IMG/VR virus record: IMGVR_UViG_3300049793_000038 | Location: 1 to 57,732 of that record | Length of the DNA stretch: 57,732 nt | Strand: one strand, 5' to 3' | Source of the DNA: a virus | In this document: in pieces, positions 1 to 57,732 of the stretch | Layout of the letters: each line of letters opens with the position of its first letter | Numbering within the stretch: position 1 is the first letter of the stretch | Notes under the pieces: model-generated | Databases searched by the model: none | Told to the model about the DNA's origin: nothing | Seen by the model: the letters and a program-made list of their open reading frames with translations, nothing else | Program-made: the position numbers and the translations under genes

Positions 1-140
1 GTTTAATATCAATATCTATTTCTATAGTTTAATATCAATATCTATTTCTATAGTTTAATATCAATATCTATTTCTATAGTTTAATATCAATATCTATTTC
101 TATAGTTTAATATCAATATCTATTTCTATAGTTTAATATC
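1..140. repeat. 26-bp tandem repeat array, left end
   Basis: Five perfect 26-bp units (starting GTTTAATATC and ending TTTCTATA) run from base 1 to 130, and 10 bases of a sixth follow. The unit is almost entirely A/T. The same array occurs at the right end, and the first 127 bases equal the last 127. The array lies between the divergent early and late operons, where iterons of a replication origin, operators or a partition site are typical, but nothing here proves which. The copy number is probably collapsed by assembly. Confidence 0.97.
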
Positions 141-241
141 TATATTCTAAGCAGCCGGATGTTCTTTAATTCTTTTTACTAACGTATGGTCTGTTTCGGT
201 ATAATATTCATCAGGGAGGTTAAGTAGAACTTTAGAATAGC

Positions 242-338
242 TCTAGGAATGTCTAGGAAGAGGCTGTAAGGGGTAAGATTAAATTTCGGGTACATACCTA
301 GCTCTAAATGAAGAAACCTCTGTAGGGTGCCTCCTAGG
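242..338. other. Inverted/dispersed repeat element in the divergent leader
   Basis: The 345 bases between the repeat array and the first gene hold no convincing gene. Inside lies TCTAGGAATGTCTAGGAAG at 242-260, itself a direct repeat of TCTAGGAA. It matches 17 of 19 bases of the left arm of the hairpin at 34495-34513. GTCTAGGA (251-258) can also pair with TCCTAGGC near 331-338. This may be an RNA hairpin or a protein-binding site. A perfect TATAAT sits at 200-205 but lacks a good -35. The rest is AT-rich (about 360-420). Confidence 0.5.
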
Positions 339-419
339 CTCTTTAAACGCTATATGCATAAAAGGTACTAAAATACATAAAGTTACATAAAATTAATTTA
401 AAATATATAAAGTTTCTTA

Positions 420-447
420 TTGACTTCCTGTTAGAGAAAGTTATATC
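420..447 (+). promoter_or_regulatory. Sigma-70-like promoter, first early operon
   Basis: TTGACT (420-425), 16-bp spacer, TATATC (442-447), about 40 bases upstream of the first gene. It belongs to a set of six phage promoters preceded by TAT and carrying TTGACT or TTGACA (also near 1549, 12303, 19155, 19645 and 32427). Confidence 0.6.
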
Positions 448-486
448 GTCTAGTAGGACATCAGCACACAGGAAAGGAAGTTTCCA

Positions 487-753
487 ATGGACACAGACAC
501 ACAAGAGGAACTGCCCTACGAAGTACGGTTGAAATTGTATTTAAGGTTTTATGATAACCAAATACTTGAGTATGCTGAGCTGTTGAAGGAAGGGCACGAG
601 AAGTTAAGGTTAGCGAATCTTGCAGGTAGGCCCCAGAATATTATGCATTTAATGTGGACGTTTTTAAGAGTCAATGGCGGTAAGTTACGGTTTGCTCGCA
701 GAAGTAGAGATAAGGCTATTAGTATGATTAAATTAGGACTGGTTAGGGTTTAA
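487..753 (+). CDS. Small hypothetical early protein
   Basis: An 88-aa basic protein that I do not recognise. It starts at ATG 487 behind a purine-rich AGGAAAGGAAG ribosome site. The second half is rich in Arg and Lys (for example RFARRSRDKA), which would suit nucleic-acid or host-protein binding, but no motif supports a function. It is the first gene behind the 420-447 promoter, so it is probably made early. Its TAA overlaps the ATG of the next small gene (TAATG), implying translational coupling. Confidence 0.75.
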   Translation: MDTDTQEELPYEVRLKLYLRFYDNQILEYAELLKEGHEKLRLANLAGRPQNIMHLMWTFLRVNGGKLRFARRSRDKAISMIKLGLVRV

Positions 754-866
754 TGAGAAAACATATTATTACTGCATTAGAACTAATTTATATTTGGTTT
801 ATTGCAACTCTTGCATATTTTTTATTAGGATTCTTTTTAAGTGAGGTACATGGATGGCTAATTTAG
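753..866 (+). CDS. 37-aa single-pass membrane peptide
   Basis: A short ORF starting in the TAATG overlap with the preceding stop. It encodes 37 residues with a long hydrophobic stretch (about residues 9-30, including LIYIWFIATLAYFLLGFF) after a basic N-terminus (MRKH), which predicts one membrane span with the N-terminus inside. Its end overlaps the start of the deformylase gene in another frame, so the three genes are tightly packed. Function unknown. The coupling and the strong hydrophobicity argue that it is real. Confidence 0.55.
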   Translation: MRKHIITALELIYIWFIATLAYFLLGFFLSEVHGWLI

Positions 867-1414
867 TAGCAGCAGATCACGCTGTAGTACGACATCCTGT
901 TAGGGGTGTTGCAGAGTTTGAAACTAATTATTTAGATAGATTAGAACATAGTCTAAGAGAAGTTATGAAAGAGAACAAAGGGGTTGGCATTGCAGCACCC
1001 CAGATAGGTGTACCCTTGTCGGCTGCCATAATTAGGATTAATGGAATAGAAATATTCGTAACTAACTTGCAGGTTGTAGAATCATTTAATTGGAGGATAA
1101 ATCATGAAGGTTGTCTGTCGCTTCCAGGGGAATCCCATTTGGTTCCTCGCCCAGCCAAGATTCGTATCACGTATCAGGATAAGTCTGGTCTATTCCAGGA
1201 TGTTCTAGTTTGTGATCCGGATGAAGCAGCGATTATTCATCACGAGTATTGTCATTTGCAGGGGGTGCTTATAGACGATGCTACAGAGTCTTTAGATCCG
1301 TTATATAACTATAAAGTTAACCGGTTCAACCGCTCGTTTGAACAAATTAAAATCCAATCAGAGATAGCTTCATCGTTGTCTATTGCCAAACATTCTTATA
1401 GAAAACATAAATAA
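854..1414 (+). CDS. def: Peptide deformylase
   Basis: Removes the N-terminal formyl group from nascent proteins using a bound metal ion. All three family motifs are present: motif 1 GVGIAAPQIG (about 43-52), motif 2 EGCLSLPG with metal ligand C87, and motif 3 HHEYCHLQG with H130, E131 and H134. At 186 aa it has normal length with a basic C-terminal tail. Phage deformylases are known, for example in cyanophages. They may help mature phage proteins when the host enzyme is limiting. The start at ATG 854 has GAGG 8 bases upstream. It probably shares the first early transcript. Confidence 0.93.
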   Translation: MANLVAADHAVVRHPVRGVAEFETNYLDRLEHSLREVMKENKGVGIAAPQIGVPLSAAIIRINGIEIFVTNLQVVESFNWRINHEGCLSLPGESHLVPRPAKIRITYQDKSGLFQDVLVCDPDEAAIIHHEYCHLQGVLIDDATESLDPLYNYKVNRFNRSFEQIKIQSEIASSLSIAKHSYRKHK

Positions 1415-1462
1415 TTAATTATAACCCCCTTGACTCGGGTTAGGGAAGAACTATCTTATATA

Positions 1463-1494
1463 TTGTAGGGGGCTCAAACACCACCCCCTTACAA
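1463..1494 (+). terminator. G/C-rich stem-loop after deformylase gene
   Basis: TTGTAGGGGG (1463-1472) pairs with CCCCCTTACAA (1484-1494) around an 11-base loop, with a single bulged A. It lies between the deformylase gene and the next promoter. No run of T follows, so it may be a weak or factor-assisted terminator, or an RNA-stability hairpin. Confidence 0.5.
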
Positions 1495-1548
1495 ATCCTT
1501 CATATTATACAGCAAAGAAACTTATTTAAAAATATTATTAAAAACCTA

Positions 1549-1578
1549 TTGACTTTATACCGTAATGGTATATATTAT
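1549..1578 (+). promoter_or_regulatory. Sigma-70-like promoter
   Basis: TTGACT (1549-1554) with either TATATT at 16 bp (1571-1576) or TATTAT at 18 bp (1573-1578). It sits about 35 bases before the 1611 gene and likely drives the long replication operon that follows. Confidence 0.6.
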
Positions 1579-1610
1579 ATATTAGGTAGTGATGCAGTGG
1601 GGAGATTACC

Positions 1611-1922
1611 ATGGCTAAACAAAATGATGTGGTTGAGGGGACAGTTTGTAATTACTTGACTGTACTTAATCCAAAAGCAGCTAAGCGTAATGGAACTTGG
1701 CACGCGGAAGTTCAATGTGTTTGTGGGACCAAAAAGCTTGTACGACTTTGGAATATTCAGCATGGCGAATCAAAGTCATGTGGTTGTATGAAGGCTAAGC
1801 ATAGTTGCCCGTCATTCTATACAGGTAGGTCTATGTATGACCCAAATCAGGTTCCGGTTAGTAAGTTGGAAAAGGCATTAGCAGCTTTAAGAGAAATGCA
1901 TAATGCGAGAATTGTTGGCTAA
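1611..1922 (+). CDS. Truncated homing-endonuclease-like zinc-ribbon protein
   Basis: A 103-aa protein. Residues about 10-60 (CNYLTV, CVCGTKK, SCGC) match the N-terminal zinc-ribbon domain of two larger proteins in this genome, at 13167-13718 and 56392-56892. Four Cys residues in two CxC/CGC pairs are intact. The downstream nuclease part (IDRID / YEPGNC motif) is missing and is replaced by an unrelated helical tail (SKLEKALAALREMH). It may be a decayed homing endonuclease or a domesticated DNA-binding protein. The start has GGGGAG upstream and follows its own promoter, so it appears expressed. Confidence 0.65.
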   Translation: MAKQNDVVEGTVCNYLTVLNPKAAKRNGTWHAEVQCVCGTKKLVRLWNIQHGESKSCGCMKAKHSCPSFYTGRSMYDPNQVPVSKLEKALAALREMHNARIVG

Positions 1923-1996
1923 GATTTAAATATTCTATTTGTTTAGGGCTTAATAGTGAGCTCTATTTTTATACCCATTTCATAGGAGCCAACCAA

Positions 1997-2614
1997 ATGA
2001 ACAAATATTTTGATTCACCAGTCATTCTTGTTAATTCTGCATTCAGTGAAGACCTAACCGCTGGTTTCTTGGCTAAGATGAGTGAGCTTGAAGAAGAGAA
2101 GGAGGAGAAGGTTACGATAATAATTAATTCTCCTGGAGGTCAGATAGATGCATTAAAGACCTTGATTGATGCCATACAGTGTTCCCCTTTGCATGTTACG
2201 ACGGTTGCTTCAGGCTTAGCAGCCTCCTGCGGTCTGTTGTTGTTAATGGCTGGAGATCACCGTGCTTCATTTAGGTCAGCAAATCTTATGAGCCATATGT
2301 ATTCATCTGGGTCACGAGGGAAGTATCATGAATTGAAGGCTAGTCGGATCATCCAAGATGATACACATAGGTTCATGATAGAACATTATAAGTTGTACAC
2401 TGGACTGTCAGAAGCAGTAATTCTAAAAGACTTACTAAAAGAGGATGATGTCTGGCTAACCCCCAGCCAAGCATTGGAGTACGGACTTATTGACGAAATT
2501 ATCATACCAGACCACAAACCTATCGGACAGAAAGCTAGAAAGAAATGTGAGGCCGACCATGCAAAAGCGAAGGTCACTTGGGCTAAGCAAGTTATAGACG
2601 AAAGTATTAAGTAA
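1997..2614 (+). CDS. ClpP-like serine peptidase
   Basis: A 205-aa ClpP/crotonase-fold peptidase. Landmarks: substrate-binding loop NSPGGQIDA (44-52), nucleophile S77 in GLAASCG, H100 in LMSHMY, and acidic D151 aligned to E. coli ClpP D171 (DDVWLTPSQALEYGLID). The triad therefore looks intact. ClpP normally forms two stacked heptamers that degrade proteins delivered by ATPases. No ATPase partner gene is present here, so it may use a host unfoldase or act alone. It lies directly upstream of a second ClpP-like gene. Not next to the capsid genes, so a prohead-protease role is unlikely. Confidence 0.82.
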   Translation: MNKYFDSPVILVNSAFSEDLTAGFLAKMSELEEEKEEKVTIIINSPGGQIDALKTLIDAIQCSPLHVTTVASGLAASCGLLLLMAGDHRASFRSANLMSHMYSSGSRGKYHELKASRIIQDDTHRFMIEHYKLYTGLSEAVILKDLLKEDDVWLTPSQALEYGLIDEIIIPDHKPIGQKARKKCEADHAKAKVTWAKQVIDESIK

Positions 2615-2638
2615 ACTTTATATTAGGAGAACAGCATA

Positions 2639-3436
2639 TTGTCAGTAAATTTAAACATCGGAGTATTCTCAACAACAGCAGCCGCTTTATTATTAACAGT
2701 AGCATTACCATTAACCCCAATGGTGTCACAGTTCGCTAGTTCGGGTGTAACTAACCCGTCGGAGAATATAATACGCTTCGACAGCGCTTTCACTGGAGAG
2801 AGTACAGGCACTGCTAGAAGCATGATTAAGAAGTTTAATGTGGAGAAGGGCCCGCATGAGCGTATTCTTTTAGAGCTGTCGTCTCCTGGGGGGGAAGTAT
2901 TCTCCGGTAAGGATTTGCAAGCAACCATGAAATCTAGTTTACCTATTGATACTTACGTAACTTCACTTGCAGCGTCTATGGGAGCTGATACGTTTATGCT
3001 TGGTGAAAGACGATATGTAGACGAGGATGCTATGGTAGTGTTTCATGGGGGACACAGTGGGGATACATTAACTACTGAGCCAGTTTTAGAACGCCTTGTG
3101 AAGCATCTAGAAAATCCGGAGTCAACTGATGATAATTCGGATATAGCCCCTGCTATTTCTATGATAGATGCTAAGGTTGCGCAGCAAGGTTCGTATATTA
3201 CTCTGCATGACGTTCGTTCTACTTTGGATATGCTTAAGGCTATAAACCATGGGATGGTAACGCGCATTGCAGAACTTCTGCATAAGACTGATAGCACATG
3301 GACTAAAGAGCGTGTTCAAACTGAGCTGTTTGGTGACTTTAAAAGAGACATGATATTTACTGGTAAGCAGTTAGTTGAGATGGGTGTTGCTACAAATCTC
3401 AATGCACCAAATGAAGAAGATTACAAATCATACTAA
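2639..3436 (+). CDS. Second ClpP/SppA-like peptidase, N-terminal hydrophobic segment
   Basis: 265 aa, starting at TTG 2639 with AGGAG 9 bases upstream. ClpP-fold motifs: SSPGGEVFSG (81-90), S113 in SLAASMGA, H136 in VVFHGGHSG, and candidate Asp D237 (RDMIFTG). Unlike its neighbour it begins with a hydrophobic segment (about 8-29) resembling a signal peptide or membrane anchor, as in SppA-type or membrane-associated ClpP homologues. It also has a longer middle region (about 140-175). The pair may form a mixed complex, or one may act at the membrane. This is inference. Confidence 0.75.
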   Translation: MSVNLNIGVFSTTAAALLLTVALPLTPMVSQFASSGVTNPSENIIRFDSAFTGESTGTARSMIKKFNVEKGPHERILLELSSPGGEVFSGKDLQATMKSSLPIDTYVTSLAASMGADTFMLGERRYVDEDAMVVFHGGHSGDTLTTEPVLERLVKHLENPESTDDNSDIAPAISMIDAKVAQQGSYITLHDVRSTLDMLKAINHGMVTRIAELLHKTDSTWTKERVQTELFGDFKRDMIFTGKQLVEMGVATNLNAPNEEDYKSY

Positions 3437-3452
3437 ATAGAGAGATACTTTA

Positions 3453-3860
3453 ATGCGACGTTCAAGAAGCGCTACTTACAGGTCGGGTTTTGAAGATAAG
3501 GTTATTCTAGACCTTCAAACCCGATCAGTATCATTTCAGTATGAAACATTGAAATTAGCGTATATAGTTCCCGAGAGGGATGCTAAATATACACCAGATA
3601 TTATACTACCGAACGGTATCATCATAGAACTTAAGGGTAGATTCTTTACTGAGGATCAACAGAAGATGGTGTTGGTCATGTCACAACATCCTGAACTCGA
3701 TATCCGTATGGTGTTTATGAGATTGAAGGATAAAATATATCCTGGTTCTAAGACCACCTATGCTATGTGGTGTGGTAAGCGTGGTATAAAATATGCTGAG
3801 AAAACTATTCCTCAGGAATGGATAGATGAACCGGTTAAAGGAGTAGTGGATGGCAGTTGA
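3453..3860 (+). CDS. T7 endonuclease I-like Holliday junction resolvase
   Basis: 135 aa, similar along its length to T7 gp3. It resolves branched DNA during replication and packaging. Catalytic residues of the PD-(D/E)xK fold are visible: E14 (RSGFEDKV), D49 (YTPDIILPNG), E59 and K61 (IELKG). C-terminal motifs YAMWCGKRGIKYAEK and IPQEWIDEP also match T7 gp3. The gene overlaps the exonuclease gene by 11 bases, so both are probably translated together as a recombination unit. Confidence 0.93.
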   Translation: MRRSRSATYRSGFEDKVILDLQTRSVSFQYETLKLAYIVPERDAKYTPDIILPNGIIIELKGRFFTEDQQKMVLVMSQHPELDIRMVFMRLKDKIYPGSKTTYAMWCGKRGIKYAEKTIPQEWIDEPVKGVVDGS

Positions 3861-4590
3861 GTTTAAGACATTTGAAAAAGGTGATCCGGCTTGGTTGGAG
3901 CTTAGATCAAAGTTTATTACCGCTACGGAAGTAGCAAGCTTGTTTGCATTGAACAGCTACTCCTCACCAACAAAGATGTATGAAGAGAAGATTTGCTCAA
4001 CCTTCCAAGACAATGAATACACCCGAATGGGGCGCATGATGGAGCCAGCAGTGTTTAACTTTGCAGCTGAGATCATAGGTAGGTCAGTGCACCCCTTTGC
4101 TAGTAATGGCAACACAGTTTATTTCGACAATGAGACGCATGTTTCAGCGACTCCAGATGCTTATGTATCTAGTGGTATGTTTAACAGTCCAGATGCTATT
4201 GCTTTACTAGAGGCCAAGGCCACAAGTAGAAAGAGTGCAACTAAGTGGGTAACAGAACCCCCACTTCATTACCTAATGCAGCTAGCCACTCAGAGCTATC
4301 TAGTGGGTATGGATATTGGATATCTAGCTATACTAGTTCCAGAGTATCCGCTTATGCCAGGACTGATATTTAAGACAACTTATATGCCTGAGATAGGTGT
4401 GCTAATCGAAGAAGAAGTTGCAAGGTTTAGGAAACATTTCTTTTGGGATCTGCCTAAAGATAAACCCGTCAAAAGTTATAGATGTGATACCGCGAAATGT
4501 AAGTTGATGAGACAATTATTAATTAAGAATTTAACAATAGTGCATGACGACTTCACAGTAGAAGAGGTAATGCTAGATCCATGGGATTGA
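3850..4590 (+). CDS. YqaJ-like / lambda exonuclease family nuclease
   Basis: 246 aa. Alkaline-exonuclease-type nuclease that would resect double-stranded ends for recombination. Motifs: WLELRSKFITATEVASLF near the N-terminus, GRMMEPAVFNF, ATPDAY (catalytic Asp), LLEAKATSRK (catalytic Glu/Lys) and HYLMQLATQSYLVG. All are in the order expected for YqaJ nucleases. No classic annealing partner (Beta, RecT or Erf) is recognised nearby. Start ATG 3850 overlaps the resolvase gene. Confidence 0.88.
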   Translation: MAVEFKTFEKGDPAWLELRSKFITATEVASLFALNSYSSPTKMYEEKICSTFQDNEYTRMGRMMEPAVFNFAAEIIGRSVHPFASNGNTVYFDNETHVSATPDAYVSSGMFNSPDAIALLEAKATSRKSATKWVTEPPLHYLMQLATQSYLVGMDIGYLAILVPEYPLMPGLIFKTTYMPEIGVLIEEEVARFRKHFFWDLPKDKPVKSYRCDTAKCKLMRQLLIKNLTIVHDDFTVEEVMLDPWD

Positions 4591-4594
4591 TTAT

Positions 4595-5032
4595 ATGTAT
4601 ACAAGAGAACAAATAATACAAGATTACATTAATATGTTAGGCACTAATTGGAAGAAGTACGGTGTAGAGATAGTGGTAGCAGCCGATAGATTTGTTAAGT
4701 ATGCAACTATTGAGCCTACAGATAAGAAGTACAAGTCTTACCTACGCACTATATTGTATAGGTTGGTATCAGATAGTGAAAAGAATAGTATAAAATTCTT
4801 ACAGCTGTTTCCAGATTATGATGTACCTATAAAGCTTTCTAGTTTATGTTACTTACTTAAAGCAGACATTGAAAGAGATCTAGGTGAATGTTACTACCAA
4901 GTTGCCTTAGACAAGTTTGGATCAGGCTTTTCTGTTAAAGAGATTGCTGATCGTAGAGAATTAACTACACAGCAGGTTAAGTGGCGGTTAGAAAAGATTA
5001 GAGCATACACAAATAAATGGATAGAGGAGTAA
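4595..5032 (+). CDS. Hypothetical protein with C-terminal helix-turn-helix
   Basis: 145 aa. The body is helical and not recognised. Residues about 108-140 (GFSVKEIADRRELTTQQVKW) look like a sigma region 4 or LuxR-type helix-turn-helix, which suggests DNA binding and perhaps transcription control. It sits in the recombination/replication operon right after the exonuclease. Start ATG 4595 lies four bases after the previous stop. A replication accessory role is also possible. Confidence 0.7.
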   Translation: MYTREQIIQDYINMLGTNWKKYGVEIVVAADRFVKYATIEPTDKKYKSYLRTILYRLVSDSEKNSIKFLQLFPDYDVPIKLSSLCYLLKADIERDLGECYYQVALDKFGSGFSVKEIADRRELTTQQVKWRLEKIRAYTNKWIEE

Positions 5033-5036
5033 ATGA

Positions 5037-5228
5037 ATGCTAGATACAAAGACAATCAACATAAGTAAAATGAACAGCTTAAGGGCCGCATTGGATGCAG
5101 CTATCCATAATAGTGGAGGTAAACCAGTTGTGTTGAAAGACGTAGTTGAAGACGCTGAGAAGCTTGTTTCATGGCTGTTAAACCCTGAACTTAAGTACGT
5201 GAAGACCCCCGTAAAGGAGACTAAGTAA
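5037..5228 (+). CDS. Small hypothetical protein
   Basis: 63 aa, unrecognised, mostly helical. GAGGAG lies 7 bases before ATG 5037, which favours this start over ATG 5033. It lies between the HTH gene and the next small gene with almost no spacing, so it belongs to the replication operon. No motif. Confidence 0.7.
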   Translation: MLDTKTINISKMNSLRAALDAAIHNSGGKPVVLKDVVEDAEKLVSWLLNPELKYVKTPVKETK

Positions 5229-5594
5229 ATGATGAACAAGAATGTGCTAACGGGGTCCATTGTAGTTAGTGAAGATGACATAGAGGTTGTACCGTTTACA
5301 AAAGCACAGATAAAAGAGATGCACGAGTGGCAAGAATCTCCCTGTGATAGGCCCCTTCTATTAGACGAAGATGTGTGGAATGTACTGGATGGCCTGTCAG
5401 ATGAGCCCAACTTGAATCTAAGTAAGTTATCTGATCTCGTTATTAGAGAACGTCTAACGGAGAGGTTTCCAGGCTATAGTATTCTAACAGTACGAAATGA
5501 TAGTATGTTTGGTGGTTCCATTGGATGCTGTTCATTCTACACATGTTCCCTGGAGAAGTATAAGTCGATAAAGGAGTCAAATAATGCTGGATAA
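5229..5594 (+). CDS. Hypothetical protein
   Basis: 121 aa, acidic in its first half (VVSEDDIEVV). The C-terminal part carries several Cys residues (GGSIGCCSFYTC). I do not recognise the family. It directly abuts the previous gene and overlaps the next one by 11 bases, typical of co-translated phage operon genes. Confidence 0.72.
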   Translation: MMNKNVLTGSIVVSEDDIEVVPFTKAQIKEMHEWQESPCDRPLLLDEDVWNVLDGLSDEPNLNLSKLSDLVIRERLTERFPGYSILTVRNDSMFGGSIGCCSFYTCSLEKYKSIKESNNAG

Positions 5595-5997
5595 GTTTTG
5601 GAGAACTAGATACGACGAGGCAAAGCGTATTAGTCGGATGTTAACAATGGTGTCCTCTTATACAGATACTACGAAAGATTTATTACCGCTAATTGGATTT
5701 CTAACTACCTTTAGAGCATATGCAGATAGATATTCTATTCTGCTAACATACGAACCAGAAGACAATGAAGAGTATCTAGGGCATTTCATTAAAATGTACT
5801 ACCCTGATGGGGATAAAGGACCGTCTGTTGTTGTGAATAGGAGTCACTCAGAGTATGTCTTAAAGCTTATTGAGTCTATTATTGATAGAGATGAGGATTT
5901 TGTAGAGAGCATATTGGATGATATGGAAATAGATGAGGATCCTGAAGAAGATCCTTTTGCGGATGCGTTTAAAGAATTAATTATTACAGGAGAGTAG
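5584..5997 (+). CDS. Hypothetical acidic protein
   Basis: 137 aa with a strongly acidic C-terminal third (DMEIDEDPEEDPF). No recognised domain. The last residues are ITGE. Acidic tails are common in proteins that bind SSB-type partners or mimic DNA, but that is only suggestive. It ends three bases before the ssDNA-binding protein gene. Confidence 0.72.
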   Translation: MLDKFWRTRYDEAKRISRMLTMVSSYTDTTKDLLPLIGFLTTFRAYADRYSILLTYEPEDNEEYLGHFIKMYYPDGDKGPSVVVNRSHSEYVLKLIESIIDRDEDFVESILDDMEIDEDPEEDPFADAFKELIITGE

Positions 5998-6000
5998 TAT

Positions 6001-6456
6001 ATGACAGCACTAGTATCACCAGTTGGTAAGGTTACGTTTACTCAGTTAGAAGAACCGAGATCTTTTAAGGATGATCCTGAAACACCTAAGAAGTATTCTA
6101 TAAGTGTTGAGTTTGAGGGAGAAGCTGCTAAGTCTTTTAGATCGCAGTTAATTGATCTGGGTAAACCATGCAAGTTAGTTGATGGAAAACTTAAAATCAC
6201 CTTTTCTCGACACGAGAGGTTAGATAAACCTAGGTTAGTAGATAATAATAAAGAAGTTATTACAGATAGACCACCTTTCTTACCCAAAGGTACTGAGGTT
6301 AAGGTTCAGTTTATTGCTAAGGAATTTCCTATGTGTGTAGCGCTCATGTTAGAAGCTGTTATGATTGTGGGTGAACTAGCCCCTTCATCTTCGAGTTCGA
6401 AAGAGATAGAGGTTACCAACCCCATAGATCCTGAGTTTCTTGCTGCATTTAGTTAA
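6001..6456 (+). CDS. Probable ssDNA-binding protein (T7 gp2.5 / DUF2815-like)
   Basis: 151 aa. The N-terminal part (SPVGKVTFTQLEEPRSF) and central pattern, charged beta strands with KGTEVKVQF, resemble the OB-fold SSBs of T7-like replication modules. The C-terminus is acidic and ends in an aromatic residue (DPEFLAAFS), the usual hook for polymerase and helicase partners. Its place directly before the polymerase supports the call. Assigned by pattern and context rather than a catalytic motif. Confidence 0.62.
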   Translation: MTALVSPVGKVTFTQLEEPRSFKDDPETPKKYSISVEFEGEAAKSFRSQLIDLGKPCKLVDGKLKITFSRHERLDKPRLVDNNKEVITDRPPFLPKGTEVKVQFIAKEFPMCVALMLEAVMIVGELAPSSSSSKEIEVTNPIDPEFLAAFS

Positions 6457-6476
6457 TTAGAGAGGTTTATGAGAAT

Positions 6477-8318
6477 ATGAAATTACTTTACTTGGACGCA
6501 GAAACAAGAGACCACGGTATTGACTCTGGTCTTGGGGCGGGATGGCCATACAAAGACAAGCTTAAAGTAATTGGGTTCTCATTTGCAACTAACGACACCG
6601 CCGCTGAGTGGAGACAAGGCACTAAGAACCTTGTCACACTTGTTTCTCAATGTGATGCTATTGTGTGTCACAATGCTTCATATGATATTGGTATACTTCA
6701 CATGTTAGGCATTGAGTACCAGGATAAGTTGATATATGATACATTACTTATGGCTAAGCTTAACGATAACCGATTAATGAAGTATAATCTAAACTCATTA
6801 GCTGAGAGATACTTTGGTGAGAGTAAGTTAGAAGAAGACTTCATTCCCATTGCTTGGGAGTTGGGGTTAGTTAAAAGTAAATCACAGAATGCAGTTAAGT
6901 ATGCTAAGGGTAATTTAGATAAGGTGTACGCAAAATATCCTGGTGTTGTAGCAGCTTATGCTAATCAGGACGTAGACCTTACTAAGAAGTTATTCCTACA
7001 CCTATTACCAAAGATTGAAGACCAAGACTTTACATTCTATAGTGATCTTATTAAAGCAGTTATACAGACACGAGCTAAAGGTGTTAGAGTTGATATTGCT
7101 AGAATATTTGAATCTAGAGAGATCATAGAGAAAGACCTATTTAAGGTTAATCAAACGCTGAGTTCTTATTTACAAGGCCGCAACCCAAATTCAACACAGC
7201 AACTTGCACAGATATGTGATGAGTTGAACATAACGTATCCACAGACTGCTCTTGGTAATCCTTCAATCACAGCTAAGTGGATTGAACAACAAGATGGAGA
7301 GTTCTTCTCTACACTAAATCAATATAAGAAACTAAACAAACTAATAACTGATTTCATTGATAAGACTGTTGCACTAATTGCCACAGTTGAAAATATAACT
7401 ATTGAAGAAGTTAAGAATCTCAAGTATAGTAGAATACACCCTGAGATAAACATAATGGGAGCTGCTGCAACTGGTAGATTTAGTGGGTCAAACCCCAATA
7501 TCCAACAGGTGCCTAAGCGTGATGAGTATAGTAAACCATTGATTAGAAGTATGTTTGTACCGGAAGACGGTGAGAGTTGGTATTGTGCGGACTTCAGTGC
7601 ACAGGAGCCTAGGCTTCAAGTCCACTATGCTGCACGTATAAACTCGCCAGCTGGTATTAAGATGGCTAAAGATTGGTCTGACAACCCTAATTACGACATG
7701 CATAACGCTGTGGCCATCATGGTTGGAATAGACCGCAAGGCTGCAAAGACTATAAACCTAGGCCTGAGCTACGGTATGGGGGTTGGAAAACTTTCTAAGA
7801 GCCTTGATGTTTCATTAGACTCCGCGAGAGAATTAGTTAAACAGTATCATAAAGGTGCTCCCTATTTAAAAGATTTAGTAAGTGCTGCAAAGAGCAATAT
7901 TGTACACACAGGTTACATAAAAACCATTCTTAACCGTAAGCTTTACAAAGATGATACAGTTTGGGATGATGACGGTCGTGAGAACGATTTCTCGTATAAA
8001 GCCATAAACAAATTAATACAAGGAAGCGCCGCCGATCAGACGATGGCTGCTATGGTTCTTTGTTATAGATATGGCATTGTTATATCGTTTCCAGTTCATG
8101 ACGAATTATGTATTAGCTCCAGTTCCAATCTTGAGATTACTGAGCTTAAGTATATTATGGAGAATGCTATACGATTAAAAGTTCCTAATAAGTCAGAAGT
8201 AACTGTTGGAAATAACTTTGCGGACCAAACTGATTGTAAATTATTATTGAATGAATTTGAGCAACTAGCATTAGTTAAATTTACTGAATCATTTACACCT
8301 TTAATTGATCAGTCCTAA
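6477..8318 (+). CDS. DNA polymerase, family A, with 3'-5' exonuclease
   Basis: 613 aa replicative polymerase. The N-terminal DnaQ-like exonuclease has LYLDAETRD (ExoI), CHNASYDIGIL (ExoII) and YANQDVDLTKK (ExoIII). The polymerase part has GRFSGSNPNIQQVPKR, motif A as DFSAQEPRL (usual form DYSQIELR), motif B RKAAKTINLGLSYGMG and motif C PVHDELC. No 5'-nuclease domain. Length and layout resemble T7 gp5-type polymerases. It sits between the SSB and primase-helicase genes, forming the core replisome operon. Confidence 0.95.
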   Translation: MKLLYLDAETRDHGIDSGLGAGWPYKDKLKVIGFSFATNDTAAEWRQGTKNLVTLVSQCDAIVCHNASYDIGILHMLGIEYQDKLIYDTLLMAKLNDNRLMKYNLNSLAERYFGESKLEEDFIPIAWELGLVKSKSQNAVKYAKGNLDKVYAKYPGVVAAYANQDVDLTKKLFLHLLPKIEDQDFTFYSDLIKAVIQTRAKGVRVDIARIFESREIIEKDLFKVNQTLSSYLQGRNPNSTQQLAQICDELNITYPQTALGNPSITAKWIEQQDGEFFSTLNQYKKLNKLITDFIDKTVALIATVENITIEEVKNLKYSRIHPEINIMGAAATGRFSGSNPNIQQVPKRDEYSKPLIRSMFVPEDGESWYCADFSAQEPRLQVHYAARINSPAGIKMAKDWSDNPNYDMHNAVAIMVGIDRKAAKTINLGLSYGMGVGKLSKSLDVSLDSARELVKQYHKGAPYLKDLVSAAKSNIVHTGYIKTILNRKLYKDDTVWDDDGRENDFSYKAINKLIQGSAADQTMAAMVLCYRYGIVISFPVHDELCISSSSNLEITELKYIMENAIRLKVPNKSEVTVGNNFADQTDCKLLLNEFEQLALVKFTESFTPLIDQS

Positions 8319-8342
8319 ATGACAGCGGGAGGTGCACCATTC

Positions 8343-10034
8343 ATGGAAATAGATTTTGAACTAAAACCACTTGCACGGTATTGCACCAAATGTCCTAGGT
8401 GCAGTATGGTGCGAAAGAAACAAAGTACGAAGTCATTAAGCGTTTTCAGGGACGGTGATAGTTTTATACGTGTGAAGTGTAATCATGATTCAGAATGTGA
8501 TTACGGTAAAATGACACGGTTTAAAGATCCCGAACCTGATTTAGATTTAAAAGAAACAGTTGTGCAGGAAGACTTGATACTAACGGTTATCGATAGTGAC
8601 GCTGAACTACCGAAAACTTGGCAGAATGGGACTGTTTACTGGTATAAGGATGTTTTAGGTAGAGCACAGTATGGTGTTATTCGATACCCAAGTAAAGCCT
8701 TTGCCCCCTTAGTTATGTTAAAGAGTGGTGAATGGCGCGGGGGTGCTGGAGTTAAGTATCCCACAGGTCAGTCATTGTTTGGAGCTGAAGGCCTTCAAGG
8801 TAAGTCCAAAGTAATTATTGTTGAGGGCGAGAAATCCGCAGTAGCAGGTCAAGAAAAGTTTAAGAATACTGAGTATGCAGTTGTAACTTGGCGTGGGGGG
8901 TCTAATAGTGTAAATAACGGGGCGTGGAATTTACTTAAAGGTAAACGTGAAATAGTTCTGTGGCCCGACAATGATCTACCAGGTATTAAAGCAATGCAAG
9001 AGATTGCTAAATTATTACCAGCTAGCACGGTTAAGTTATTAGATGTATCGCACTTACCAGCTGGTTCGGATGTTGCAGATGACCCAAGTAAAGAGGATGT
9101 GGCTAAAGCCTTTGCAAATGCCTCTTTATTATCAAACACTGAGCGCGCTCCTATGACTCTGGATCAGATTAAGGCGCAGAATGAGTTTTTGAATAAGTAT
9201 AAACTCACTGGCTTTCCTGTTCTAGATGTTAATTTAAAGTTGCCGCCTTCTGGTGTATTTATTGTTGAGGGAAGGACTGGGCATGGAAAGTCGGCTTTTG
9301 CTATTAACCTTGCAGATAACTTTATTAAGGCTGGCAACAGAGTCGTTATCTTTAGCTATGAGATGCCGGCATCAAGGATACTGGGAAGATTAGTGCGTAT
9401 TAGTAATCCCGATATACCGGTAGCTGAAGCATTGATGGATGAACATGTACCGGAGTATTTGATTGAATCCATAAAGACAGGGCAGCTTGAGATCTATGAT
9501 CAGTCTGCACAGTTTAAAGCGAATGATCTAGTACAACTTCTGGATTCACCAGAGTATAACGATGCTTTAATAGTATTAGATTACATTCAGATTGTTCCGA
9601 TGTCGGGGGCTAGGTATGAAAAGCATGAGGCCATAAAGGAGCAGCTTATGGACCCACTAAGGGTAGCAGCTAATAACCATGGGTTTCTGGTTGCTGCCTT
9701 AAGTCAGTTGACACCAAATTACGCATCCCCCGAGCTAGATAGCCCTAGGGAATGTAGAGATATACATATGTCAGCTGAAGCAGTGTTTAGAGTTTGGAAT
9801 AGAGACTCGTTTGCAACACACCCTATTTACGATGCTATTGATAGTAATTATGCATTACATGTTATAAAGAATAGGGATGGGGAATCTAATCAAGTGTTTA
9901 ATTGCTCGTTAACTGGAGGCGTGCTTGTTACTCCGAAGTCTTTAATGACACCTAAAGAAGTTCTACAGCATTTAAAGAATGCTAGAAACAATAGAAACAA
10001 GATGCCAACTGCAACATCTACGGAGGCGTTCTAA
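8343..10034 (+). CDS. DNA primase-helicase (TOPRIM + DnaB-type)
   Basis: A bifunctional replication protein like T7 gp4, about 563 aa. An N-terminal zinc module (Cys 14, 17, 20, 46, 52), then TOPRIM (VIIVEGEKSA, LWPDND), then a DnaB/RecA-like helicase with Walker A EGRTGHGKSAFA, H1a FSYEMP, Walker B LIVLDYIQIVP and the AALSQL motif. I chose ATG 8343 because GGGAGGTG (8327-8334) is correctly spaced for it. The upstream in-frame ATG 8319 lies before that site and would add 8 residues. Confidence 0.93.
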   Translation: MEIDFELKPLARYCTKCPRCSMVRKKQSTKSLSVFRDGDSFIRVKCNHDSECDYGKMTRFKDPEPDLDLKETVVQEDLILTVIDSDAELPKTWQNGTVYWYKDVLGRAQYGVIRYPSKAFAPLVMLKSGEWRGGAGVKYPTGQSLFGAEGLQGKSKVIIVEGEKSAVAGQEKFKNTEYAVVTWRGGSNSVNNGAWNLLKGKREIVLWPDNDLPGIKAMQEIAKLLPASTVKLLDVSHLPAGSDVADDPSKEDVAKAFANASLLSNTERAPMTLDQIKAQNEFLNKYKLTGFPVLDVNLKLPPSGVFIVEGRTGHGKSAFAINLADNFIKAGNRVVIFSYEMPASRILGRLVRISNPDIPVAEALMDEHVPEYLIESIKTGQLEIYDQSAQFKANDLVQLLDSPEYNDALIVLDYIQIVPMSGARYEKHEAIKEQLMDPLRVAANNHGFLVAALSQLTPNYASPELDSPRECRDIHMSAEAVFRVWNRDSFATHPIYDAIDSNYALHVIKNRDGESNQVFNCSLTGGVLVTPKSLMTPKEVLQHLKNARNNRNKMPTATSTEAF

Positions 10035-10054
10035 TGAAATTAAAGGTATGGTAA
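10034..10054 (+). promoter_or_regulatory. Six-codon leader ORF coupling translation
   Basis: Strong GGAGG (about 10022-10026) precedes ATG 10034, which overlaps the helicase stop and encodes only MKLKVW before TAA at 10052-10054. That stop overlaps ATG 10054 of the next gene (TAATG). The good ribosome site therefore serves a mini-ORF that hands ribosomes to the real gene. Confidence 0.45.
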
Positions 10055-10479
10055 TGGAAAAGCCTATTACAGTTGGTAAGTTAAAACATTTACCATATCC
10101 TAGAATGCTTATACAAGCTTTCCAGGCATTGTTTGATGATTCTGATGTTATTACGTTTTGGCCTTTAGAGTTAGGGACTGGTTTAACCGCTGTGTTTCAC
10201 ATTGTTAAAGTTCCAGACCTTATACTACATAGGTATGAGTTTGTAAAATCAGAGTTTATATTTATGGAACCGTACACAGATCTTTACCTTAGAGACTTTA
10301 TGGAATTTCTAGTGAGCATTGAAGAAAGGTTAGAAGGTGATGATTTATTGGATAAAATTAGTTGGTTGGATAATAGAACTACTGAAACAAAAGAGTTCGA
10401 AGCCCTCCGACATTTCTACTGGTATAAACACGGATATGCAGCCTATCCCTTTACAGAGGAGTCTAGTGATAATGACTAA
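10054..10479 (+). CDS. Hypothetical protein
   Basis: 141 aa from ATG 10054 (MEKPITVGKL). An in-frame opening extends upstream into the helicase gene but lacks a ribosome site, so I reject the longer form. Mixed alpha/beta composition with many aromatic residues. No recognised motif. It overlaps the next gene by 8 bases and sits among nucleotide and DNA metabolism genes. Confidence 0.7.
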   Translation: MEKPITVGKLKHLPYPRMLIQAFQALFDDSDVITFWPLELGTGLTAVFHIVKVPDLILHRYEFVKSEFIFMEPYTDLYLRDFMEFLVSIEERLEGDDLLDKISWLDNRTTETKEFEALRHFYWYKHGYAAYPFTEESSDND

Positions 10480-10897
10480 TCAACCCCAAGGCCTAAAGCA
10501 TGATGAAGGTAAATTAAGGTTAGACTTAATACCTCCAACCCTAGAAGAAGCCGTAGCTAGGGTGCTGATGAATGGTGCCTTGAAGTATGAAGATAATAAC
10601 TGGTTGAAGGGTGTACCGTTCTCAAAGAACTATGGTGCAGCTAAGCGTCATCTGGATAAGTGGTATCGTGGTGTTGACTTTGATGCTGAGTCTGGTTTAA
10701 ACCACTTAGCACATGCCATTACAGACTTAATGATGATACTACACTTCCAAATGCTTAACGATACCTCTTGTGACGACCGTCCGTACAAAGGTTTACCACT
10801 AGCTCCAGAGGCCTTACCGGTTGATGAACCTACTGTGCCTGAGATAACTGCACCTATTGAAGCCATTGAAGGGGAAACTAGTACTAATGGAAATTAA
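10472..10897 (+). CDS. MazG-like dATP/dGTP diphosphohydrolase (DUF5664 type)
   Basis: 141 aa from ATG 10472, preceded by AGAGGAG. Conserved pattern: GLKHDEGKLRLDLIPP, MNGALKYEDNNWLKG, AAKRHLDKWYRG and ESGLNHLAHAITDLMM, with Glu/Asp/His ligands of an all-alpha NTP pyrophosphohydrolase. The family removes dNTPs and occurs in many phages, including 2-aminoadenine (Z-genome) phages as MazZ. No PurZ or DatZ is found here, so a Z genome is not supported. It likely tunes nucleotide pools. Confidence 0.85.
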   Translation: MTNQPQGLKHDEGKLRLDLIPPTLEEAVARVLMNGALKYEDNNWLKGVPFSKNYGAAKRHLDKWYRGVDFDAESGLNHLAHAITDLMMILHFQMLNDTSCDDRPYKGLPLAPEALPVDEPTVPEITAPIEAIEGETSTNGN

Positions 10898-11660
10898 CTC
10901 AACTGATATCACTAGAAAAATACTTTTCTTAGACATCGAGAACATTGCAAGACCAGAGAATATATTTAGAACATCAGGTAAGTGGCAACGACCGGCTGGG
11001 TTTAGTTCGGATCTCGCGTACATACTGTGCTTTGGATATAAGTGGTTGCATGAACCTGAGGCTAAGTGTATACTTAAAGATAAGAAACTATTTAAAAGTA
11101 ACCCCATAGGGGATGCTGAACTAATGCAACCAATATATGATGTTATAAAGGAAGCTGATGTTGTAGTATCTTGGTATGGGGCTGGCCATGACATGCCGTT
11201 TACAACAGCTCGATTAGCGGCATCTGGGTTGTATTTAGATAGAAAGATTCCGCACTTGGATCTATATAAGACTGCTAAGTCGGCTTTCTCTATGTCTAGT
11301 AACCGCCTGGACGCTGTGGCTGAATTCCTTGGGGCTGAGCGTAAGGATAAAATCAGTTATGCTAACTGGCCAATGACATGGGCGGGTGATTGGGATGCAT
11401 ACAAGCTTATTGCTGATTACTGTGAACAGGATGTATTAGTTCTAGAGTCACTGTATCATAAGATGCTTCCACTGGTAACTAATCATCCTAACATGGTTAA
11501 GCCAAAGTCCTTTAAAGAGCCGTGTGGTCAATGTACAAAGTGCGGCAGCACTAATGTTATTAAGGCTGGGTTTTGGATTGCTAACCAAGCTACTTATCAG
11601 AAGTATGCTTGTAAGAATTGTCACAGTCATGTTAAAGGTGAAAAAGTTGACAGGTTCTAA
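10887..11660 (+). CDS. DEDD-type 3'-5' exonuclease with C-terminal zinc ribbon
   Basis: 257 aa from ATG 10887. RNase H-like exonuclease fold: ILFLDIEN (motif I, D and E), VVSWYGAGHDMPF (motif II) and IADYCEQDVLVLESLY (motif III). The C-terminus carries a four-Cys zinc ribbon (CTKCGSTN, CKNCHSH), probably for nucleic-acid binding. It may process DNA ends or RNA during replication. It overlaps the MazG-like gene by 11 bases. An ATG at 10857 would add 10 residues. Confidence 0.82.
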   Translation: MEINSTDITRKILFLDIENIARPENIFRTSGKWQRPAGFSSDLAYILCFGYKWLHEPEAKCILKDKKLFKSNPIGDAELMQPIYDVIKEADVVVSWYGAGHDMPFTTARLAASGLYLDRKIPHLDLYKTAKSAFSMSSNRLDAVAEFLGAERKDKISYANWPMTWAGDWDAYKLIADYCEQDVLVLESLYHKMLPLVTNHPNMVKPKSFKEPCGQCTKCGSTNVIKAGFWIANQATYQKYACKNCHSHVKGEKVDRF

Positions 11661-11685
11661 TATATAAATCATGGAGGTTCAGCAT

Positions 11686-11937
11686 ATGGGTGTTATGAAT
11701 AAAACAACAGTGGATAACTATAAGAAGACGTTGACATCTTATGCGGAACTGTATGAGCTCTTTAGTACAGGCAAGCGCAAAGGGAAGATGTCTTTTGTGA
11801 ATGATGAGAAGTTGGTTAAAGAAGTTATGCAGATGGCTGCTTATTTGAGGATGTTGGAAGCTCTATATCCTACCCTTAAAGATTATAAGCCAGCAAGCTA
11901 TAAAGCTATCTATTATTCTATTAAGAAAGGAAAGTGA
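11686..11937 (+). CDS. Small hypothetical protein
   Basis: 83 aa, helical and basic at the C-terminus (SIKKGK). GGAGGTT at 11673-11679 sets the start at ATG 11686 rather than 11671. Unrecognised. It is followed immediately by another small basic protein. Confidence 0.7.
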   Translation: MGVMNKTTVDNYKKTLTSYAELYELFSTGKRKGKMSFVNDEKLVKEVMQMAAYLRMLEALYPTLKDYKPASYKAIYYSIKKGK

Positions 11938-11939
11938 TT

Positions 11940-12299
11940 ATGGCTAAATCTACAAAGCCCTTTAAGCAGTATATAACAACACATTCCAAATATCACCCGT
12001 GGGATTACACGTTTCTCTATAGACATATCTATGTATCTTTGAAGGATATGAAGCCCTTTATCATTGGTAAGAATTCTAATCATGTTATTTCTAAACGATT
12101 TATACGAACTTTTAAAGAAGCCCTGGAGCTAGCTAGACGCGTATCTAAAGGTAAGGTTCACAGTAAAGGGTTTCCCTCTAGATACAGGACAGTAGACCAC
12201 GAAGTTAGAGATAGAATACGTAACGGAAGTAAAGAAGAGAAGATGATAGCTAAATTATTGTATTTAATTTATAAACATTCCCAACGTTGGTGGGATTAG
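11940..12299 (+). CDS. Small basic hypothetical protein
   Basis: 119 aa from ATG 11940, with AAGGAAAG upstream. Rich in Lys, Arg and aromatics (HSKYHPWDYTFLYRHIY), ending in HSQRWWD. The composition suggests nucleic-acid or membrane-surface contact, but I recognise no family. It ends the replication operon before the promoter at 12303. Confidence 0.7.
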   Translation: MAKSTKPFKQYITTHSKYHPWDYTFLYRHIYVSLKDMKPFIIGKNSNHVISKRFIRTFKEALELARRVSKGKVHSKGFPSRYRTVDHEVRDRIRNGSKEEKMIAKLLYLIYKHSQRWWD

Positions 12300-12302
12300 C
12301 TA

Positions 12303-12330
12303 TTGACTTTAGTGTATAAACCCTTATATC
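12303..12330 (+). promoter_or_regulatory. Sigma-70-like promoter
   Basis: TTGACT (12303-12308), 16-bp spacer, TATATC (12325-12330), the same hexamers as the promoter at 420. It lies in the 76-base gap before the phoH gene. Confidence 0.6.
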
Positions 12331-12375
12331 ATGTAATGTAATAGTAGTTTTACCTATTCACATGAGGAGACAGAT

Positions 12376-13167
12376 ATGGCCAGACGTCATGTAAACACAG
12401 ACGCCGAATCAGGTTATAGTGCATCCCGACGAAAAGAGCCCCCAAGGAAACGTACAAAAGAAGACAAGGGTTTTCATAAAACTACACAAGCTGCTGAGAC
12501 CAGGCTTGCGTCTAAACAAGTAGTTCCCCAAACTGATAATCAACAGATACTGTGGGACACACTAAACTCACGTACCTTGACGATGGTAACCGGTCCTGCT
12601 GGTTCTGGTAAAACATACCTTGCTGTTCATGCAGCGGCACAAGCATTAGCTCGTAAAGAAGTTAATCAGATACTGGTATCTAGAACCATGGCAACTGTTG
12701 GTGCGGAGATAGGGCACTTACCAGGAACTGAGGTTGAGAAGATGGCGCCCTACGTAGCCCCTATGTTGGAGGCGCTAAATGAGTTCTTTGGTAAGTATGA
12801 AGTTGAGAAGATGATTAAGGCTGAGATCATTAAGATTGTGCCTGTAGCCTTGTTACGTGGTTATACCTTTAAGCACTCTTACGTACTTATAGATGAAGCA
12901 CAGAACATGACAGCACATGAGCTTAAGACCGTACTCACTCGTTTAGGTGAAGGATCTAAGATGGCTGTTATGGCCGACGTTGCGCAGGTAGATTGTACCC
13001 ATAGGAACTTCAATAGCGGGCTATTAGATTTTATGAATCGCTTACTTGTTTATACCCAGTCTGTAGCCTCAGAATTTATTGGTGTGGTTACTTTGACAAA
13101 TGACGATGTGGTTAGATCCGCGATTGTTAGAGAAATACTGGAAATATATGATGTAGAGGTGTGCTGA
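12376..13167 (+). CDS. phoH: PhoH-like ATPase
   Basis: 263 aa with a basic N-terminal extension (about 1-45). Walker A GPAGSGKTYLAVHAA and Walker B YVLIDEAQNMT are clear, with the PhoH pattern VSRTMATVGAEIGHLPG. PhoH is common in phages. Its role is unsettled, with RNA helicase/NTPase activity proposed for the family. It opens a transcript behind the 12303 promoter that leads into the ribonucleotide reductase region. Confidence 0.92.
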   Translation: MARRHVNTDAESGYSASRRKEPPRKRTKEDKGFHKTTQAAETRLASKQVVPQTDNQQILWDTLNSRTLTMVTGPAGSGKTYLAVHAAAQALARKEVNQILVSRTMATVGAEIGHLPGTEVEKMAPYVAPMLEALNEFFGKYEVEKMIKAEIIKIVPVALLRGYTFKHSYVLIDEAQNMTAHELKTVLTRLGEGSKMAVMADVAQVDCTHRNFNSGLLDFMNRLLVYTQSVASEFIGVVTLTNDDVVRSAIVREILEIYDVEVC

Positions 13168-13718
13168 TGCCAGCAGAGGTATTCGGAGATGGGGACATAT
13201 TTGATCGCTTAACAATTATAGGATGTTACCATGAGAAAGTAGGTTTTAAGTGGAAACATTTATGTCAGTGTGAATGTGGGGTTGTTAAGTCAGTGTATGG
13301 CACAGATATGCAACAAGGGAAGACTAGAAGTTGTGGATGCCTAAATAGAGAGAGCTCTACTAAAAGAAATACGACCCACGGTCATGGAGGTATGACTGGA
13401 GGTAGTAACAATTCTATCACATATACCACGTGGCAATCCATGAAAGCTAGGTGCTATAACGTCAACCAGAACTGTTATTATCATTATGGAGGTAATGGCA
13501 TAACCGTTTGTGACAGCTGGAAAGATGATTTTGCTCAATTTCTTAAGGATATGGGAGAACGCCCCAGTAGGGATTACTGCTTAGATAGGGTTGACTCTGA
13601 AAAGAATTACGAACCTGGAAATTGTCGATGGGTGACTAAAGCAGACAATGCCAGGTTTGCAGTTATGAAACGAGAAGAAAACATTCGCAAGAGGAAAGAA
13701 TTAGATGAGTTCGAATAA
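13167..13718 (+). CDS. Homing-endonuclease-like protein (zinc ribbon + HNH/AP2-type)
   Basis: 183 aa starting in a TGATG overlap with phoH. The N-terminal zinc ribbon (CQCECG, SCGC) is followed by the homing-type domain with YTTWQSMKARCYN, YGGNGITVCDSW, FLKDMG, LDRVDSEKNYEPGNCRW. It is a full-length relative of 56392-56892, and 1611-1922 is a truncated copy. It probably nicks or cuts DNA to spread itself. It is inserted between phoH and the patatin gene without disturbing either, as expected for a free-standing homing gene. Confidence 0.82.
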   Translation: MPAEVFGDGDIFDRLTIIGCYHEKVGFKWKHLCQCECGVVKSVYGTDMQQGKTRSCGCLNRESSTKRNTTHGHGGMTGGSNNSITYTTWQSMKARCYNVNQNCYYHYGGNGITVCDSWKDDFAQFLKDMGERPSRDYCLDRVDSEKNYEPGNCRWVTKADNARFAVMKREENIRKRKELDEFE

Positions 13719-14598
13719 TATAAAAGTGCTTAGTTTAGACGGCGGTGGCGTTCGTGGTTTACATACATTAGCAGTGCTACAAGAATTAGAAACAACTTAT
13801 GGGTTTAAAGTTAAAGATCATTTTGATGTCTTTGGAGGCACTTCAACTGGAGGCCTTCTAGCTGTTCTATATGCAGCTGGTTATGAGACCAGTGACCTGT
13901 TGAATCTTTATAATGTTGAGATACCAAAGATATTTACAAAAGGTGTGTGGCGCAAGGTGACCTCAGGGTTTGGCTTGTTTGATGAGAAGTATTCCAACAA
14001 AGCACTAAGTGCAGCGGCAATGAAGTATGTTGGTACCACTACAATGAACGAATTGAAGAAACCAGCATATGTTACGACAGTAGACATTACATCTACTATG
14101 ACCAAGGTTATTGGACCCGATAGCCAGATGCTTGCCAGGCTAGCGGTGTTATCTACATCTGCAGCGCCTACCTACTTCCCGCCTGTTAGTGTTGGGGATA
14201 CAGCATTAGTTGATGGAGGCTTGGTTGCTAACAATCCGTCAGTAGCGCTTATAACAGAAGTTATGAAAGACCATAAGCTAAAGACACCTGTGAAGATACA
14301 AATGCTTTCTGTTGGGACCGGTTATTGCCCTCATGGTATTACGTTAAAGCGGGCTGAGGGAATGGGCGCACTTGAGTGGGCCGGCCCTATATCGGGAACT
14401 ATGATGTCCGTGCAATCGGGATTCTATCATGACATAGCTAAGGTACTACTTGGTAAAAATTACCTACGGATTAACTCAGAGATGCCTCATGATGTCGCTC
14501 TTGATAGTCTTGACAAGGATGATTGGGACTTGCTTATGGAAATTGGTAAAGAGACTGCAAAGTCTACTTTGAAAGCGGACTTAGAGTTTATATTGTAA
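13705..14598 (+). CDS. Patatin-like phospholipase
   Basis: 297 aa with an intact patatin catalytic dyad: oxyanion loop DGGGVRG (about 12-18), nucleophile elbow GTSTGG, and Asp in VDGGLVANNP. It would hydrolyse acyl chains of lipids. The KVLSLDGGGVRGL form resembles plant patatins and bacterial CapV-type phospholipases used in CBASS defence. In a phage it could act on the host membrane, in lysis or in lipid turnover. No signal peptide. It overlaps the preceding gene by 14 bases. The defence-like resemblance is by motif only. Confidence 0.9.
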   Translation: MSSNNIKVLSLDGGGVRGLHTLAVLQELETTYGFKVKDHFDVFGGTSTGGLLAVLYAAGYETSDLLNLYNVEIPKIFTKGVWRKVTSGFGLFDEKYSNKALSAAAMKYVGTTTMNELKKPAYVTTVDITSTMTKVIGPDSQMLARLAVLSTSAAPTYFPPVSVGDTALVDGGLVANNPSVALITEVMKDHKLKTPVKIQMLSVGTGYCPHGITLKRAEGMGALEWAGPISGTMMSVQSGFYHDIAKVLLGKNYLRINSEMPHDVALDSLDKDDWDLLMEIGKETAKSTLKADLEFIL

Positions 14599-14620
14599 CC
14601 CATAATAGATGGAGGTTCAC

Positions 14621-14869
14621 ATGACTAAAGTAGTTGACGTTAGTTGGATTGAAGAGAACGTTTACATGGTCACATACAATGGAGTGGTGTACTGTGTGGA
14701 AACTAATACCAACAACACTGAATCTCCAATTTCTATACATGTTAATGGATCATTACGTGGGATTGAGCTTAGAACTGATGAAGGTTTATATGCTTGTGAT
14801 ATAGATTACTCAGGGCAATATAAATTAGAACAGGTAGAAGACAGTAATGGAAATCCATTAAGTATTTGA
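14621..14869 (+). CDS. Small hypothetical protein
   Basis: 82 aa, predicted beta-rich, acidic. GGAGGTT at 14611-14617 favours ATG 14621 over 14609. Unrecognised. It lies just ahead of the ribonucleotide reductase gene and is probably co-transcribed. Confidence 0.7.
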   Translation: MTKVVDVSWIEENVYMVTYNGVVYCVETNTNNTESPISIHVNGSLRGIELRTDEGLYACDIDYSGQYKLEQVEDSNGNPLSI

Positions 14870-14882
14870 AATTGAGGTAAGT

Positions 14883-16796
14883 ATGAGCTATAATGAAACT
14901 AGAGAAGTGCCTTTTGGGCCTATAGGAGAGGTTGTCTTCTATAGGACCTATGCTAGGCGTATTGATGACGATGTGCCGGATGTGAAAGAAACATTTGAAC
15001 AAACTATTGATAGAGTATTAGATGGTTGTGAAAAGCAATTAAAAATCCCATACACAGCTAAAGAGAGGGAAGAAGTACGCAATACCCTACTGTCTCTTAA
15101 AGGGATGGTAGCGGGTAGGTTCTTATGGCAATTAGGCACCTCCACTGTAGATAGATTGGGCTTCATGTCTCTTATGAACTGCGCAGCTTGTGTAGTTGAT
15201 GAGCCTGTTAGGCCCTTCACATGGACGTTTGATGCCCTAATGGTGGGATCTGGGGTAGGATACAATTTACAACTTAAACATGTGTACTCACTGCCAAGAG
15301 TAAAGAAGATACCATTTATTAAACACTTACCTATAAAAGATGCTGATTTCATTGTACCAGATAGCAGAGAAGGCTGGGTTGAGCTTCTAAGACGTGTTCT
15401 AGAAGCTTATTTTATTACTGGTGAGGGTTTTACATACAGCACCATACTAGTACGAGGGGCCGGTGAAGTTATTAAAGGCTTTGGAGGCACTGCCAGCGGA
15501 CCGGGAATTCTTATTGACGGTATTGGTCGTATCCAGAAAGTTTTACAAACACGTGTTGGCCAGAAGGTTTCTCCACTTAACGTATTAGACATAATGAACA
15601 TTATAGGTAGTGTTGTAGTAGCTGGTAACGTAAGGCGTAGCGCTCAGTTAGCTATTGGGGATCTCATAGATACTAACTACCTGAACTCAAAGAACTGGGG
15701 GGAGGGTAATATACCTAATCATAGGTCTATGTCTAATAACTCAGTTGTTGTTAAGAGAATACAGGACATACCTGAATCATTTTGGGAAGGCTATAAGGGT
15801 AATGGTGAACCTTTCGGGCTAATAAATATACCGCTGTCAAAGAAGTGTGGAAGGTTAGGGGACTTTCAGTATACTGATCCCGATGTTGAGATTTATAATC
15901 CGTGTGCAGAACAAAGCTTAGAGAACTATGAGGTTTGCGCGCTTGGCGAGTGTTATTTACCAAACCATACCTCTAAAGAAGAACTATCAAATACGGTTAA
16001 GATCCTGTATAGAATCATAAAACACTCATTGCGCCTTCCGTGCCACATGCCAGAGACAGAAGCTGTTGTACATAAGAACATGCGCATGGGTATTGGTATG
16101 ACTGGCTATATGCAAGCGACAGAAGATCAGAAGTCCTGGTTACCTGAGGTATATGAGCAGTTACGGGCATATGATAAGCTGTACTCAGCAAAGATGGGCT
16201 GGCCAGAATCAATTAAATTAAGCACCTGTAAGCCCTCTGGAACATTAAGTTTGTTGGCAGGGGTAACGCCAGGAGTTCATCCTGGCTTTAGTCATTACCA
16301 CATTAGGCGTGTTCGCATGCGTACAGATGATCCTATTGTGTTAAAATGTAAGAAGGCCGGATACCATGTTGAGTATCAAGAAGGTTTTGATGGTAAACCA
16401 CAGTATGAGACATCTATAGTGTCTTTCCCTTGTAGCTTTCCATTAAGCACTGTAGTTGCTTCTCAGATTACAGCTATTGACCAATTAGAAGCAGTAAAGA
16501 GACTGCAGACAGACTGGTCTGATAACAGTGTATCATGTACGGTATACTACAAGCTAGAAGAACTACCAACCATACGTAAGTGGTTAGAAGAGAACTATGA
16601 ACATAGCGTTAAGACTATATCGTTCTTACTTCATTCTGGTCATGGATTTAAACAAGCCCCACTAGAAGAGATAACAGAAGAGCAGTACAATGAGATGACA
16701 GCTAGAATAGTAGAGCCATTAGATTTTAGTAGCGTTGGCGATGATGATGGAAATAACCTTTTCGAATGTGAGGCGGGCATCTGTCCGGTAAAGTAG
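14883..16796 (+). CDS. nrdJ: Class II (B12-dependent) ribonucleotide reductase, monomeric type
   Basis: 637 aa. Reduces ribonucleoside triphosphates to deoxy forms using adenosylcobalamin. Key residues align with Lactobacillus leichmannii RTPR: thiyl C341 and E343 in NPCAEQS (N339), redox partner C352 eleven residues later, N-terminal Cys near 100-103 (MNCAAC), and the C-terminal thiol pair C629/C634 in ECEAGICPVK. STCKPSGTLSLLAGVTPG is also typical. No small subunit is required. It supplies dNTPs together with the dUTPase and MazG-like genes. Confidence 0.93.
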   Translation: MSYNETREVPFGPIGEVVFYRTYARRIDDDVPDVKETFEQTIDRVLDGCEKQLKIPYTAKEREEVRNTLLSLKGMVAGRFLWQLGTSTVDRLGFMSLMNCAACVVDEPVRPFTWTFDALMVGSGVGYNLQLKHVYSLPRVKKIPFIKHLPIKDADFIVPDSREGWVELLRRVLEAYFITGEGFTYSTILVRGAGEVIKGFGGTASGPGILIDGIGRIQKVLQTRVGQKVSPLNVLDIMNIIGSVVVAGNVRRSAQLAIGDLIDTNYLNSKNWGEGNIPNHRSMSNNSVVVKRIQDIPESFWEGYKGNGEPFGLINIPLSKKCGRLGDFQYTDPDVEIYNPCAEQSLENYEVCALGECYLPNHTSKEELSNTVKILYRIIKHSLRLPCHMPETEAVVHKNMRMGIGMTGYMQATEDQKSWLPEVYEQLRAYDKLYSAKMGWPESIKLSTCKPSGTLSLLAGVTPGVHPGFSHYHIRRVRMRTDDPIVLKCKKAGYHVEYQEGFDGKPQYETSIVSFPCSFPLSTVVASQITAIDQLEAVKRLQTDWSDNSVSCTVYYKLEELPTIRKWLEENYEHSVKTISFLLHSGHGFKQAPLEEITEEQYNEMTARIVEPLDFSSVGDDDGNNLFECEAGICPVK

Positions 16797-16820
16797 TGTA
16801 ACAATGGAGGGATCAGGAAT

Positions 16821-17063
16821 ATGATAGTAGAAGTGAATACTAAAGGCTTATCTAAAGACAAGAGAAGACTGTTGTATCCTGAGTCCTTTCTAGAATACGA
16901 TAAGACTGGACTGCTGTATTACTCCTCTAATACCCCTGAGTTTATCTTGGGGGCAGCTGTTAAAGCTGGAGATCCATACAAGGTAAGTGGTCGACACATT
17001 ACCATATATGACTTGATTGCAAAGAAGGCGGATAGTCAATTAGGGGATTATAATGACTATTAG
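16821..17063 (+). CDS. Small hypothetical protein
   Basis: 80 aa, unrecognised, with GGAGGGATCAGG upstream of ATG 16821. It overlaps the next membrane-protein gene by 11 bases. Position after the reductase might suggest a link to that enzyme, but no glutaredoxin CxxC or other motif is present. Confidence 0.7.
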   Translation: MIVEVNTKGLSKDKRRLLYPESFLEYDKTGLLYYSSNTPEFILGAAVKAGDPYKVSGRHITIYDLIAKKADSQLGDYNDY

Positions 17064-17307
17064 TCCAAATGTATTTCAGTATGTAGCAACCTTCCTTGGA
17101 ATTATTGGTATTGGAACTCTTAATTTCTTTCCACGCTATATAAGATATGGACAGGTGACCCTTATTATGTGCAGCTTTTGTTGGATAATATATGGATTTC
17201 ATAAAGATGAATTTATGGTATGCTTCTCACAGGCTGTGTATATGTGCTTTTCAGGGATAGGTATCTATCGCTGGTCAGAGGTTAATATTAATGCAAAGGA
17301 TCACTAG
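17053..17307 (+). CDS. Small membrane protein, about three spans
   Basis: 84 aa with three hydrophobic segments (about 8-24, 33-48, 54-73). The WIIYGF motif followed by an amphipathic helix recalls small transporter repeats (SemiSWEET or PnuC-type), but the similarity is too weak to name it. It would sit in the host inner membrane. It ends two bases before the AdoMet decarboxylase-like gene. Confidence 0.68.
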   Translation: MTISPNVFQYVATFLGIIGIGTLNFFPRYIRYGQVTLIMCSFCWIIYGFHKDEFMVCFSQAVYMCFSGIGIYRWSEVNINAKDH

Positions 17308-17308
17308 T

Positions 17309-17731
17309 ATGGATAAATTCGAACCGATACACCAGCACTTACTTATTAAAGCCATAGTTAACACAGTTATGACAGATCCTAAACAGTTTAAGAAGATGCT
17401 GGTAGCATTAGTTCGATTTCTAGGGATGAAGGCGGTTACCAGGCCTCAAGCAGTTTATATTACAGCGGATGGTAATGAGGGTATAACTGGATCCATTAAT
17501 TTAGCTACATCCCATATCGCAGGTCATGTATGGGATACGTCAGAACTGTTAATGTTCGATATCTATTCTTGTAAACCTTTCGACAGTGATGCTGTAGTTG
17601 CTAAGTTAGCATCATACTTTGATGGGTTCAGAGATGTACATTGGCTCTATGTTGATAGAGAGAAGTTCAATGTGGCTCTTTACAGAGCTGATAACCTTGG
17701 TAATATACCAATTGAGCATACTAAGGAATAG
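17309..17731 (+). CDS. S-adenosylmethionine decarboxylase-like protein (SpeD family)
   Basis: 140 aa from ATG 17309, with AAAGGA 8 bases upstream. The block ATSHIAGHVW...DIYSC aligns with the pyruvoyl-forming site of SpeD (AESHLAIHTW...DVFTC). S68 would become the pyruvoyl group, and H73 and C88 match the catalytic His and Cys. The residue before the cleaved Ser is Thr, not the usual Glu. Length matches the bacterial class Ib proenzyme. Products could serve polyamine synthesis or change AdoMet levels. Some phage relatives act on other amino acids, so substrate is uncertain. Confidence 0.68.
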   Translation: MDKFEPIHQHLLIKAIVNTVMTDPKQFKKMLVALVRFLGMKAVTRPQAVYITADGNEGITGSINLATSHIAGHVWDTSELLMFDIYSCKPFDSDAVVAKLASYFDGFRDVHWLYVDREKFNVALYRADNLGNIPIEHTKE

Positions 17732-17752
17732 TCTGCGAAAGGAAAATACATT

Positions 17753-18184
17753 ATGATTAACATTAAACTATGTCATAAGGATGCAAAGGTTCCGACACAA
17801 GCGTCTGTAGGCTCTGCTGGCTATGATCTTTATTCATGTGAAGAACTAGTTATCCCGTATGGGGGCATAGAGTTTGTGCGCACTGGTATTAGTGTACAGC
17901 TGGCGAACACTGATGAGCATATAAAGATATGTAGTAGATCAGGGCTAGCTTCTAGAGGTATCTTTCTTATCAACGCTCCAGGTATAGTAGACAACGACTA
18001 CCGAGGAGAGATAATGTGTATTATAATGAACGTTAACCCATCTAGTGAGCCATATATTGTACACAGCGGTGATAGGATAGCTCAACTGCTAATTGAGAAA
18101 ACAATATCAACTGAGTTTAATGTAGTAGAGTCGCTTGACGCTACCGACAGGGGTACGGGCGGCTTTGGGTCTACGGGAACTTGA
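17753..18184 (+). CDS. dut: dUTPase
   Basis: 143 aa trimeric dUTPase, which removes dUTP and makes dUMP. All five motifs are visible: GSAGYDLYS (1), CSRSGLASRG (2), GIVDNDYRGEI (3), GDRIAQLLI (4), and the glycine-rich RGTGGFGSTGT at the C-terminus (5). It keeps uracil out of phage DNA and feeds thymidylate synthesis. No thymidylate synthase is seen in this genome. Confidence 0.95.
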   Translation: MINIKLCHKDAKVPTQASVGSAGYDLYSCEELVIPYGGIEFVRTGISVQLANTDEHIKICSRSGLASRGIFLINAPGIVDNDYRGEIMCIIMNVNPSSEPYIVHSGDRIAQLLIEKTISTEFNVVESLDATDRGTGGFGSTGT

Positions 18185-18244
18185 TTATTATGCTGTGCTG
18201 TAACTTGACTTTTCTGCTGCTAATTATGAAGGAGATAGACGATA

Positions 18245-19150
18245 ATGTTTAAAGCTATCTACGATAGAGCAAACAAGCCTAAACTCTTCTTTGTGTTTGC
18301 AGTATTCATTACTCTTCTTTGTAGTGAGGTTGTCTTAACAACACTGGTGCCTGCATGGAAGAGTTACTTCTATGATATGTTAAAAGATAAGGATCTCAAT
18401 GGTTTTAGTATTGGTATCTATTGGTTTGGAGGTTTAATCCTTTCATTAGGTTTGGTAGCTGGTATTAAGGAGTTTATTAGTAGGCTTTTAGCTTTACAAA
18501 TTAGAATTCCGATGTCTAAGCTTGTTCTTAAGACCTGGGTACATGCGAAGGAACCAGCTACAAAGAACTTTAGTCAACCACAAACTGAGTCTATCCGGCT
18601 GTCAACTGAGAACTTCGTAATAGTTGTGCGGGAAGTGTTTATATCCGCTATGGTAGTTATAGGTTTAGCAGTGTCTAATCTAGATAAGCCTAAGGTGCTG
18701 CTGTGTGCGTTCCTCTATACAGTTGCTGTATCTATATCAGCCGTATTCTTTGGTAAGCCCTTACGAGATAGTAACCGTAAATGGCAGGAACTAGAAGGCG
18801 TGTATAGAGAGTCACTGGGAGATATTGCTGCTGGTAAAGGTGATTATACAGCTAAGGAGAAGTTCCGGCAAGCATGTCAAGGATTTTTAAGATATACCAA
18901 TATAACTATGTGCTTCACTTTATTTAGTTCCTTTAAAGGCGGCTTAATGATGTTGCTACCTTATTTTATATTCTCTGCCGATTATTTTGCCGGTACTGTG
19001 ACTTTTGGTCAATTCATGGGGACAGTAACCACGTTTGAATTGCTGGTTATGAATGCCGTGGTGTTTACTACTGTCTATCCGATGTGGACGCAAGTCCGAT
19101 CCGGTCACGCTATTGTGAAAGATTTCTATATAAAACATTTACACAAATAA
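18245..19150 (+). CDS. SbmA/BacA-like inner-membrane transporter homologue
   Basis: 301 aa polytopic membrane protein. The pattern matches the SbmA/BacA and related ABC transmembrane family: WKSYFYDMLKDKD (cf. YAPFYDLI), LRDSNRKWQELEGVYRESLG (cf. FKNQRVEAAYRKEL), FRQACQGFLRYTNITMCFTL (cf. RKNYFRLYFHYMYFNI), then two final spans. No ATPase domain. Host SbmA imports peptides by proton drive. At 301 aa this one is shorter than SbmA (about 400 aa), mainly at the N-terminus. Ribosome site AAGGAG. Phage function unknown. Confidence 0.75.
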   Translation: MFKAIYDRANKPKLFFVFAVFITLLCSEVVLTTLVPAWKSYFYDMLKDKDLNGFSIGIYWFGGLILSLGLVAGIKEFISRLLALQIRIPMSKLVLKTWVHAKEPATKNFSQPQTESIRLSTENFVIVVREVFISAMVVIGLAVSNLDKPKVLLCAFLYTVAVSISAVFFGKPLRDSNRKWQELEGVYRESLGDIAAGKGDYTAKEKFRQACQGFLRYTNITMCFTLFSSFKGGLMMLLPYFIFSADYFAGTVTFGQFMGTVTTFELLVMNAVVFTTVYPMWTQVRSGHAIVKDFYIKHLHK

Positions 19151-19154
19151 TCCC

Positions 19155-19184
19155 TTGACAACTTTAAAATCCACTATATATTAT
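19155..19184 (+). promoter_or_regulatory. Sigma-70-like promoter
   Basis: Consensus TTGACA (19155-19160) with TATATT at 16 bp (19177-19182) or TATTAT at 18 bp (19179-19184). It lies directly after the SbmA-like gene and before a cluster of very small genes. Confidence 0.65.
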
Positions 19185-19219
19185 ATAGTAGGTCATTAGC
19201 AAATATAGGAGAGGGTAAG

Positions 19220-19444
19220 ATGGCTTGCTCAAATATTAGAAGTTGTGTGGAAAAGACGGTTCTATCTCGTGGAATATATGTGATTACAACACTACCACCA
19301 GAGGAAGGCCTGGCTCAGAAGGTATTTTACCTTTGGATGGCCGGCCAGCTAGTTGGGCACTCAACTAAGGTTAGGTGCTGTACTGCTTCAAAGTTATGGA
19401 GCTTATATCTTAAATCGCGTAAAGTGAGGGGGGTAGTAAAATGA
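19220..19444 (+). CDS. Small hypothetical protein, paralogue of 20475 gene
   Basis: 74 aa, Cys-containing and basic. Its C-terminal half (LWMAGQLVGHSTKV...SKLWSLYLKSRK) lines up with the 73-aa protein at 20475-20696 (VWIVGELVDVCVTR...LELWDVFFKVRE), so the two look like diverged duplicates. Function unknown. First gene behind the 19155 promoter. Its stop overlaps the next ATG (AATGA). Confidence 0.68.
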   Translation: MACSNIRSCVEKTVLSRGIYVITTLPPEEGLAQKVFYLWMAGQLVGHSTKVRCCTASKLWSLYLKSRKVRGVVK

Positions 19445-19641
19445 CAGAGATGGAATTAGCCACACAGAAACTGTTAGAGAAGTACACAGCAGCGTTAAAG
19501 ACTATAGCTAACTTAAAGAGCCAGGTAGCAACCCTGGAGTTTGAGAATTCTTGGTTAAGGCTTGAGTTTAAGGGTAAACTTGAAGAGAGCTATTATGAGC
19601 CGGAAGGTTGGGATTGGGAAGCAGAGCCAGAGTTAAAATAA
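19441..19641 (+). CDS. Small coiled-coil protein
   Basis: 66 aa. Heptad-like helix over about residues 1-50 (LLEKYTAALKTIANLKSQVA), then an acidic, Trp-containing tail (EGWDWEAEPELK). Predicted to oligomerise. Overlaps the preceding gene by four bases. No known family. Confidence 0.68.
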   Translation: MTEMELATQKLLEKYTAALKTIANLKSQVATLEFENSWLRLEFKGKLEESYYEPEGWDWEAEPELK

Positions 19642-19644
19642 GTA

Positions 19645-19674
19645 TTGACTATTGATTTCATAAGACTATATATT
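19645..19674 (+). promoter_or_regulatory. Sigma-70-like promoter
   Basis: TTGACT (19645-19650) with TATATA at 16 bp (19667-19672) or TATATT at 18 bp (19669-19674), in the 72-base gap before the 19714 gene. Confidence 0.6.
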
Positions 19675-19713
19675 GTAGTGTAAGGGTTAAACTAAGGGAT
19701 AGGAGAAGTTGAG

Positions 19714-19902
19714 ATGGGTGACAAAGTGGACATAAAGACAGACAAAGGCGTGCAGGTGCTAGTTGATATAGACGAGGAGTTTGATACAATTGATATGTCA
19801 CTTAAGAATATCAGATTCTCTTCGTCAGACTTAGAAGCAGCCAACGAATTAGTGGATTTTGCTTTGAGAGCTAGAGAGCGGTATTTACGGTATAGTGGGT
19901 AA
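19714..19902 (+). CDS. Small acidic hypothetical protein
   Basis: 62 aa, acidic (VDIDEEFDTIDM). Starts at ATG 19714 behind AGGAGAAG. Unrecognised. First gene behind the 19645 promoter. Confidence 0.65.
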   Translation: MGDKVDIKTDKGVQVLVDIDEEFDTIDMSLKNIRFSSSDLEAANELVDFALRARERYLRYSG

Positions 19903-19925
19903 CAACAGACAGTGGAGGTGTTAAA

Positions 19926-20129
19926 ATGGATAACAACATGAAAGTACAGACAGCCCGTGGAGAGAAAGCATTGTCATTGTTAAAAGAGCAGATTAGGATG
20001 ACAGAGAAGCTTTGTAGCGCTACAAAACGGATAGTTGATGATATGACAATGGAGGTTGATGTTCTTATGCATAGTCTCAGCAGTGAAAAGGCAGAGCGTA
20101 AACGCATGGCTGGTATAAAGTTTAAGTAG
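19926..20129 (+). CDS. Small helical hypothetical protein
   Basis: 67 aa, nearly all helix, basic C-terminus (ERKRMAGIKFK). GGAGGT upstream. No recognised domain. Part of the run of tiny early genes. Confidence 0.65.
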   Translation: MDNNMKVQTARGEKALSLLKEQIRMTEKLCSATKRIVDDMTMEVDVLMHSLSSEKAERKRMAGIKFK

Positions 20130-20152
20130 CAACTCAATAGAAGGAGGTTGAT

Positions 20153-20401
20153 ATGTATAACATAAAAGAACAGGATAAAGTTGTGCCCTACCAAACATGG
20201 AAAGCGCTGTATCTAGGGTTGTATGCCGAGCACTGCATACTAAATAAGCAACATGCTGAGCTTCGTAAATATGCAGCAGCATTACAAAGTAAGATGGCTG
20301 TGGATATGCAAGTACATCATTACAGGGCTACCAAAGGGGGCAAAGACAATTACACTGGAACGGGTATTAAGTGTACTTATAATGGAGAAAGCAATGTATA
20401 G
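20153..20401 (+). CDS. Small hypothetical protein
   Basis: 82 aa with a helical first half (WKALYLGLYAEHCILNKQHA) and a glycine-rich end. Strong AAGGAGG before ATG 20153. Unrecognised. Followed by a perfect stem-loop. Confidence 0.65.
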   Translation: MYNIKEQDKVVPYQTWKALYLGLYAEHCILNKQHAELRKYAAALQSKMAVDMQVHHYRATKGGKDNYTGTGIKCTYNGESNV

Positions 20402-20407
20402 ATTAGC

Positions 20408-20456
20408 TAACCTCACCAGCTAAGGTTGTAGGTAGCTTCCTTAGCTGGCCTGGTTA
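20408..20456 (+). terminator. Perfect stem-loop between small genes
   Basis: CCAGCTAAGG (20416-20425) and CCTTAGCTGG (20439-20448) form a perfect 10-bp stem with a 13-base loop. TAACC (20408-20412) and GGTTA (20452-20456) can extend it. There is no T-run after it and a ribosome site follows, so an RNA-processing or attenuation role is as likely as termination. Confidence 0.5.
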
Positions 20457-20474
20457 TTACAAGGAGTAAGTTCC

Positions 20475-20696
20475 ATGACAATAGATCCTAGCGGGCCATG
20501 TCCAATAGACAGGCTGATCCGAGCAGCTGCAATAATTAAGACACTTAATCCTGAGATTTCTATTGCTCGCTGCGAATATGCTGTCTGGATTGTAGGGGAA
20601 CTTGTAGATGTCTGTGTTACTCGGCGTCCGGTTGTAACCCTAGAACTGTGGGATGTATTCTTCAAAGTTAGAGAGAAGAAGGCCGCAAAGAAATAA
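20475..20696 (+). CDS. Small hypothetical protein, paralogue of 19220 gene
   Basis: 73 aa ending in Lys-rich KKAAKK. Shares the pattern W-x2-G-(E/Q)-L-V ... L-W-x5-K with the protein at 19220-19444. It lies just after a strong stem-loop, whose folding might control access to its ribosome site. Function unknown. Confidence 0.68.
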   Translation: MTIDPSGPCPIDRLIRAAAIIKTLNPEISIARCEYAVWIVGELVDVCVTRRPVVTLELWDVFFKVREKKAAKK

Positions 20697-20716
20697 CTTA
20701 CTAAAGGAATTTACAT

Positions 20717-21079
20717 ATGTATCACGAATGGGGCGACGAAGACTTTGATTGGGATTCATTGTACAAAGCAGAACGCTTTATATGGATCTGGTTAAAAAGA
20801 TTAACTGGTGCTCATTTAATGCTTAAAGAGAAATATGGCACATTAAGATATTCATTTATGTTTGGTAGCTCCAAGATAGAATCAATTAAGAATATACAAA
20901 TACGTCTTGGTAACTGCCTATTTCCATTTATAATATTCATAGCTTGCTGGAGATGGCCCAATGTGGCACAAGAGATCTTGAATGACTTATTACCAAATAG
21001 AGGTAAGCCATTACCTTGGTTTGCTAGGCCTTTCGTGAAAGTTAGTCCGTGGCGCAGTATGGAGGATACAGATGACTAA
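20717..21079 (+). CDS. Trp-rich hypothetical protein
   Basis: 120 aa with many Trp residues and one hydrophobic stretch (about 70-83, LFPFIIFIACW), possibly a membrane association. It contains LKEKYGTLRYSF, a motif of the type EKxGTLR seen in many small phage proteins of unknown role. Overlaps the next gene by eight bases. Confidence 0.68.
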   Translation: MYHEWGDEDFDWDSLYKAERFIWIWLKRLTGAHLMLKEKYGTLRYSFMFGSSKIESIKNIQIRLGNCLFPFIIFIACWRWPNVAQEILNDLLPNRGKPLPWFARPFVKVSPWRSMEDTDD

Positions 21080-21374
21080 AGATTATACGTTTAAAGAAGC
21101 AGAAGCGCTCTTTCAACAAATGCGAGAGCTATCAGATGAAAGGCACCGATATCATGATACGGTATGGCGACTCTGTAAGGACTTACCGTACTATATTGGG
21201 GCCACAGGTGAGGACATCCTCCCCCGCCGGAACACTCCAGAGATATTAGAATTTCAAGGTCATATAGATCGCCTTAACCTAGAACTAGCTGCTCTGGAGT
21301 CAACGCCGATTTATGTGGCCGTTAAAGAGTTTATAGAAGATGGAGCGGATGCGTTTGGTTGGTATCTTGAATAA
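21072..21374 (+). CDS. Hypothetical helical protein
   Basis: 100 aa, mostly helical, with a Pro-containing turn in the middle (GEDILPRRNTPE). No motif recognised. Its start overlaps the end of the preceding gene. Confidence 0.66.
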   Translation: MTKDYTFKEAEALFQQMRELSDERHRYHDTVWRLCKDLPYYIGATGEDILPRRNTPEILEFQGHIDRLNLELAALESTPIYVAVKEFIEDGADAFGWYLE

Positions 21375-21388
21375 GGGGGAGATAATTA

Positions 21389-21637
21389 ATGCAACACGAA
21401 CTAACAGCTATCTATATTCATATGGCTTTAAAACATTATAAGTGTTTATATAAGCAAATGCAAGACGCCTATGAACGTCAGAAAGCTAAGCGTGCTAAAG
21501 CTTTAATGTTTGTACAAGATCTTGAAGATAAGAATGAAGCCCTTAGAGCGGAGCTAGAGTTTAAAGAAGAGACCATATCAATGCTCTATCGTGTTATACA
21601 GATACTTAAACAGGAGGATAATCGTGGTGAAGATTAG
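21389..21637 (+). CDS. Small coiled-coil protein
   Basis: 82 aa with a long predicted coiled coil from about residue 20 onward (EDKNEALRAELEFKEETISM). GGGGGAG upstream. Overlaps the following gene by 14 bases. Function unknown. Confidence 0.66.
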   Translation: MQHELTAIYIHMALKHYKCLYKQMQDAYERQKAKRAKALMFVQDLEDKNEALRAELEFKEETISMLYRVIQILKQEDNRGED

Positions 21638-21890
21638 TAATAATACCATGTACTGTAAGAACAATACACCCAACATAGTAGAAGTCGTTGACAAGATATT
21701 GAATACACCTATGAATAGAGCATCTAGATTATTAGAGCTTTATCAATTAGAAGTAGACCTAAAGAGACCTCTTTTCTATGTCAAGGATAAGTATTCTCAT
21801 AGGAAGAGATACTCTGATATCATGTATGTTAAACATATACTTAATTCTATTAGGAACCCAGTTCCTTCTCATATACCTGTAAATGCCTAA
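21624..21890 (+). CDS. Small basic hypothetical protein (GTG start)
   Basis: 88 aa. I place the start at GTG 21624 because AGGAGG (about 21612-21617) is ideally spaced, whereas the upstream in-frame ATG at 21591 has no ribosome site and overlaps the previous gene deeply. Basic, with KYSHRKRYSDIMY. Unrecognised. Last gene before a structured non-coding stretch. Confidence 0.6.
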   Translation: MVKISNNTMYCKNNTPNIVEVVDKILNTPMNRASRLLELYQLEVDLKRPLFYVKDKYSHRKRYSDIMYVKHILNSIRNPVPSHIPVNA

Positions 21891-21893
21891 CAA

Positions 21894-21975
21894 CTACGTC
21901 GTAGGCACCACAGGGGAGCTCACTAAGAGCTAAGCCATTCCACCCTTAGTCACCTACATCTTTTATAAATGTAGG
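21894..21975 (+). ncRNA. Structured leader or small RNA region
   Basis: The 148-base gap 21891-22038 holds no gene but several inverted repeats: CTAC-gtc-GTAG (21894-21904), AGCTC-actaa-GAGCT (21917-21931), CTAAG/CTTAG (21930-21949, alternative to the previous one), and a perfect CCTACAT/ATGTAGG stem with 9-base loop (21953-21975). Within it CACAGGGGAGCTCACT (21909-21924) recurs exactly at 41528-41543 on the other strand, again in sense orientation of its operon. Could be a regulatory leader or processed RNA. Confidence 0.45.
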
Positions 21976-22038
21976 CCCTCCAGAGTCTTTAAAACGACGC
22001 ACAGAGCATATCTAATACCTTTAATCAGGAGATACTAC

Positions 22039-22248
22039 ATGACAGCAACTACGTTGTACACGGCAAAGCCGTTAAAGATAGAACTTAATATTAAAGACTA
22101 TGAAGATCTAGTCGAGAGAGCACTGGCTGGCAGTAAGAAAGCTGAGAAGCTCTTAATGAGTGATAGAATAGTTATAATCGAGCAGGAAGACGTTAGCGAC
22201 ACAGTCGCGTGTAACGTAGTTACTGGAGTTACTGATGAACTTACTTAG
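22039..22248 (+). CDS. Small hypothetical protein
   Basis: 69 aa, helical first half, beta-like second half. CAGGAG upstream of ATG 22039. Overlaps the next gene by 14 bases. No recognised family. Confidence 0.65.
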   Translation: MTATTLYTAKPLKIELNIKDYEDLVERALAGSKKAEKLLMSDRIVIIEQEDVSDTVACNVVTGVTDELT

Positions 22249-22444
22249 CCTAGATTATGACCCTATTAAACATGAACAAGCCTTATTAAACAGAATAATT
22301 GAATTAGAGTACAGCTTTATGGATGGCAAGTCTTCTGATACATACTTAGAGGACATAATGTCAGTTGAATACATGATGCTAGTAGCAGAACTAGTTGGAC
22401 TGAGAAGAAGAAATAAGGAGAACCCGAATGACACAACCGAGTAA
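22235..22444 (+). CDS. Small hypothetical protein
   Basis: 69 aa, acidic N-terminal part and a helical middle (YMMLVAELVGLRRRN). Overlaps both neighbours (14 and 17 bases), which implies translational coupling across three genes. Unrecognised. Confidence 0.64.
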   Translation: MNLLSLDYDPIKHEQALLNRIIELEYSFMDGKSSDTYLEDIMSVEYMMLVAELVGLRRRNKENPNDTTE

Positions 22445-22676
22445 CCAATTAGAACAGTTACAACAACAACTTGCACACCTAGAGGCAATAGTTAGTGGCT
22501 TAAATACAACATTAGTAGCCTACAAAGCATTTCATGGTCTTTTTGGACACTTCTCTGAGAGTGAGGAAGCAACTATAGTAGGCTACCAGAACCAGATAGA
22601 TGAAGCTCAACACTCTATTGCAGTCAAGAGAACTGCAATTGCAGCTTTACAGACGGTTGTTAGTATGTTACCATAG
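22428..22676 (+). CDS. Small coiled-coil protein
   Basis: 82 aa, Gln-rich coiled coil (NQLEQLQQQLAHLEAIVSGL) with a second helix at the end. Resembles many small phage scaffolding or assembly helpers in composition only. AAGGAGAAC upstream of ATG 22428. Confidence 0.66.
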   Translation: MTQPSNQLEQLQQQLAHLEAIVSGLNTTLVAYKAFHGLFGHFSESEEATIVGYQNQIDEAQHSIAVKRTAIAALQTVVSMLP

Positions 22677-22704
22677 CGTTTAATAACAGATTGGAGATAG
22701 ATAT

Positions 22705-23010
22705 ATGCTGGCAATACCCCGAAGGGAAGACTTTAAAGCATTACTTATTAAGAAGTTTATTGGAAGGCGGATATTGTCAGACGAAGGATTGTATCCTCCT
22801 ACCATTGGTTATAAACTAGTAAATGCTAAGATGATTAGGGATTACATTAAAGAACTATTTGGTTTGAAACGTAAAGATGTTATTGTTACTTGTACTGATA
22901 ATGAAATATGCGTATTCATGACATCCCACTGCTACAGGTTATTCTACATTGCTGCTGAAGAGCTGCACCTAACCCGAACAGGGCTATACACTAATCAGAA
23001 GTGGTTATGA
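22705..23010 (+). CDS. Hypothetical protein, last early gene
   Basis: 101 aa, mixed alpha/beta and basic. No recognised motif. Last plus-strand gene before the bidirectional terminator at 23074-23128. Confidence 0.68.
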   Translation: MLAIPRREDFKALLIKKFIGRRILSDEGLYPPTIGYKLVNAKMIRDYIKELFGLKRKDVIVTCTDNEICVFMTSHCYRLFYIAAEELHLTRTGLYTNQKWL

Positions 23011-23073
23011 TAATAACGCAGTTACGTTGTCACATGGTTATGATAGTATCATGGTTACACTAGACATAAAAAT

Positions 23074-23128
23074 ACCCCAGCTGGACAAGTAACTAAGTCG
23101 TTACAAACCAGTCTGGGGTTTCTTTTTG
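23074..23128. terminator. Bidirectional rho-independent terminator
   Basis: ACCCCAGCTGG (23074-23084) pairs with CCAGTCTGGGGT (23108-23119), with an inner GTAAC/GTTAC hairpin in the loop. On the plus strand it is followed by TTTCTTTTTG; on the minus strand by TATTTTTA. It therefore ends both converging operons. Confidence 0.9.
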
Positions 23129-23137
23129 TCAGTAACT

Positions 23138-23410
23138 CTACTTTAAGACATGAAGTCCTTCAAGCATGTGCTCTGTAGTTCCTAAAGCAAGTCCGACAAC
23201 CAGCCAGCTAACTATAGCTGCTATCTTGAAGTACGTATTGAACTTAACTCTATCCTCTTTTAAGCTCATGACATCTATCTTTAACTCTTTGATGTCCTCT
23301 TTTAAACTAGTAAGTATCTCATAGATTGATTCTAGCTTACCCTGCAAGTACGGGTCGGAGTCGCTTGCTGTTCGGTTGCTTGATCTCATTTTATTTACAT
23401 CCCACTTCAC
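23138..23410 (-). CDS. Holin-like / XhlA-type coiled-coil membrane protein
   Basis: 90 aa. A coiled coil (about 25-57, LKEDIKELKIDVMSLKED) is followed by one hydrophobic span (about 61-77, FKIAAIVSWLVVGLAL). This layout matches XhlA/haemolysin-type lysis proteins and some holins. It is the last gene of the late operon, where lysis genes often lie. The first codon used is GTG 23410. An internal ATG at residue 8 is an alternative start. Confidence 0.6.
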   Translation of the reverse strand: MKWDVNKMRSSNRTASDSDPYLQGKLESIYEILTSLKEDIKELKIDVMSLKEDRVKFNTYFKIAAIVSWLVVGLALGTTEHMLEGLHVLK

Positions 23411-23441
23411 AACACCTTAGATTTTACAACTACTATTAAAA

Positions 23442-24707
23442 TTAAAGTGGAACCAACCCATTCAATGTATAGGGTCCAAACGTCCTTGGACCAGCAGTAA
23501 CATGGTATAAGATCTGATAATAATGATACCCAAGAGGGATGGAAGTTCCCGCAAGGAAATCATTAGTATAATCTTTACTACTGTTGTTAAGAGTAGGGAC
23601 AGTTTGTGAGTCCAGAGCAAACCCTAGATACACAGCACCATCATTTGTAATTGAGCCTAAGTGAGTGTTGATCTGGATATTAATATTATCTAGACCTCCA
23701 ATGACAATGTCCGCCCTAGTCTCACCAAGAGTGTTGTTACCCTCAGGGATCGCGAAGTCAGTCTCTGACCCTACCCAAGCATCTGCATCAGGAGCAAACG
23801 CTCCTAATATCTTTGGTATCTTATTGTTCTCATTATACACAAACCTTCTACGGGATGAATCTTCACATTGACCAGCAACGTTTGTCGTTCTAATAGTACC
23901 CACATAACGAGTGCTTGTGTTTGTAGCTAAGGTAAGAACACCTTGGAAACGAGTTACACTAAAGGTAGCCCGTGCTGTGTCTGTACCCCATGGAACTAGA
24001 ATCATGGATGGCACACCGGAGTTATAAGTGATAAATACATCGTAGTTGGTGCCGGTTGTATCAGGTATCGCTACTGACAAAGTACCTGTGGTCAATAATT
24101 CCCATCTGGTACCATTGTATAGAGCAATCTGGTTAGTTGACATTGGTATATAATATATAACAGTTCCACCAAATGTGTTTGAGGTGTATATAGGGTTGGT
24201 TGGATGGAGCCCTATTCTACCTCCGATAGTATCCACGCTGAACTGAGCTGTAACGCCGTAGTCAGAAGCTACATGCACCACTCTAAAGTATGTACCATCA
24301 TAAACAATGGTGACGTCCTTATTCGCTGGTATTTCACCAGTCCTCACAACTCTAGACCCGTCTGCATTCCTAAGGGTTTTAACCCCTAAGCCTGCAACGT
24401 TTACTGTTGATGTCGTTGTGTTGGTGTTAGCAGGTTGAAATCGTACTCTCATACCTTCAACATAAGCTGGAGGAGACTTCTGTGAGTCCGAAACAGCCAG
24501 AAGGTAAGCGTTAGCACTTCCTGTGTCATTGTAGAAGTCACCACGAGCAGAGTATATAGATACAGCCTTAGTAACTTGATACAGATCACTTGCAGATGGG
24601 GTTATATCCACTGTATCCACTAGGTTCAATGTCTCATTCTTAAAGTCATTAAACTCAGCAGCTGGAAGTGTACTAACAGCATCAAATTTATCTGGAATAG
24701 TTCTCAT
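23442..24707 (-). CDS. Putative tail fibre / receptor-binding protein
   Basis: 421 aa, rich in Thr, Asn and Gly and poor in Cys, typical of trimeric beta-structured fibres. The opening (IPDKFDAVSTLPAAEFNDFKNE) resembles N-termini of phage fibre proteins. The middle contains strand-turn repeats such as TIVYDGTYFRVVHV. It sits after the fibre-chaperone-like genes, at the end of the tail module. It probably contacts the host surface. Stop and start overlap the neighbouring gene by one base. Confidence 0.68.
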   Translation of the reverse strand: MRTIPDKFDAVSTLPAAEFNDFKNETLNLVDTVDITPSASDLYQVTKAVSIYSARGDFYNDTGSANAYLLAVSDSQKSPPAYVEGMRVRFQPANTNTTTSTVNVAGLGVKTLRNADGSRVVRTGEIPANKDVTIVYDGTYFRVVHVASDYGVTAQFSVDTIGGRIGLHPTNPIYTSNTFGGTVIYYIPMSTNQIALYNGTRWELLTTGTLSVAIPDTTGTNYDVFITYNSGVPSMILVPWGTDTARATFSVTRFQGVLTLATNTSTRYVGTIRTTNVAGQCEDSSRRRFVYNENNKIPKILGAFAPDADAWVGSETDFAIPEGNNTLGETRADIVIGGLDNINIQINTHLGSITNDGAVYLGFALDSQTVPTLNNSSKDYTNDFLAGTSIPLGYHYYQILYHVTAGPRTFGPYTLNGLVPL

Positions 24708-25777
24708 TAAGCTGTCCCTCCATTATCTTCAACCACTGTAGCACTTTCATCTGGAACGCTAACTTCCTCTTCTATAGCTACAACAGTTGAATCATCCTGT
24801 ACGATAACAGCTTCTTCAACAGGAAGGCCGGCTTCAAGTGGGTAATCGGGATTCATATCTGTACCCGCCTCAACCGGATAATCGGTGACTGTTGGTAGCT
24901 CGTCAACTGTGGCCTCTATTTCTACCGACGGCTCAACAACAGGCTCTACGGCAACGTCCGCTGGAACCTCACCAACAGTTGTTTCAACTGGAGTAGTCTC
25001 TAATGGTAATTCTGCTGGTGTTACAGCTTCAAGAGATTCACTCGGCGCAGTTTCACCGCTAATGACGTCAACAGTAACTACTGCTTCCGGCTCCAGGGGA
25101 GCTTCTACAGGAGCAGCTTTTTCTTGTGGTACCACCACTACCTCTTCTGGCAATGTAGGCCCTTGTGCCTCTTCCCTGGCTTCTAGAGACACGGTCTCGT
25201 CCTGCGTAGCTGGTGTAGGGGCTATCTGTACGGGCCCAACAGCTTCAACTACTACTGCTGGTTCTTCTACAGGCGTAGGAGCTTCTTCAACGACAGCAAC
25301 CTCAACCATAGGTTCTACTGCTACAGCTGGGTATATTACACCTTCACCCGACATAGCTTCAGGCATATTAAGCATTGGAACTGCGTCTGTATCTGCTACA
25401 GGTGCAGGTGTGATCTGTAACTGCTGTATCTGAGAAGTAATAACAGGTAACACGGAAGCTGCCTCATGTAGCTCTTCAATAGCTTCAACTGTTACAGGGG
25501 TACCAGGAACTACTTCAATAGCCTTTAGTGGCTCTGTGATATCCTTGAGTACAGCTTTCTCAGCTAGTACTGGTGCTACATCTAAGCCATGATCCAGGCA
25601 ATGAACATAGCGCTTGTCAAGTGTATCAAGCATTGTGTTACGCTCTTCTCTTAAGACCTCTAATAGCTGTGCTTTCAGCTCATGAAGCTCTAGCTTTAGC
25701 TCTTCTACGGATAGACTATCCTTAGTATCGACTGTAACCTTATCACCGTCATTGTCTTGGTATATAAATTGTGACAT
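24707..25777 (-). CDS. Fibre-chaperone-like protein with long acidic low-complexity tail
   Basis: 356 aa. The N-terminal ~90 residues contain LHELKAQLLEVLREERNTML and DITEPLKAIE, shared with the adjacent 183-aa protein and typical of phage tail-fibre assembly chaperones. From about residue 90 on, the sequence is an extended Pro/Val/Glu/Thr-rich stretch (for example VEEAPTPVEEPAVVVEA), probably disordered and highly charged. A tail of this length is unusual. It may act as a spacer or as a variable surface region. Confidence 0.6.
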   Translation of the reverse strand: MSQFIYQDNDGDKVTVDTKDSLSVEELKLELHELKAQLLEVLREERNTMLDTLDKRYVHCLDHGLDVAPVLAEKAVLKDITEPLKAIEVVPGTPVTVEAIEELHEAASVLPVITSQIQQLQITPAPVADTDAVPMLNMPEAMSGEGVIYPAVAVEPMVEVAVVEEAPTPVEEPAVVVEAVGPVQIAPTPATQDETVSLEAREEAQGPTLPEEVVVVPQEKAAPVEAPLEPEAVVTVDVISGETAPSESLEAVTPAELPLETTPVETTVGEVPADVAVEPVVEPSVEIEATVDELPTVTDYPVEAGTDMNPDYPLEAGLPVEEAVIVQDDSTVVAIEEEVSVPDESATVVEDNGGTA

Positions 25778-25782
25778 TATCT

Positions 25783-26334
25783 CTATTCCTTTGTAATTAA
25801 ACTATCTTCTGCTGAAGCCGCTTCAGCATCAATAGGTGTTGGTGATATTACAGCCGCAGCTTCTAGAGCAGCCAGTTTAGTTGGATCATTAACTTCATCT
25901 TCTAATAGCTTAATAGCTTTCAAAGGCTCTGTAATGTCTCTAAGCTCTTGTTTAGCAGCTATTATCTCAGCAGTATCAGTTCCTTGCTCTACAGCTCTCA
26001 TATACTGATAGTCTAGCTCTTGGAAGTAATCTTTACGTTCAGCTCTAAGCTCATTAAGTAACTGTTCTTGTACCTTGCCCAAGTGTATATCAATAGCTGA
26101 GTGTGGAGTAACATCGCACCAGCAATCTCTGTACTTCCTATCACCTGGTATATCGTCTTCTGTTATTCTGCGGACGCTGATGGCACCAGCAGGAACTGAC
26201 TTCTCTAGGACATGTGCTTCATACTCCTCGTCTGTTAGAGGTCCTAACATTTCTTCTATTGATGTCTTCGGTGCCGCATGAATTACAGCAACTGTGCCAT
26301 CCGCGTTAGTATATACATATTTTAAATCATTCAT
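25783..26334 (-). CDS. Tail-fibre assembly chaperone-like protein
   Basis: 183 aa. The C-terminal half has the helical pattern VQEQLLNELRAERKDYF and ELRDITEPLKAIK found in tail fibre assembly proteins that follow fibre genes. The N-terminus (YVYTNADGTVAVIHAAP) is the beta part often seen in this group. It lies just after the large fibre gene and is probably co-translated with it. It likely helps the fibre fold or attach. Confidence 0.65.
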   Translation of the reverse strand: MNDLKYVYTNADGTVAVIHAAPKTSIEEMLGPLTDEEYEAHVLEKSVPAGAISVRRITEDDIPGDRKYRDCWCDVTPHSAIDIHLGKVQEQLLNELRAERKDYFQELDYQYMRAVEQGTDTAEIIAAKQELRDITEPLKAIKLLEDEVNDPTKLAALEAAAVISPTPIDAEAASAEDSLITKE

Positions 26335-26336
26335 AA

Positions 26337-28670
26337 TTATTGATTCCCTTGTATGGTACAGAACCAGGCGACATCAGGATCCGTATTAGTGCCAGCCGAA
26401 TTCTTAGCTTGTAACTGTACATTGGAGGTATTTAAATTATTAGCATAAGCCCAAAGAGGGTTGGATGTCCATGGAGTGACTATTACGTTATAGTTATTTG
26501 CTAAATCAAAGTTTACAGTGAAGTTTAGGGTCACTAACCCTGCACCGGTATCTGTAACGCTTGTTGTATTATAACTATTAACAATACCACCTGATAATCC
26601 TGACGTACACCACACCTTATCTGCACTCTTATGATAATGCTGTCTACCTGGTGTTACCATAATTGTTGTACTGGTACCAGTTACTTGCTCAGCCTGGGTG
26701 GCGGCCACTACCAAATCAGACGTTAGCGCGATCGTACCAGAAGCATTAGGAACTGTTAACGTCCTTGTAGTAGAAGCAGTAATACCAGAACATTGGAACG
26801 CCAGTATCTTACTTGTATCCCCGTCATCAACGATTGTTAGCACGCTATCCTTGATGGACATAGCTGTTGGTAATGTGAATGTTCCCGCCGTCACGGTCTT
26901 ACCCGTAAAGGTCAGTGCAGTAGGCAAGCTAATCGTCGGATTGCCAGATACTCCATCACCGTTAGTAACCGTAAGTTCGTTAGCAGTTCCAGTAAGTGTA
27001 CGGCCAACAAAGGTATCAGCTGCTGTCTGATGTAAACTACCATTAGTATTAAAGGCCGCTAGTGCTGTAAGTGTAGCATCCAATGGTTGTGTGGTTGCAG
27101 TTAGTGCAACAGTTCCACTAGCATCCTGTACAGTAAGGGTTCTTGTCGTACCAGTTGTGATACCACTACACTGGAAAGCTAGCTTCTTGGTGATGTCACC
27201 ATCATCTTCAATGATAAAGTCAGCATCTTTAACAGTTAGTACTGGTGTGTTGATAGTTGGAGTAGTGTATGTACCACCAGTAACTGTTTTACCTGTATAT
27301 GTTAATGCTGACGGTAAGCTAAGTGTTGGTGCTCCACTCACACCATCTCCATTGGTTACAGTTATCTCAGCTGATGTGCCCGTAATAGTTCTACCAACAA
27401 ATGTGTTATTAGATGTCTGATACAGTCCACCATTGGTGTTGTAAGCTGCTAATGCTGTTAATCCAGAGTCAAGTGGTTGGTAGTTAGACAGTACTAGGTT
27501 ATTAGGTAATACTTTCTTATGAGCGGAAGCTGAAGCATCGTAGGTTAATATGTAGTCAGCTGCTCCATCTGGTGACGCATCAGCAGTTAATGAAGATATA
27601 TCCAATGCTGTTGTTGGATTGCCTGAGACACCATTGCCGTTAGTAACTGACAAACCTGTAGATGCTGATAGCGTACGGCCAGTGAACGTGTCTGCAGCAG
27701 TTTGTGTCAGTAATCCGTTAGTATTATATGCTGCAACTGCAGTTAATGTACTATCTAAAGGTTGATATGAGCCAAGATCCGAAGTTAGGGCTATAGTTCC
27801 GCTACTGTTTGGTACTGTTAAGGTGCGTGTTGTAGCTGTTGTTATGCCACTACATTCGAATGCTAGTACCTTTGTGTTATCACTATTATCTACAACTGTG
27901 AGTGCTGTATCTGCTACTGATATTGTTGGTAATGTGTGTGTACCACCTGTTAGTGTCTTACCAGTGAGTGTCACAGCTGATGGTATACTTATAGTTGGAT
28001 TACCAGATACACCGTTACCGTTGGTAACTGTTAATTCATTGGCTGTACCAGTTAATGTTCTTCCAGTAAATGTATCAGCTGCTGTTTGTGTTAGTATGCC
28101 ATTCGTATTGTAGGCTGCTACAGCTGTTAGAGTTGCATCTAGGGGTTGATAACTTCCAGCTAGGTCACTAGTTAAAGCAAATGTACCAGTACTATCAGGG
28201 AATGTATAGGTACGGTGGTCAGTTAGGCTTGATAGATTGAATACAGACTCATAACCAGTATCTTTACGAAAGAAGACTACTTGGTTTGAATCGTTGGCCC
28301 TAGTTGCTATTACTCCATCGCCCTTACCAATGATAAGCATAGGGATGTCACTGTCAGTACCCTCAGCTGCTAGTACTACAGATCCAAGTGTTTGTGCATT
28401 GTATACCGACACATAGTTAACAGCAGATGCGGAAGCATTAATACCAATAACTGTATTGTTATTCTCATCCAGTATTGTGTCTACCCTGGGGCGGGTTAGA
28501 ACTACGTCATCTGCGGAACCACCAGTAATAGCTACACTACCAGCTGATTGCTGTGACATTGTATCAAAACCAGTGATTGAGTAGTTAGCACCTGATCTAG
28601 CTATGGGGATTAAGTCAGTTATTACAACTGCACCACCATCAACCATATCTGATATCTTTAAGTTAGCCAT
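26337..28670 (-). CDS. Large repetitive tail fibre protein
   Basis: 777 aa. Contains about four imperfect repeats of roughly 95-135 residues, with markers QPLD(A/S)TLTA(V/L)[27 protein letters not shown](N/D)GVSGNPT, LAF(E/Q)CSGITT and SGT(I/V)ALT. The N-terminus ([13 protein letters not shown]) looks like a baseplate attachment domain. The C-terminus is a non-repetitive tip. Repeats make it prone to recombination. Placed right after the gp48-like gene, as in Mu-type phages, so it is a prime host-range determinant. Confidence 0.85.
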
Positions 28671-28690
28671 TTATATGTTACCTCTTCTAA

Positions 28691-29389
28691 TCACTCAGGT
28701 GATAGTATGTATAGCTCGTCTTCTGTTTCTAGCGGACTTAGGCCGTCTTCACTAATGATGTACCCTTGATCTTCAATCTCAAAGTCAAACAGTAAGCTAA
28801 CGTTAGCGGGTATCAACTTATACAGTAAGCAAGTCAAGCTTGCACCAAACTGTGGTCCGAAAGGTAGTGGGAACCCTAAAGGGAATACATTAGGATATAC
28901 TTCTGTAACCAATGTAATACGCATGTAGTATCTAGCTGTTTGTGGTCTATCGAAGAACATAATAGGAAACTTACCAGTAAAGGGAAACAACCCTAAGTCA
29001 CGTCCTGGTGTCGTCTTAATGGTGTAACCTAACCTAAGTGCAAATGCAATGAAGTCTTCTGCTGTTTGTATACCAGCTGCTAGCTTAGCAATAACCTGTT
29101 GCCGTCTCACCTCCAGCATACCATCTGTCTTAAAGCACTGATCGGGTATCCCTAGTGCCCGTTCCCACTCTTCAATCAGTAGTGTTGTCTGGTCTATCTG
29201 ATGTTCATATGTTATGTCGTTCATTAGGTTCTCAGAACGCCACTGCTCTACTGCTAACCCATTAATGAGTGCTCTAAGCTTTGAGTCGTCTATCTGTGCA
29301 GCCATAAAGGCTTTACCAGATGGCATGAACACACTTAATGTCTGTGCTTGTTCGTCTTGTGTCTTATCTTTGAATAATCTACCCGCCAT
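28691..29389 (-). CDS. Mu gp48-like baseplate protein (DUF2313)
   Basis: 232 aa. Matches the DUF2313/YmfQ pattern: an N-terminal helical part with LMPSG-like SVFMPSGKAFMA, then ERALGIPD and RRQQVIAKLAAGIQTAEDFI. It completes the baseplate wedge between the gp47-like protein and the fibre. Gene order gp45-46-47-48-fibre is that of Mu, apart from the inserted genes. Confidence 0.85.
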   Translation of the reverse strand: MAGRLFKDKTQDEQAQTLSVFMPSGKAFMAAQIDDSKLRALINGLAVEQWRSENLMNDITYEHQIDQTTLLIEEWERALGIPDQCFKTDGMLEVRRQQVIAKLAAGIQTAEDFIAFALRLGYTIKTTPGRDLGLFPFTGKFPIMFFDRPQTARYYMRITLVTEVYPNVFPLGFPLPFGPQFGASLTCLLYKLIPANVSLLFDFEIEDQGYIISEDGLSPLETEDELYILSPE

Positions 29390-29405
29390 AAGCTCTTCCC
29401 CAATT

Positions 29406-30947
29406 CTATATAAAGGTTATTGTGCCTAATACAGGTAATTCACCAGCACCAATTGCTATGTCTGTTGTAGGGGTTGATAGAGTGAAGTCTGTCACTACTG
29501 CACCACTAGCATCAACTGTTTGCCATATGGCTGATATATACGAATAGGACTGTAGATCCTCACCCACATTCACATCATCTCTGAATAGAGCTGTTAAGCT
29601 AGCTTGTACAGCTGTACGCATGTCTGCTGTTACAGGGGTTAGGGCTGTAAAGGTAAAGTCAACAGTAATAGGTACTGGTGCCCTAACGACTACGTCTTCA
29701 ACACTGACATTAGCTGGTTTGATCTCTAGTAGTTTAGTCTTTAGTGTAGCTATCTCTAATGTTGTGGGTATTGGTGAAGCATCATCATCACGTGTGAAGT
29801 ATATGATTACTTGGCCATTAGGAACTGACGGTGTAGCTTCTATAGAACCAGTAGCTGGTGTAGCTAGGGCCGACACAACAAAGGCTGCTGTAACTTCATC
29901 TATAACTAATACTTTGAATCGTTCATTGTATTCTATTGGATCCGCATTAGCTATTGTTATGTATTGGCCGTCTTCTAAGTAGTGAGGGCTAGTTGTAACA
30001 ACGGTTGCTATGCTTCCAGTTCGTGTTAATGACGATACAGTTAGTGGCTCTAATAAAGCACCAGCTGCATCTACCCATAAACGTGTGACACCTGGTGTCT
30101 TAAATGCCTGATTACGTATGGAGTTAACATTAAATAGAGCTATTGGATTCTGATACCTAAATAATACACGGGATCTGTACGCTTCATCTTCTTCTAAGTC
30201 TGTACCATTAACGATACCATCATAGGGAACCCACACTGTGCTATCCACACCAGCTATACTGTTGGTTAGTAACAACTCAGTACCACTTACTTGGTTCTGT
30301 CCTTGACCATATAGGTCTGATACTATTGGAGTGCTTGCCATGTCAGCTGCTGCTGTAATAGTGCCTGTAGCGGGGCTGCTTGGTGTACCCGATATGCCAA
30401 ATGTAAACACATCTGTGTCGGTTACTGTTATCTCAACATCACCATTATAGGTAGATGGTGTAGCACCTGCTATTGTTACTGTCTGTCCTGATGCAAATGT
30501 ATGATCTGCTGATGTTGTTACTGTTACTGTTGATCCTGATCTAGTTAAGCTAAACACGCTAGCTGTTACTGTCTCTATTTCAGTTGCTAGTGTTGTATGA
30601 TAACCTAATCCTGCACTGTCATTGATTAGTGTGTTGATCGGTATTATAGTTCCTGGTGTACCAGTAATGTTAACATAACCGGATGCTTGTGTCGCAGGGT
30701 TTCTATTAATACCGACATAACTACCCCAACGCTCTAAGTAAGCACCATCAGATGTATCTGGAAACATCTCAAGTAAGGCATTCCTTAACTGTAGATAGAA
30801 CTCATACTCACGTCCAGCTACTCCAGTTATCAATGCACCTAAGTAACTATTCTTTAGAAAGGGATTAGAATGTGGTAAAGCTGCTCTCACATCTGCTTTA
30901 GCTCTATCATCAACTTCTTTTCTAGTTCTTGGAAATTGTATTGCCAT
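29406..30947 (-). CDS. Baseplate J-like protein (Mu gp47 family) with inserted domains
   Basis: 513 aa. The N-terminus (FLKNSYLGALITGVAGREYEF) and C-terminal half are baseplate J-like wedge sequence. Two short beta-domain insertions are visible (about 128-195 and about 290-365), each starting SLTR(S/T)GS and carrying an H-x5-GQ-x-(V/I)TI motif and a final PATG. The same module appears in the 44385-45491 protein. The insertions probably decorate the wedge. The core function is to join the hub to the outer baseplate. Confidence 0.88.
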   Translation of the reverse strand: MAIQFPRTRKEVDDRAKADVRAALPHSNPFLKNSYLGALITGVAGREYEFYLQLRNALLEMFPDTSDGAYLERWGSYVGINRNPATQASGYVNITGTPGTIIPINTLINDSAGLGYHTTLATEIETVTASVFSLTRSGSTVTVTTSADHTFASGQTVTIAGATPSTYNGDVEITVTDTDVFTFGISGTPSSPATGTITAAADMASTPIVSDLYGQGQNQVSGTELLLTNSIAGVDSTVWVPYDGIVNGTDLEEDEAYRSRVLFRYQNPIALFNVNSIRNQAFKTPGVTRLWVDAAGALLEPLTVSSLTRTGSIATVVTTSPHYLEDGQYITIANADPIEYNERFKVLVIDEVTAAFVVSALATPATGSIEATPSVPNGQVIIYFTRDDDASPIPTTLEIATLKTKLLEIKPANVSVEDVVVRAPVPITVDFTFTALTPVTADMRTAVQASLTALFRDDVNVGEDLQSYSYISAIWQTVDASGAVVTDFTLSTPTTDIAIGAGELPVLGTITFI

Positions 30948-30962
30948 TCTCTATCTTACCTT

Positions 30963-31020
30963 TTACATGAGTAACGTTAGTTACATGAGTAGCAGTATGC
31001 TACACGAGTGATGAAATCAC
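30963..31020. repeat. Cluster of mini-hairpins between baseplate genes
   Basis: Within about 60 bases lie TTAC-atga-GTAA, GTAAC-gtta-GTTAC, GTAGC-agtat-GCTAC and GTGAT-gaa-ATCAC (31008-31020), plus recurring ACATGAG/ACACGAG. The last one overlaps the stop codon of the acetyltransferase gene. Similar 5-bp stems with 3-base loops occur at 33876-33903, 41571-41583 and 42285-42297. Confidence 0.55.
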
Positions 31021-31484
31021 ATGAGATGTTTTATCATTACGTTAGGTATGTCAATTTTACTATACCCTAGTGCTTCATAATATTTAGTTAATTCTGGACT
31101 GCTTGTCTCTAATTTTATATATGGGGCTCCATACCCTAGCGCTATCTGCTCAAGCCTCTGTACGAGCTCCGCTGCGATCCCCAGACCCCTTCTAGAAGGT
31201 GCAACCGCTAAACTAGTTAGCCAATATTCTCGCTTAACAAATCTTGGTTCTGTAACAATATGATGTTCTAAACATACAACACCTAGGGGTAAGGTTAACT
31301 GTTTAGTCAGTTCATCCTTAAGTAGAGCTACTAATATATATGGATCATTAAATGTTAAATGATTAATGACCTTCTTAAGAAAGTAAAACTCTTCAGGTTG
31401 CCAGTTACGTTCAATAGAGTTCCATAAGTCAACAGTATCTTTAACTAGGTGTGGCACAGCACATAAGGGTAGAAGTGTATACAT
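31017..31484 (-). CDS. GNAT-family acetyltransferase
   Basis: 155 aa. The acetyl-CoA-binding motif A is clear (LAVAPSRRGLGIAAELVQRLE, with R/Q-x-x-G-x-G), followed by the C-terminal IKLETSS...YYEALGY pattern of N-acetyltransferases. Substrate unknown. It sits inside the baseplate gene cluster between gp46- and gp47-like genes. Such an enzyme might modify a tail protein or a host factor. It looks like an added gene (moron). Confidence 0.82.
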   Translation of the reverse strand: MYTLLPLCAVPHLVKDTVDLWNSIERNWQPEEFYFLKKVINHLTFNDPYILVALLKDELTKQLTLPLGVVCLEHHIVTEPRFVKREYWLTSLAVAPSRRGLGIAAELVQRLEQIALGYGAPYIKLETSSPELTKYYEALGYSKIDIPNVMIKHLM

Positions 31485-31507
31485 GTGCCATTGCCCTTAC
31501 CTAGTTA

Positions 31508-32371
31508 TCATTTTGTAGCATTCCAGACCGTATACCACTTATACTCAGTCTTGTTAACCTTAGTGACAAGTGTCACGTTTAACTCTATACCTGTATGTCC
31601 AGCTCTATTAGATGGTAGTGCTTCAACAGCTACTGAGGCTGTTAAATCATCCTTAACCATCCACTCAAGGCTCTGCTGTGCGAACTGTTGTGCCATTAGT
31701 ATAGTATTAGTAGTTAACCTGCTTTGGTCTAATAACCATAGCTTACTGCCTATTTCAAATCCTGGTTCGTCGGCATTCACATTACCCCACCAGCCGCGTC
31801 TCATCATAGGGACTGTTACCTCGTAAGGTTCTGCTCGTCTATCTGCAAAGAGACTAACTATGAGGTTAGTTGTCATACCTTGTTCTAGCTCAAAGTCTCC
31901 ATAAGCATTTATACCAATATCAAAGTAACCAACTAAGTCTATTAAGCCTGGAACTGATTCATCAACATTAAATAGCTTTAAATCTAAACCTGTTAATTCT
32001 GGTGCTCTAAATACGTTCATAGAGGTAAGAGTTGCGGTTGCTGTACTGCTGCCTGATATTAGGACCTCACGTCCAACACCATAAGTTAACGCGGCTGTTA
32101 CTGTACTGGTGCCAGGAATGGTTACAGCTAAAGCACCTAAACCAGTCAATAGACCCGCTACCGTGCTTGTGCCAGCTATAGTTGCATATATATCTGTTGG
32201 TATAGCATAAGGTGTTATAGGTTGAACAGCTGCATACATGCCATAACGTCCATATCCGGTTATGCTATCTTTAGTTAGAAACCCTCCAGAACCATAGAAC
32301 CTGTTCTTAAACCTACCTTGGGGGCTTATGATACGATCTCTTATTGTAGGATTATTTAAGCCTAATAACAT
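31508..32371 (-). CDS. Mu gp46-like baseplate protein with N-terminal extension
   Basis: 287 aa. The C-terminal ~140 residues are gp46-like: YGDFELEQG, LFADRRAEP, RRGWWGNV, IGSKLWLLDQSRLT and QQSLEWMVKDD. The N-terminal part adds three short repeats of the form (I/S)(A/P)GTSTV...LT, a Gly/Ser/Thr-rich segment not needed for the usual gp46 (about 150 aa). It lies next to the plus-strand membrane-protein island, so it is the first late gene beyond the interruption. Confidence 0.82.
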   Translation of the reverse strand: MLLGLNNPTIRDRIISPQGRFKNRFYGSGGFLTKDSITGYGRYGMYAAVQPITPYAIPTDIYATIAGTSTVAGLLTGLGALAVTIPGTSTVTAALTYGVGREVLISGSSTATATLTSMNVFRAPELTGLDLKLFNVDESVPGLIDLVGYFDIGINAYGDFELEQGMTTNLIVSLFADRRAEPYEVTVPMMRRGWWGNVNADEPGFEIGSKLWLLDQSRLTTNTILMAQQFAQQSLEWMVKDDLTASVAVEALPSNRAGHTGIELNVTLVTKVNKTEYKWYTVWNATK

Positions 32372-32426
32372 ATTTCGTATTCCTTTGTAACTAAGACGTT
32401 ACCCTTAATAAAAGATAGATAACCTA

Positions 32427-32455
32427 TTGACTTCTATGTAGGAAGTCTATATTAT
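32427..32455 (+). promoter_or_regulatory. Promoter of the inverted island
   Basis: TTGACT (32427-32432), 17-bp spacer, TATTAT (32450-32455). It reads to the right, opposite to the surrounding late genes, and starts the ten-gene membrane-peptide cluster. It belongs to the same promoter family as the early genes. Confidence 0.68.
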
Positions 32456-32494
32456 ACTGTGTAAGGCACACACTAAAGTATGGGAGAGGTTGAA

Positions 32495-32596
32495 ATGGCA
32501 AAGTTTTTTCTAGGATTCATGTTCACAATGATCCCAGTGGCAATTATAGGATACGGCTTAATGACCTTGTTTCAGACTATAACTACTGCGTTGTAA
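32495..32596 (+). CDS. 33-aa membrane peptide, island gene 1
   Basis: Encodes 33 residues, almost all hydrophobic (FFLGFMFTMIPVAIIGYGL), predicted to form one membrane span. GGGAGAGG precedes ATG 32495 and the island promoter lies 40 bases upstream. No recognised family. Possible roles include holin-like or regulatory micropeptide. Confidence 0.6.
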   Translation: MAKFFLGFMFTMIPVAIIGYGLMTLFQTITTAL

Positions 32597-32626
32597 CACA
32601 TTTAACTTGGTGGAAGGAGATACATA

Positions 32627-32911
32627 ATGATTACAGTTACACAACAAAGCCCTACGATGCTACGGTTGGAATCAGGGGCATGTAAGTTTATGGGGGTTAT
32701 CTTTGGTGTGATCACTCTTGGTACTTCGTTATTGTTTGGACCCTTTGCTATCGTACCTTTAGTTATAACTGTTGGATGTTTCATTAAAGGTGCAATTAGA
32801 TCTTCAGAAGCTGCTTACCTTGAATCTTTAGTTGTAACTACCTTGGATTCAAGTGGCCAAGTGAAATCCAGCAGTAAATCATCTAAAAGTTGGATTACAT
32901 ACCCACATTAA
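32627..32911 (+). CDS. Two-span membrane protein, island gene 2
   Basis: 94 aa. A short soluble N-terminus, two hydrophobic spans (about 22-38 and 42-56), then a Ser-rich tail (SSGQVKSSSKSSKSW). Very strong AAGGAG upstream. Shape and pattern (L-x-L ... S-x-A-Y-x-x-L) match island gene 6 at 33215-33448, suggesting a duplication. Two-span shape fits a class II holin, but this is not proof. Confidence 0.68.
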   Translation: MITVTQQSPTMLRLESGACKFMGVIFGVITLGTSLLFGPFAIVPLVITVGCFIKGAIRSSEAAYLESLVVTTLDSSGQVKSSSKSSKSWITYPH

Positions 32912-32951
32912 TGCGATAAATCGTAGGATAAGGCGTAGATTGAGGTATAAA

Positions 32952-33020
32952 ATGAGAATTACATTAAATAAGTGCTTATGGACCTTGTTTACTATTATAG
33001 TGTTACTATGTTTATTTTAA
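32952..33020 (+). CDS. 22-aa membrane peptide, island gene 3
   Basis: MRITLNK followed by about 15 hydrophobic residues. GAGG lies 7 bases upstream of ATG 32952. Very short, so less certain, but it sits in the same direction and tight spacing as its neighbours. Confidence 0.42.
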   Translation: MRITLNKCLWTLFTIIVLLCLF

Positions 33021-33032
33021 GGGTATTATTAC

Positions 33033-33125
33033 ATGGATAATGTGTTTCTTATCACAATTGGTATTACTAGTTTCTTAAGCGCTAGTGGTTTAGTGTGTTT
33101 ACTGTTACACAGAAAGGAATGTTAA
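33033..33125 (+). CDS. 30-aa membrane peptide, island gene 4
   Basis: 30 residues with one hydrophobic span (VFLITIGITSFLSASGLVCL) and a basic end (HRKEC), predicting N-out/C-in or an anchored tail. Moderate AAGGG ribosome site. Its stop touches the next start codon. Confidence 0.48.
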   Translation: MDNVFLITIGITSFLSASGLVCLLLHRKEC

Positions 33126-33197
33126 ATGGTTGGAGCTATATTTACTGTATTCAGTATTGGTTTAGGTGTCCATGTGTTAACTTTGATGTTTCATTAA
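33126..33197 (+). CDS. 23-aa membrane peptide, island gene 5
   Basis: 23 residues, nearly all hydrophobic (GAIFTVFSIGLGVHVLTLMF). ATG 33126 immediately follows the preceding stop, with AAAGGAA 8 bases upstream. Coupled translation is likely. Confidence 0.45.
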   Translation: MVGAIFTVFSIGLGVHVLTLMFH

Positions 33198-33214
33198 CCA
33201 TACAGGAGTATATT

Positions 33215-33448
33215 ATGACAAAGAAACAGACTATTGAGATACTTCAGTTAAGTGCTAATCGTATGAGATTTGTAAGTATATTCATCAGTTTCATTGCACT
33301 TGGGTTTGGTATAATAGCTATTGTAGTAGACTTTACACTAGTGTTAGTGTCTATAGCAGCTCTTCTAGTGGCTATTACAGCATACTGTGAAAGTAAAGCT
33401 TATGACGCTTGGATTAATACGTTAACTAGTGGTAAGGGAAACAGGTAA
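33215..33448 (+). CDS. Two-span membrane protein, island gene 6
   Basis: 77 aa from ATG 33215 with AGGAG 7 bases upstream. An upstream in-frame start at 33095 lacks a site and would overlap genes 4 and 5. Two spans (about 20-38 and 42-57) and a short basic tail (GKGNR). Resembles gene 2 of the island in layout and spacing of conserved residues. Unknown function. Confidence 0.65.
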   Translation: MTKKQTIEILQLSANRMRFVSIFISFIALGFGIIAIVVDFTLVLVSIAALLVAITAYCESKAYDAWINTLTSGKGNR

Positions 33449-33547
33449 ATGGTCTACAGTCTAGATATAACAAGCTTAGTTCTTGTTGTTATGCTTATTA
33501 TTACTATTATAACATTGTATATAACTCATATCAACTATAAGGATTAA
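33449..33547 (+). CDS. 32-aa membrane peptide, island gene 7
   Basis: 32 residues with one long span (SLVLVVMLIITIITLYI). ATG 33449 directly follows the TAA of gene 6, implying coupling. Length and simplicity are like the KdpF/Prli-type micropeptides, but no family is claimed. Confidence 0.5.
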   Translation: MVYSLDITSLVLVVMLIITIITLYITHINYKD

Positions 33548-33553
33548 TCACTC

Positions 33554-33922
33554 ATGGATGATAAGATTAGAATCTACACTAAAGCCATTATAGGAGTTGT
33601 TGTTATTCTTGGAGGCCTTATTGGAGGGCTGTTTTCTTTCGTTAGGCCTTATGAACAGAAGGTTAGAACACTTACTGTATGCCTTATGGGAGCCAGTAAT
33701 AGCTATACTAAAGCTTTAGGAGGATTAGATGCTTTAACACAAGTACCTGATTCACCTGAGAAGTCAGCTGCTTTAGCTAAGTTGATTCCTGATTTGTACA
33801 TTACAAAGAACATTGAAGCTTGTATTGCACCAGTTGAAGGAATTAAGTACCCAACAGCACCTGCAGCGGCGGTTAGTAGCTCCGCTACGCGTGGCGAAGC
33901 CACTGAGGGAGAAGTTTATTAA
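33554..33922 (+). CDS. Single-span protein, island gene 8
   Basis: 122 aa. One N-terminal span (about 10-30, AIIGVVVILGGLIGGLF) and a C-terminal soluble domain with two Cys, ending in an Ala/Ser-rich tail. Likely anchored with the domain in the periplasm. Coding sequence for the tail carries two adjacent mini-hairpins (33876-33903). Confidence 0.66.
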   Translation: MDDKIRIYTKAIIGVVVILGGLIGGLFSFVRPYEQKVRTLTVCLMGASNSYTKALGGLDALTQVPDSPEKSAALAKLIPDLYITKNIEACIAPVEGIKYPTAPAAAVSSSATRGEATEGEVY

Positions 33923-33943
33923 TTATTACAAGGAGGATTTCTG

Positions 33944-34354
33944 ATGCTAACACTTAAAACCTTTATTAAAAGTTTCTTTGTATCTGTTAGTTTACTCGGT
34001 ATACTAATCTTAATACAAGCAGAAAGATCAAGTCTACGTCATGACTTACGTATGGAGATAATTAAAACTCGTGAGCTAGAAGATACTGTACTACAACTGT
34101 CAACAGCTGTTCATGATTTAAAGCATCCGCGGATAGATAATAGTACAGATAATAGTGTGGATATTCCTAACGCATTATCCAAAGACAACATTGGACACGA
34201 GACCGACAAGTTAGAAGAACCTTATTACAGTCAAGCTCTAGAGCTGCTATCAAAAGAGCCGTTTGGAGCTAAGGAGCAGAGGGAGGATGGACAATTTCTC
34301 GCTAAGCACCTAAAGATATATCATAAACCTAAGTTGGTTACACCAGATGAATAA
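33944..34354 (+). CDS. Spanin-like single-span protein, island gene 9
   Basis: 136 aa. N-terminal span (about 10-24, FFVSVSLLGILILIQ) then a helical, coiled-coil-like region (LRHDLRMEIIKTRELEDTVL), a layout like Rz inner-membrane spanins. No embedded Rz1 lipoprotein is evident, so lysis function is uncertain. Strong AAGGAGG before ATG 33944. Confidence 0.66.
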   Translation: MLTLKTFIKSFFVSVSLLGILILIQAERSSLRHDLRMEIIKTRELEDTVLQLSTAVHDLKHPRIDNSTDNSVDIPNALSKDNIGHETDKLEEPYYSQALELLSKEPFGAKEQREDGQFLAKHLKIYHKPKLVTPDE

Positions 34355-34493
34355 CTACTTAAAGAACTTCATGTGCTTATTTATGAAGTTAACACATGCA
34401 ATTCCATCAGTAGTCGCCTTTTGGATTGCTTTCATGTTGTTTCTTGTACTATTTTCACCAATGATTATGGGAAACACGTCTTTTTACATATAG
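34347..34493 (+). CDS. 48-aa membrane peptide, island gene 10
   Basis: 48 residues. ATG 34347 overlaps the end of gene 9 in another frame. One strong span (SVVAFWIAFMLFLVLFSPM) after a short amphipathic start. It ends at TAG 34491-34493, right at the large hairpin, marking the end of the island. Confidence 0.52.
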   Translation: MNNYLKNFMCLFMKLTHAIPSVVAFWIAFMLFLVLFSPMIMGNTSFYI

Positions 34494-34494
34494 T

Positions 34495-34600
34495 TCTAGA
34501 AATGCCTAGGAAGGCTGTACAGTGATGTATTGATTTAGGGGTAGGTCACTACCAGAAAATTAAATATACCCCCTACACGGCCTTCCCTGACCTTCCTAGA
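34495..34600. terminator. Large imperfect inverted repeat between converging genes
   Basis: A 30-base left arm (34495-34524, beginning TCTAGAAATGCCTAGGAAGG) pairs imperfectly with 34571-34600 (reverse complement beginning TCTAGGAAGGTCAGGGAAGG). It sits exactly where the plus-strand island meets minus-strand late genes, so it may end both transcripts. The left arm also matches 242-260. Confidence 0.6.
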
Positions 34601-34606
34601 CGCTAT

Positions 34607-34930
34607 CTACTTCTTCACTGTAGCTATTGGTTGCTGTTGTTTAGATAATAGCTCTTGTTCAGCCTTTATGGCTGCATTCCCAACACTCCTTAACCTATTA
34701 ATAATCTCATCTAACTTAGCATCTTTTCTAGGTGCGTCTGTAATCCCAAATACTTGACCAGTTGCTGTGCCTGAGAATATAGAAATGATCAATTTGATCA
34801 ATCCCATGATTACTGATTGATCAATCCCGTTAAATGTAGATGCTGAAGCACCCGCTAAGGGGTTGACGTTGTCTACAGTAGTTGAAGCTGCTGGTGTTGA
34901 AGAGAACCAGCCTTTAATTGTATTCCACAT
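34607..34930 (-). CDS. Hydrophobic holin-like protein
   Basis: 107 aa. An amphipathic N-terminus (WNTIKGWFSS), one hydrophobic stretch (about 39-53, SVIMGLIKLIISIFSG), then a charged helical end with KQQQP. Could be a holin or an inner-membrane partner of the lipoprotein next to it. No definite family. Confidence 0.6.
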   Translation of the reverse strand: MWNTIKGWFSSTPAASTTVDNVNPLAGASASTFNGIDQSVIMGLIKLIISIFSGTATGQVFGITDAPRKDAKLDEIINRLRSVGNAAIKAEQELLSKQQQPIATVKK

Positions 34931-34951
34931 ATGTATATATATCCTTTTAAG

Positions 34952-35491
34952 TTACTTTAGGTTAGTATTAATGTAAGAAATTAAATGAGCGTAGCGTGCC
35001 TTACCCGATGGGTGTGATGTTGAATCTAAATCTGGATTCATTGGCCCTTTCAAGAACACTGCTGCAGCTGTTCTAATATCAGCTATAGAATACCCTAACT
35101 TCTTCATGATATTCACACCGCCAATGTCAGCAGCCATTTCAATTGCATGAGGATCACTCAGACTGGATACTTCTGGGCTGCAGTGACTAAACTCATGCCC
35201 CATAATCAAAACAATCTCATTGTCAGTAAACTGTTGCATCCAATTAGTTTTCATGTACACAGTTTTAATGCTACAGACAGTAGCTGCAAGTTCTTCATTC
35301 TGACTAAGGTTAAGAACCATTGTAGTGTCGCCCATAACAGCCTTAACCTTGTTGAAGATAGTTATTAGTCGTTGTTGGCTTGCATCAGATTGAGTGTATG
35401 TTGGTACAGAAGTAAGTGGGGGTTGCTGTAACGCTGGTGCACATGCCGACGTTAGAGTCGCAAGTAATATTGCAAGAGTTCTAAAGAACAT
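34952..35491 (-). CDS. M48-like metallopeptidase lipoprotein
   Basis: 179 aa. N-terminal lipoprotein signal with lipobox LTSAC (C17). Zinc-binding HEFSH at 99-103 and a downstream Glu in AIEMAAD (E118) match M48-type peptidases. It would be anchored in the envelope, where it may cut envelope proteins or modify the phage-infected cell surface. It lies with a Cys-rich exported protein and a hydrophobic protein between baseplate genes, so it could belong to a lysis or exclusion set. Confidence 0.78.
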   Translation of the reverse strand: MFFRTLAILLATLTSACAPALQQPPLTSVPTYTQSDASQQRLITIFNKVKAVMGDTTMVLNLSQNEELAATVCSIKTVYMKTNWMQQFTDNEIVLIMGHEFSHCSPEVSSLSDPHAIEMAADIGGVNIMKKLGYSIADIRTAAAVFLKGPMNPDLDSTSHPSGKARYAHLISYINTNLK

Positions 35492-35737
35492 TTACCGACA
35501 ACTACCACAATTACAGCAGGGCTTTGGTTTATCGCAGTTCTTCTTGTCCCTACTACACATGCTTAATGTATCCTTTAGTTTATTCTTATCTTTAGCTGGC
35601 GGTTGGCACTGGTTATCTTTGCAGTAGAACATATGGCCTGCTGGATGCCTAGCTGGCATAATTGAATGAACTGATGAGACTACTACACCACTAACTAACA
35701 CACAGAAAGCAGATATTAACAAAATATTGTACTTCAT
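35492..35737 (-). CDS. Cys-rich exported or membrane-anchored small protein
   Basis: 81 aa. N-terminal hydrophobic segment (LLISAFCVLVSGVVVSSV) followed by a Lys-rich, Cys-rich domain (8 Cys in total, ending CCNCGSCR). It could bind metal or form disulphides in the periplasm. Stop and start abut the lipoprotein gene, suggesting joint action. No family recognised. Confidence 0.65.
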   Translation of the reverse strand: MKYNILLISAFCVLVSGVVVSSVHSIMPARHPAGHMFYCKDNQCQPPAKDKNKLKDTLSMCSRDKKNCDKPKPCCNCGSCR

Positions 35738-35762
35738 TATCTTTTCCTCACTATATTACAAT

Positions 35763-36299
35763 TTAATTATCAGGTTCATGTTCACCATTCAAGATGATAT
35801 CCCCTGCCACAACTTCAAATGTCCCACCAACAGTAAACTTAACATCCCCATCAGTAGTAACTTCATGCGTCCCTTTAGTAACTATCTTAATGTTTCCATC
35901 TGGGTCTATGGTTATGCTGGACTTACCGTCTGTAGCATCTTTATCTGTGGCACTTTGTTTACCAGCCTCACCTTTGTGCTGGGTAATAACAATACTACCA
36001 TCCTCACTGAAGAATATTCTACTTCTAGTTTGAGGGCTGCCTAGTACAACTTCTCCAGGTTTTAAATTCTTAAACCTAAATCTAGGTGTATTACCGATAG
36101 ATACACGGTTCTCTTCAACCCCGTTAACATTCCAGGTAAGCAACTGTGAGTTCAGTGGTAGATTAGAGTAGACCCCGTAAGGTGTTATAACCTCTACGTC
36201 TGCTGTTTGACCTAGGTAAGATACTTGAGCTGTATGATATAGGTCTTTATCAGTACTTACGCGTGTGATGTATGTTCGCTTAGTTATCAACTCATCCAT
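35763..36299 (-). CDS. Mu gp45-like baseplate spike / puncturing protein
   Basis: 178 aa from ATG 36299, overlapping the lysozyme stop (ATGGATGA). The middle is an OB-like domain and the C-terminus an Ile/Val/Gly-rich beta-helix pattern (KIVTKGTHEVTTDGDVKFTV) as in contractile-tail spikes. It would trimerise at the tail tip and pierce the outer membrane. A longer start at 36317 is possible. Confidence 0.82.
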   Translation of the reverse strand: MDELITKRTYITRVSTDKDLYHTAQVSYLGQTADVEVITPYGVYSNLPLNSQLLTWNVNGVEENRVSIGNTPRFRFKNLKPGEVVLGSPQTRSRIFFSEDGSIVITQHKGEAGKQSATDKDATDGKSSITIDPDGNIKIVTKGTHEVTTDGDVKFTVGGTFEVVAGDIILNGEHEPDN

Positions 36300-36906
36300 C
36301 GTAGTCTTCCACATCAATAGTGTACTGGTGGCCTCTGAACCTAACGATTAGGCACTCACCATCTTTGTTACTGTAGAAGACTGTGGGTTGGTTATTGTCT
36401 ACAACAGCTGATTGAGGTGTAGCTACAGAAGCTATAGGGGTGTCATGTGTAGGGGCTGTGCCAGTGACTGCTTTGTTAAACAGAACTGTTTCAGCTGCTC
36501 TTCTTCTAACTAAACCCTGTAATACTCTACCTCCACCTTTATTCCAAACACGGAACTGTTCAGCGGCTCCTCTGTAGTCACTAACATTAAGCTTTCTAAC
36601 AAGAGTACTCTTTCCAAAGGCTCCTTGACCTATGTTGTAACACAGAGAGACCAGGGCATCGAACTGATTCTGGTTTATTTTAACAACTGCTAATTTATTA
36701 ACAGCATCAGCAAACTTCTGAGTATCTAATCTTAATAGAGAGTCTGCTTGCACTTGCGATATAACTAGACCAGCATAAACATCAGGTCCTGTATGTCCAT
36801 AGCCAATAGTCCATATATCAGCTGGACACTTGTATGCTGCTAGTTTACAGCCTTCAAATTCTTTTATAAGGGCGATACCGCCTGCACCTAGTTGAAAGTT
36901 ATTCAT
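36292..36906 (-). CDS. GH24 lysozyme (endolysin)
   Basis: 204 aa. Catalytic Glu E18 in EFEGCKL and T33 in WTIGYGHTG match T4 lysozyme E11 and T26. The position of T4 D20 is Cys (C27, KCPAD), a known variant in phage lysozymes. C-terminal ~60 residues after the domain (about 147-204) are unrelated and may bind the cell wall. A second GH24 domain in the tape measure protein is closely similar. It degrades peptidoglycan in lysis, or during entry given its baseplate location. No signal peptide seen. Confidence 0.9.
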   Translation of the reverse strand: MNNFQLGAGGIALIKEFEGCKLAAYKCPADIWTIGYGHTGPDVYAGLVISQVQADSLLRLDTQKFADAVNKLAVVKINQNQFDALVSLCYNIGQGAFGKSTLVRKLNVSDYRGAAEQFRVWNKGGGRVLQGLVRRRAAETVLFNKAVTGTAPTHDTPIASVATPQSAVVDNNQPTVFYSNKDGECLIVRFRGHQYTIDVEDYDG

Positions 36907-38054
36907 TATTTAAATCCTTTAGCTGCTGTAAAACTAGAAGCGCTGTTATCATACGAAGCATACTTAGAACCATCGGGTTCGTCACCATTCTTCGGAGCTT
37001 CACTCTTCTGTAGGACGAAAGCTTCGCGACTCATGATCTCAAGCTCTGTAGTTGAGCCTTCTATATTATCTAATCTATGTGTCGTCTTCACTATCAACAG
37101 CTCTGCATTAACATCAACAAAGTCATCAATTACCATAACTAAAGTATTTGGTTGGTATGGTTCCCCATTATAGTCATAGGGACTATGTTGTGCCATCTTA
37201 ACTGTATATGTGAAACTCTTTGCTTCTCTGATATTAGCTTCCCATTGGGCTCGTTCAGTTAACTTTTTAGTTTCAGTACATCCTTCAGCCATAGCTCGAT
37301 ACTTACGGGATGGCCTGGTGTCCTGATCAGCAGCTGTACCAACAATAAAAGCCCCCTCATCTACAGGTGTATCATCATTAGGGTCGGCTGCATGGTTCTG
37401 CTGAGCAAAGAACTTGTACTCATTTAATCTTTCAGAGTCGTCATACTTACCTGAAGCTGCTTGTATTGTATTATCTTTGGCTCCAATGATGTTTTGTATT
37501 CGTAGATTAGTTGATACAGTGCTTGCTCGTGTTACGACAACATTACCAAGACCGTCTGTCGTGAGCACTACTTGGCGTTTCGCTGCATAGGCATCCATAA
37601 ATTCAAATGCACCACCACCAACTTTACCAGAGACTAGTTCTTTCTTTGTGAACGGTTCTAAACCGGATACTTTATTAATAACTTGTACATCTGAAGCCCC
37701 AATGTCTTCTAAGGTCTTCTGTAGCACCTGATCCAACGTTATAGGAGCCTTAAACTCTAACTTACCATCAAGTTTACTGTCAACAATGTCACAGGTCTTA
37801 TCCCGTCCAGCAATAGTTATGGTGTGGAGATCGAATGCGTAATCTACACTTACTGTATCCACATAGCCAGTGAGTATGGGAACGCCATTACAGCGTACTT
37901 GACATTTGGAACCTCTTGGGATTGGAAAGGGTTCATTAATATTACAGGCTGCTATGAATTCAAAGGTTCCAGCAATTGTATCTAAGGATCGTGTAACCGT
38001 TAATGAAGTGAATTCCACGTAGCTTTTACCACCAACATCAAGTTCTAAACTCAT
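36906..38054 (-). CDS. Mu gpP (gp44)-like baseplate hub protein
   Basis: 382 aa. Opening LELDVGGKSYVEFTSLTVTRSL and the pattern CQVRCNGVPILTGYVD and TITIAGRDKTCDIVDS are typical of the gpD/gpP/gp44 late-control hub family. It forms the central hub joining tube and spike. Gene order (circularisation protein, hub, spike) matches Mu. Confidence 0.87.
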   Translation of the reverse strand: MSLELDVGGKSYVEFTSLTVTRSLDTIAGTFEFIAACNINEPFPIPRGSKCQVRCNGVPILTGYVDTVSVDYAFDLHTITIAGRDKTCDIVDSKLDGKLEFKAPITLDQVLQKTLEDIGASDVQVINKVSGLEPFTKKELVSGKVGGGAFEFMDAYAAKRQVVLTTDGLGNVVVTRASTVSTNLRIQNIIGAKDNTIQAASGKYDDSERLNEYKFFAQQNHAADPNDDTPVDEGAFIVGTAADQDTRPSRKYRAMAEGCTETKKLTERAQWEANIREAKSFTYTVKMAQHSPYDYNGEPYQPNTLVMVIDDFVDVNAELLIVKTTHRLDNIEGSTTELEIMSREAFVLQKSEAPKNGDEPDGSKYASYDNSASSFTAAKGFK

Positions 38055-38057
38055 AAG

Positions 38058-39371
38058 TTATCTATCCTTTTCGAATATACCTGATAAGATGTTTACAGGT
38101 CCTGTTAAGTAAGCAGGATCAATCTGTGCTGGAAAATTAGCTGTTTGAAGAAAGTCTACTAAGTCTAGTTTACCATAGTAAAGATAGGTAAGTACAGTTA
38201 GGGGTAGTGTCCGTCCATCTATCTGGGTTAAAAATGGCAAGTCAGCACCAATTTGAGCTAAGTAGACTGATACAACTGAGTTGGTCTCTTCCAGTACTTC
38301 CAGTAGTTCAGAGGTAGCTGTACTAATTGATGTTACGTCTCTACGTGTTGGATCATTCCTTAGAAACCCACTCACGTTACTAGAGGATGTAGTGTCGCCT
38401 ATCGCTGTTATTAGGTTCTTTAAAGTACTGTAGGCGTTACCAATAGTTGTTCTAATAACCTGGTACTGCTCAGCTGTTCTGTAGTCTAGAACAGAAGCAT
38501 TCTGAACCATTAACCCAAATGCTGAAACCTTAATGTAGGCTTCAATAAGATCTTGGCTTACCTCAACAGATACCTGCTGTATTGTCTGAGGTTTAGTTAC
38601 AAGATCTGCTAACGCGTAGCTGAACAATGAAGCGGCTATACTGAAGCCAGCCTCGCCCGTTGATGTAATTAAATCAATAGAGTTTATCAGTACACTAGCT
38701 TCTCGAATAAAGCTTGCTCTATCTAAAGGGTACAGGCCAACCTTAGAATCAAAAGATTTATGAAACTTAACAAAGTCTGCTGTAGCGTCTGATTGAAATT
38801 CTGTACGGGTAGTGTATGTTAGAGACGTTGCCTCAACTACAGCACTGAACCTTCGGAAGGCATCTGATACATGGGTAATTGATCTACCAAACTTAGGGGT
38901 TGCTGGATATGCTAATTGATAGAAGCTATCTCTAGCTGCAAATAAATTGCCAACAGCAATATACACACTACTAGAACTGAGGGATCCACCTGCTGGAAAG
39001 TTTAATGGTTGAGCAACCTTAAACGTCATGTTGATGCAGACATGCCCTAGATTGCCAGTATCCTCATTGATATCATAGGACTCCACAGCACATATACGTA
39101 TACCGTAGAAGGGATGTATTAAAGTTCCATAGTTTGGTGTCTCCAATGCATTTTTCAATGCGTCTCTATTAGAGAAATAGACTGCTGTGGGGATAGAAGC
39201 CTTTATACGTATGGTCTCATTCATAAGACCAAGATCCTCTACATATCGATTGTCTTGATTGGGGAACTCATGTACAACTGTTTTACGCCCACCACAAATA
39301 TTAGAGTCCTCAATAAGGAAGCTAACGCCATTATAGGAACCAGGATAGAGTTGGGAGAGGATCTCAGACAT
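38058..39371 (-). CDS. Mu gpN-like DNA circularisation / tail protein
   Basis: 437 aa. N-terminus with YNGVSFLIEDSNICGGRKTV and HEFPNQDNRYVEDLG is the DNA-circularisation N-terminal domain (DNA_circ_N) found in Mu gpN-type baseplate proteins. The rest is helical and less recognisable. It follows the tape measure gene as in Mu, and probably initiates the baseplate-tail connection. Confidence 0.86.
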   Translation of the reverse strand: MSEILSQLYPGSYNGVSFLIEDSNICGGRKTVVHEFPNQDNRYVEDLGLMNETIRIKASIPTAVYFSNRDALKNALETPNYGTLIHPFYGIRICAVESYDINEDTGNLGHVCINMTFKVAQPLNFPAGGSLSSSSVYIAVGNLFAARDSFYQLAYPATPKFGRSITHVSDAFRRFSAVVEATSLTYTTRTEFQSDATADFVKFHKSFDSKVGLYPLDRASFIREASVLINSIDLITSTGEAGFSIAASLFSYALADLVTKPQTIQQVSVEVSQDLIEAYIKVSAFGLMVQNASVLDYRTAEQYQVIRTTIGNAYSTLKNLITAIGDTTSSSNVSGFLRNDPTRRDVTSISTATSELLEVLEETNSVVSVYLAQIGADLPFLTQIDGRTLPLTVLTYLYYGKLDLVDFLQTANFPAQIDPAYLTGPVNILSGIFEKDR

Positions 39372-39385
39372 GTGATATGTACCTT

Positions 39386-41455
39386 TTACCTTTTAGCTTC
39401 TTGTTGTGCTTTATTTGTAGACGTGTAGTTACCTGCTTTGGATTTACCAACTGAAAGATTAAGTCCACCAGCACCGGCAGCATTGACAGAGGCATTACCA
39501 CCAGGATCTTTAATACTGATACTGATATCACCACTAACCTTATTGTTTAGGTTAAGCTTACTCGGGGCCATCTTCAAAGGAGGTACTGGAGGTAGGGAGC
39601 CCACTAGAGGTGAGTTAAATAGCTTTGCTTCTTCTGCTCTTCTATTCACAAGACCCTGGAGAACGGCACCTCCACCTTTATTCCAAACTTTAAATTGCTC
39701 ACTAGCCCCTGCCGTATCGCCGGCATTAAGCTTCCTAAGAAGTGTGCTTTTAGCGAACGCCCCTAGACCTATGTTATAACTTAGTGATGTGAGAGCATCA
39801 GATTGGTTTTGATTAATCTTAGTAGTAACTAACTTATTTACGCCATTTGAAAATTTAACACTATCAGCATACAAGAAGGCGTCAGCTTGAGCTTGTGTGA
39901 TTTTCATTCCTGGATGAACGTCGGGACCCGTATGTCCATAACCAATTGTCTGGACACCTACGGCATCACTATAAGCTTTTAATTTGTTACCTTCAAATTT
40001 CTTTATGAGATCAAGGCCACTTGCAGATGGCGCAGTACTTTCCTTGTCTTTCATCTTCCAGTAAGCATCTAGTGTAGGTGCCATCTTTTTACCAGTAACA
40101 GCTCTGCCAAGGTTGTTGACAAATAGGGCAACACCGTCGTTTATGGGTTTCAGGGCTGACCCAACAGCCTCATACGCAGGGGCGGCAACAGATTTAATGG
40201 ATGCTAAACTCTGATCAACTCTACCCATAACACTTTGGGGCCGTCCATCCTTAAATTTACCTTGTTCATCGGTTATACCCATGAAATATCTAAAATCTTG
40301 AAGCATTCCACTCAGTTTAAAAGAGGCTTTATCCAGCATCTCCAAGAATGCATGACCAATCTTGGTGTCATCAACCATAAGCATAAGACTATGCCAGGCG
40401 GCCTTAACTTCCTCTATGTGAGTAATGCCGTAGACCAATGCTGCAAAGGCACCTGCAATTAAGCCAGGCCAGCCAAGAAACATAAGTCCAGCAACTGCCA
40501 ATTTAGCAACTAAGGCTGTAAAAATTAGCATAATCCCACCTAAAACAGCCTTTACCTTAAGGCTACCCAGAGTGATGCGTTCCCACATGCCATCCCAAGA
40601 TATGTTCTCACCCTTCTTCAAGGAATCCCTAACACCTTCTATCTCTTTAGCCATGCGAAGCATGGTCTCACCTTTGAAGGCAAAGGAGTTACCAAAAGCA
40701 ACTAAGAATAACTTACCGACACTTTCCTCTAACTCTTTAACTCCCAAGGTCATCCGGTTCATCTTGACCCAGTCTTCATCCTTGAACTTCTCAGCAGAGC
40801 CTCCCCAGACCTTTTCAGCAGCAGTTAGCATTTTAGCTTGAATAGCAACCCAGTTCTTCTCTTGCTGCATATCCTTCTGCATCTGCTTGATTTCTTCCAT
40901 GGTGCCAAGCTTAAGTTCTCTAGCTGTCATCATGAAACCACGCTTACTCATCATGCGTTGAATTTTAGCTGAGGCGCTATCTACCGCAGCTTCATCCCCA
41001 CCCATTTCAGCAGCCATGTCCATACCAAGTTGGGCGGCGCGCATCATGTTCTTTCCAGAGACATACCCAGTCTTCAGCATAGGGGCTATCATCTTTCCCT
41101 TGATATCTTCAACATCAAAAGCCCCAGTCATTGAACCTTTTTCAATTAGATTATCAAGTTCTTTCTTACCAACATTAATACGATCTTTTGCTTTCTCAAA
41201 CATACGATCGTATTTCATGCCTAAGTAATCATCATGAGCACCCGCTTTAGCAAACTCTTTCATCTTACTAAACGCAAAGAAGCCAACCATAGCGGTAGCT
41301 AATCCATTAATCTTGGCACTGGTAGCGGCTGCAATTCTACCGATACCACCCATTTTAGTTTCAATGGCATGTGCAGAAGATTGAATTGATTTTGCTGTAC
41401 CACTAAACTTATCAAGAAGCGTTATGGCTACTTGTACATTACCGCCTTGTGACAT
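39386..41455 (-). CDS. Tail tape measure protein with embedded GH24 lysozyme
   Basis: 689 aa. N-terminal helical part, two to three hydrophobic spans at about 302-345, and a GH24 lysozyme domain at about 478-615. Active-site residues E488, D497 and T503 match T4 lysozyme. The domain is closely similar to the standalone lysozyme gene nearby. It sets tail length and would open peptidoglycan during DNA entry. A charged, Gly/Asn-rich end follows. Position after the chaperone is standard. Confidence 0.93.
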   Translation of the reverse strand: MSQGGNVQVAITLLDKFSGTAKSIQSSAHAIETKMGGIGRIAAATSAKINGLATAMVGFFAFSKMKEFAKAGAHDDYLGMKYDRMFEKAKDRINVGKKELDNLIEKGSMTGAFDVEDIKGKMIAPMLKTGYVSGKNMMRAAQLGMDMAAEMGGDEAAVDSASAKIQRMMSKRGFMMTARELKLGTMEEIKQMQKDMQQEKNWVAIQAKMLTAAEKVWGGSAEKFKDEDWVKMNRMTLGVKELEESVGKLFLVAFGNSFAFKGETMLRMAKEIEGVRDSLKKGENISWDGMWERITLGSLKVKAVLGGIMLIFTALVAKLAVAGLMFLGWPGLIAGAFAALVYGITHIEEVKAAWHSLMLMVDDTKIGHAFLEMLDKASFKLSGMLQDFRYFMGITDEQGKFKDGRPQSVMGRVDQSLASIKSVAAPAYEAVGSALKPINDGVALFVNNLGRAVTGKKMAPTLDAYWKMKDKESTAPSASGLDLIKKFEGNKLKAYSDAVGVQTIGYGHTGPDVHPGMKITQAQADAFLYADSVKFSNGVNKLVTTKINQNQSDALTSLSYNIGLGAFAKSTLLRKLNAGDTAGASEQFKVWNKGGGAVLQGLVNRRAEEAKLFNSPLVGSLPPVPPLKMAPSKLNLNNKVSGDISISIKDPGGNASVNAAGAGGLNLSVGKSKAGNYTSTNKAQQEAKR

Positions 41456-41527
41456 GATTAGTGTATCCTTTTTTAGTAATGTCTGTTATGGGTAGGCTTA
41501 GGTACCTGGAAATAGAATAGGGCACTC

Positions 41528-41593
41528 AGTGAGCTCCCCTGTGATCCCCAGCTGCTACCTACAGCAGCGCATAGCGAAGCTATTAGATGCTAC
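41528..41593 (-). ncRNA. Structured gap before tape measure gene
   Basis: The 138 bases between the tail chaperone extension and the tape measure gene contain nested inverted repeats: GCTGCT-acctac-AGCAGC, ATAGC-gaa-GCTAT (41571-41583) and an outer CCAGC/GCTGG. Next to them is the 16-mer AGTGAGCTCCCCTGTG (41528-41543), the exact reverse complement of 21909-21924. Read on the minus strand this RNA has the same motif as the early leader. Confidence 0.45.
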
Positions 41594-42264
41594 CTAGCTG
41601 GTCCATACAGTACCACTAGCACTGCCGGTATCAGGTGTCGAAGAAGCTTTATTCTGTTCAGTAGTGATCCTGTTTGCAGCTTCAATCCAAACGCCTACTT
41701 CTGTGAGTGGCATATCCATAAAGTCACTTAAGGTTATGCCACCTTTAAACACAATCATAAGGCGCCCGAATATGTAAGGTAATTCTTCCTCGAGTGCTAG
41801 GTCGAAGAAGACACTATAAAAACTGCTAGGTATTCACCCATTAATTTCTCAAAGTCCTCAAACTTAATGGCATCCAGCAGTTTATCTTGTAGTTTTACAC
41901 CAGGGGCTACTTCACAGATACCTGCAGACAACAGTAGTGCTTTAAATTCATTCTCAAGAGCTACTAAGTCAATATCAGACATGTAAAATAAGCTCATGAT
42001 GGTAGGGCCGTCAATCTCCATATCCACTACAGGTTCAGTTGTGGCATTTTCTGCAACAACTGCTGGACGGTCTTGGGTGTTCTTCTGCATAGATAAAATA
42101 GAGCGGAAGTATCCTTGCTTAAGTCTTATTAGACTAGCTCTATGACGACTTGTAGGGGCTAGAAGCTTAAGTTCATAACTAAAGACTTCGTCACCAGCCT
42201 GTGCATATTTGATTGGGTCAGTAAGTTTAAATGTAAATTCTGTTACTGGAAGTTTCTTGTCCAT
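41594..42264 (-). CDS. Tail assembly chaperone, frameshifted long form
   Basis: Where the short form stops at 41797-41799, the -1 frame stays open for 70 more codons, beginning FDLALEEELPYIFGRL and ending at TAG 41594-41596. The shifted frame has a TGA at 41834-41836, so the slip must happen in the last 12 codons. The best candidate site is GTTTTTA (TTTTT at 41818-41822), though it is not a textbook heptamer. Many tailed phages use such a fusion, in which the short form caps the tape measure and the long form recruits tube protein. Confidence 0.6.
41797..42264 (-). CDS. Tail assembly chaperone, short form
   Basis: 155 aa from ATG 42264 (MDKKLPVTEFTFKL), with AAAGG 8 bases upstream; a TTG at 42291 is a weaker start. 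The protein lies between tube and tape measure genes, the place of the G/GT-type chaperones. Its C-terminus (EKLMGEYLAVF) runs into a probable -1 frameshift site. The mini-hairpin at 42285-42297 lies just upstream of its ribosome site. Confidence 0.7.
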   Translation of the reverse strand: MDKKLPVTEFTFKLTDPIKYAQAGDEVFSYELKLLAPTSRHRASLIRLKQGYFRSILSMQKNTQDRPAVVAENATTEPVVDMEIDGPTIMSLFYMSDIDLVALENEFKALLLSAGICEVAPGVKLQDKLLDAIKFEDFEKLMGEYLAVFIVSSST

Positions 42265-42284
42265 GTGTAGTGCCTTTGGTACGC

Positions 42285-42361
42285 GCAGCAAAGCTGCTGG
42301 TTAATCCTCAAGAAAAGTAAGTAGGCGTGGAGGTCATACCTAAATATGAAATCACACGCCT
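42285..42361. repeat. Hairpins between chaperone and tube genes
   Basis: GCAGC-aaa-GCTGC (42285-42297) and a wider AGGCGTG/CACGCCT stem (42323-42329 with 42355-42361) fill the gap between the tube and chaperone genes. The first belongs to the 5-bp/3-base-loop hairpin family. They may tune mRNA stability after the abundant tube gene. Confidence 0.5.
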
Positions 42362-42373
42362 GTATGCGGTTAA

Positions 42374-42778
42374 TTATATTGCTGAGCTGCCAACAAACTC
42401 TAAGTCGATTTCAGAATCTGTACCAAAAGCCACCGTGTAATCACTTGTGCAAAGTGCGTTAGTGATTGTACGTGTAATGGTCTCTCCAGATAGGTTGTCC
42501 TGGCCAGAGATGGTAATAACATGACCATGCTGGTTTGCCTTAATGGCGCGCATGTTAGTAATGTTATCAACGGTTGGTTCAATCTTAAACTTAACAGTTG
42601 AGAGTTTATGCTTAACATCGTCTGCGACGATCTGTTGAACAGCTCCACCACCGCCAGTCTGTACGATAACCTTCTGAGCTCCAAAGCCTTCAGTGAAGGA
42701 TAAAGAGTTAGGAACGTAAGCGATTACTAGATTATCAATAACAATTGACGGGTCTACTATTTTTCTAATTATAGCCAT
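42374..42778 (-). CDS. Tail tube protein
   Basis: 134 aa. Beta-rich, ending with the conserved-looking block SEIDLEFVGSSAI. Size and position, directly after the sheath gene and before the tail chaperone, fit the tail tube (Mu gpM or DUF3277-type). It would stack into hexameric rings inside the sheath. Confidence 0.82.
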   Translation of the reverse strand: MAIIRKIVDPSIVIDNLVIAYVPNSLSFTEGFGAQKVIVQTGGGGAVQQIVADDVKHKLSTVKFKIEPTVDNITNMRAIKANQHGHVITISGQDNLSGETITRTITNALCTSDYTVAFGTDSEIDLEFVGSSAI

Positions 42779-42802
42779 GATTTAGATATTCCTTTCTAAG
42801 GA

Positions 42803-44371
42803 TTAAAGACTTCCGTCAGTGTTAAAGGTTACGCGGATGTTACCAAGGATTTCACGTAATTGGACAACGATTGGCATCATCATATCAATACTAACACGTC
42901 CGTTGGCTAAATCTAAAGTCACGTCTAGATTATCACGATAGAATTTTAAGTTAGCTTCACCGGCACGAGCTAAAACAACCTCACCTAGATCTAAATACAA
43001 GCTGCATAGGAACGCTTTGATACTTGCCTTGTTAGCCATGGTGAAACCAGGAATAAGCCCCTCAGCATCAGTCAAACGACATTGAGCATACTTTGCACGA
43101 CAGTTGTTGAAGTAGTATTCACGAATTTGAGATAGTGTATCTACATATTCCAAGAACTTAAATGAAGTGTTGGGGTTACCGGCAACGTCAGTCATATATG
43201 TAGTACAAACTTCACCAACGATAACAGTGTTATTGGCAATGTTGTTACCAATAGAAGAAACACCAGCAGCTTTCAAGTTCAACATCTGTACCCTAGAAAA
43301 TCCATCACCTTTAGTGATTAGTGGAACGTCCAATAGTGGTGTGTTGAAGTAAGGTAGGGACGCCATGTGCATACCACCAAACTGGTCACGGCCCTGGTCT
43401 GTACCAACAACGAATGGGGCAACGTTAGCACCATCAGTTAGGCGCAATGCTCTAATAGCTTGGAACTTAGCAGCAATAACATCGGGTACTTCTCTCAAAG
43501 CACAGCCTTTAAGTCCGGCACGGTCCACAGCTGGGAAGCCATAACCAACTAATAGCGGTTGGTTTGCAGATGAAAGCCATGTGGCCAGTGTACCATACGA
43601 AGCAGCTTTAGCCATAAAGACAACACCATCAACCACATCATTAGTAACGTTGAAGCGGCCATCCATTAGGGTGTCAATAGTTTCTAGATCCCAAGTTCCT
43701 GGATACAGGATACCTTGCCATCTGTGGCCATCCATGGTATCTTCAATACCTTCAAGATCAGGATCGCCAGCACCGTTGGATATAGCTGTAAGCGTGCAGG
43801 TAATGCCGGCAGGTAGGTCACGAACCTCTAGGGTTAAGCCATTCACAAACGTACCTTTAGATTTAGCTGTGATTGTAACAGCTCCAGCACTATTATCTGC
43901 TGTAAATAAGGAGTTAGTATCTGCAGTAATTTTAGCTTCCAATAAGTCACCAACCTCGGTAGCTGTGTCTTCAGCTGAAACCACTAAAGTGTACTTGTTT
44001 TCTTTCTGTGAGCCAACAACAACTGTTATAGTCCCGCCAGCGGTCGCTTCACCAGCAAATGTAAATATACCAGTACCGGCAGTGCCATCTGCATCTTCTT
44101 CAAAAGCAATGGCATCAAGCGGAGTAATTGGATTGATTGCACGGAATGCTTTGATGACAGCAGATATTTGACTGTCTATACCAAACAATGCATTCCATTC
44201 ACCATCATTACCAATGTCTGGATTTAGATCTCCTGAAGTGGCACTTCCTGTGTCCATCTGTCCAATAACAAGTGTTCTGTGGGGGTAGTTACCAACATCC
44301 TGTTGAGCAGGCAAGATGTTAAACGTAACTGCTGGCATCGAGATCCGGCTCGTATAATTGTTAGTCGTCAT
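42803..44371 (-). CDS. Contractile tail sheath protein
   Basis: 522 aa from ATG 44371 with AAGGAA upstream (a GTG two codons earlier is possible). The N-terminus (SRISMPAVTFNILPAQQDV) and the pattern LVGYGFPAVDRAGLKGCALREVPD are like Mu gpL-type sheaths. The C-terminal region (IREYYFNNCRAKYAQCRLTD ... VVQLREILGNIRV) matches the conserved sheath interlocking domain. It shows the phage is a myovirus. The sheath contracts to drive the tube through the envelope. Confidence 0.9.
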   Translation of the reverse strand: MTTNNYTSRISMPAVTFNILPAQQDVGNYPHRTLVIGQMDTGSATSGDLNPDIGNDGEWNALFGIDSQISAVIKAFRAINPITPLDAIAFEEDADGTAGTGIFTFAGEATAGGTITVVVGSQKENKYTLVVSAEDTATEVGDLLEAKITADTNSLFTADNSAGAVTITAKSKGTFVNGLTLEVRDLPAGITCTLTAISNGAGDPDLEGIEDTMDGHRWQGILYPGTWDLETIDTLMDGRFNVTNDVVDGVVFMAKAASYGTLATWLSSANQPLLVGYGFPAVDRAGLKGCALREVPDVIAAKFQAIRALRLTDGANVAPFVVGTDQGRDQFGGMHMASLPYFNTPLLDVPLITKGDGFSRVQMLNLKAAGVSSIGNNIANNTVIVGEVCTTYMTDVAGNPNTSFKFLEYVDTLSQIREYYFNNCRAKYAQCRLTDAEGLIPGFTMANKASIKAFLCSLYLDLGEVVLARAGEANLKFYRDNLDVTLDLANGRVSIDMMMPIVVQLREILGNIRVTFNTDGSL

Positions 44372-44384
44372 AATCACTTATTCC

Positions 44385-45491
44385 TTATAGTGGTTCATCA
44401 TCGAGATTAATCTGTGTGAGTAATACCTCAACATCAAAATCATTTAACTGGTGTAGGTTTAGATCACGGAAAGCTCTTGTGAACTCTGGATCAACGATGT
44501 CGTTAGTGGTTATATCTGTTACTGCTTCAAATTCAAACTCATGAATATAATAAGAATTTAAATACTGTAGCTGTCTATGTTGTTTGAAATTCAAAGTAGA
44601 TTGAGTTTGATCAACAAAGTATGTGGGGTAAGACTTACCAACTATACTCTTTATCAGGTATCGTGCAACATCGGCCATTAAATCTCTGCCCAGTCTGCCC
44701 GATAGATCATCCTGCATGGGAACGAACACATACACATGTACTGCATTCATAAGCGATTGTCTAAACACAGCCCCAGCATTATTACTAGACACCGGGTCCG
44801 TGATTGTGTACTTAGATTTAGCAGCTGTTACAGACCCCATCACAACAAAGGCCCAGAGAGCATTGGCAGAAGCTTTTGTATAGCTTGCTTGTGCTCGTTC
44901 TAGGCTTGCGGCTGCTGTTATTCTTGGAGGCGATCTAACTACTTTCGAAGGGCCGTAGGCTGTGCCGGTGAAGCTATCTAGGGTAGTGTATGTAAAAGTA
45001 GTTGTTGTTGGTACTGTTAGTATCTTTTGCCAACCGCTAAACCCATATCTCCAAGGTTCCAGTAAGTATCCAAATGTATCATCCTCACCAACAGTTGTAG
45101 GTCCAGTGTTAGGAACTTTAATTGTAAAGGTTCTTCTATTGGGAACACTTAATAGTGTAAATGTACCATTGAATCCTGCATAGCTATTGCCTACTAAATC
45201 TACCGTAGGAAACCATGGAGCTGTCGTTGGATGCTTAGTTAAGTCATGATCTGTAGTTGTAACTACTGTCGCTACCGTTCCTGCCCGTGTTATGGACGTT
45301 ATAGCTGTTTGCCTGGAGGCATTGGCTACATACACATATTTACCAGCAGTAAGTCCATGAGCTGTGGGGGTTACAGCAGTAACTGTGGCACCACCTTTGG
45401 TTAGGCTAGTCAATGGTATATCTGTGGAAAATACATTTGTTAAGCCAGGTAATACTGATTGTATCTGAAATATGATGTCAGCTGCTTTCAT
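44385..45491 (-). CDS. Tail terminator / completion protein with inserted beta domains
   Basis: 368 aa. The position between the HK97 gp10-like gene and the sheath gene fits a tail terminator. Ends have family-like helical segments (LMADVARYLIKSIVGK; FDVEVLLTQINLDDEPL). Residues about 25-190 hold two copies of a small beta module (LTKGGATVTAVTPTAHGL; SITRAGTVATVVTTTDHDL) also inserted in the gp47-like protein. That explains its larger size than typical terminators. Confidence 0.7.
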   Translation of the reverse strand: MKAADIIFQIQSVLPGLTNVFSTDIPLTSLTKGGATVTAVTPTAHGLTAGKYVYVANASRQTAITSITRAGTVATVVTTTDHDLTKHPTTAPWFPTVDLVGNSYAGFNGTFTLLSVPNRRTFTIKVPNTGPTTVGEDDTFGYLLEPWRYGFSGWQKILTVPTTTTFTYTTLDSFTGTAYGPSKVVRSPPRITAAASLERAQASYTKASANALWAFVVMGSVTAAKSKYTITDPVSSNNAGAVFRQSLMNAVHVYVFVPMQDDLSGRLGRDLMADVARYLIKSIVGKSYPTYFVDQTQSTLNFKQHRQLQYLNSYYIHEFEFEAVTDITTNDIVDPEFTRAFRDLNLHQLNDFDVEVLLTQINLDDEPL

Positions 45492-45496
45492 AAGAA

Positions 45497-45889
45497 TTAC
45501 CTTTCAACATATTGTCTTAACCTAATTCCAATGATGTTCTCGAACTGTGTAATGAACTCAGAGAACCCAGCATCTGGCAGGAATGGTCTAGCTAGCATCT
45601 TTGATGTGCCATCTTGTAAATACTGTGCGTATTCAACATTGGTTGTTATTGTTACAGAAGACCAGCCACTTACATGATCAGCAATAGATCCCATCAACAT
45701 GCCTGAGGCCACACCAGGAAACCCCCCAGGGCTGCTAGGACTGCCAGCAGACTCCATGCCTTCATGTATGCGCTCAACCCACTTGGTTCCTATTTCATTC
45801 ATGGCTGTTTGCAGTGGAGTTTTTAATGTGTTAAGCTTATTGATTGACTTCATCAAGCCATCCATACCACTTACTGTAACACTTATCAT
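45497..45889 (-). CDS. HK97 gp10-family head-tail protein
   Basis: 130 aa. The end has the recognisable YAQYLQDGTSKMLARPFL motif of HK97 gp10-like proteins, which act at the head-tail joint or tail end. The N-terminal helix matches that family as well. Overlaps the upstream adaptor gene by four bases. Confidence 0.85.
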   Translation of the reverse strand: MISVTVSGMDGLMKSINKLNTLKTPLQTAMNEIGTKWVERIHEGMESAGSPSSPGGFPGVASGMLMGSIADHVSGWSSVTITTNVEYAQYLQDGTSKMLARPFLPDAGFSEFITQFENIIGIRLRQYVER

Positions 45890-46299
45890 GTTACAGCATT
45901 CACTTTAGACGCTGCACTAGATGTAGAGCCTGATAGTACAGCTTCTAGTTTTAAGAACTTATTCTGTTCATCAAGGTTAGTGAACCTAAGTATATCGTAA
46001 TACTTACTCGCATAGCTTATGAATGTTTCATTGGTAACATCAGATCTATAGCGAATATAGAATATGTGTGTTGGCTGTACGGCGGTAGCACCACCTAGAT
46101 CAACCCCGTTAATCACTGAAACTGATTTAGGTGTTTCAATCATACTATAGACATCTGCAATTGTTGACAGCACTTCTGTATAATCGAAGTCACCCCCTTG
46201 GGGTGGTGTGAGTACACGTGTGAGTAGTGAGATCTTCCGATTAAGCGAACCAGCACAGAGTGTGTAACAAGTTTTGGAAAGAACTACTGATTTTACCAT
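45886..46299 (-). CDS. Head-tail adaptor / head closure protein
   Basis: 137 aa. Pattern LNRKISLLTRVLTPP...DFDYTEV and the C-terminal YYDILRFTNLDEQNKFLKLE match phage head-tail joining proteins (SPP1 gp16 type). It would close the portal channel and bind the tail. Overlaps both neighbours. Confidence 0.82.
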   Translation of the reverse strand: MVKSVVLSKTCYTLCAGSLNRKISLLTRVLTPPQGGDFDYTEVLSTIADVYSMIETPKSVSVINGVDLGGATAVQPTHIFYIRYRSDVTNETFISYASKYYDILRFTNLDEQNKFLKLEAVLSGSTSSAASKVNAVT

Positions 46300-46946
46300 G
46301 AATATCTCCTATGAGGAGGGTATGGGACTAGTTCAACAATTCTATACGAATCTAATAATCCTCTAGCACCACTTGGGATACCTGTAGCACAAGGTCCGCA
46401 ACCAGCTTCTGCTGTACCGCAGTCTCCACGATTCTCGTATAGGTTGGCAACCATCATGGATATTGCTAGCTTAATAGCTGATGGCACGGATGCAGCTGCA
46501 CCATAACCTGCAGTGAATGTAATTCTAACTGCTTGTTCTTTATTAAAGACTTGTGGCCATATATATGTGGGAGCTAGTTTAATTCTAGAGTAAGCCGGAT
46601 CAAAGACCGTGGTGTATGTTGCAGAAGACAAGAGGGTGTTAACGTTACTTATGTCATCATAATATATATTAGTAATCGCTATTAATGGGGATCTACGCAA
46701 TTCTATGATGTCTTCAAAGTAATCTCGGTATGTGATATATGTTTTAGTTACGAAGTCTCTACGTGTGTAGCGCTCAGCTTGATCTGTAGCGGTTGTTATT
46801 AGAAGAGTTAGTAGAGTGTCATCATCTGAGCCAGTTATTCTTAATAATGTTTTTATCTCTGTTAAAGAAACAGGAAGTTCAGATGCAGCTGTAACTAACT
46901 TATACGGGTAAGCACATGGGGAGGTTGTATCTATATAGGATGACAT
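46293..46946 (-). CDS. Head-tail connector, HK97 gp6-like
   Basis: 217 aa. Characteristic text LTEIKTLLRITGSDDDTLLT, AERYTRRDFVTKTYI, RSPLIAITNIYY and LAISMMVANLYENRGDC belongs to the gp6-like connector/DNA packaging family. It forms the ring under the portal. Located as expected before the head closure gene. Confidence 0.9.
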   Translation of the reverse strand: MSSYIDTTSPCAYPYKLVTAASELPVSLTEIKTLLRITGSDDDTLLTLLITTATDQAERYTRRDFVTKTYITYRDYFEDIIELRRSPLIAITNIYYDDISNVNTLLSSATYTTVFDPAYSRIKLAPTYIWPQVFNKEQAVRITFTAGYGAAASVPSAIKLAISMMVANLYENRGDCGTAEAGCGPCATGIPSGARGLLDSYRIVELVPYPPHRRYSW

Positions 46947-47079
46947 GTGTGAACTCCACTAAAGTTAGCTTAAAATGAGGAATGCTAGTTAACGTCCAGT
47001 ATTAAGACGTGCACATGTGGGGCGTTAAGTCCACCTCCAGCGATCAATCACGCTGTACTACTCTATACGAATGTGCAGT

Positions 47080-47216
47080 TGGCCCCATCGGGACTCGAAC
47101 CCGAATTCCCTTCCCTACAAGCACGGAAGGATCCTTATTACTGCTCATGTCTTACGACATCTCAGATTTCCCATAGTGAGCGGTTTACAACTTCCAGCTC
47201 ATTAGACGATAGGGTC
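47080..47216 (-). tRNA. tRNA-like element with enlarged D-loop, probably degenerate
   Basis: On the minus strand the 3' half is a clear tRNA: anticodon-arm-like CTTCC/GGAAG, five-base variable region GGAAT, T-arm TCGGG-TTCGAGT-CCCGA, then TGGGGCC and A. The 5' end GACCCTA pairs with TGGGGCC save one A-C mismatch. ATCGTCTAATG follows, as in tRNA-Glu-like genes. However, about 60 extra bases sit between, with TGAGC/GCTCA and ATGTC-GTAA-GACAT hairpins, and the anticodon-like loop is 10 bases, not 7. No CCA is encoded. The next gap (46947-47079) has more inverted repeats and no gene. Confidence 0.5.
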
Positions 47217-47227
47217 ATATTTTAAAT

Positions 47228-47698
47228 TTAAACGCCGTATGCAAACCAATGAATCACTTGGCCTTCTACAGTGTTATAAGTTGAACCATCAGCCACTACT
47301 AAATTACCTCCAGTGAAGGTTACATCAGCATCTGCTGTTACCACGTTATTTGTAGCATCTAAAACCATTACTTGAACAGTTGCAACAGTAGTTAAACCAG
47401 TTGCGATTGTCAAAGTATTAGCAACAGCCTCACCTGCGGTAGTACTGTGAGCACCCGCGGCAATAAGCTTTCCAGCTACAGGAGCTGCTACAACATAACC
47501 AGCTGTGTTCACTCCATCAATAGTGTTAAGTTCAGCAGCTGATGCTGTTACATCTGTGCTGAGCATGTTGTTAATGTCATCTGCTGTTGCAGTAACAGCA
47601 GTTCCACCTATTTTCCAGGTTCCGTCTAGGTTAAGTACGTTATCCGTACCTCCCCCAGCTGGTTGTGAGAAATAGTTTGCAGAAGTATTATTAGCCAT
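47228..47698 (-). CDS. Small structural, decoration-like protein
   Basis: 156 aa, rich in Ala, Thr, Val and Asn, poor in Lys, with repeated strand-like segments (TADDINNMLSTDVTASAAELN). The TAAELNxIDGV-type motif is widespread in phage fibre and decoration proteins. Located beneath the major capsid gene, so a head-surface or fibre role is likely. Not proven. Confidence 0.65.
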   Translation of the reverse strand: MANNTSANYFSQPAGGGTDNVLNLDGTWKIGGTAVTATADDINNMLSTDVTASAAELNTIDGVNTAGYVVAAPVAGKLIAAGAHSTTAGEAVANTLTIATGLTTVATVQVMVLDATNNVVTADADVTFTGGNLVVADGSTYNTVEGQVIHWFAYGV

Positions 47699-47711
47699 CT
47701 TTATCTACTCC

Positions 47712-48119
47712 TTATACTAATTGAGTAGTGTAAGGCGCTTTTAATGGATGTCCACCAATACAGATCAAAGATCCATCAATAACACCAGAGTTAGCAGATG
47801 GTGTAATAGTGCAACGTACATAGCGCGCATTACCAGCGTAACCAATCTTAGCGCTCTTATTGTCAGAACTGAATAATAGACCAAGAGCTTCAACACCAAT
47901 CAGAAAAGTATCTGAAACAGCAGTGAAGGTACTGTTATCATCAGAATCTTCAACAAGAATAACAAAGGTTGCGTCAACATCAGCAATAGACCCAAAAGAG
48001 GCAATGAAGGTAACTGATTCAAAACCAGCTCGGTCAGCAGATGCGATGAAAGCAGTGTTACCTGTTTCTTGTTTCACATGGTCTGCTATGACCTTTATAT
48101 TGTTACATAGATCGTACAT
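47712..48119 (-). CDS. Head decoration-like protein
   Basis: 135 aa, beta-rich, with DSDDNSTFTAVSD and a C-terminal YVRCTITPSANSGVIDG. Its size and place directly after the major capsid gene fit a decoration or head accessory protein. No firm family. Confidence 0.65.
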   Translation of the reverse strand: MYDLCNNIKVIADHVKQETGNTAFIASADRAGFESVTFIASFGSIADVDATFVILVEDSDDNSTFTAVSDTFLIGVEALGLLFSSDNKSAKIGYAGNARYVRCTITPSANSGVIDGSLICIGGHPLKAPYTTQLV

Positions 48120-48138
48120 TTATATCTCTCCAACTAGG

Positions 48139-49236
48139 TTAAGCACTGATTGTCATAGTGACAAGAGCGTCTGGATTAACAACAGCACCACCAAGACGGC
48201 GGTTCATAACGAACTTAACTTGACGGCTGGAAGCTAAAGTATAATCATCACGAATGATGCCCATGCCTTGACGTTCAACAATCATGTAAGCTTCTTGGAA
48301 ATCACCAAGAACAACTGGAACAGCACTTGCACCAATAGCAGGCATATCTTGCATAAGAACAACAGGAACACCAGCAATGCTACCAGCAACGTTACCTAAA
48401 GCTAAGTTTGGATTTCCGTCTAAGCCTTCATCAAGAAGATACTCACCTTGACCATTCTTCAACTTACGAGCAGCTACATATGTAGCACGATTCATAATGA
48501 ATGTTGGGTTACGATACTTGAACGCAGCTAACATATCCCAGAAAGCGTCTGCTGTTAGAAGTGTGGCATGTCCAGAGTTAACATTGGTCATTCCAGACGC
48601 ATTCAAGATACCTTGTGCACGATCAACCCCGTTACCATTTATAAAAGCTGCGCCTTCAAACTGAGCAAACTTTTGAGCGGCACGCATGTTGATTTCACCA
48701 ATCATGTCGAATGCGGAGTCATTCAAGATTTCATAAGTCATACGAGCTTCAGCCATTACTGGATGAGCAGGGATGGTTACACGGCCATAACCTGGTTGTG
48801 ATTCAGTCACCGTACCGCCTTCACCAGCCGCATATACAGTCATATCACTTTCGTTTGTGTTTACGTCAAGTGACTTACCTGAAATAGTTACAACGCGAGC
48901 AAGTCTACGGAAGTCAGACACTTCTATAATCTTATGTATGATCTGGTTATACATATCCTGTGGAACTAAGTACCCACCATCTGTATCACGATCAGTGCGA
49001 AGATACTTCTCTTCTTTTGTCCTTAGGTAAGAATCAAAAGCTTTTACGTCATCTGATCTTTCAGACTGAGCGGCACCTGATGGAACTCTGTACATCTGTT
49101 TCTCCATGGAAGCCAAGCTAGCTTTCAATTCTTCAATAGTTGCTTCAAGGTTTGATTTCTCTTCAGCAGGCGCAGCTGCTTTCTTTTCCATCAAATCACT
49201 TATCTCTGTGATAAGAGTTTTAGTTTCGGTATTCAT
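48139..49236 (-). CDS. Major capsid protein, HK97 fold
   Basis: 365 aa. A helical N-terminal Delta-domain-like region (about 1-60, LMEKKAAAPAEEKSNLEATI), then the HK97 gp5 pattern: SYLRTKEEKYLRT, GGYLVPQDMYNQIIHKI, the E-loop area, FMNRATYVAARKLK and GVPVVLMQDMP, GDFQEAYMIVERQGM, DDYTLASSRQVKFVM. Likely cleaved near residue 60-70 by the prohead protease encoded just upstream. Capsid size cannot be read from sequence. Confidence 0.95.
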   Translation of the reverse strand: MNTETKTLITEISDLMEKKAAAPAEEKSNLEATIEELKASLASMEKQMYRVPSGAAQSERSDDVKAFDSYLRTKEEKYLRTDRDTDGGYLVPQDMYNQIIHKIIEVSDFRRLARVVTISGKSLDVNTNESDMTVYAAGEGGTVTESQPGYGRVTIPAHPVMAEARMTYEILNDSAFDMIGEINMRAAQKFAQFEGAAFINGNGVDRAQGILNASGMTNVNSGHATLLTADAFWDMLAAFKYRNPTFIMNRATYVAARKLKNGQGEYLLDEGLDGNPNLALGNVAGSIAGVPVVLMQDMPAIGASAVPVVLGDFQEAYMIVERQGMGIIRDDYTLASSRQVKFVMNRRLGGAVVNPDALVTMTISA

Positions 49237-50247
49237 TTAATATAAGTCCTCTTTAATAAGATTGCGAAGTTTCGTGAGTAGATCTTGGAGTCTAGAATCA
49301 TCATCCATATTGGGGTCTTCAACGGAACCTTCAGGTTCACCAACTGAGAGATCCTTTAACTCCTCATACTTGTCTTTCTCTTCATCTAATGTCTCGCCGT
49401 CAGTGACGTCGGGTTCAGAATTTATGACTGTGTCATCTACAACAGCTAATTCCGGTTCAGGGAGAATAGTTTCAATTGATGTATCGGCGTCAGCTTTGAT
49501 TTCTTCTTCCTCACGAAGTGTACTTTCGACTACTTGAGTCATATCATCATCCTTTTCTTCTAGCTCTATACTCATGAGCTTTTTTACGTCAACTAAGCCA
49601 GCTATCCATTTTGCAGAAGAGCGACTAAACCCTGCCTCTCGCAGGACTTTCTCTAAGTCACTTAATTTTGTGACTATTTCTTTTAGCTCGTCAATTGATT
49701 TGACGGCTGTAATCTTTGCGTTAGGGTTTGCTGGTTCACTCACTACAGAGATTTCCCACAATTCTATTTCTTTTAATTCCCTTACGGCACCATTTACTTC
49801 AAAGTCTAACACTGAGTAACCAATAGACATATCAGATAAAACACCTTGTTTAGCTAGGGCATAAATCTCTTTACCACGCTGTACCTCTAGGTTAATGTCG
49901 CCTTCAACATACAACCCTTTAGCATCTTCTCTCATAGCAGAAGGAAGAAAGGCCCCAATGAGCTCTTTACTATCATGTTGGAAGTACATACGTATAGGGC
50001 GATTGGCCTCTTGATATTGTTTAATGGTTTTACTGAAGGCGCCAGGGATAATCACATCCCCAACTCTATCAAGGTCGTATGTTGCAGCGTACCCACTTAT
50101 ACGACCGAACTGTGTACCATCTTGTGTTAATTCTTTAACTTCTACAGTTTCAAAATTAAACTTAGTATACAAAACAACCGGTTGTTCTGGGACAGTAACG
50201 ACCATTTCAGGGGGTTGTTCTGGATTTAAATCTGTAATGCTAGTCAT
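49237..50247 (-). CDS. Prohead maturation protease, HK97 family
   Basis: 336 aa from ATG 50247 with AAGGAA 7 bases upstream; the open frame reaches 50325 but without a site. N-terminal S78/U35 protease: ISGYAATYDLDRVGDVIIPGAF, catalytic His in YFQHDSKELIG and Ser in LSDMSIGYSV. The C-terminal ~150 residues are acidic (EEKDDDMTQV; DDTVINSEPDV) and may serve as a built-in scaffold. It is adjacent to the major capsid gene (stop and start abut). Confidence 0.88.
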   Translation of the reverse strand: MTSITDLNPEQPPEMVVTVPEQPVVLYTKFNFETVEVKELTQDGTQFGRISGYAATYDLDRVGDVIIPGAFSKTIKQYQEANRPIRMYFQHDSKELIGAFLPSAMREDAKGLYVEGDINLEVQRGKEIYALAKQGVLSDMSIGYSVLDFEVNGAVRELKEIELWEISVVSEPANPNAKITAVKSIDELKEIVTKLSDLEKVLREAGFSRSSAKWIAGLVDVKKLMSIELEEKDDDMTQVVESTLREEEEIKADADTSIETILPEPELAVVDDTVINSEPDVTDGETLDEEKDKYEELKDLSVGEPEGSVEDPNMDDDSRLQDLLTKLRNLIKEDLY

Positions 50248-50260
50248 AGATATTTCCTTT

Positions 50261-51151
50261 TTAGCCCCAGGCCAAATCAACGGATCCATAGAAGTTTGTA
50301 CTTGAGCTTGTAGCTGATCCCGCAAACATTAACCATGTTAGGCACGCACCATCTTGAATTTGTGGAAGGGATGGAAGTTGGTTCATTAAGTCCCGCTCGC
50401 CAGCTACTCCAGCCGTTGTCAGTGGGACTGTCAATAGTGGTTTGCATATAACGAGGGATGCAACACCTGCACCCGATGGTGCGGCACTCAATTTAAATGT
50501 TAAGTACTTCTTTATACCAGTACCACCAGATGCCAGTGGAAGGAACGGGCCAAAGTTATTAGCAGCTGTACCACTATGTGTTATATGTGTAGCAACGGCA
50601 GATGCTGTACAGGATATGGTTCCTGGATGCTGCACCGTGGCGTTTGCTGTATCCGTATACTCAGTACCGGTAGCGGCTGTATTATCAATGTTATGAGCAG
50701 TGGCACCAAGGCTTGTACTAATGGACAAGAAAGACCTAAGTCCAACACCATTTGTGTATCGTGTAAGCGTTGTAGTATTAGTTAATGTCTGCTGTGATGC
50801 AGTAGCCATACTAATACCTGGATAGTATAAACACATATCAACAAGCATTAGTATTGTTGGAACGCCAGTAGAAGCGGCTGTAACAGCTGCAACATTTATA
50901 ACATGCTTAGTATCTGTCGACACGTTGCCGCCATGGTATAAACCAAATCCTGTCGTATCAGTAGGTACTTGAGCTGCAAGCGCTGAACCACTCCAGGTAT
51001 TAGCTATTGGACTTCCAGCACAGGAGGATAAATCGTACCACCGACCGGCTGTAAAGGCGTCGCCTCCAGTTTGTTTATTCCAGTCAGCTCTATTGTATTT
51101 ACCGTTTACTGTGACTTCATTTATAAAGTCATCATTTGATGTCCAACCCAT
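50261..51151 (-). CDS. Structural protein, tandem paralogue A
   Basis: 296 aa, Thr/Ser/Ala-rich beta protein. Shares an ordered motif set with the next gene upstream (51176-52075): GSALAAQVPT, CLYYPGI, QTLTNTTTLTRYTNGVGL, GPFLPLASGGTGI and a Trp-terminated end. The genes are clearly duplicates. They sit between packaging/MuF and protease genes, so I infer a head decoration or head fibre function. No precise family is known to me. Confidence 0.7.
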   Translation of the reverse strand: MGWTSNDDFINEVTVNGKYNRADWNKQTGGDAFTAGRWYDLSSCAGSPIANTWSGSALAAQVPTDTTGFGLYHGGNVSTDTKHVINVAAVTAASTGVPTILMLVDMCLYYPGISMATASQQTLTNTTTLTRYTNGVGLRSFLSISTSLGATAHNIDNTAATGTEYTDTANATVQHPGTISCTASAVATHITHSGTAANNFGPFLPLASGGTGIKKYLTFKLSAAPSGAGVASLVICKPLLTVPLTTAGVAGERDLMNQLPSLPQIQDGACLTWLMFAGSATSSSTNFYGSVDLAWG

Positions 51152-51175
51152 TAGTTCGCTCCAATATTCGTGTTA

Positions 51176-52075
51176 TTAATTCCAGACAAATTTAGCATCG
51201 CCAATCAGCCGTCCAGATGATATATTACCATTTGGGAACCCTAAGCAATTAAGTACTGCCCCATCATAAACTCTTATTGGTACAGGAAGGGTAGTTCCAT
51301 AGGACTTCTCAGAAGGGTACATTACAACAGTATTTACATCATGAGTAACTGTAGTCATCAATAGTGGATACACCAACACCACCGCCATGGTTCCGGTATT
51401 TGTACCGGTAAGGATCACCGACTCAATACTTCGGACGCCTGTGTCGCCAGATTGCAGCGGTATGTACGGACCTAGTTGAGACGGGTTATCACTTGGAAAT
51501 TGTTGATTATTAGTACCACAACTTAGTAGGTTACCAACCCCAGCAGACGCTGTAGTCAGCTTGACTGGAAATGAGGTCCGGCTTCCAACACCTGCTTGGT
51601 TCGTGTATGTTACTGCTATAGTTCCAGTAGCTACAGCCGCTCCACTAGTATTCACAACCATCATCTTCACACCCGACCCAGTGGTGTATCTCGGCAGTAT
51701 ACTCACATTCGTCATAGTTTGTGTGAGAATACTTGTAGCATCAATACCCGGGTAGTACAGCAATATATCATGTACTGCGTATGGCCCATAGTATATAGCA
51801 GTTTGTTGACCATAAAGGTTAAAGCCAGTTAGAAACCTGCCAGCTGGTGATACATCAGGACCTACATAAATACCCGAATTAGCTGTTGGTATTGTGGCGG
51901 TTAGTGCTGAACCAGTATATGTAGAGGCAGTAGTAGAGCCACCAAAATAGGACATATCTAACCAGGTAGCTCCACAGGGAGATGTTAAGGAGTAAATAAA
52001 TGAAGAGTATAAAGTCTGTCCATAGGTGATATCTGCATCTACATATGTAGTGATATTCTGAAAACCTACTGCCAT
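51176..52075 (-). CDS. Structural protein, tandem paralogue B
   Basis: 299 aa, beta-rich and similar to paralogue A: GSALTATIPT, ILLYYPGI, QTMTNVSILPRYTTGSGV, GPYIPLQSGDTGV and a final KFVWN. Retained duplication suggests distinct attachment or receptor roles. Function inferred from location only. Confidence 0.7.
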   Translation of the reverse strand: MAVGFQNITTYVDADITYGQTLYSSFIYSLTSPCGATWLDMSYFGGSTTASTYTGSALTATIPTANSGIYVGPDVSPAGRFLTGFNLYGQQTAIYYGPYAVHDILLYYPGIDATSILTQTMTNVSILPRYTTGSGVKMMVVNTSGAAVATGTIAVTYTNQAGVGSRTSFPVKLTTASAGVGNLLSCGTNNQQFPSDNPSQLGPYIPLQSGDTGVRSIESVILTGTNTGTMAVVLVYPLLMTTVTHDVNTVVMYPSEKSYGTTLPVPIRVYDGAVLNCLGFPNGNISSGRLIGDAKFVWN

Positions 52076-52079
52076 TTAA

Positions 52080-52490
52080 TCAATCCTCTGTAAATACTAT
52101 AGCTCCAGCTGCAAACTGTGGTTGAATACCATTAGTGACAGCAAGTGATGAAGTTAAAGCACCTGAGTATAGTATCTGTCCCGCTCCTGATGCTGCTGTC
52201 CCAATAGAGAAATGTGTGATTATATTCGAGCCCCCACTAGCTGCTACAAACTGTAACAGGCTGTCATTAGTAACACTGCCTCCAGTTACTGTCCAAGCGC
52301 CTGCATCCCGATCGACAGCCTTGCGAGCATAGCTTGCGTAGGTTGCTTCACTGGTAGTTTGATCTCCAGCTTCACCAGGATCTGCCGTATGCAGGGCCAT
52401 ATAGAGACTCACATTACCATCCCATGAGAAGGTGGTGCCTGTAAATGTATAAGACAAGAAATCTGTTTCTAGTGTGTTACCTTTACTCAT
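52080..52490 (-). CDS. Phage structural protein (beta-rich)
   Basis: 136 aa. Pattern SWDGNVSLYMALHTADPGEAGDQTTSEATYASYARKAVDRDAGAW type (N-x-V-x-Y-x-A-L-H-T-x-D-P) is widespread among phage structural proteins of the head/tail region. Likely a minor virion protein. Overlaps a small basic ORF by four bases. Confidence 0.75.
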   Translation of the reverse strand: MSKGNTLETDFLSYTFTGTTFSWDGNVSLYMALHTADPGEAGDQTTSEATYASYARKAVDRDAGAWTVTGGSVTNDSLLQFVAASGGSNIITHFSIGTAASGAGQILYSGALTSSLAVTNGIQPQFAAGAIVFTED

Positions 52491-52594
52491 TGTAAGTCCT
52501 TTTTATCTTTACGTGCTTTTAATATTTCTCGTAAACGCTTTACAAGCTTTTTACGTAGCTCACTCTTGAAAGGCTTTCTATGATTATGTATCAT
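52487..52594 (-). CDS. 35-aa highly basic peptide
   Basis: A short gene between MuF and the next structural gene, with ATGA-type overlaps at both ends (start inside the MuF stop, stop inside the next start). About 15 of 35 residues are Lys, Arg or His, and it is predicted helical (ELRKKLVKRLREILKARK). GGAGAAGG in the end of MuF serves as ribosome site. Could bind DNA or stabilise packaging. Confidence 0.55.
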   Translation of the reverse strand: MIHNHRKPFKSELRKKLVKRLREILKARKDKKDLQ

Positions 52595-53571
52595 TCACCT
52601 TCTCCATCACGACCATCACTATATATAGTGCTACACCGGCAATTACAAACATTCTCAGGACTACCGCCATCATCACCAGGATAATCTAATGCTTCACCAC
52701 CAACTTCAAATGGCTCATCTGCTGGAACTTCCTGTCCATCAGCATCAGCATGCTCCGGTCTAGTAACATCATCAAGTACAGCAATCCAGGTCTTAGTAAC
52801 AGTAAGCTCAGCTAACAAGGCACTTAATCCGCCAGCATCAGCTATATCTTCTTCTGTAATGTCTATACCATCTGATAATTCATCTAGCGCTGCTAATATA
52901 TCGGGATCATCCGTATCTGAAAGATCATTTAGTTGATCATCATTTAGATCATCAATGGCTTCTTCAACTTCTATCTTCTTTGTGGTCTCTATAGGGTAAG
53001 TTGTTTCCGTTAGGGAAATAGCTAGAGCTCTAGAATTAATACGTTTGTAGTAGTATTCTCTGGTAAACTTAGCTATATCCTCATAGGATAACATGATTCC
53101 AGCCCTGAAGGCTTCTGTATCTATCTTGTCAATATATCGTCGAATCTCAAGCTCTGTGGTAGCTGTAATGCTACCAGCTCGCTCAGTGGAAATCTTCTCA
53201 AAAAGTTCTTCGAGACGGATCCTTATACGTGTGTCGAGCTCAGGCTCCCCATAATCTTTTGTTTCTACTTTGTAATCCCAGGCTTTAGTATTAACCTGTA
53301 ATGTATTCCAATGCTTAGTAGCTGAGTCTCTAGTAAATGATATAAATAACCTTGCTGTTCTTTTATAGTGTCGTACTAATAAAGTCTTGAGCTCTTGCTT
53401 CATCTCACTTGGAAAATAGAAGACACCAGAGTCGCGGACGAACTGTGTTACTTGGGAAGTGTAACGACGGAAAGTTCGTCGGATTTCTTGTTCTAATTTT
53501 TGTTCTAGAACGACTCTGACACGCAACTGTCTTTGGAGGGCTTCTCGTTGCGTGGGTGTTAGTTTTGCCAT
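52591..53571 (-). CDS. MuF-like minor head protein
   Basis: 326 aa. A helical N-terminal portion, an acidic middle (about 205-245), and a C-terminal MuF domain: KTWIAVLDDVTRPEHADADGQ, LDYPGD and NVCNCRCS. The family binds the portal and helps DNA ejection or head assembly. Directly follows the portal gene, as usual. The MuF His/Cys pattern is intact. Confidence 0.88.
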   Translation of the reverse strand: MAKLTPTQREALQRQLRVRVVLEQKLEQEIRRTFRRYTSQVTQFVRDSGVFYFPSEMKQELKTLLVRHYKRTARLFISFTRDSATKHWNTLQVNTKAWDYKVETKDYGEPELDTRIRIRLEELFEKISTERAGSITATTELEIRRYIDKIDTEAFRAGIMLSYEDIAKFTREYYYKRINSRALAISLTETTYPIETTKKIEVEEAIDDLNDDQLNDLSDTDDPDILAALDELSDGIDITEEDIADAGGLSALLAELTVTKTWIAVLDDVTRPEHADADGQEVPADEPFEVGGEALDYPGDDGGSPENVCNCRCSTIYSDGRDGEGE

Positions 53572-53592
53572 TAAGGTCTCCGTTGTCTAATA

Positions 53593-54897
53593 TTAATAGA
53601 CAAATCTATTATTCTTTAATAGTTTATCCACTTCAGCTTGTGCATTGGGATCAGAGTCAATTGGCATCATAGTTGATGGTATGTAAACAACATCTCCACC
53701 AGAGAGTGGTTCATATCCCATAACAAATCTAAGTTCATTTAGTGTTAACACACCTGAAGACTGTAAAGCTTGAACCTTATCTACACGACGAGGCTCTAGG
53801 GCTTCCAAGGACTCGGGGTCATATGAGAGTGTTAGGAGTTCTTTCTTGTCGTACCTAAACATTAGGAAAGCAGTCATTTCACTGAGCAGCTTATCTAACA
53901 AAGGAAGTACAGCATTATCATAAAAGTTTAATACCGAACTCTTCATATTGTCATATGTGGAAAACTCTGCATTAACTAACGGTAATGGGATTCTAAATGC
54001 AGTAAAGATAGTGTTTGTAATACTAGACTTTAGTGTGGCGAAATCCATGTCCTTATTACTCTGAGACATCTCCTGGAAATCCGCATTCTCTAAAAGAAGA
54101 AGACGTCCAGCATTTTTACTTCCAGAGTAGAATGAATCGACTTGCTGTTGATAACGATTAAATTGATCATCTGTTAGCATCTCTGAGAACTTAAGAGCAC
54201 CACTTGGACGGGCCCCTCTTTTAAGTAGTGATAGGTTGTGTGTTGATGATTCTAAGTACTGATCAAGCTCTAAAGAGATTGGATTCAGAGGACTCATACC
54301 CATAAGCTGTCCAGCATATATGCGAGGGCTGTACGTCTTTATATGCCATATCTCAGTTTCAGCTCCATCAAAGTATCTAAAGTGACCATTAACTTCTTTA
54401 CGGGAAAACACCCTACTAGAGTTAGCACTAGTGTTTACTGTAATCGTATCTAAGTAACCATCAGTGCCTTCTTTTAAATTAACAGACATTGGGTTTACAA
54501 TCTGTAACTCCAGTGGAGGCCTGTTAACGGGACCAGTTGCAATAACAAATACATTACCCATTAGAAGGTAGAAGTTAGACAGTTGAATAAAGAACTCAGT
54601 ACCAGAGCACTGTGCGTTAGGCCTTTCAATAAGGTCTAGCAGTGGATGGTTATAAACTAGTTCATCTGCTGTTGGGTTATTAATAGCTAATGTAATTGTA
54701 GCTACAGAAGTTGAGATCATATCGACAGCTGTAAATAGGGGGGCGACTTGAGTGTAATAGTTAGCAGCCTCTTGTGGTGTTACAGTTGTGCTTGTACCAT
54801 TATAGCCATAAACACCATTAGTTAAGTAAGAATCATAGAACTTACGCTCTGCAACTGGCTTACTTTTGGAAAACAGTTTAGAGAAGAAGTTCGTCAT
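53593..54897 (-). CDS. Portal protein
   Basis: 434 aa. HK97/lambda-B type: an N-terminal region with YTQVAPLFTAVDMISTSVA, then IWHIKTYSPR, MGMSPLNPISLELDQYLES, LLKRGARPSGALKFSE, and GVLTLNELRFVMGYEPL near the end. A dodecameric ring at the capsid vertex through which DNA enters and leaves. Between TerL and MuF in standard order. Confidence 0.93.
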   Translation of the reverse strand: MTNFFSKLFSKSKPVAERKFYDSYLTNGVYGYNGTSTTVTPQEAANYYTQVAPLFTAVDMISTSVATITLAINNPTADELVYNHPLLDLIERPNAQCSGTEFFIQLSNFYLLMGNVFVIATGPVNRPPLELQIVNPMSVNLKEGTDGYLDTITVNTSANSSRVFSRKEVNGHFRYFDGAETEIWHIKTYSPRIYAGQLMGMSPLNPISLELDQYLESSTHNLSLLKRGARPSGALKFSEMLTDDQFNRYQQQVDSFYSGSKNAGRLLLLENADFQEMSQSNKDMDFATLKSSITNTIFTAFRIPLPLVNAEFSTYDNMKSSVLNFYDNAVLPLLDKLLSEMTAFLMFRYDKKELLTLSYDPESLEALEPRRVDKVQALQSSGVLTLNELRFVMGYEPLSGGDVVYIPSTMMPIDSDPNAQAEVDKLLKNNRFVY

Positions 54898-54905
54898 TTA
54901 ATACC

Positions 54906-56321
54906 TCATAGTATTCTTACATTACTTTTGGATCTTCTGGATAATGCTCTTGCTAGATACTGTGTCATGGCATCGACCATATCATCATGTTTTGTATAAC
55001 CAAACTCACAGACTTCTTTCATGAAATCAAGTTTCCAATAAGCTTCCTCATTTATATAAATCTTACCAGATTCAAATAGGCCAGATGTTAATTGGAGACG
55101 TTCGTCTTTTTTAAGTGGCATATCACGTCCTGGAATTACAGGAATAACTGGAATTCTCGATGATCGTTTAAAGTCTTGAACAAGCTGACTTCCACTTGAT
55201 TTATCTTCAATAATTATCTCATGCGCCGGATTAGAATCACAAAATGCAGTCAGTACCTTCTTTAAATCAGGATACTCTAATTTCTTATGCACCATATCCA
55301 CTAAGTAGTACCCGTTCTCACATTCAGCCCAAAGTTGTATAACTGAGTAGTCATTGTTTTGACCAGTCTTAATGGCTGTGTCACAACTGATACTCCACTT
55401 CTTAACTTCAGGAAGCTCTGTATACGTCTTAATCCATTCATAATGAATAATAGCGCCAGCTGCCGATACAGGGTGCTGTTGTAGTTGACTAGCATAGAAG
55501 TGATTACCATTCTGTAATCTTACTTGCTCAATGTAATCAGTACTGAAGTATTCTTCAAATATAGACTCACCTGGTTCTATGCGGGGATCAACCCAACCTA
55601 GTGCAGTCTTGGATCTATGGTCACCTTCAAAGACAGCTGGAATAATTAATCGATCCCATTTAGGATTCTTTAAGTATCTACCGCTTGTATCTTCATTGTG
55701 AAGTCTTTGCATAACAATAATAACCCGTCCCTTACCTGGAGGAGTAAGACGAGTCATGAAATCATTCTCAATGCTACGTGTGACAGCTTCTCTTTCAAGT
55801 GTTGAAGATGCCGACTCAGATGTCATTGGGTCATCAATGATAAGTGTGTTAGCGGTTACACCAGTAACCTTTGAACCCACAGAATAACTGTAACGCACCC
55901 CCTGGTAGTTATTGATACTAGCATTTTCTGTATCTTTAACGAGACTAAAATCACCATTAGGAAAGAAAGCTTTATACCAGTCTGAGGTAACAATTTGTCT
56001 TGCTTTCTGTGCATTTATAATAACCAATCTGTGTGTATGAGAGGTGCATAAATATTTATGTGCTGGGTCACTTAACCAAGTCCATGTTGGGAAGAGTACA
56101 GAAACCAGTATAGATTTACCAAGACGATACGGGATATTTATTATTAAGTTTTTAGTTTTACCTTCATGAACCGCTTGTAGGTGATCACAGATAGCATCTA
56201 AGTGCCAATTAGGAATCAACTTGGTCTCTGGTTCAAGTAAGGGCCAGGCTTGTCGTACATACTCACGAAAGCTTCTTCTAGCAAATTCTTGATTAAGCTG
56301 TTCTAGTGAAGGTAATTCCAT
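54906..56321 (-). CDS. Terminase large subunit
   Basis: 471 aa. ATPase: Walker A-like IPYRLGKSILVSVL, Walker B LIIDDPM, coupling-like MQRLHNEDTSGR. Nuclease: SCDTAIKTGQNNDYSVIQLW (Asp), IIEDKSSGSQLVQDF, and a C-terminal DDMVDAMTQYLARAL. It cuts and pumps DNA into the head. Terminase families often predict packaging type, but I cannot assign that without a tree. Confidence 0.95.
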   Translation of the reverse strand: MELPSLEQLNQEFARRSFREYVRQAWPLLEPETKLIPNWHLDAICDHLQAVHEGKTKNLIINIPYRLGKSILVSVLFPTWTWLSDPAHKYLCTSHTHRLVIINAQKARQIVTSDWYKAFFPNGDFSLVKDTENASINNYQGVRYSYSVGSKVTGVTANTLIIDDPMTSESASSTLEREAVTRSIENDFMTRLTPPGKGRVIIVMQRLHNEDTSGRYLKNPKWDRLIIPAVFEGDHRSKTALGWVDPRIEPGESIFEEYFSTDYIEQVRLQNGNHFYASQLQQHPVSAAGAIIHYEWIKTYTELPEVKKWSISCDTAIKTGQNNDYSVIQLWAECENGYYLVDMVHKKLEYPDLKKVLTAFCDSNPAHEIIIEDKSSGSQLVQDFKRSSRIPVIPVIPGRDMPLKKDERLQLTSGLFESGKIYINEEAYWKLDFMKEVCEFGYTKHDDMVDAMTQYLARALSRRSKSNVRIL

Positions 56322-56391
56322 GTAAACCTTTGTTATTTATTATTGTATTGGTTCTAGTACAAGGTAAACTGGCTGTGTTCTTGGTTATTTT

Positions 56392-56892
56392 TCAAGGTAC
56401 AACTTTGCGAGCTCGTCGTGCTTTCTTCAAGTTATCTCCTGGACTCAACCATTGACAATTACCTGGTTCGTAGTTCCCGTACGGGTCTATACGATCTATG
56501 TGCCAACCTTTTACAGGTTTAGGACCCATATCTTCTAAAAAATTCTCAAAGCTTTTTAACCATCTGTCACAAACTTTAATACCCTTAGCGCCATAGGCCA
56601 TGTAATCGGGACAGTTTTTATTTACACACCGCTTCAACATGGCATGATAAGATGAGTATGTGTAGTCGCGACAACTTCGTGTAGCTCTGCCGTGTGTTAT
56701 TCTATTAGCAATCCTAAAACAGCCGCAAGACACGGTAGTTCCACTTATAAGATTACCACCTTGAATAATTTTTTCTATACCACATACACACCTACATAAA
56801 TGGCACCACTGTTTACCACGTTTCTCAATATATGGGTCTACTATAGTTAAATAGTTATATAGCTTACCGACAGTCATTGTGCGTGCTTGCAT
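56392..56892 (-). CDS. Homing-endonuclease-like protein between TerS and TerL
   Basis: 166 aa. Same family as 13167-13718: N-terminal zinc ribbon (CRCVCG, SCGC), then YSSYHAMLKRCVN, YGAKGIKVCDRW, FLEDMG, HIDRIDPYGNYEPGNCQW. It sits between small and large terminase genes, a favoured site for HNH-type genes, some of which also aid packaging. An extra 70-base gap separates it from TerL, while it nearly abuts TerS. Confidence 0.83.
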   Translation of the reverse strand: MQARTMTVGKLYNYLTIVDPYIEKRGKQWCHLCRCVCGIEKIIQGGNLISGTTVSCGCFRIANRITHGRATRSCRDYTYSSYHAMLKRCVNKNCPDYMAYGAKGIKVCDRWLKSFENFLEDMGPKPVKGWHIDRIDPYGNYEPGNCQWLSPGDNLKKARRARKVVP

Positions 56893-56894
56893 GT

Positions 56895-57365
56895 CTACCT
56901 CTCGGAAATAATTTCAAGTTCCTCTATATCTTCTGGTGATGGTAGTGCTTTAGCCTTACTCATTGTCATTCTCAACATCTCAAGTTCTTCAGAAGATAAT
57001 TGAGATAAATCAAACTGTGGGCCCGTAGAAACTTCAGCCATTACTGCTAATTTATCAGTAACCTTACCTTCAACACGATCCCAGATCATTGATATAGCAG
57101 CTAAGTTTCCTTCAAGACCTCGTTTAACTAACTGCAAAGCAATAGCTTGTGCTGCTGTCATCTTGTAGGTTTCACGTGTAATAGGATCTTTAAGGTCGAA
57201 TTCTGAGTCTAACAACTTCCGAAGCAGAGTTCTAAGCTGCATTCCAGTTTTAGTTCCCTTTTTCTTATGAGGAATGGCATCAAGATTATCCTTTGACCAC
57301 ATGTTTTCACGTAATGCTGGAGGGAGTCTGGAGCTCTTATCATCCGAAGAAGGTGAATCAGTCAT
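56895..57365 (-). CDS. Putative terminase small subunit (DUF5681-like)
   Basis: 156 aa. The pattern GMQLRTLLRKLL, YKMTAAQAIALQLVKRGL and AAISMIWDRVEGKVTDK is found in phage small-terminase-like proteins preceding TerL. It would recognise the packaging site. First gene of the late operon. AGAGGTTCAT lies before ATG 57365. Confidence 0.72.
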   Translation of the reverse strand: MTDSPSSDDKSSRLPPALRENMWSKDNLDAIPHKKKGTKTGMQLRTLLRKLLDSEFDLKDPITRETYKMTAAQAIALQLVKRGLEGNLAAISMIWDRVEGKVTDKLAVMAEVSTGPQFDLSQLSSEELEMLRMTMSKAKALPSPEDIEELEIISER

Positions 57366-57473
57366 TATGAACCTCTTATTATTTAATTTGTCTCTTCATT
57401 AGTAAAACCGGTAGTTCGAACTCATTTGGCGGTTGGCCGTTAAAATAAATATTTACCGACAAAGAAAGTACCA

Positions 57474-57553
57474 GTTTAGCTGCTAGGCCCGAAACGAGCT
57501 AAACCGCTAGGCTGCTATCTGTAGCGTACCCCCTATATAGATATATATCTATA
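57474..57553. promoter_or_regulatory. Palindromes upstream of the late operon
   Basis: The 214-base gap between TerS and the right repeat array contains GTTTAGCT/AGCTAAAC (57474-57481 with 57497-57504), direct repeats of GCTAGGC (57482, 57506), CGCTA/TAGCG, and a perfect 18-bp palindrome TATAGATAT/ATATCTATA (57536-57553). These could be operators or RNA hairpins at the start of the late transcript. No good -35/-10 pair for the late promoter is evident on the minus strand. Confidence 0.45.
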
Positions 57554-57579
57554 CTCTTAACATATTAACTGTTTAGAAT

Positions 57580-57732
57580 GTTTAATATCAATATCTATTT
57601 CTATAGTTTAATATCAATATCTATTTCTATAGTTTAATATCAATATCTATTTCTATAGTTTAATATCAATATCTATTTCTATAGTTTAATATCAATATCT
57701 ATTTCTATAGTTTAATATCAATATCTATTTCT
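57580..57732. repeat. 26-bp tandem repeat array, right end
   Basis: Five perfect units (57580-57709) plus 23 bases of a sixth. The last 127 bases are identical to the first 127 of the window. Joined as a circle the array would have at least six full units. See the left array for possible roles. Confidence 0.97.

What the first reader, a model, noticed from the sequence alone, without database searches (positions are those of the whole stretch)
32427..34600. Inverted island of ten micro-membrane-protein genes inside the late baseplate module
Between Mu gp45-like and gp46-like genes, plus-strand DNA holds a promoter (32427-32455) and ten consecutive ORFs of 22-136 aa. By reading each translation, every one carries at least one hydrophobic segment, spacing is tight, several stop/start codons touch, and a 30-base-arm hairpin closes the island. 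Two members (32627, 33215) look duplicated, and one (33944) has an Rz-like layout. Such a concentration of membrane peptides, transcribed early-style against the late genes, suggests a dedicated membrane function: lysis timing, superinfection exclusion or envelope remodelling. I know of no named system with this composition.
Basis: partly seen in the sequence, partly recalled or inferred. Interest (0 to 1): 0.8.

Follow-up and report, generated by a model that had tools for sequence, protein, structure and literature searches.

The report
Inverted early operon of membrane microproteins
A virus of bacteria carries, wedged backwards among its tail genes, a compact set of ten tiny membrane-protein genes of unknown kinship, switched on by the same type of promoter as its early genes, which probably alters the host's cell envelope soon after infection.

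Summary
Ten ATG ORFs (22-136 aa) on the + strand at 32495-34493 each have a ribosome site and a hydrophobic segment. They tile 92% of the stretch (200 shuffles: mean 7%, maximum 25%), and their codon usage is that of the phage's other genes. In 1.27 Mb of relatives plus 200 kb of T4 and SPO1, no other run of small membrane ORFs exceeds three. The promoter at 32427 is one of seven copies of an early-promoter motif (TTGACW-N15-18-TATMTYRT), the other six lying upstream of early genes. The same motif recurs at equal spacing in the relative L006. In 79 relatives the gp45-gp46 gap has a median of 45 nt; here it is 3.4 kb. L008 carries a different inverted small-ORF cassette plus a metallopeptidase in that gap, so it is an accessory-gene hot spot. 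No island protein has a detectable relative in any library searched. Best reading: a moron-like early accessory operon acting on the host envelope, most likely superinfection exclusion or takeover. The function is inferred, not shown. Lysis is less likely: the endolysin is on the late strand and no outer spanin is present. It is a new variant of a known kind, of unusual composition.

The parts
32427..32455 (+). Island promoter, member of the phage's early-promoter family TTGACW-N15-18-TATMTYRT; contains a perfect GACTTC-N7-GAAGTC inverted repeat
32495..32596 (+). ORF 1, 33 aa, one predicted TM segment
32627..32911 (+). ORF 2, 94 aa, predicted TM hairpin
   Evidence: no relatives
32952..33020 (+). 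ORF 3, 22 aa, one predicted TM segment
33033..33125 (+). ORF 4, 30 aa, one predicted TM segment
33126..33197 (+). ORF 5, 23 aa, one predicted TM segment; start codon abuts the stop of ORF 4
33215..33448 (+). ORF 6, 77 aa, hydrophobic hairpin; possible but unproven paralog of ORF 2
33449..33547 (+). ORF 7, 32 aa, one predicted TM segment; start codon abuts the stop of ORF 6
33554..33922 (+). ORF 8, 122 aa, N-terminal TM segment, short helical domain, disordered tail (low-confidence model)
33944..34354 (+). ORF 9, 136 aa, N-terminal TM anchor and charged C-terminal region; Rz-like layout only
34347..34493 (+). ORF 10, 48 aa, TM peptide, overlaps ORF 9 by 8 nt; no lipobox
34494..34606 (.). Long imperfect hairpin between the convergent island and gene 34607; no T-tract on either strand
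34607..34930 (-). Late-strand gene of the same insertion, 107 aa, one weak hydrophobic segment
34952..35491 (-). Late-strand M48-type metallopeptidase, probable lipoprotein (LTSAC)
35492..35737 (-). Late-strand Cys-rich 81-aa protein with N-terminal hydrophobic segment (secreted or anchored)
31508..32371 (-). Flank: Mu gp46-like baseplate protein (PF07409) with an N-terminal extension relative to relatives
35763..36317 (-). Flank: Mu gp45-like baseplate protein

Best explanation
The island is a moron-like accessory operon: a self-contained transcription unit inserted in inverted orientation at a hot spot between two baseplate genes of a virulent-type, Mu-tailed myovirus. Anatomy, shown here: one early-class promoter at 32427 faces ten tightly packed, SD-led, partly overlapping ORFs, each with at least one hydrophobic segment, ending at a long hairpin. 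Mechanism, inferred: host RNA polymerase reads it at the start of infection together with the early genes. Ten small proteins enter the cytoplasmic membrane and change the envelope, most likely blocking DNA entry by competing phages (superinfection exclusion) or otherwise taking over membrane functions. Later, transcription of the late strand runs antisense across the island and turns it down; the lack of a T-tract at the hairpin would let late transcription reach gp46 and the fibre genes.
For: Coding: SD-led ORFs tile 92% against a shuffle maximum of 25%; codon usage equals that of other phage genes, z 5.7 over a synonymous null; 10 of 10 hydrophobic. Early promoter: 7 motif copies against 0.05 expected, the six others 32-151 nt upstream of early genes, the island's 39 nt upstream of its first ATG. 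The motif, derived from the window alone, recurs 7 times in the L006 record with 0 control matches; five of its sites in L006 lie 31-40 nt before SD-led ATGs. Accessory insertion: gap 3.39 kb against a median of 45 nt in 79 relatives; L008 holds an unrelated inverted small-ORF cassette with a TTGACT-N18-TATACT promoter and an HExxH peptidase in the same gap. The island is among the lowest-GC stretches of the genome (36.1%). Function by precedent: SPP1's dispensable early TM ORFs are proposed to serve takeover or exclusion (PMC6316719); T4 Imm and Sp are exclusion proteins (PMC11436027).
Against: No homolog of any island protein was found, so function rests only on predicted localisation and timing, by analogy. 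No expression data exist. The promoter is a consensus match, and the motif was fitted to the window sites before counting there. Codon usage matching the phage and trinucleotide composition near the rest (rank 15 of 111) do not suggest recent foreign import. No true terminator was found.
Confidence: 0.45

Rival explanations
1. Lysis or lysis-timing cassette: some ORFs are holins or antiholins, and ORF 9/10 act like a spanin pair, setting the time of lysis.
For: Several ORFs have holin-like sizes; ORF 9 has an Rz-like layout. The 3TM holin of L006 and L011 (PF11351) has no counterpart in the window. In L011 an M48 gene overlaps the holin gene, and an M48 gene lies beside the island here.
Against: The island promoter is of the early class, while the endolysin (36292-36906) and an XhlA-like protein (23138-23410) are on the late strand. 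No lipobox protein that could be an outer spanin lies in the island. No PHROGs or Pfam lysis match.
Confidence: 0.2
2. Counter-defence or host-shutoff set: the peptides disarm membrane-acting host defences or depolarise and inactivate host membrane enzymes, rather than excluding other phages.
For: Early class promoter, many different small ORFans at a variable site, in keeping with arms-race genes.
Against: No match to anti-defence or defence families beyond chance (PADLOC best E 0.035 to a 2TM effector).
Confidence: 0.2
3. Decayed DNA: fragments of one or more degenerate membrane-protein genes, not separate genes.
For: Six ORFs are under 50 aa and no relatives exist.
Against: Every ORF has its own SD; tiling is far above shuffles; the six ORFs under 50 aa alone carry phage-like codon usage, 1 of 500 nulls as good; two exact stop/start junctions.
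Confidence: 0.05
4. Structural membrane or virion role: the peptides are virion components or assembly helpers despite their strand.
For: Position inside the baseplate module.
Against: Opposite strand, early promoter class, absence from all 79 relatives in which the gp45-gp46 junction was read.
Confidence: 0.05

Closest known systems
Moron elements of lambdoid and Mu-like phages (e.g. HK97 gp15, cor)
   Same: Extra transcription unit between conserved structural genes with its own promoter, lower GC than the genome, absent from relatives; HK97 gp15 is a superinfection exclusion protein (title cited; details from memory).
   Different: Ten genes instead of one or two, inverted, in a phage with no integrase or repressor found; no canonical terminator; codon usage is native.
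SPP1 early units PE1 and PE4 (small ORFs with TM segments; PMC6316719)
   Same: Early promoter driving many short, dispensable ORFs of unknown function, several with TM segments; proposed takeover or exclusion role.
   Different: SPP1 units lie inside the early block, and only some of their ORFs are membrane proteins; here all ten are, and the unit lies inside the late block on the other strand.
T4 opposite-strand small genes in the late block (24.2/24.3; repEA/repEB) and membrane genes imm/sp
   Same: Small genes on the other strand inside a late block; imm and sp are small exclusion proteins.
   Different: Longest T4 run of small hydrophobic ORFs found was three (e.2-e.4); no homology to the island.
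Inverted cassette of L008 at the same gp45-gp46 gap
   Same: Same site, same orientation relative to the late genes, sigma70-type promoter, small SD-led ORFs including one 2TM protein, and a metallopeptidase gene beside it.
   Different: About three small ORFs, no sequence relation to the island; only one is clearly a membrane protein.

Membership tests
Moron (phage accessory transcription unit) | Insertion absent between the same two genes in relatives | tested here: met
   gp45-gp46 gap median 45 nt in 79 loci versus 3.39 kb
Moron (phage accessory transcription unit) | Own promoter | tested here: met
   Early-family promoter 39 nt before the first ATG; activity not measured
Moron (phage accessory transcription unit) | Own terminator | tested here: inconclusive
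   Strong hairpin but no T-tract
Moron (phage accessory transcription unit) | Deviating base composition | tested here: inconclusive
   Among the lowest-GC stretches of the genome, but trinucleotide rank 15 of 111 and native codon usage
Moron (phage accessory transcription unit) | Expressed from a prophage | not testable with these tools
   No integrase or repressor among the early proteins scanned; phage looks virulent
Rz/Rz1 spanin pair | Inner protein with N-terminal TM and periplasmic coiled coil | tested here: inconclusive
   ORF 9 has the layout, no family match
Rz/Rz1 spanin pair | Outer lipoprotein overlapping or adjacent | tested here: not met
   ORF 10 overlaps but has no lipobox; none of the ten has one by reading the sequences
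Superinfection exclusion protein | Membrane location | tested here: met
   Hydrophobic segments in all ten; prediction only
Superinfection exclusion protein | Blocks a second infection when expressed | not testable with these tools
   Needs plating assay
Superinfection exclusion protein | Sequence relation to a known Sie family | tested here: not met
   No PHROGs, Pfam or phage-record match

The most novel reading that the evidence does not exclude
The ten peptides are subunits of one dedicated multi-component membrane assembly, made only of TM microproteins, that a virulent phage installs in the host membrane early in infection: a kind of phage machine not described before.
Probability: 0.12. 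Interest if true: 0.85.

Novelty: new variant of a known kind. Interest (0 to 1): 0.5.

Why it matters
Phages keep many unrecognised small membrane proteins, usually scattered among other genes. A self-contained operon in which every gene is one, with an identifiable early promoter and a defined insertion site, is a compact test object for how phages reshape the host membrane. The promoter motif and the hot spot also give a simple way to find more such cassettes in uncultured relatives.

Tried and rejected
Homology searches with island DNA and proteins against annotated phages, PHROGs, Pfam, PADLOC and IMG/VR contigs found nothing. Paralogy of 32627 and 33215: BLASTP none; hydrophobicity-preserving shuffles p 0.018 uncorrected over 45 pairs, left open. 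Structure models: 33554 pLDDT 63 and 33215 pLDDT 78, pTM 0.42, a single helix; too weak for fold searches, so none were run. A spanin reading was rejected for lack of a lipobox partner. The inverted repeat in the promoter as a repeated operator: no other copy with one mismatch or fewer in the window, so no regulator is claimed. The hairpin as a repeated mobile element: no second copy. Decayed gene rejected on SD, tiling and codon evidence.

Full report
WHAT THE WINDOW IS. The window is a 57,732-base IMG/VR virus record. Both ends lie in the same 26-bp tandem repeat, so it is probably a near-complete genome. Early genes run on the + strand (487-23010: DNA polymerase, primase-helicase, RecE-like exonuclease, PhoH, HNH endonucleases; class II ribonucleotide reductase). 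Late genes run on the minus strand (57365-23138: terminase, portal, sheath, Mu-type baseplate; gene positions; several late names rest on order and relatives). No integrase or repressor appeared among the early proteins scanned. The two strands converge at about 23.1 kb.

THE ISLAND IS REAL CODING DNA. Ten + strand ORFs lie between the gp46-like gene and a late-strand membrane-protein gene. Each has a Shine-Dalgarno match of -4.6 to -11.4 kcal/mol, while other ATGs in the stretch have a median of -0.9. ATG ORFs with an SD tile 92% of the + strand; 200 dinucleotide shuffles gave a mean of 7% and a maximum of 25%, and the minus strand gave none at the same cut-off. Synonymous codon choice in the ten ORFs matches the phage's other genes (mean log frequency -1.105 against -1.094) and exceeds a composition null by 5.7 SD. 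The six ORFs under 50 aa alone are matched by only 1 of 500 nulls. One caveat: the +2 frame scores nearly as well (-1.119), so this test is supportive rather than decisive.

EVERY PRODUCT IS HYDROPHOBIC. All ten have a 19-residue window of at least 1.96 on the Kyte-Doolittle scale; 4 of 75 other genes reach that. Peptides of equal length and base composition reach the observed values in 0.2-7% of simulations per ORF. The longest other run of SD-led hydrophobic small ORFs was three, both in 1.27 Mb of loci from relatives (loci overlap in part) and in 200 kb of T4 and SPO1. SPP1 could not be fetched for the same test.

THE PROMOTER BELONGS TO THE EARLY CLASS. Strict searching with TTGACW-N15-18-TATMTYRT gives seven sites in the window, all on the + strand, against 0.05 expected. 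Six precede early genes and the seventh is the island's. Five of the six lie 32-43 nt before an SD-led ATG (the sixth 151 nt); the island's distance is 39 nt. The motif was fitted to these sites, so independent evidence matters: the record of the relative L006 has seven sites and none with the reversed control pattern, and five of its sites in L006 lie 31-40 nt before SD-led ATGs. The island promoter also holds a perfect GACTTC-N7-GAAGTC repeat; no second copy exists, so its meaning is open.

THE SITE IS A HOT SPOT FOR INSERTIONS. A profile of the baseplate-J-like protein fetched 80 viral and 14 genome loci. In 79 relatives the gap between the gp45-like and gp46-like genes has a median of 45 nt; here it is 3.39 kb. 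L008 (about 50% protein identity to the window in this region; the same sequence also in L101) has 1,353 nt in this gap: an inverted set of small SD-led ORFs with a TTGACT-N18-TATACT promoter, one of them a 2TM protein, followed by a secreted HExxH metallopeptidase on the late strand. The window has an M48-type probable lipoprotein in the same gap, and L011 has an M48 relative (E 4e-5) directly after its 3TM holin. Contents differ, but site, orientation and kind of cargo agree. That is how accessory (moron) cassettes behave.

NO RELATIVES OF THE PROTEINS. None of the ten matched PHROGs beyond chance; the longer ones were also run against Pfam and PADLOC, against annotated phages (island DNA, single proteins) and against IMG/VR contigs (three proteins; this search reaches close relatives only). 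All ten were compared with the loci of relatives. Nothing matched. Records very near the window are withheld from some tools, so close relatives may exist unseen.

HAIRPIN. 34490-34610 folds at -37.3 kcal/mol (z -3.3) on the + strand and -41.4 (z -3.3) on the minus strand, but neither strand has a T-tract. A working bidirectional terminator would stop late transcription before gp46 and the fibre genes, so its absence fits the layout (inference).

MECHANISM. Shown: anatomy, promoter class, insertion site, hydrophobicity. Inferred: early expression, membrane insertion, effect on the envelope. By analogy with SPP1's dispensable early membrane ORFs (PMC6316719) and T4 Imm and Sp (PMC11436027), the most likely effect is superinfection exclusion or early envelope takeover. 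Lysis is less likely because the promoter is early-type while the endolysin (36292-36906) and an XhlA-like protein (23138-23410; judged by layout, no family match) are on the late strand. It is not excluded, since no clear holin was identified in the window. The overall confidence of 0.45 reflects strong anatomy and weak functional evidence.

VERDICT. The interpretation as a membrane-directed early unit is supported; the specific function is open. It is a new variant of a known kind (moron-like early operon), unusual because all ten genes encode small hydrophobic proteins.

Noticed in passing
39386-41455 and 36292-36906: The tape-measure-like protein carries a Phage_lysozyme domain (residues 485-609, E 4e-47) that is about 70% identical at DNA level in places to the standalone lysozyme gene 3.1 kb away; which of the two is the endolysin is not certain.
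   Followed up: partly
1-145 and 57580-57732: Both ends of the record lie in the same 26-bp tandem repeat (GTTTAATATCAATATCTATTTCTATA), which suggests a near-complete genome and possibly an origin or terminal repeat.
   Followed up: no
31508-32371: The gp46-like protein has an N-terminal extension of more than 100 aa with repeated GTSTV-like motifs that close relatives (161-163 aa) lack, directly next to the island.
   Followed up: no
17291-17731: Gene resembling S-adenosylmethionine decarboxylase (PHROG 3125, E 9e-12), a possible polyamine gene in the early block.
   Followed up: no
13705-14598: Patatin-like phospholipase-type protein by its DGGGVRG / GTSTGG motifs (PHROG 25573, unknown function) among early genes.
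   Followed up: no
14883-16796: Class II ribonucleotide reductase 56% identical to those of Maribacter phage Panino and a Manatee Spring phage record, far above other phage matches; may hint at the host group.
   Followed up: no
L086 (CP070712.1): A similar baseplate module sits in a contig labelled as a Thermoplasmatales archaeon chromosome MAG; archaeal host, misbinning or prophage is unresolved.
   Followed up: no
L008 1170-1199 and 544-885: A second inverted gene with a strict early-family motif 284 nt upstream lies on the other side of gp45 in L008, so inverted early-type cassettes flank gp45 on both sides there.
   Followed up: partly
1611-1922, 13161-13718, 56392-56892: Three related HNH-type endonuclease genes (PHROG 374), one on the late strand.
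   Followed up: no
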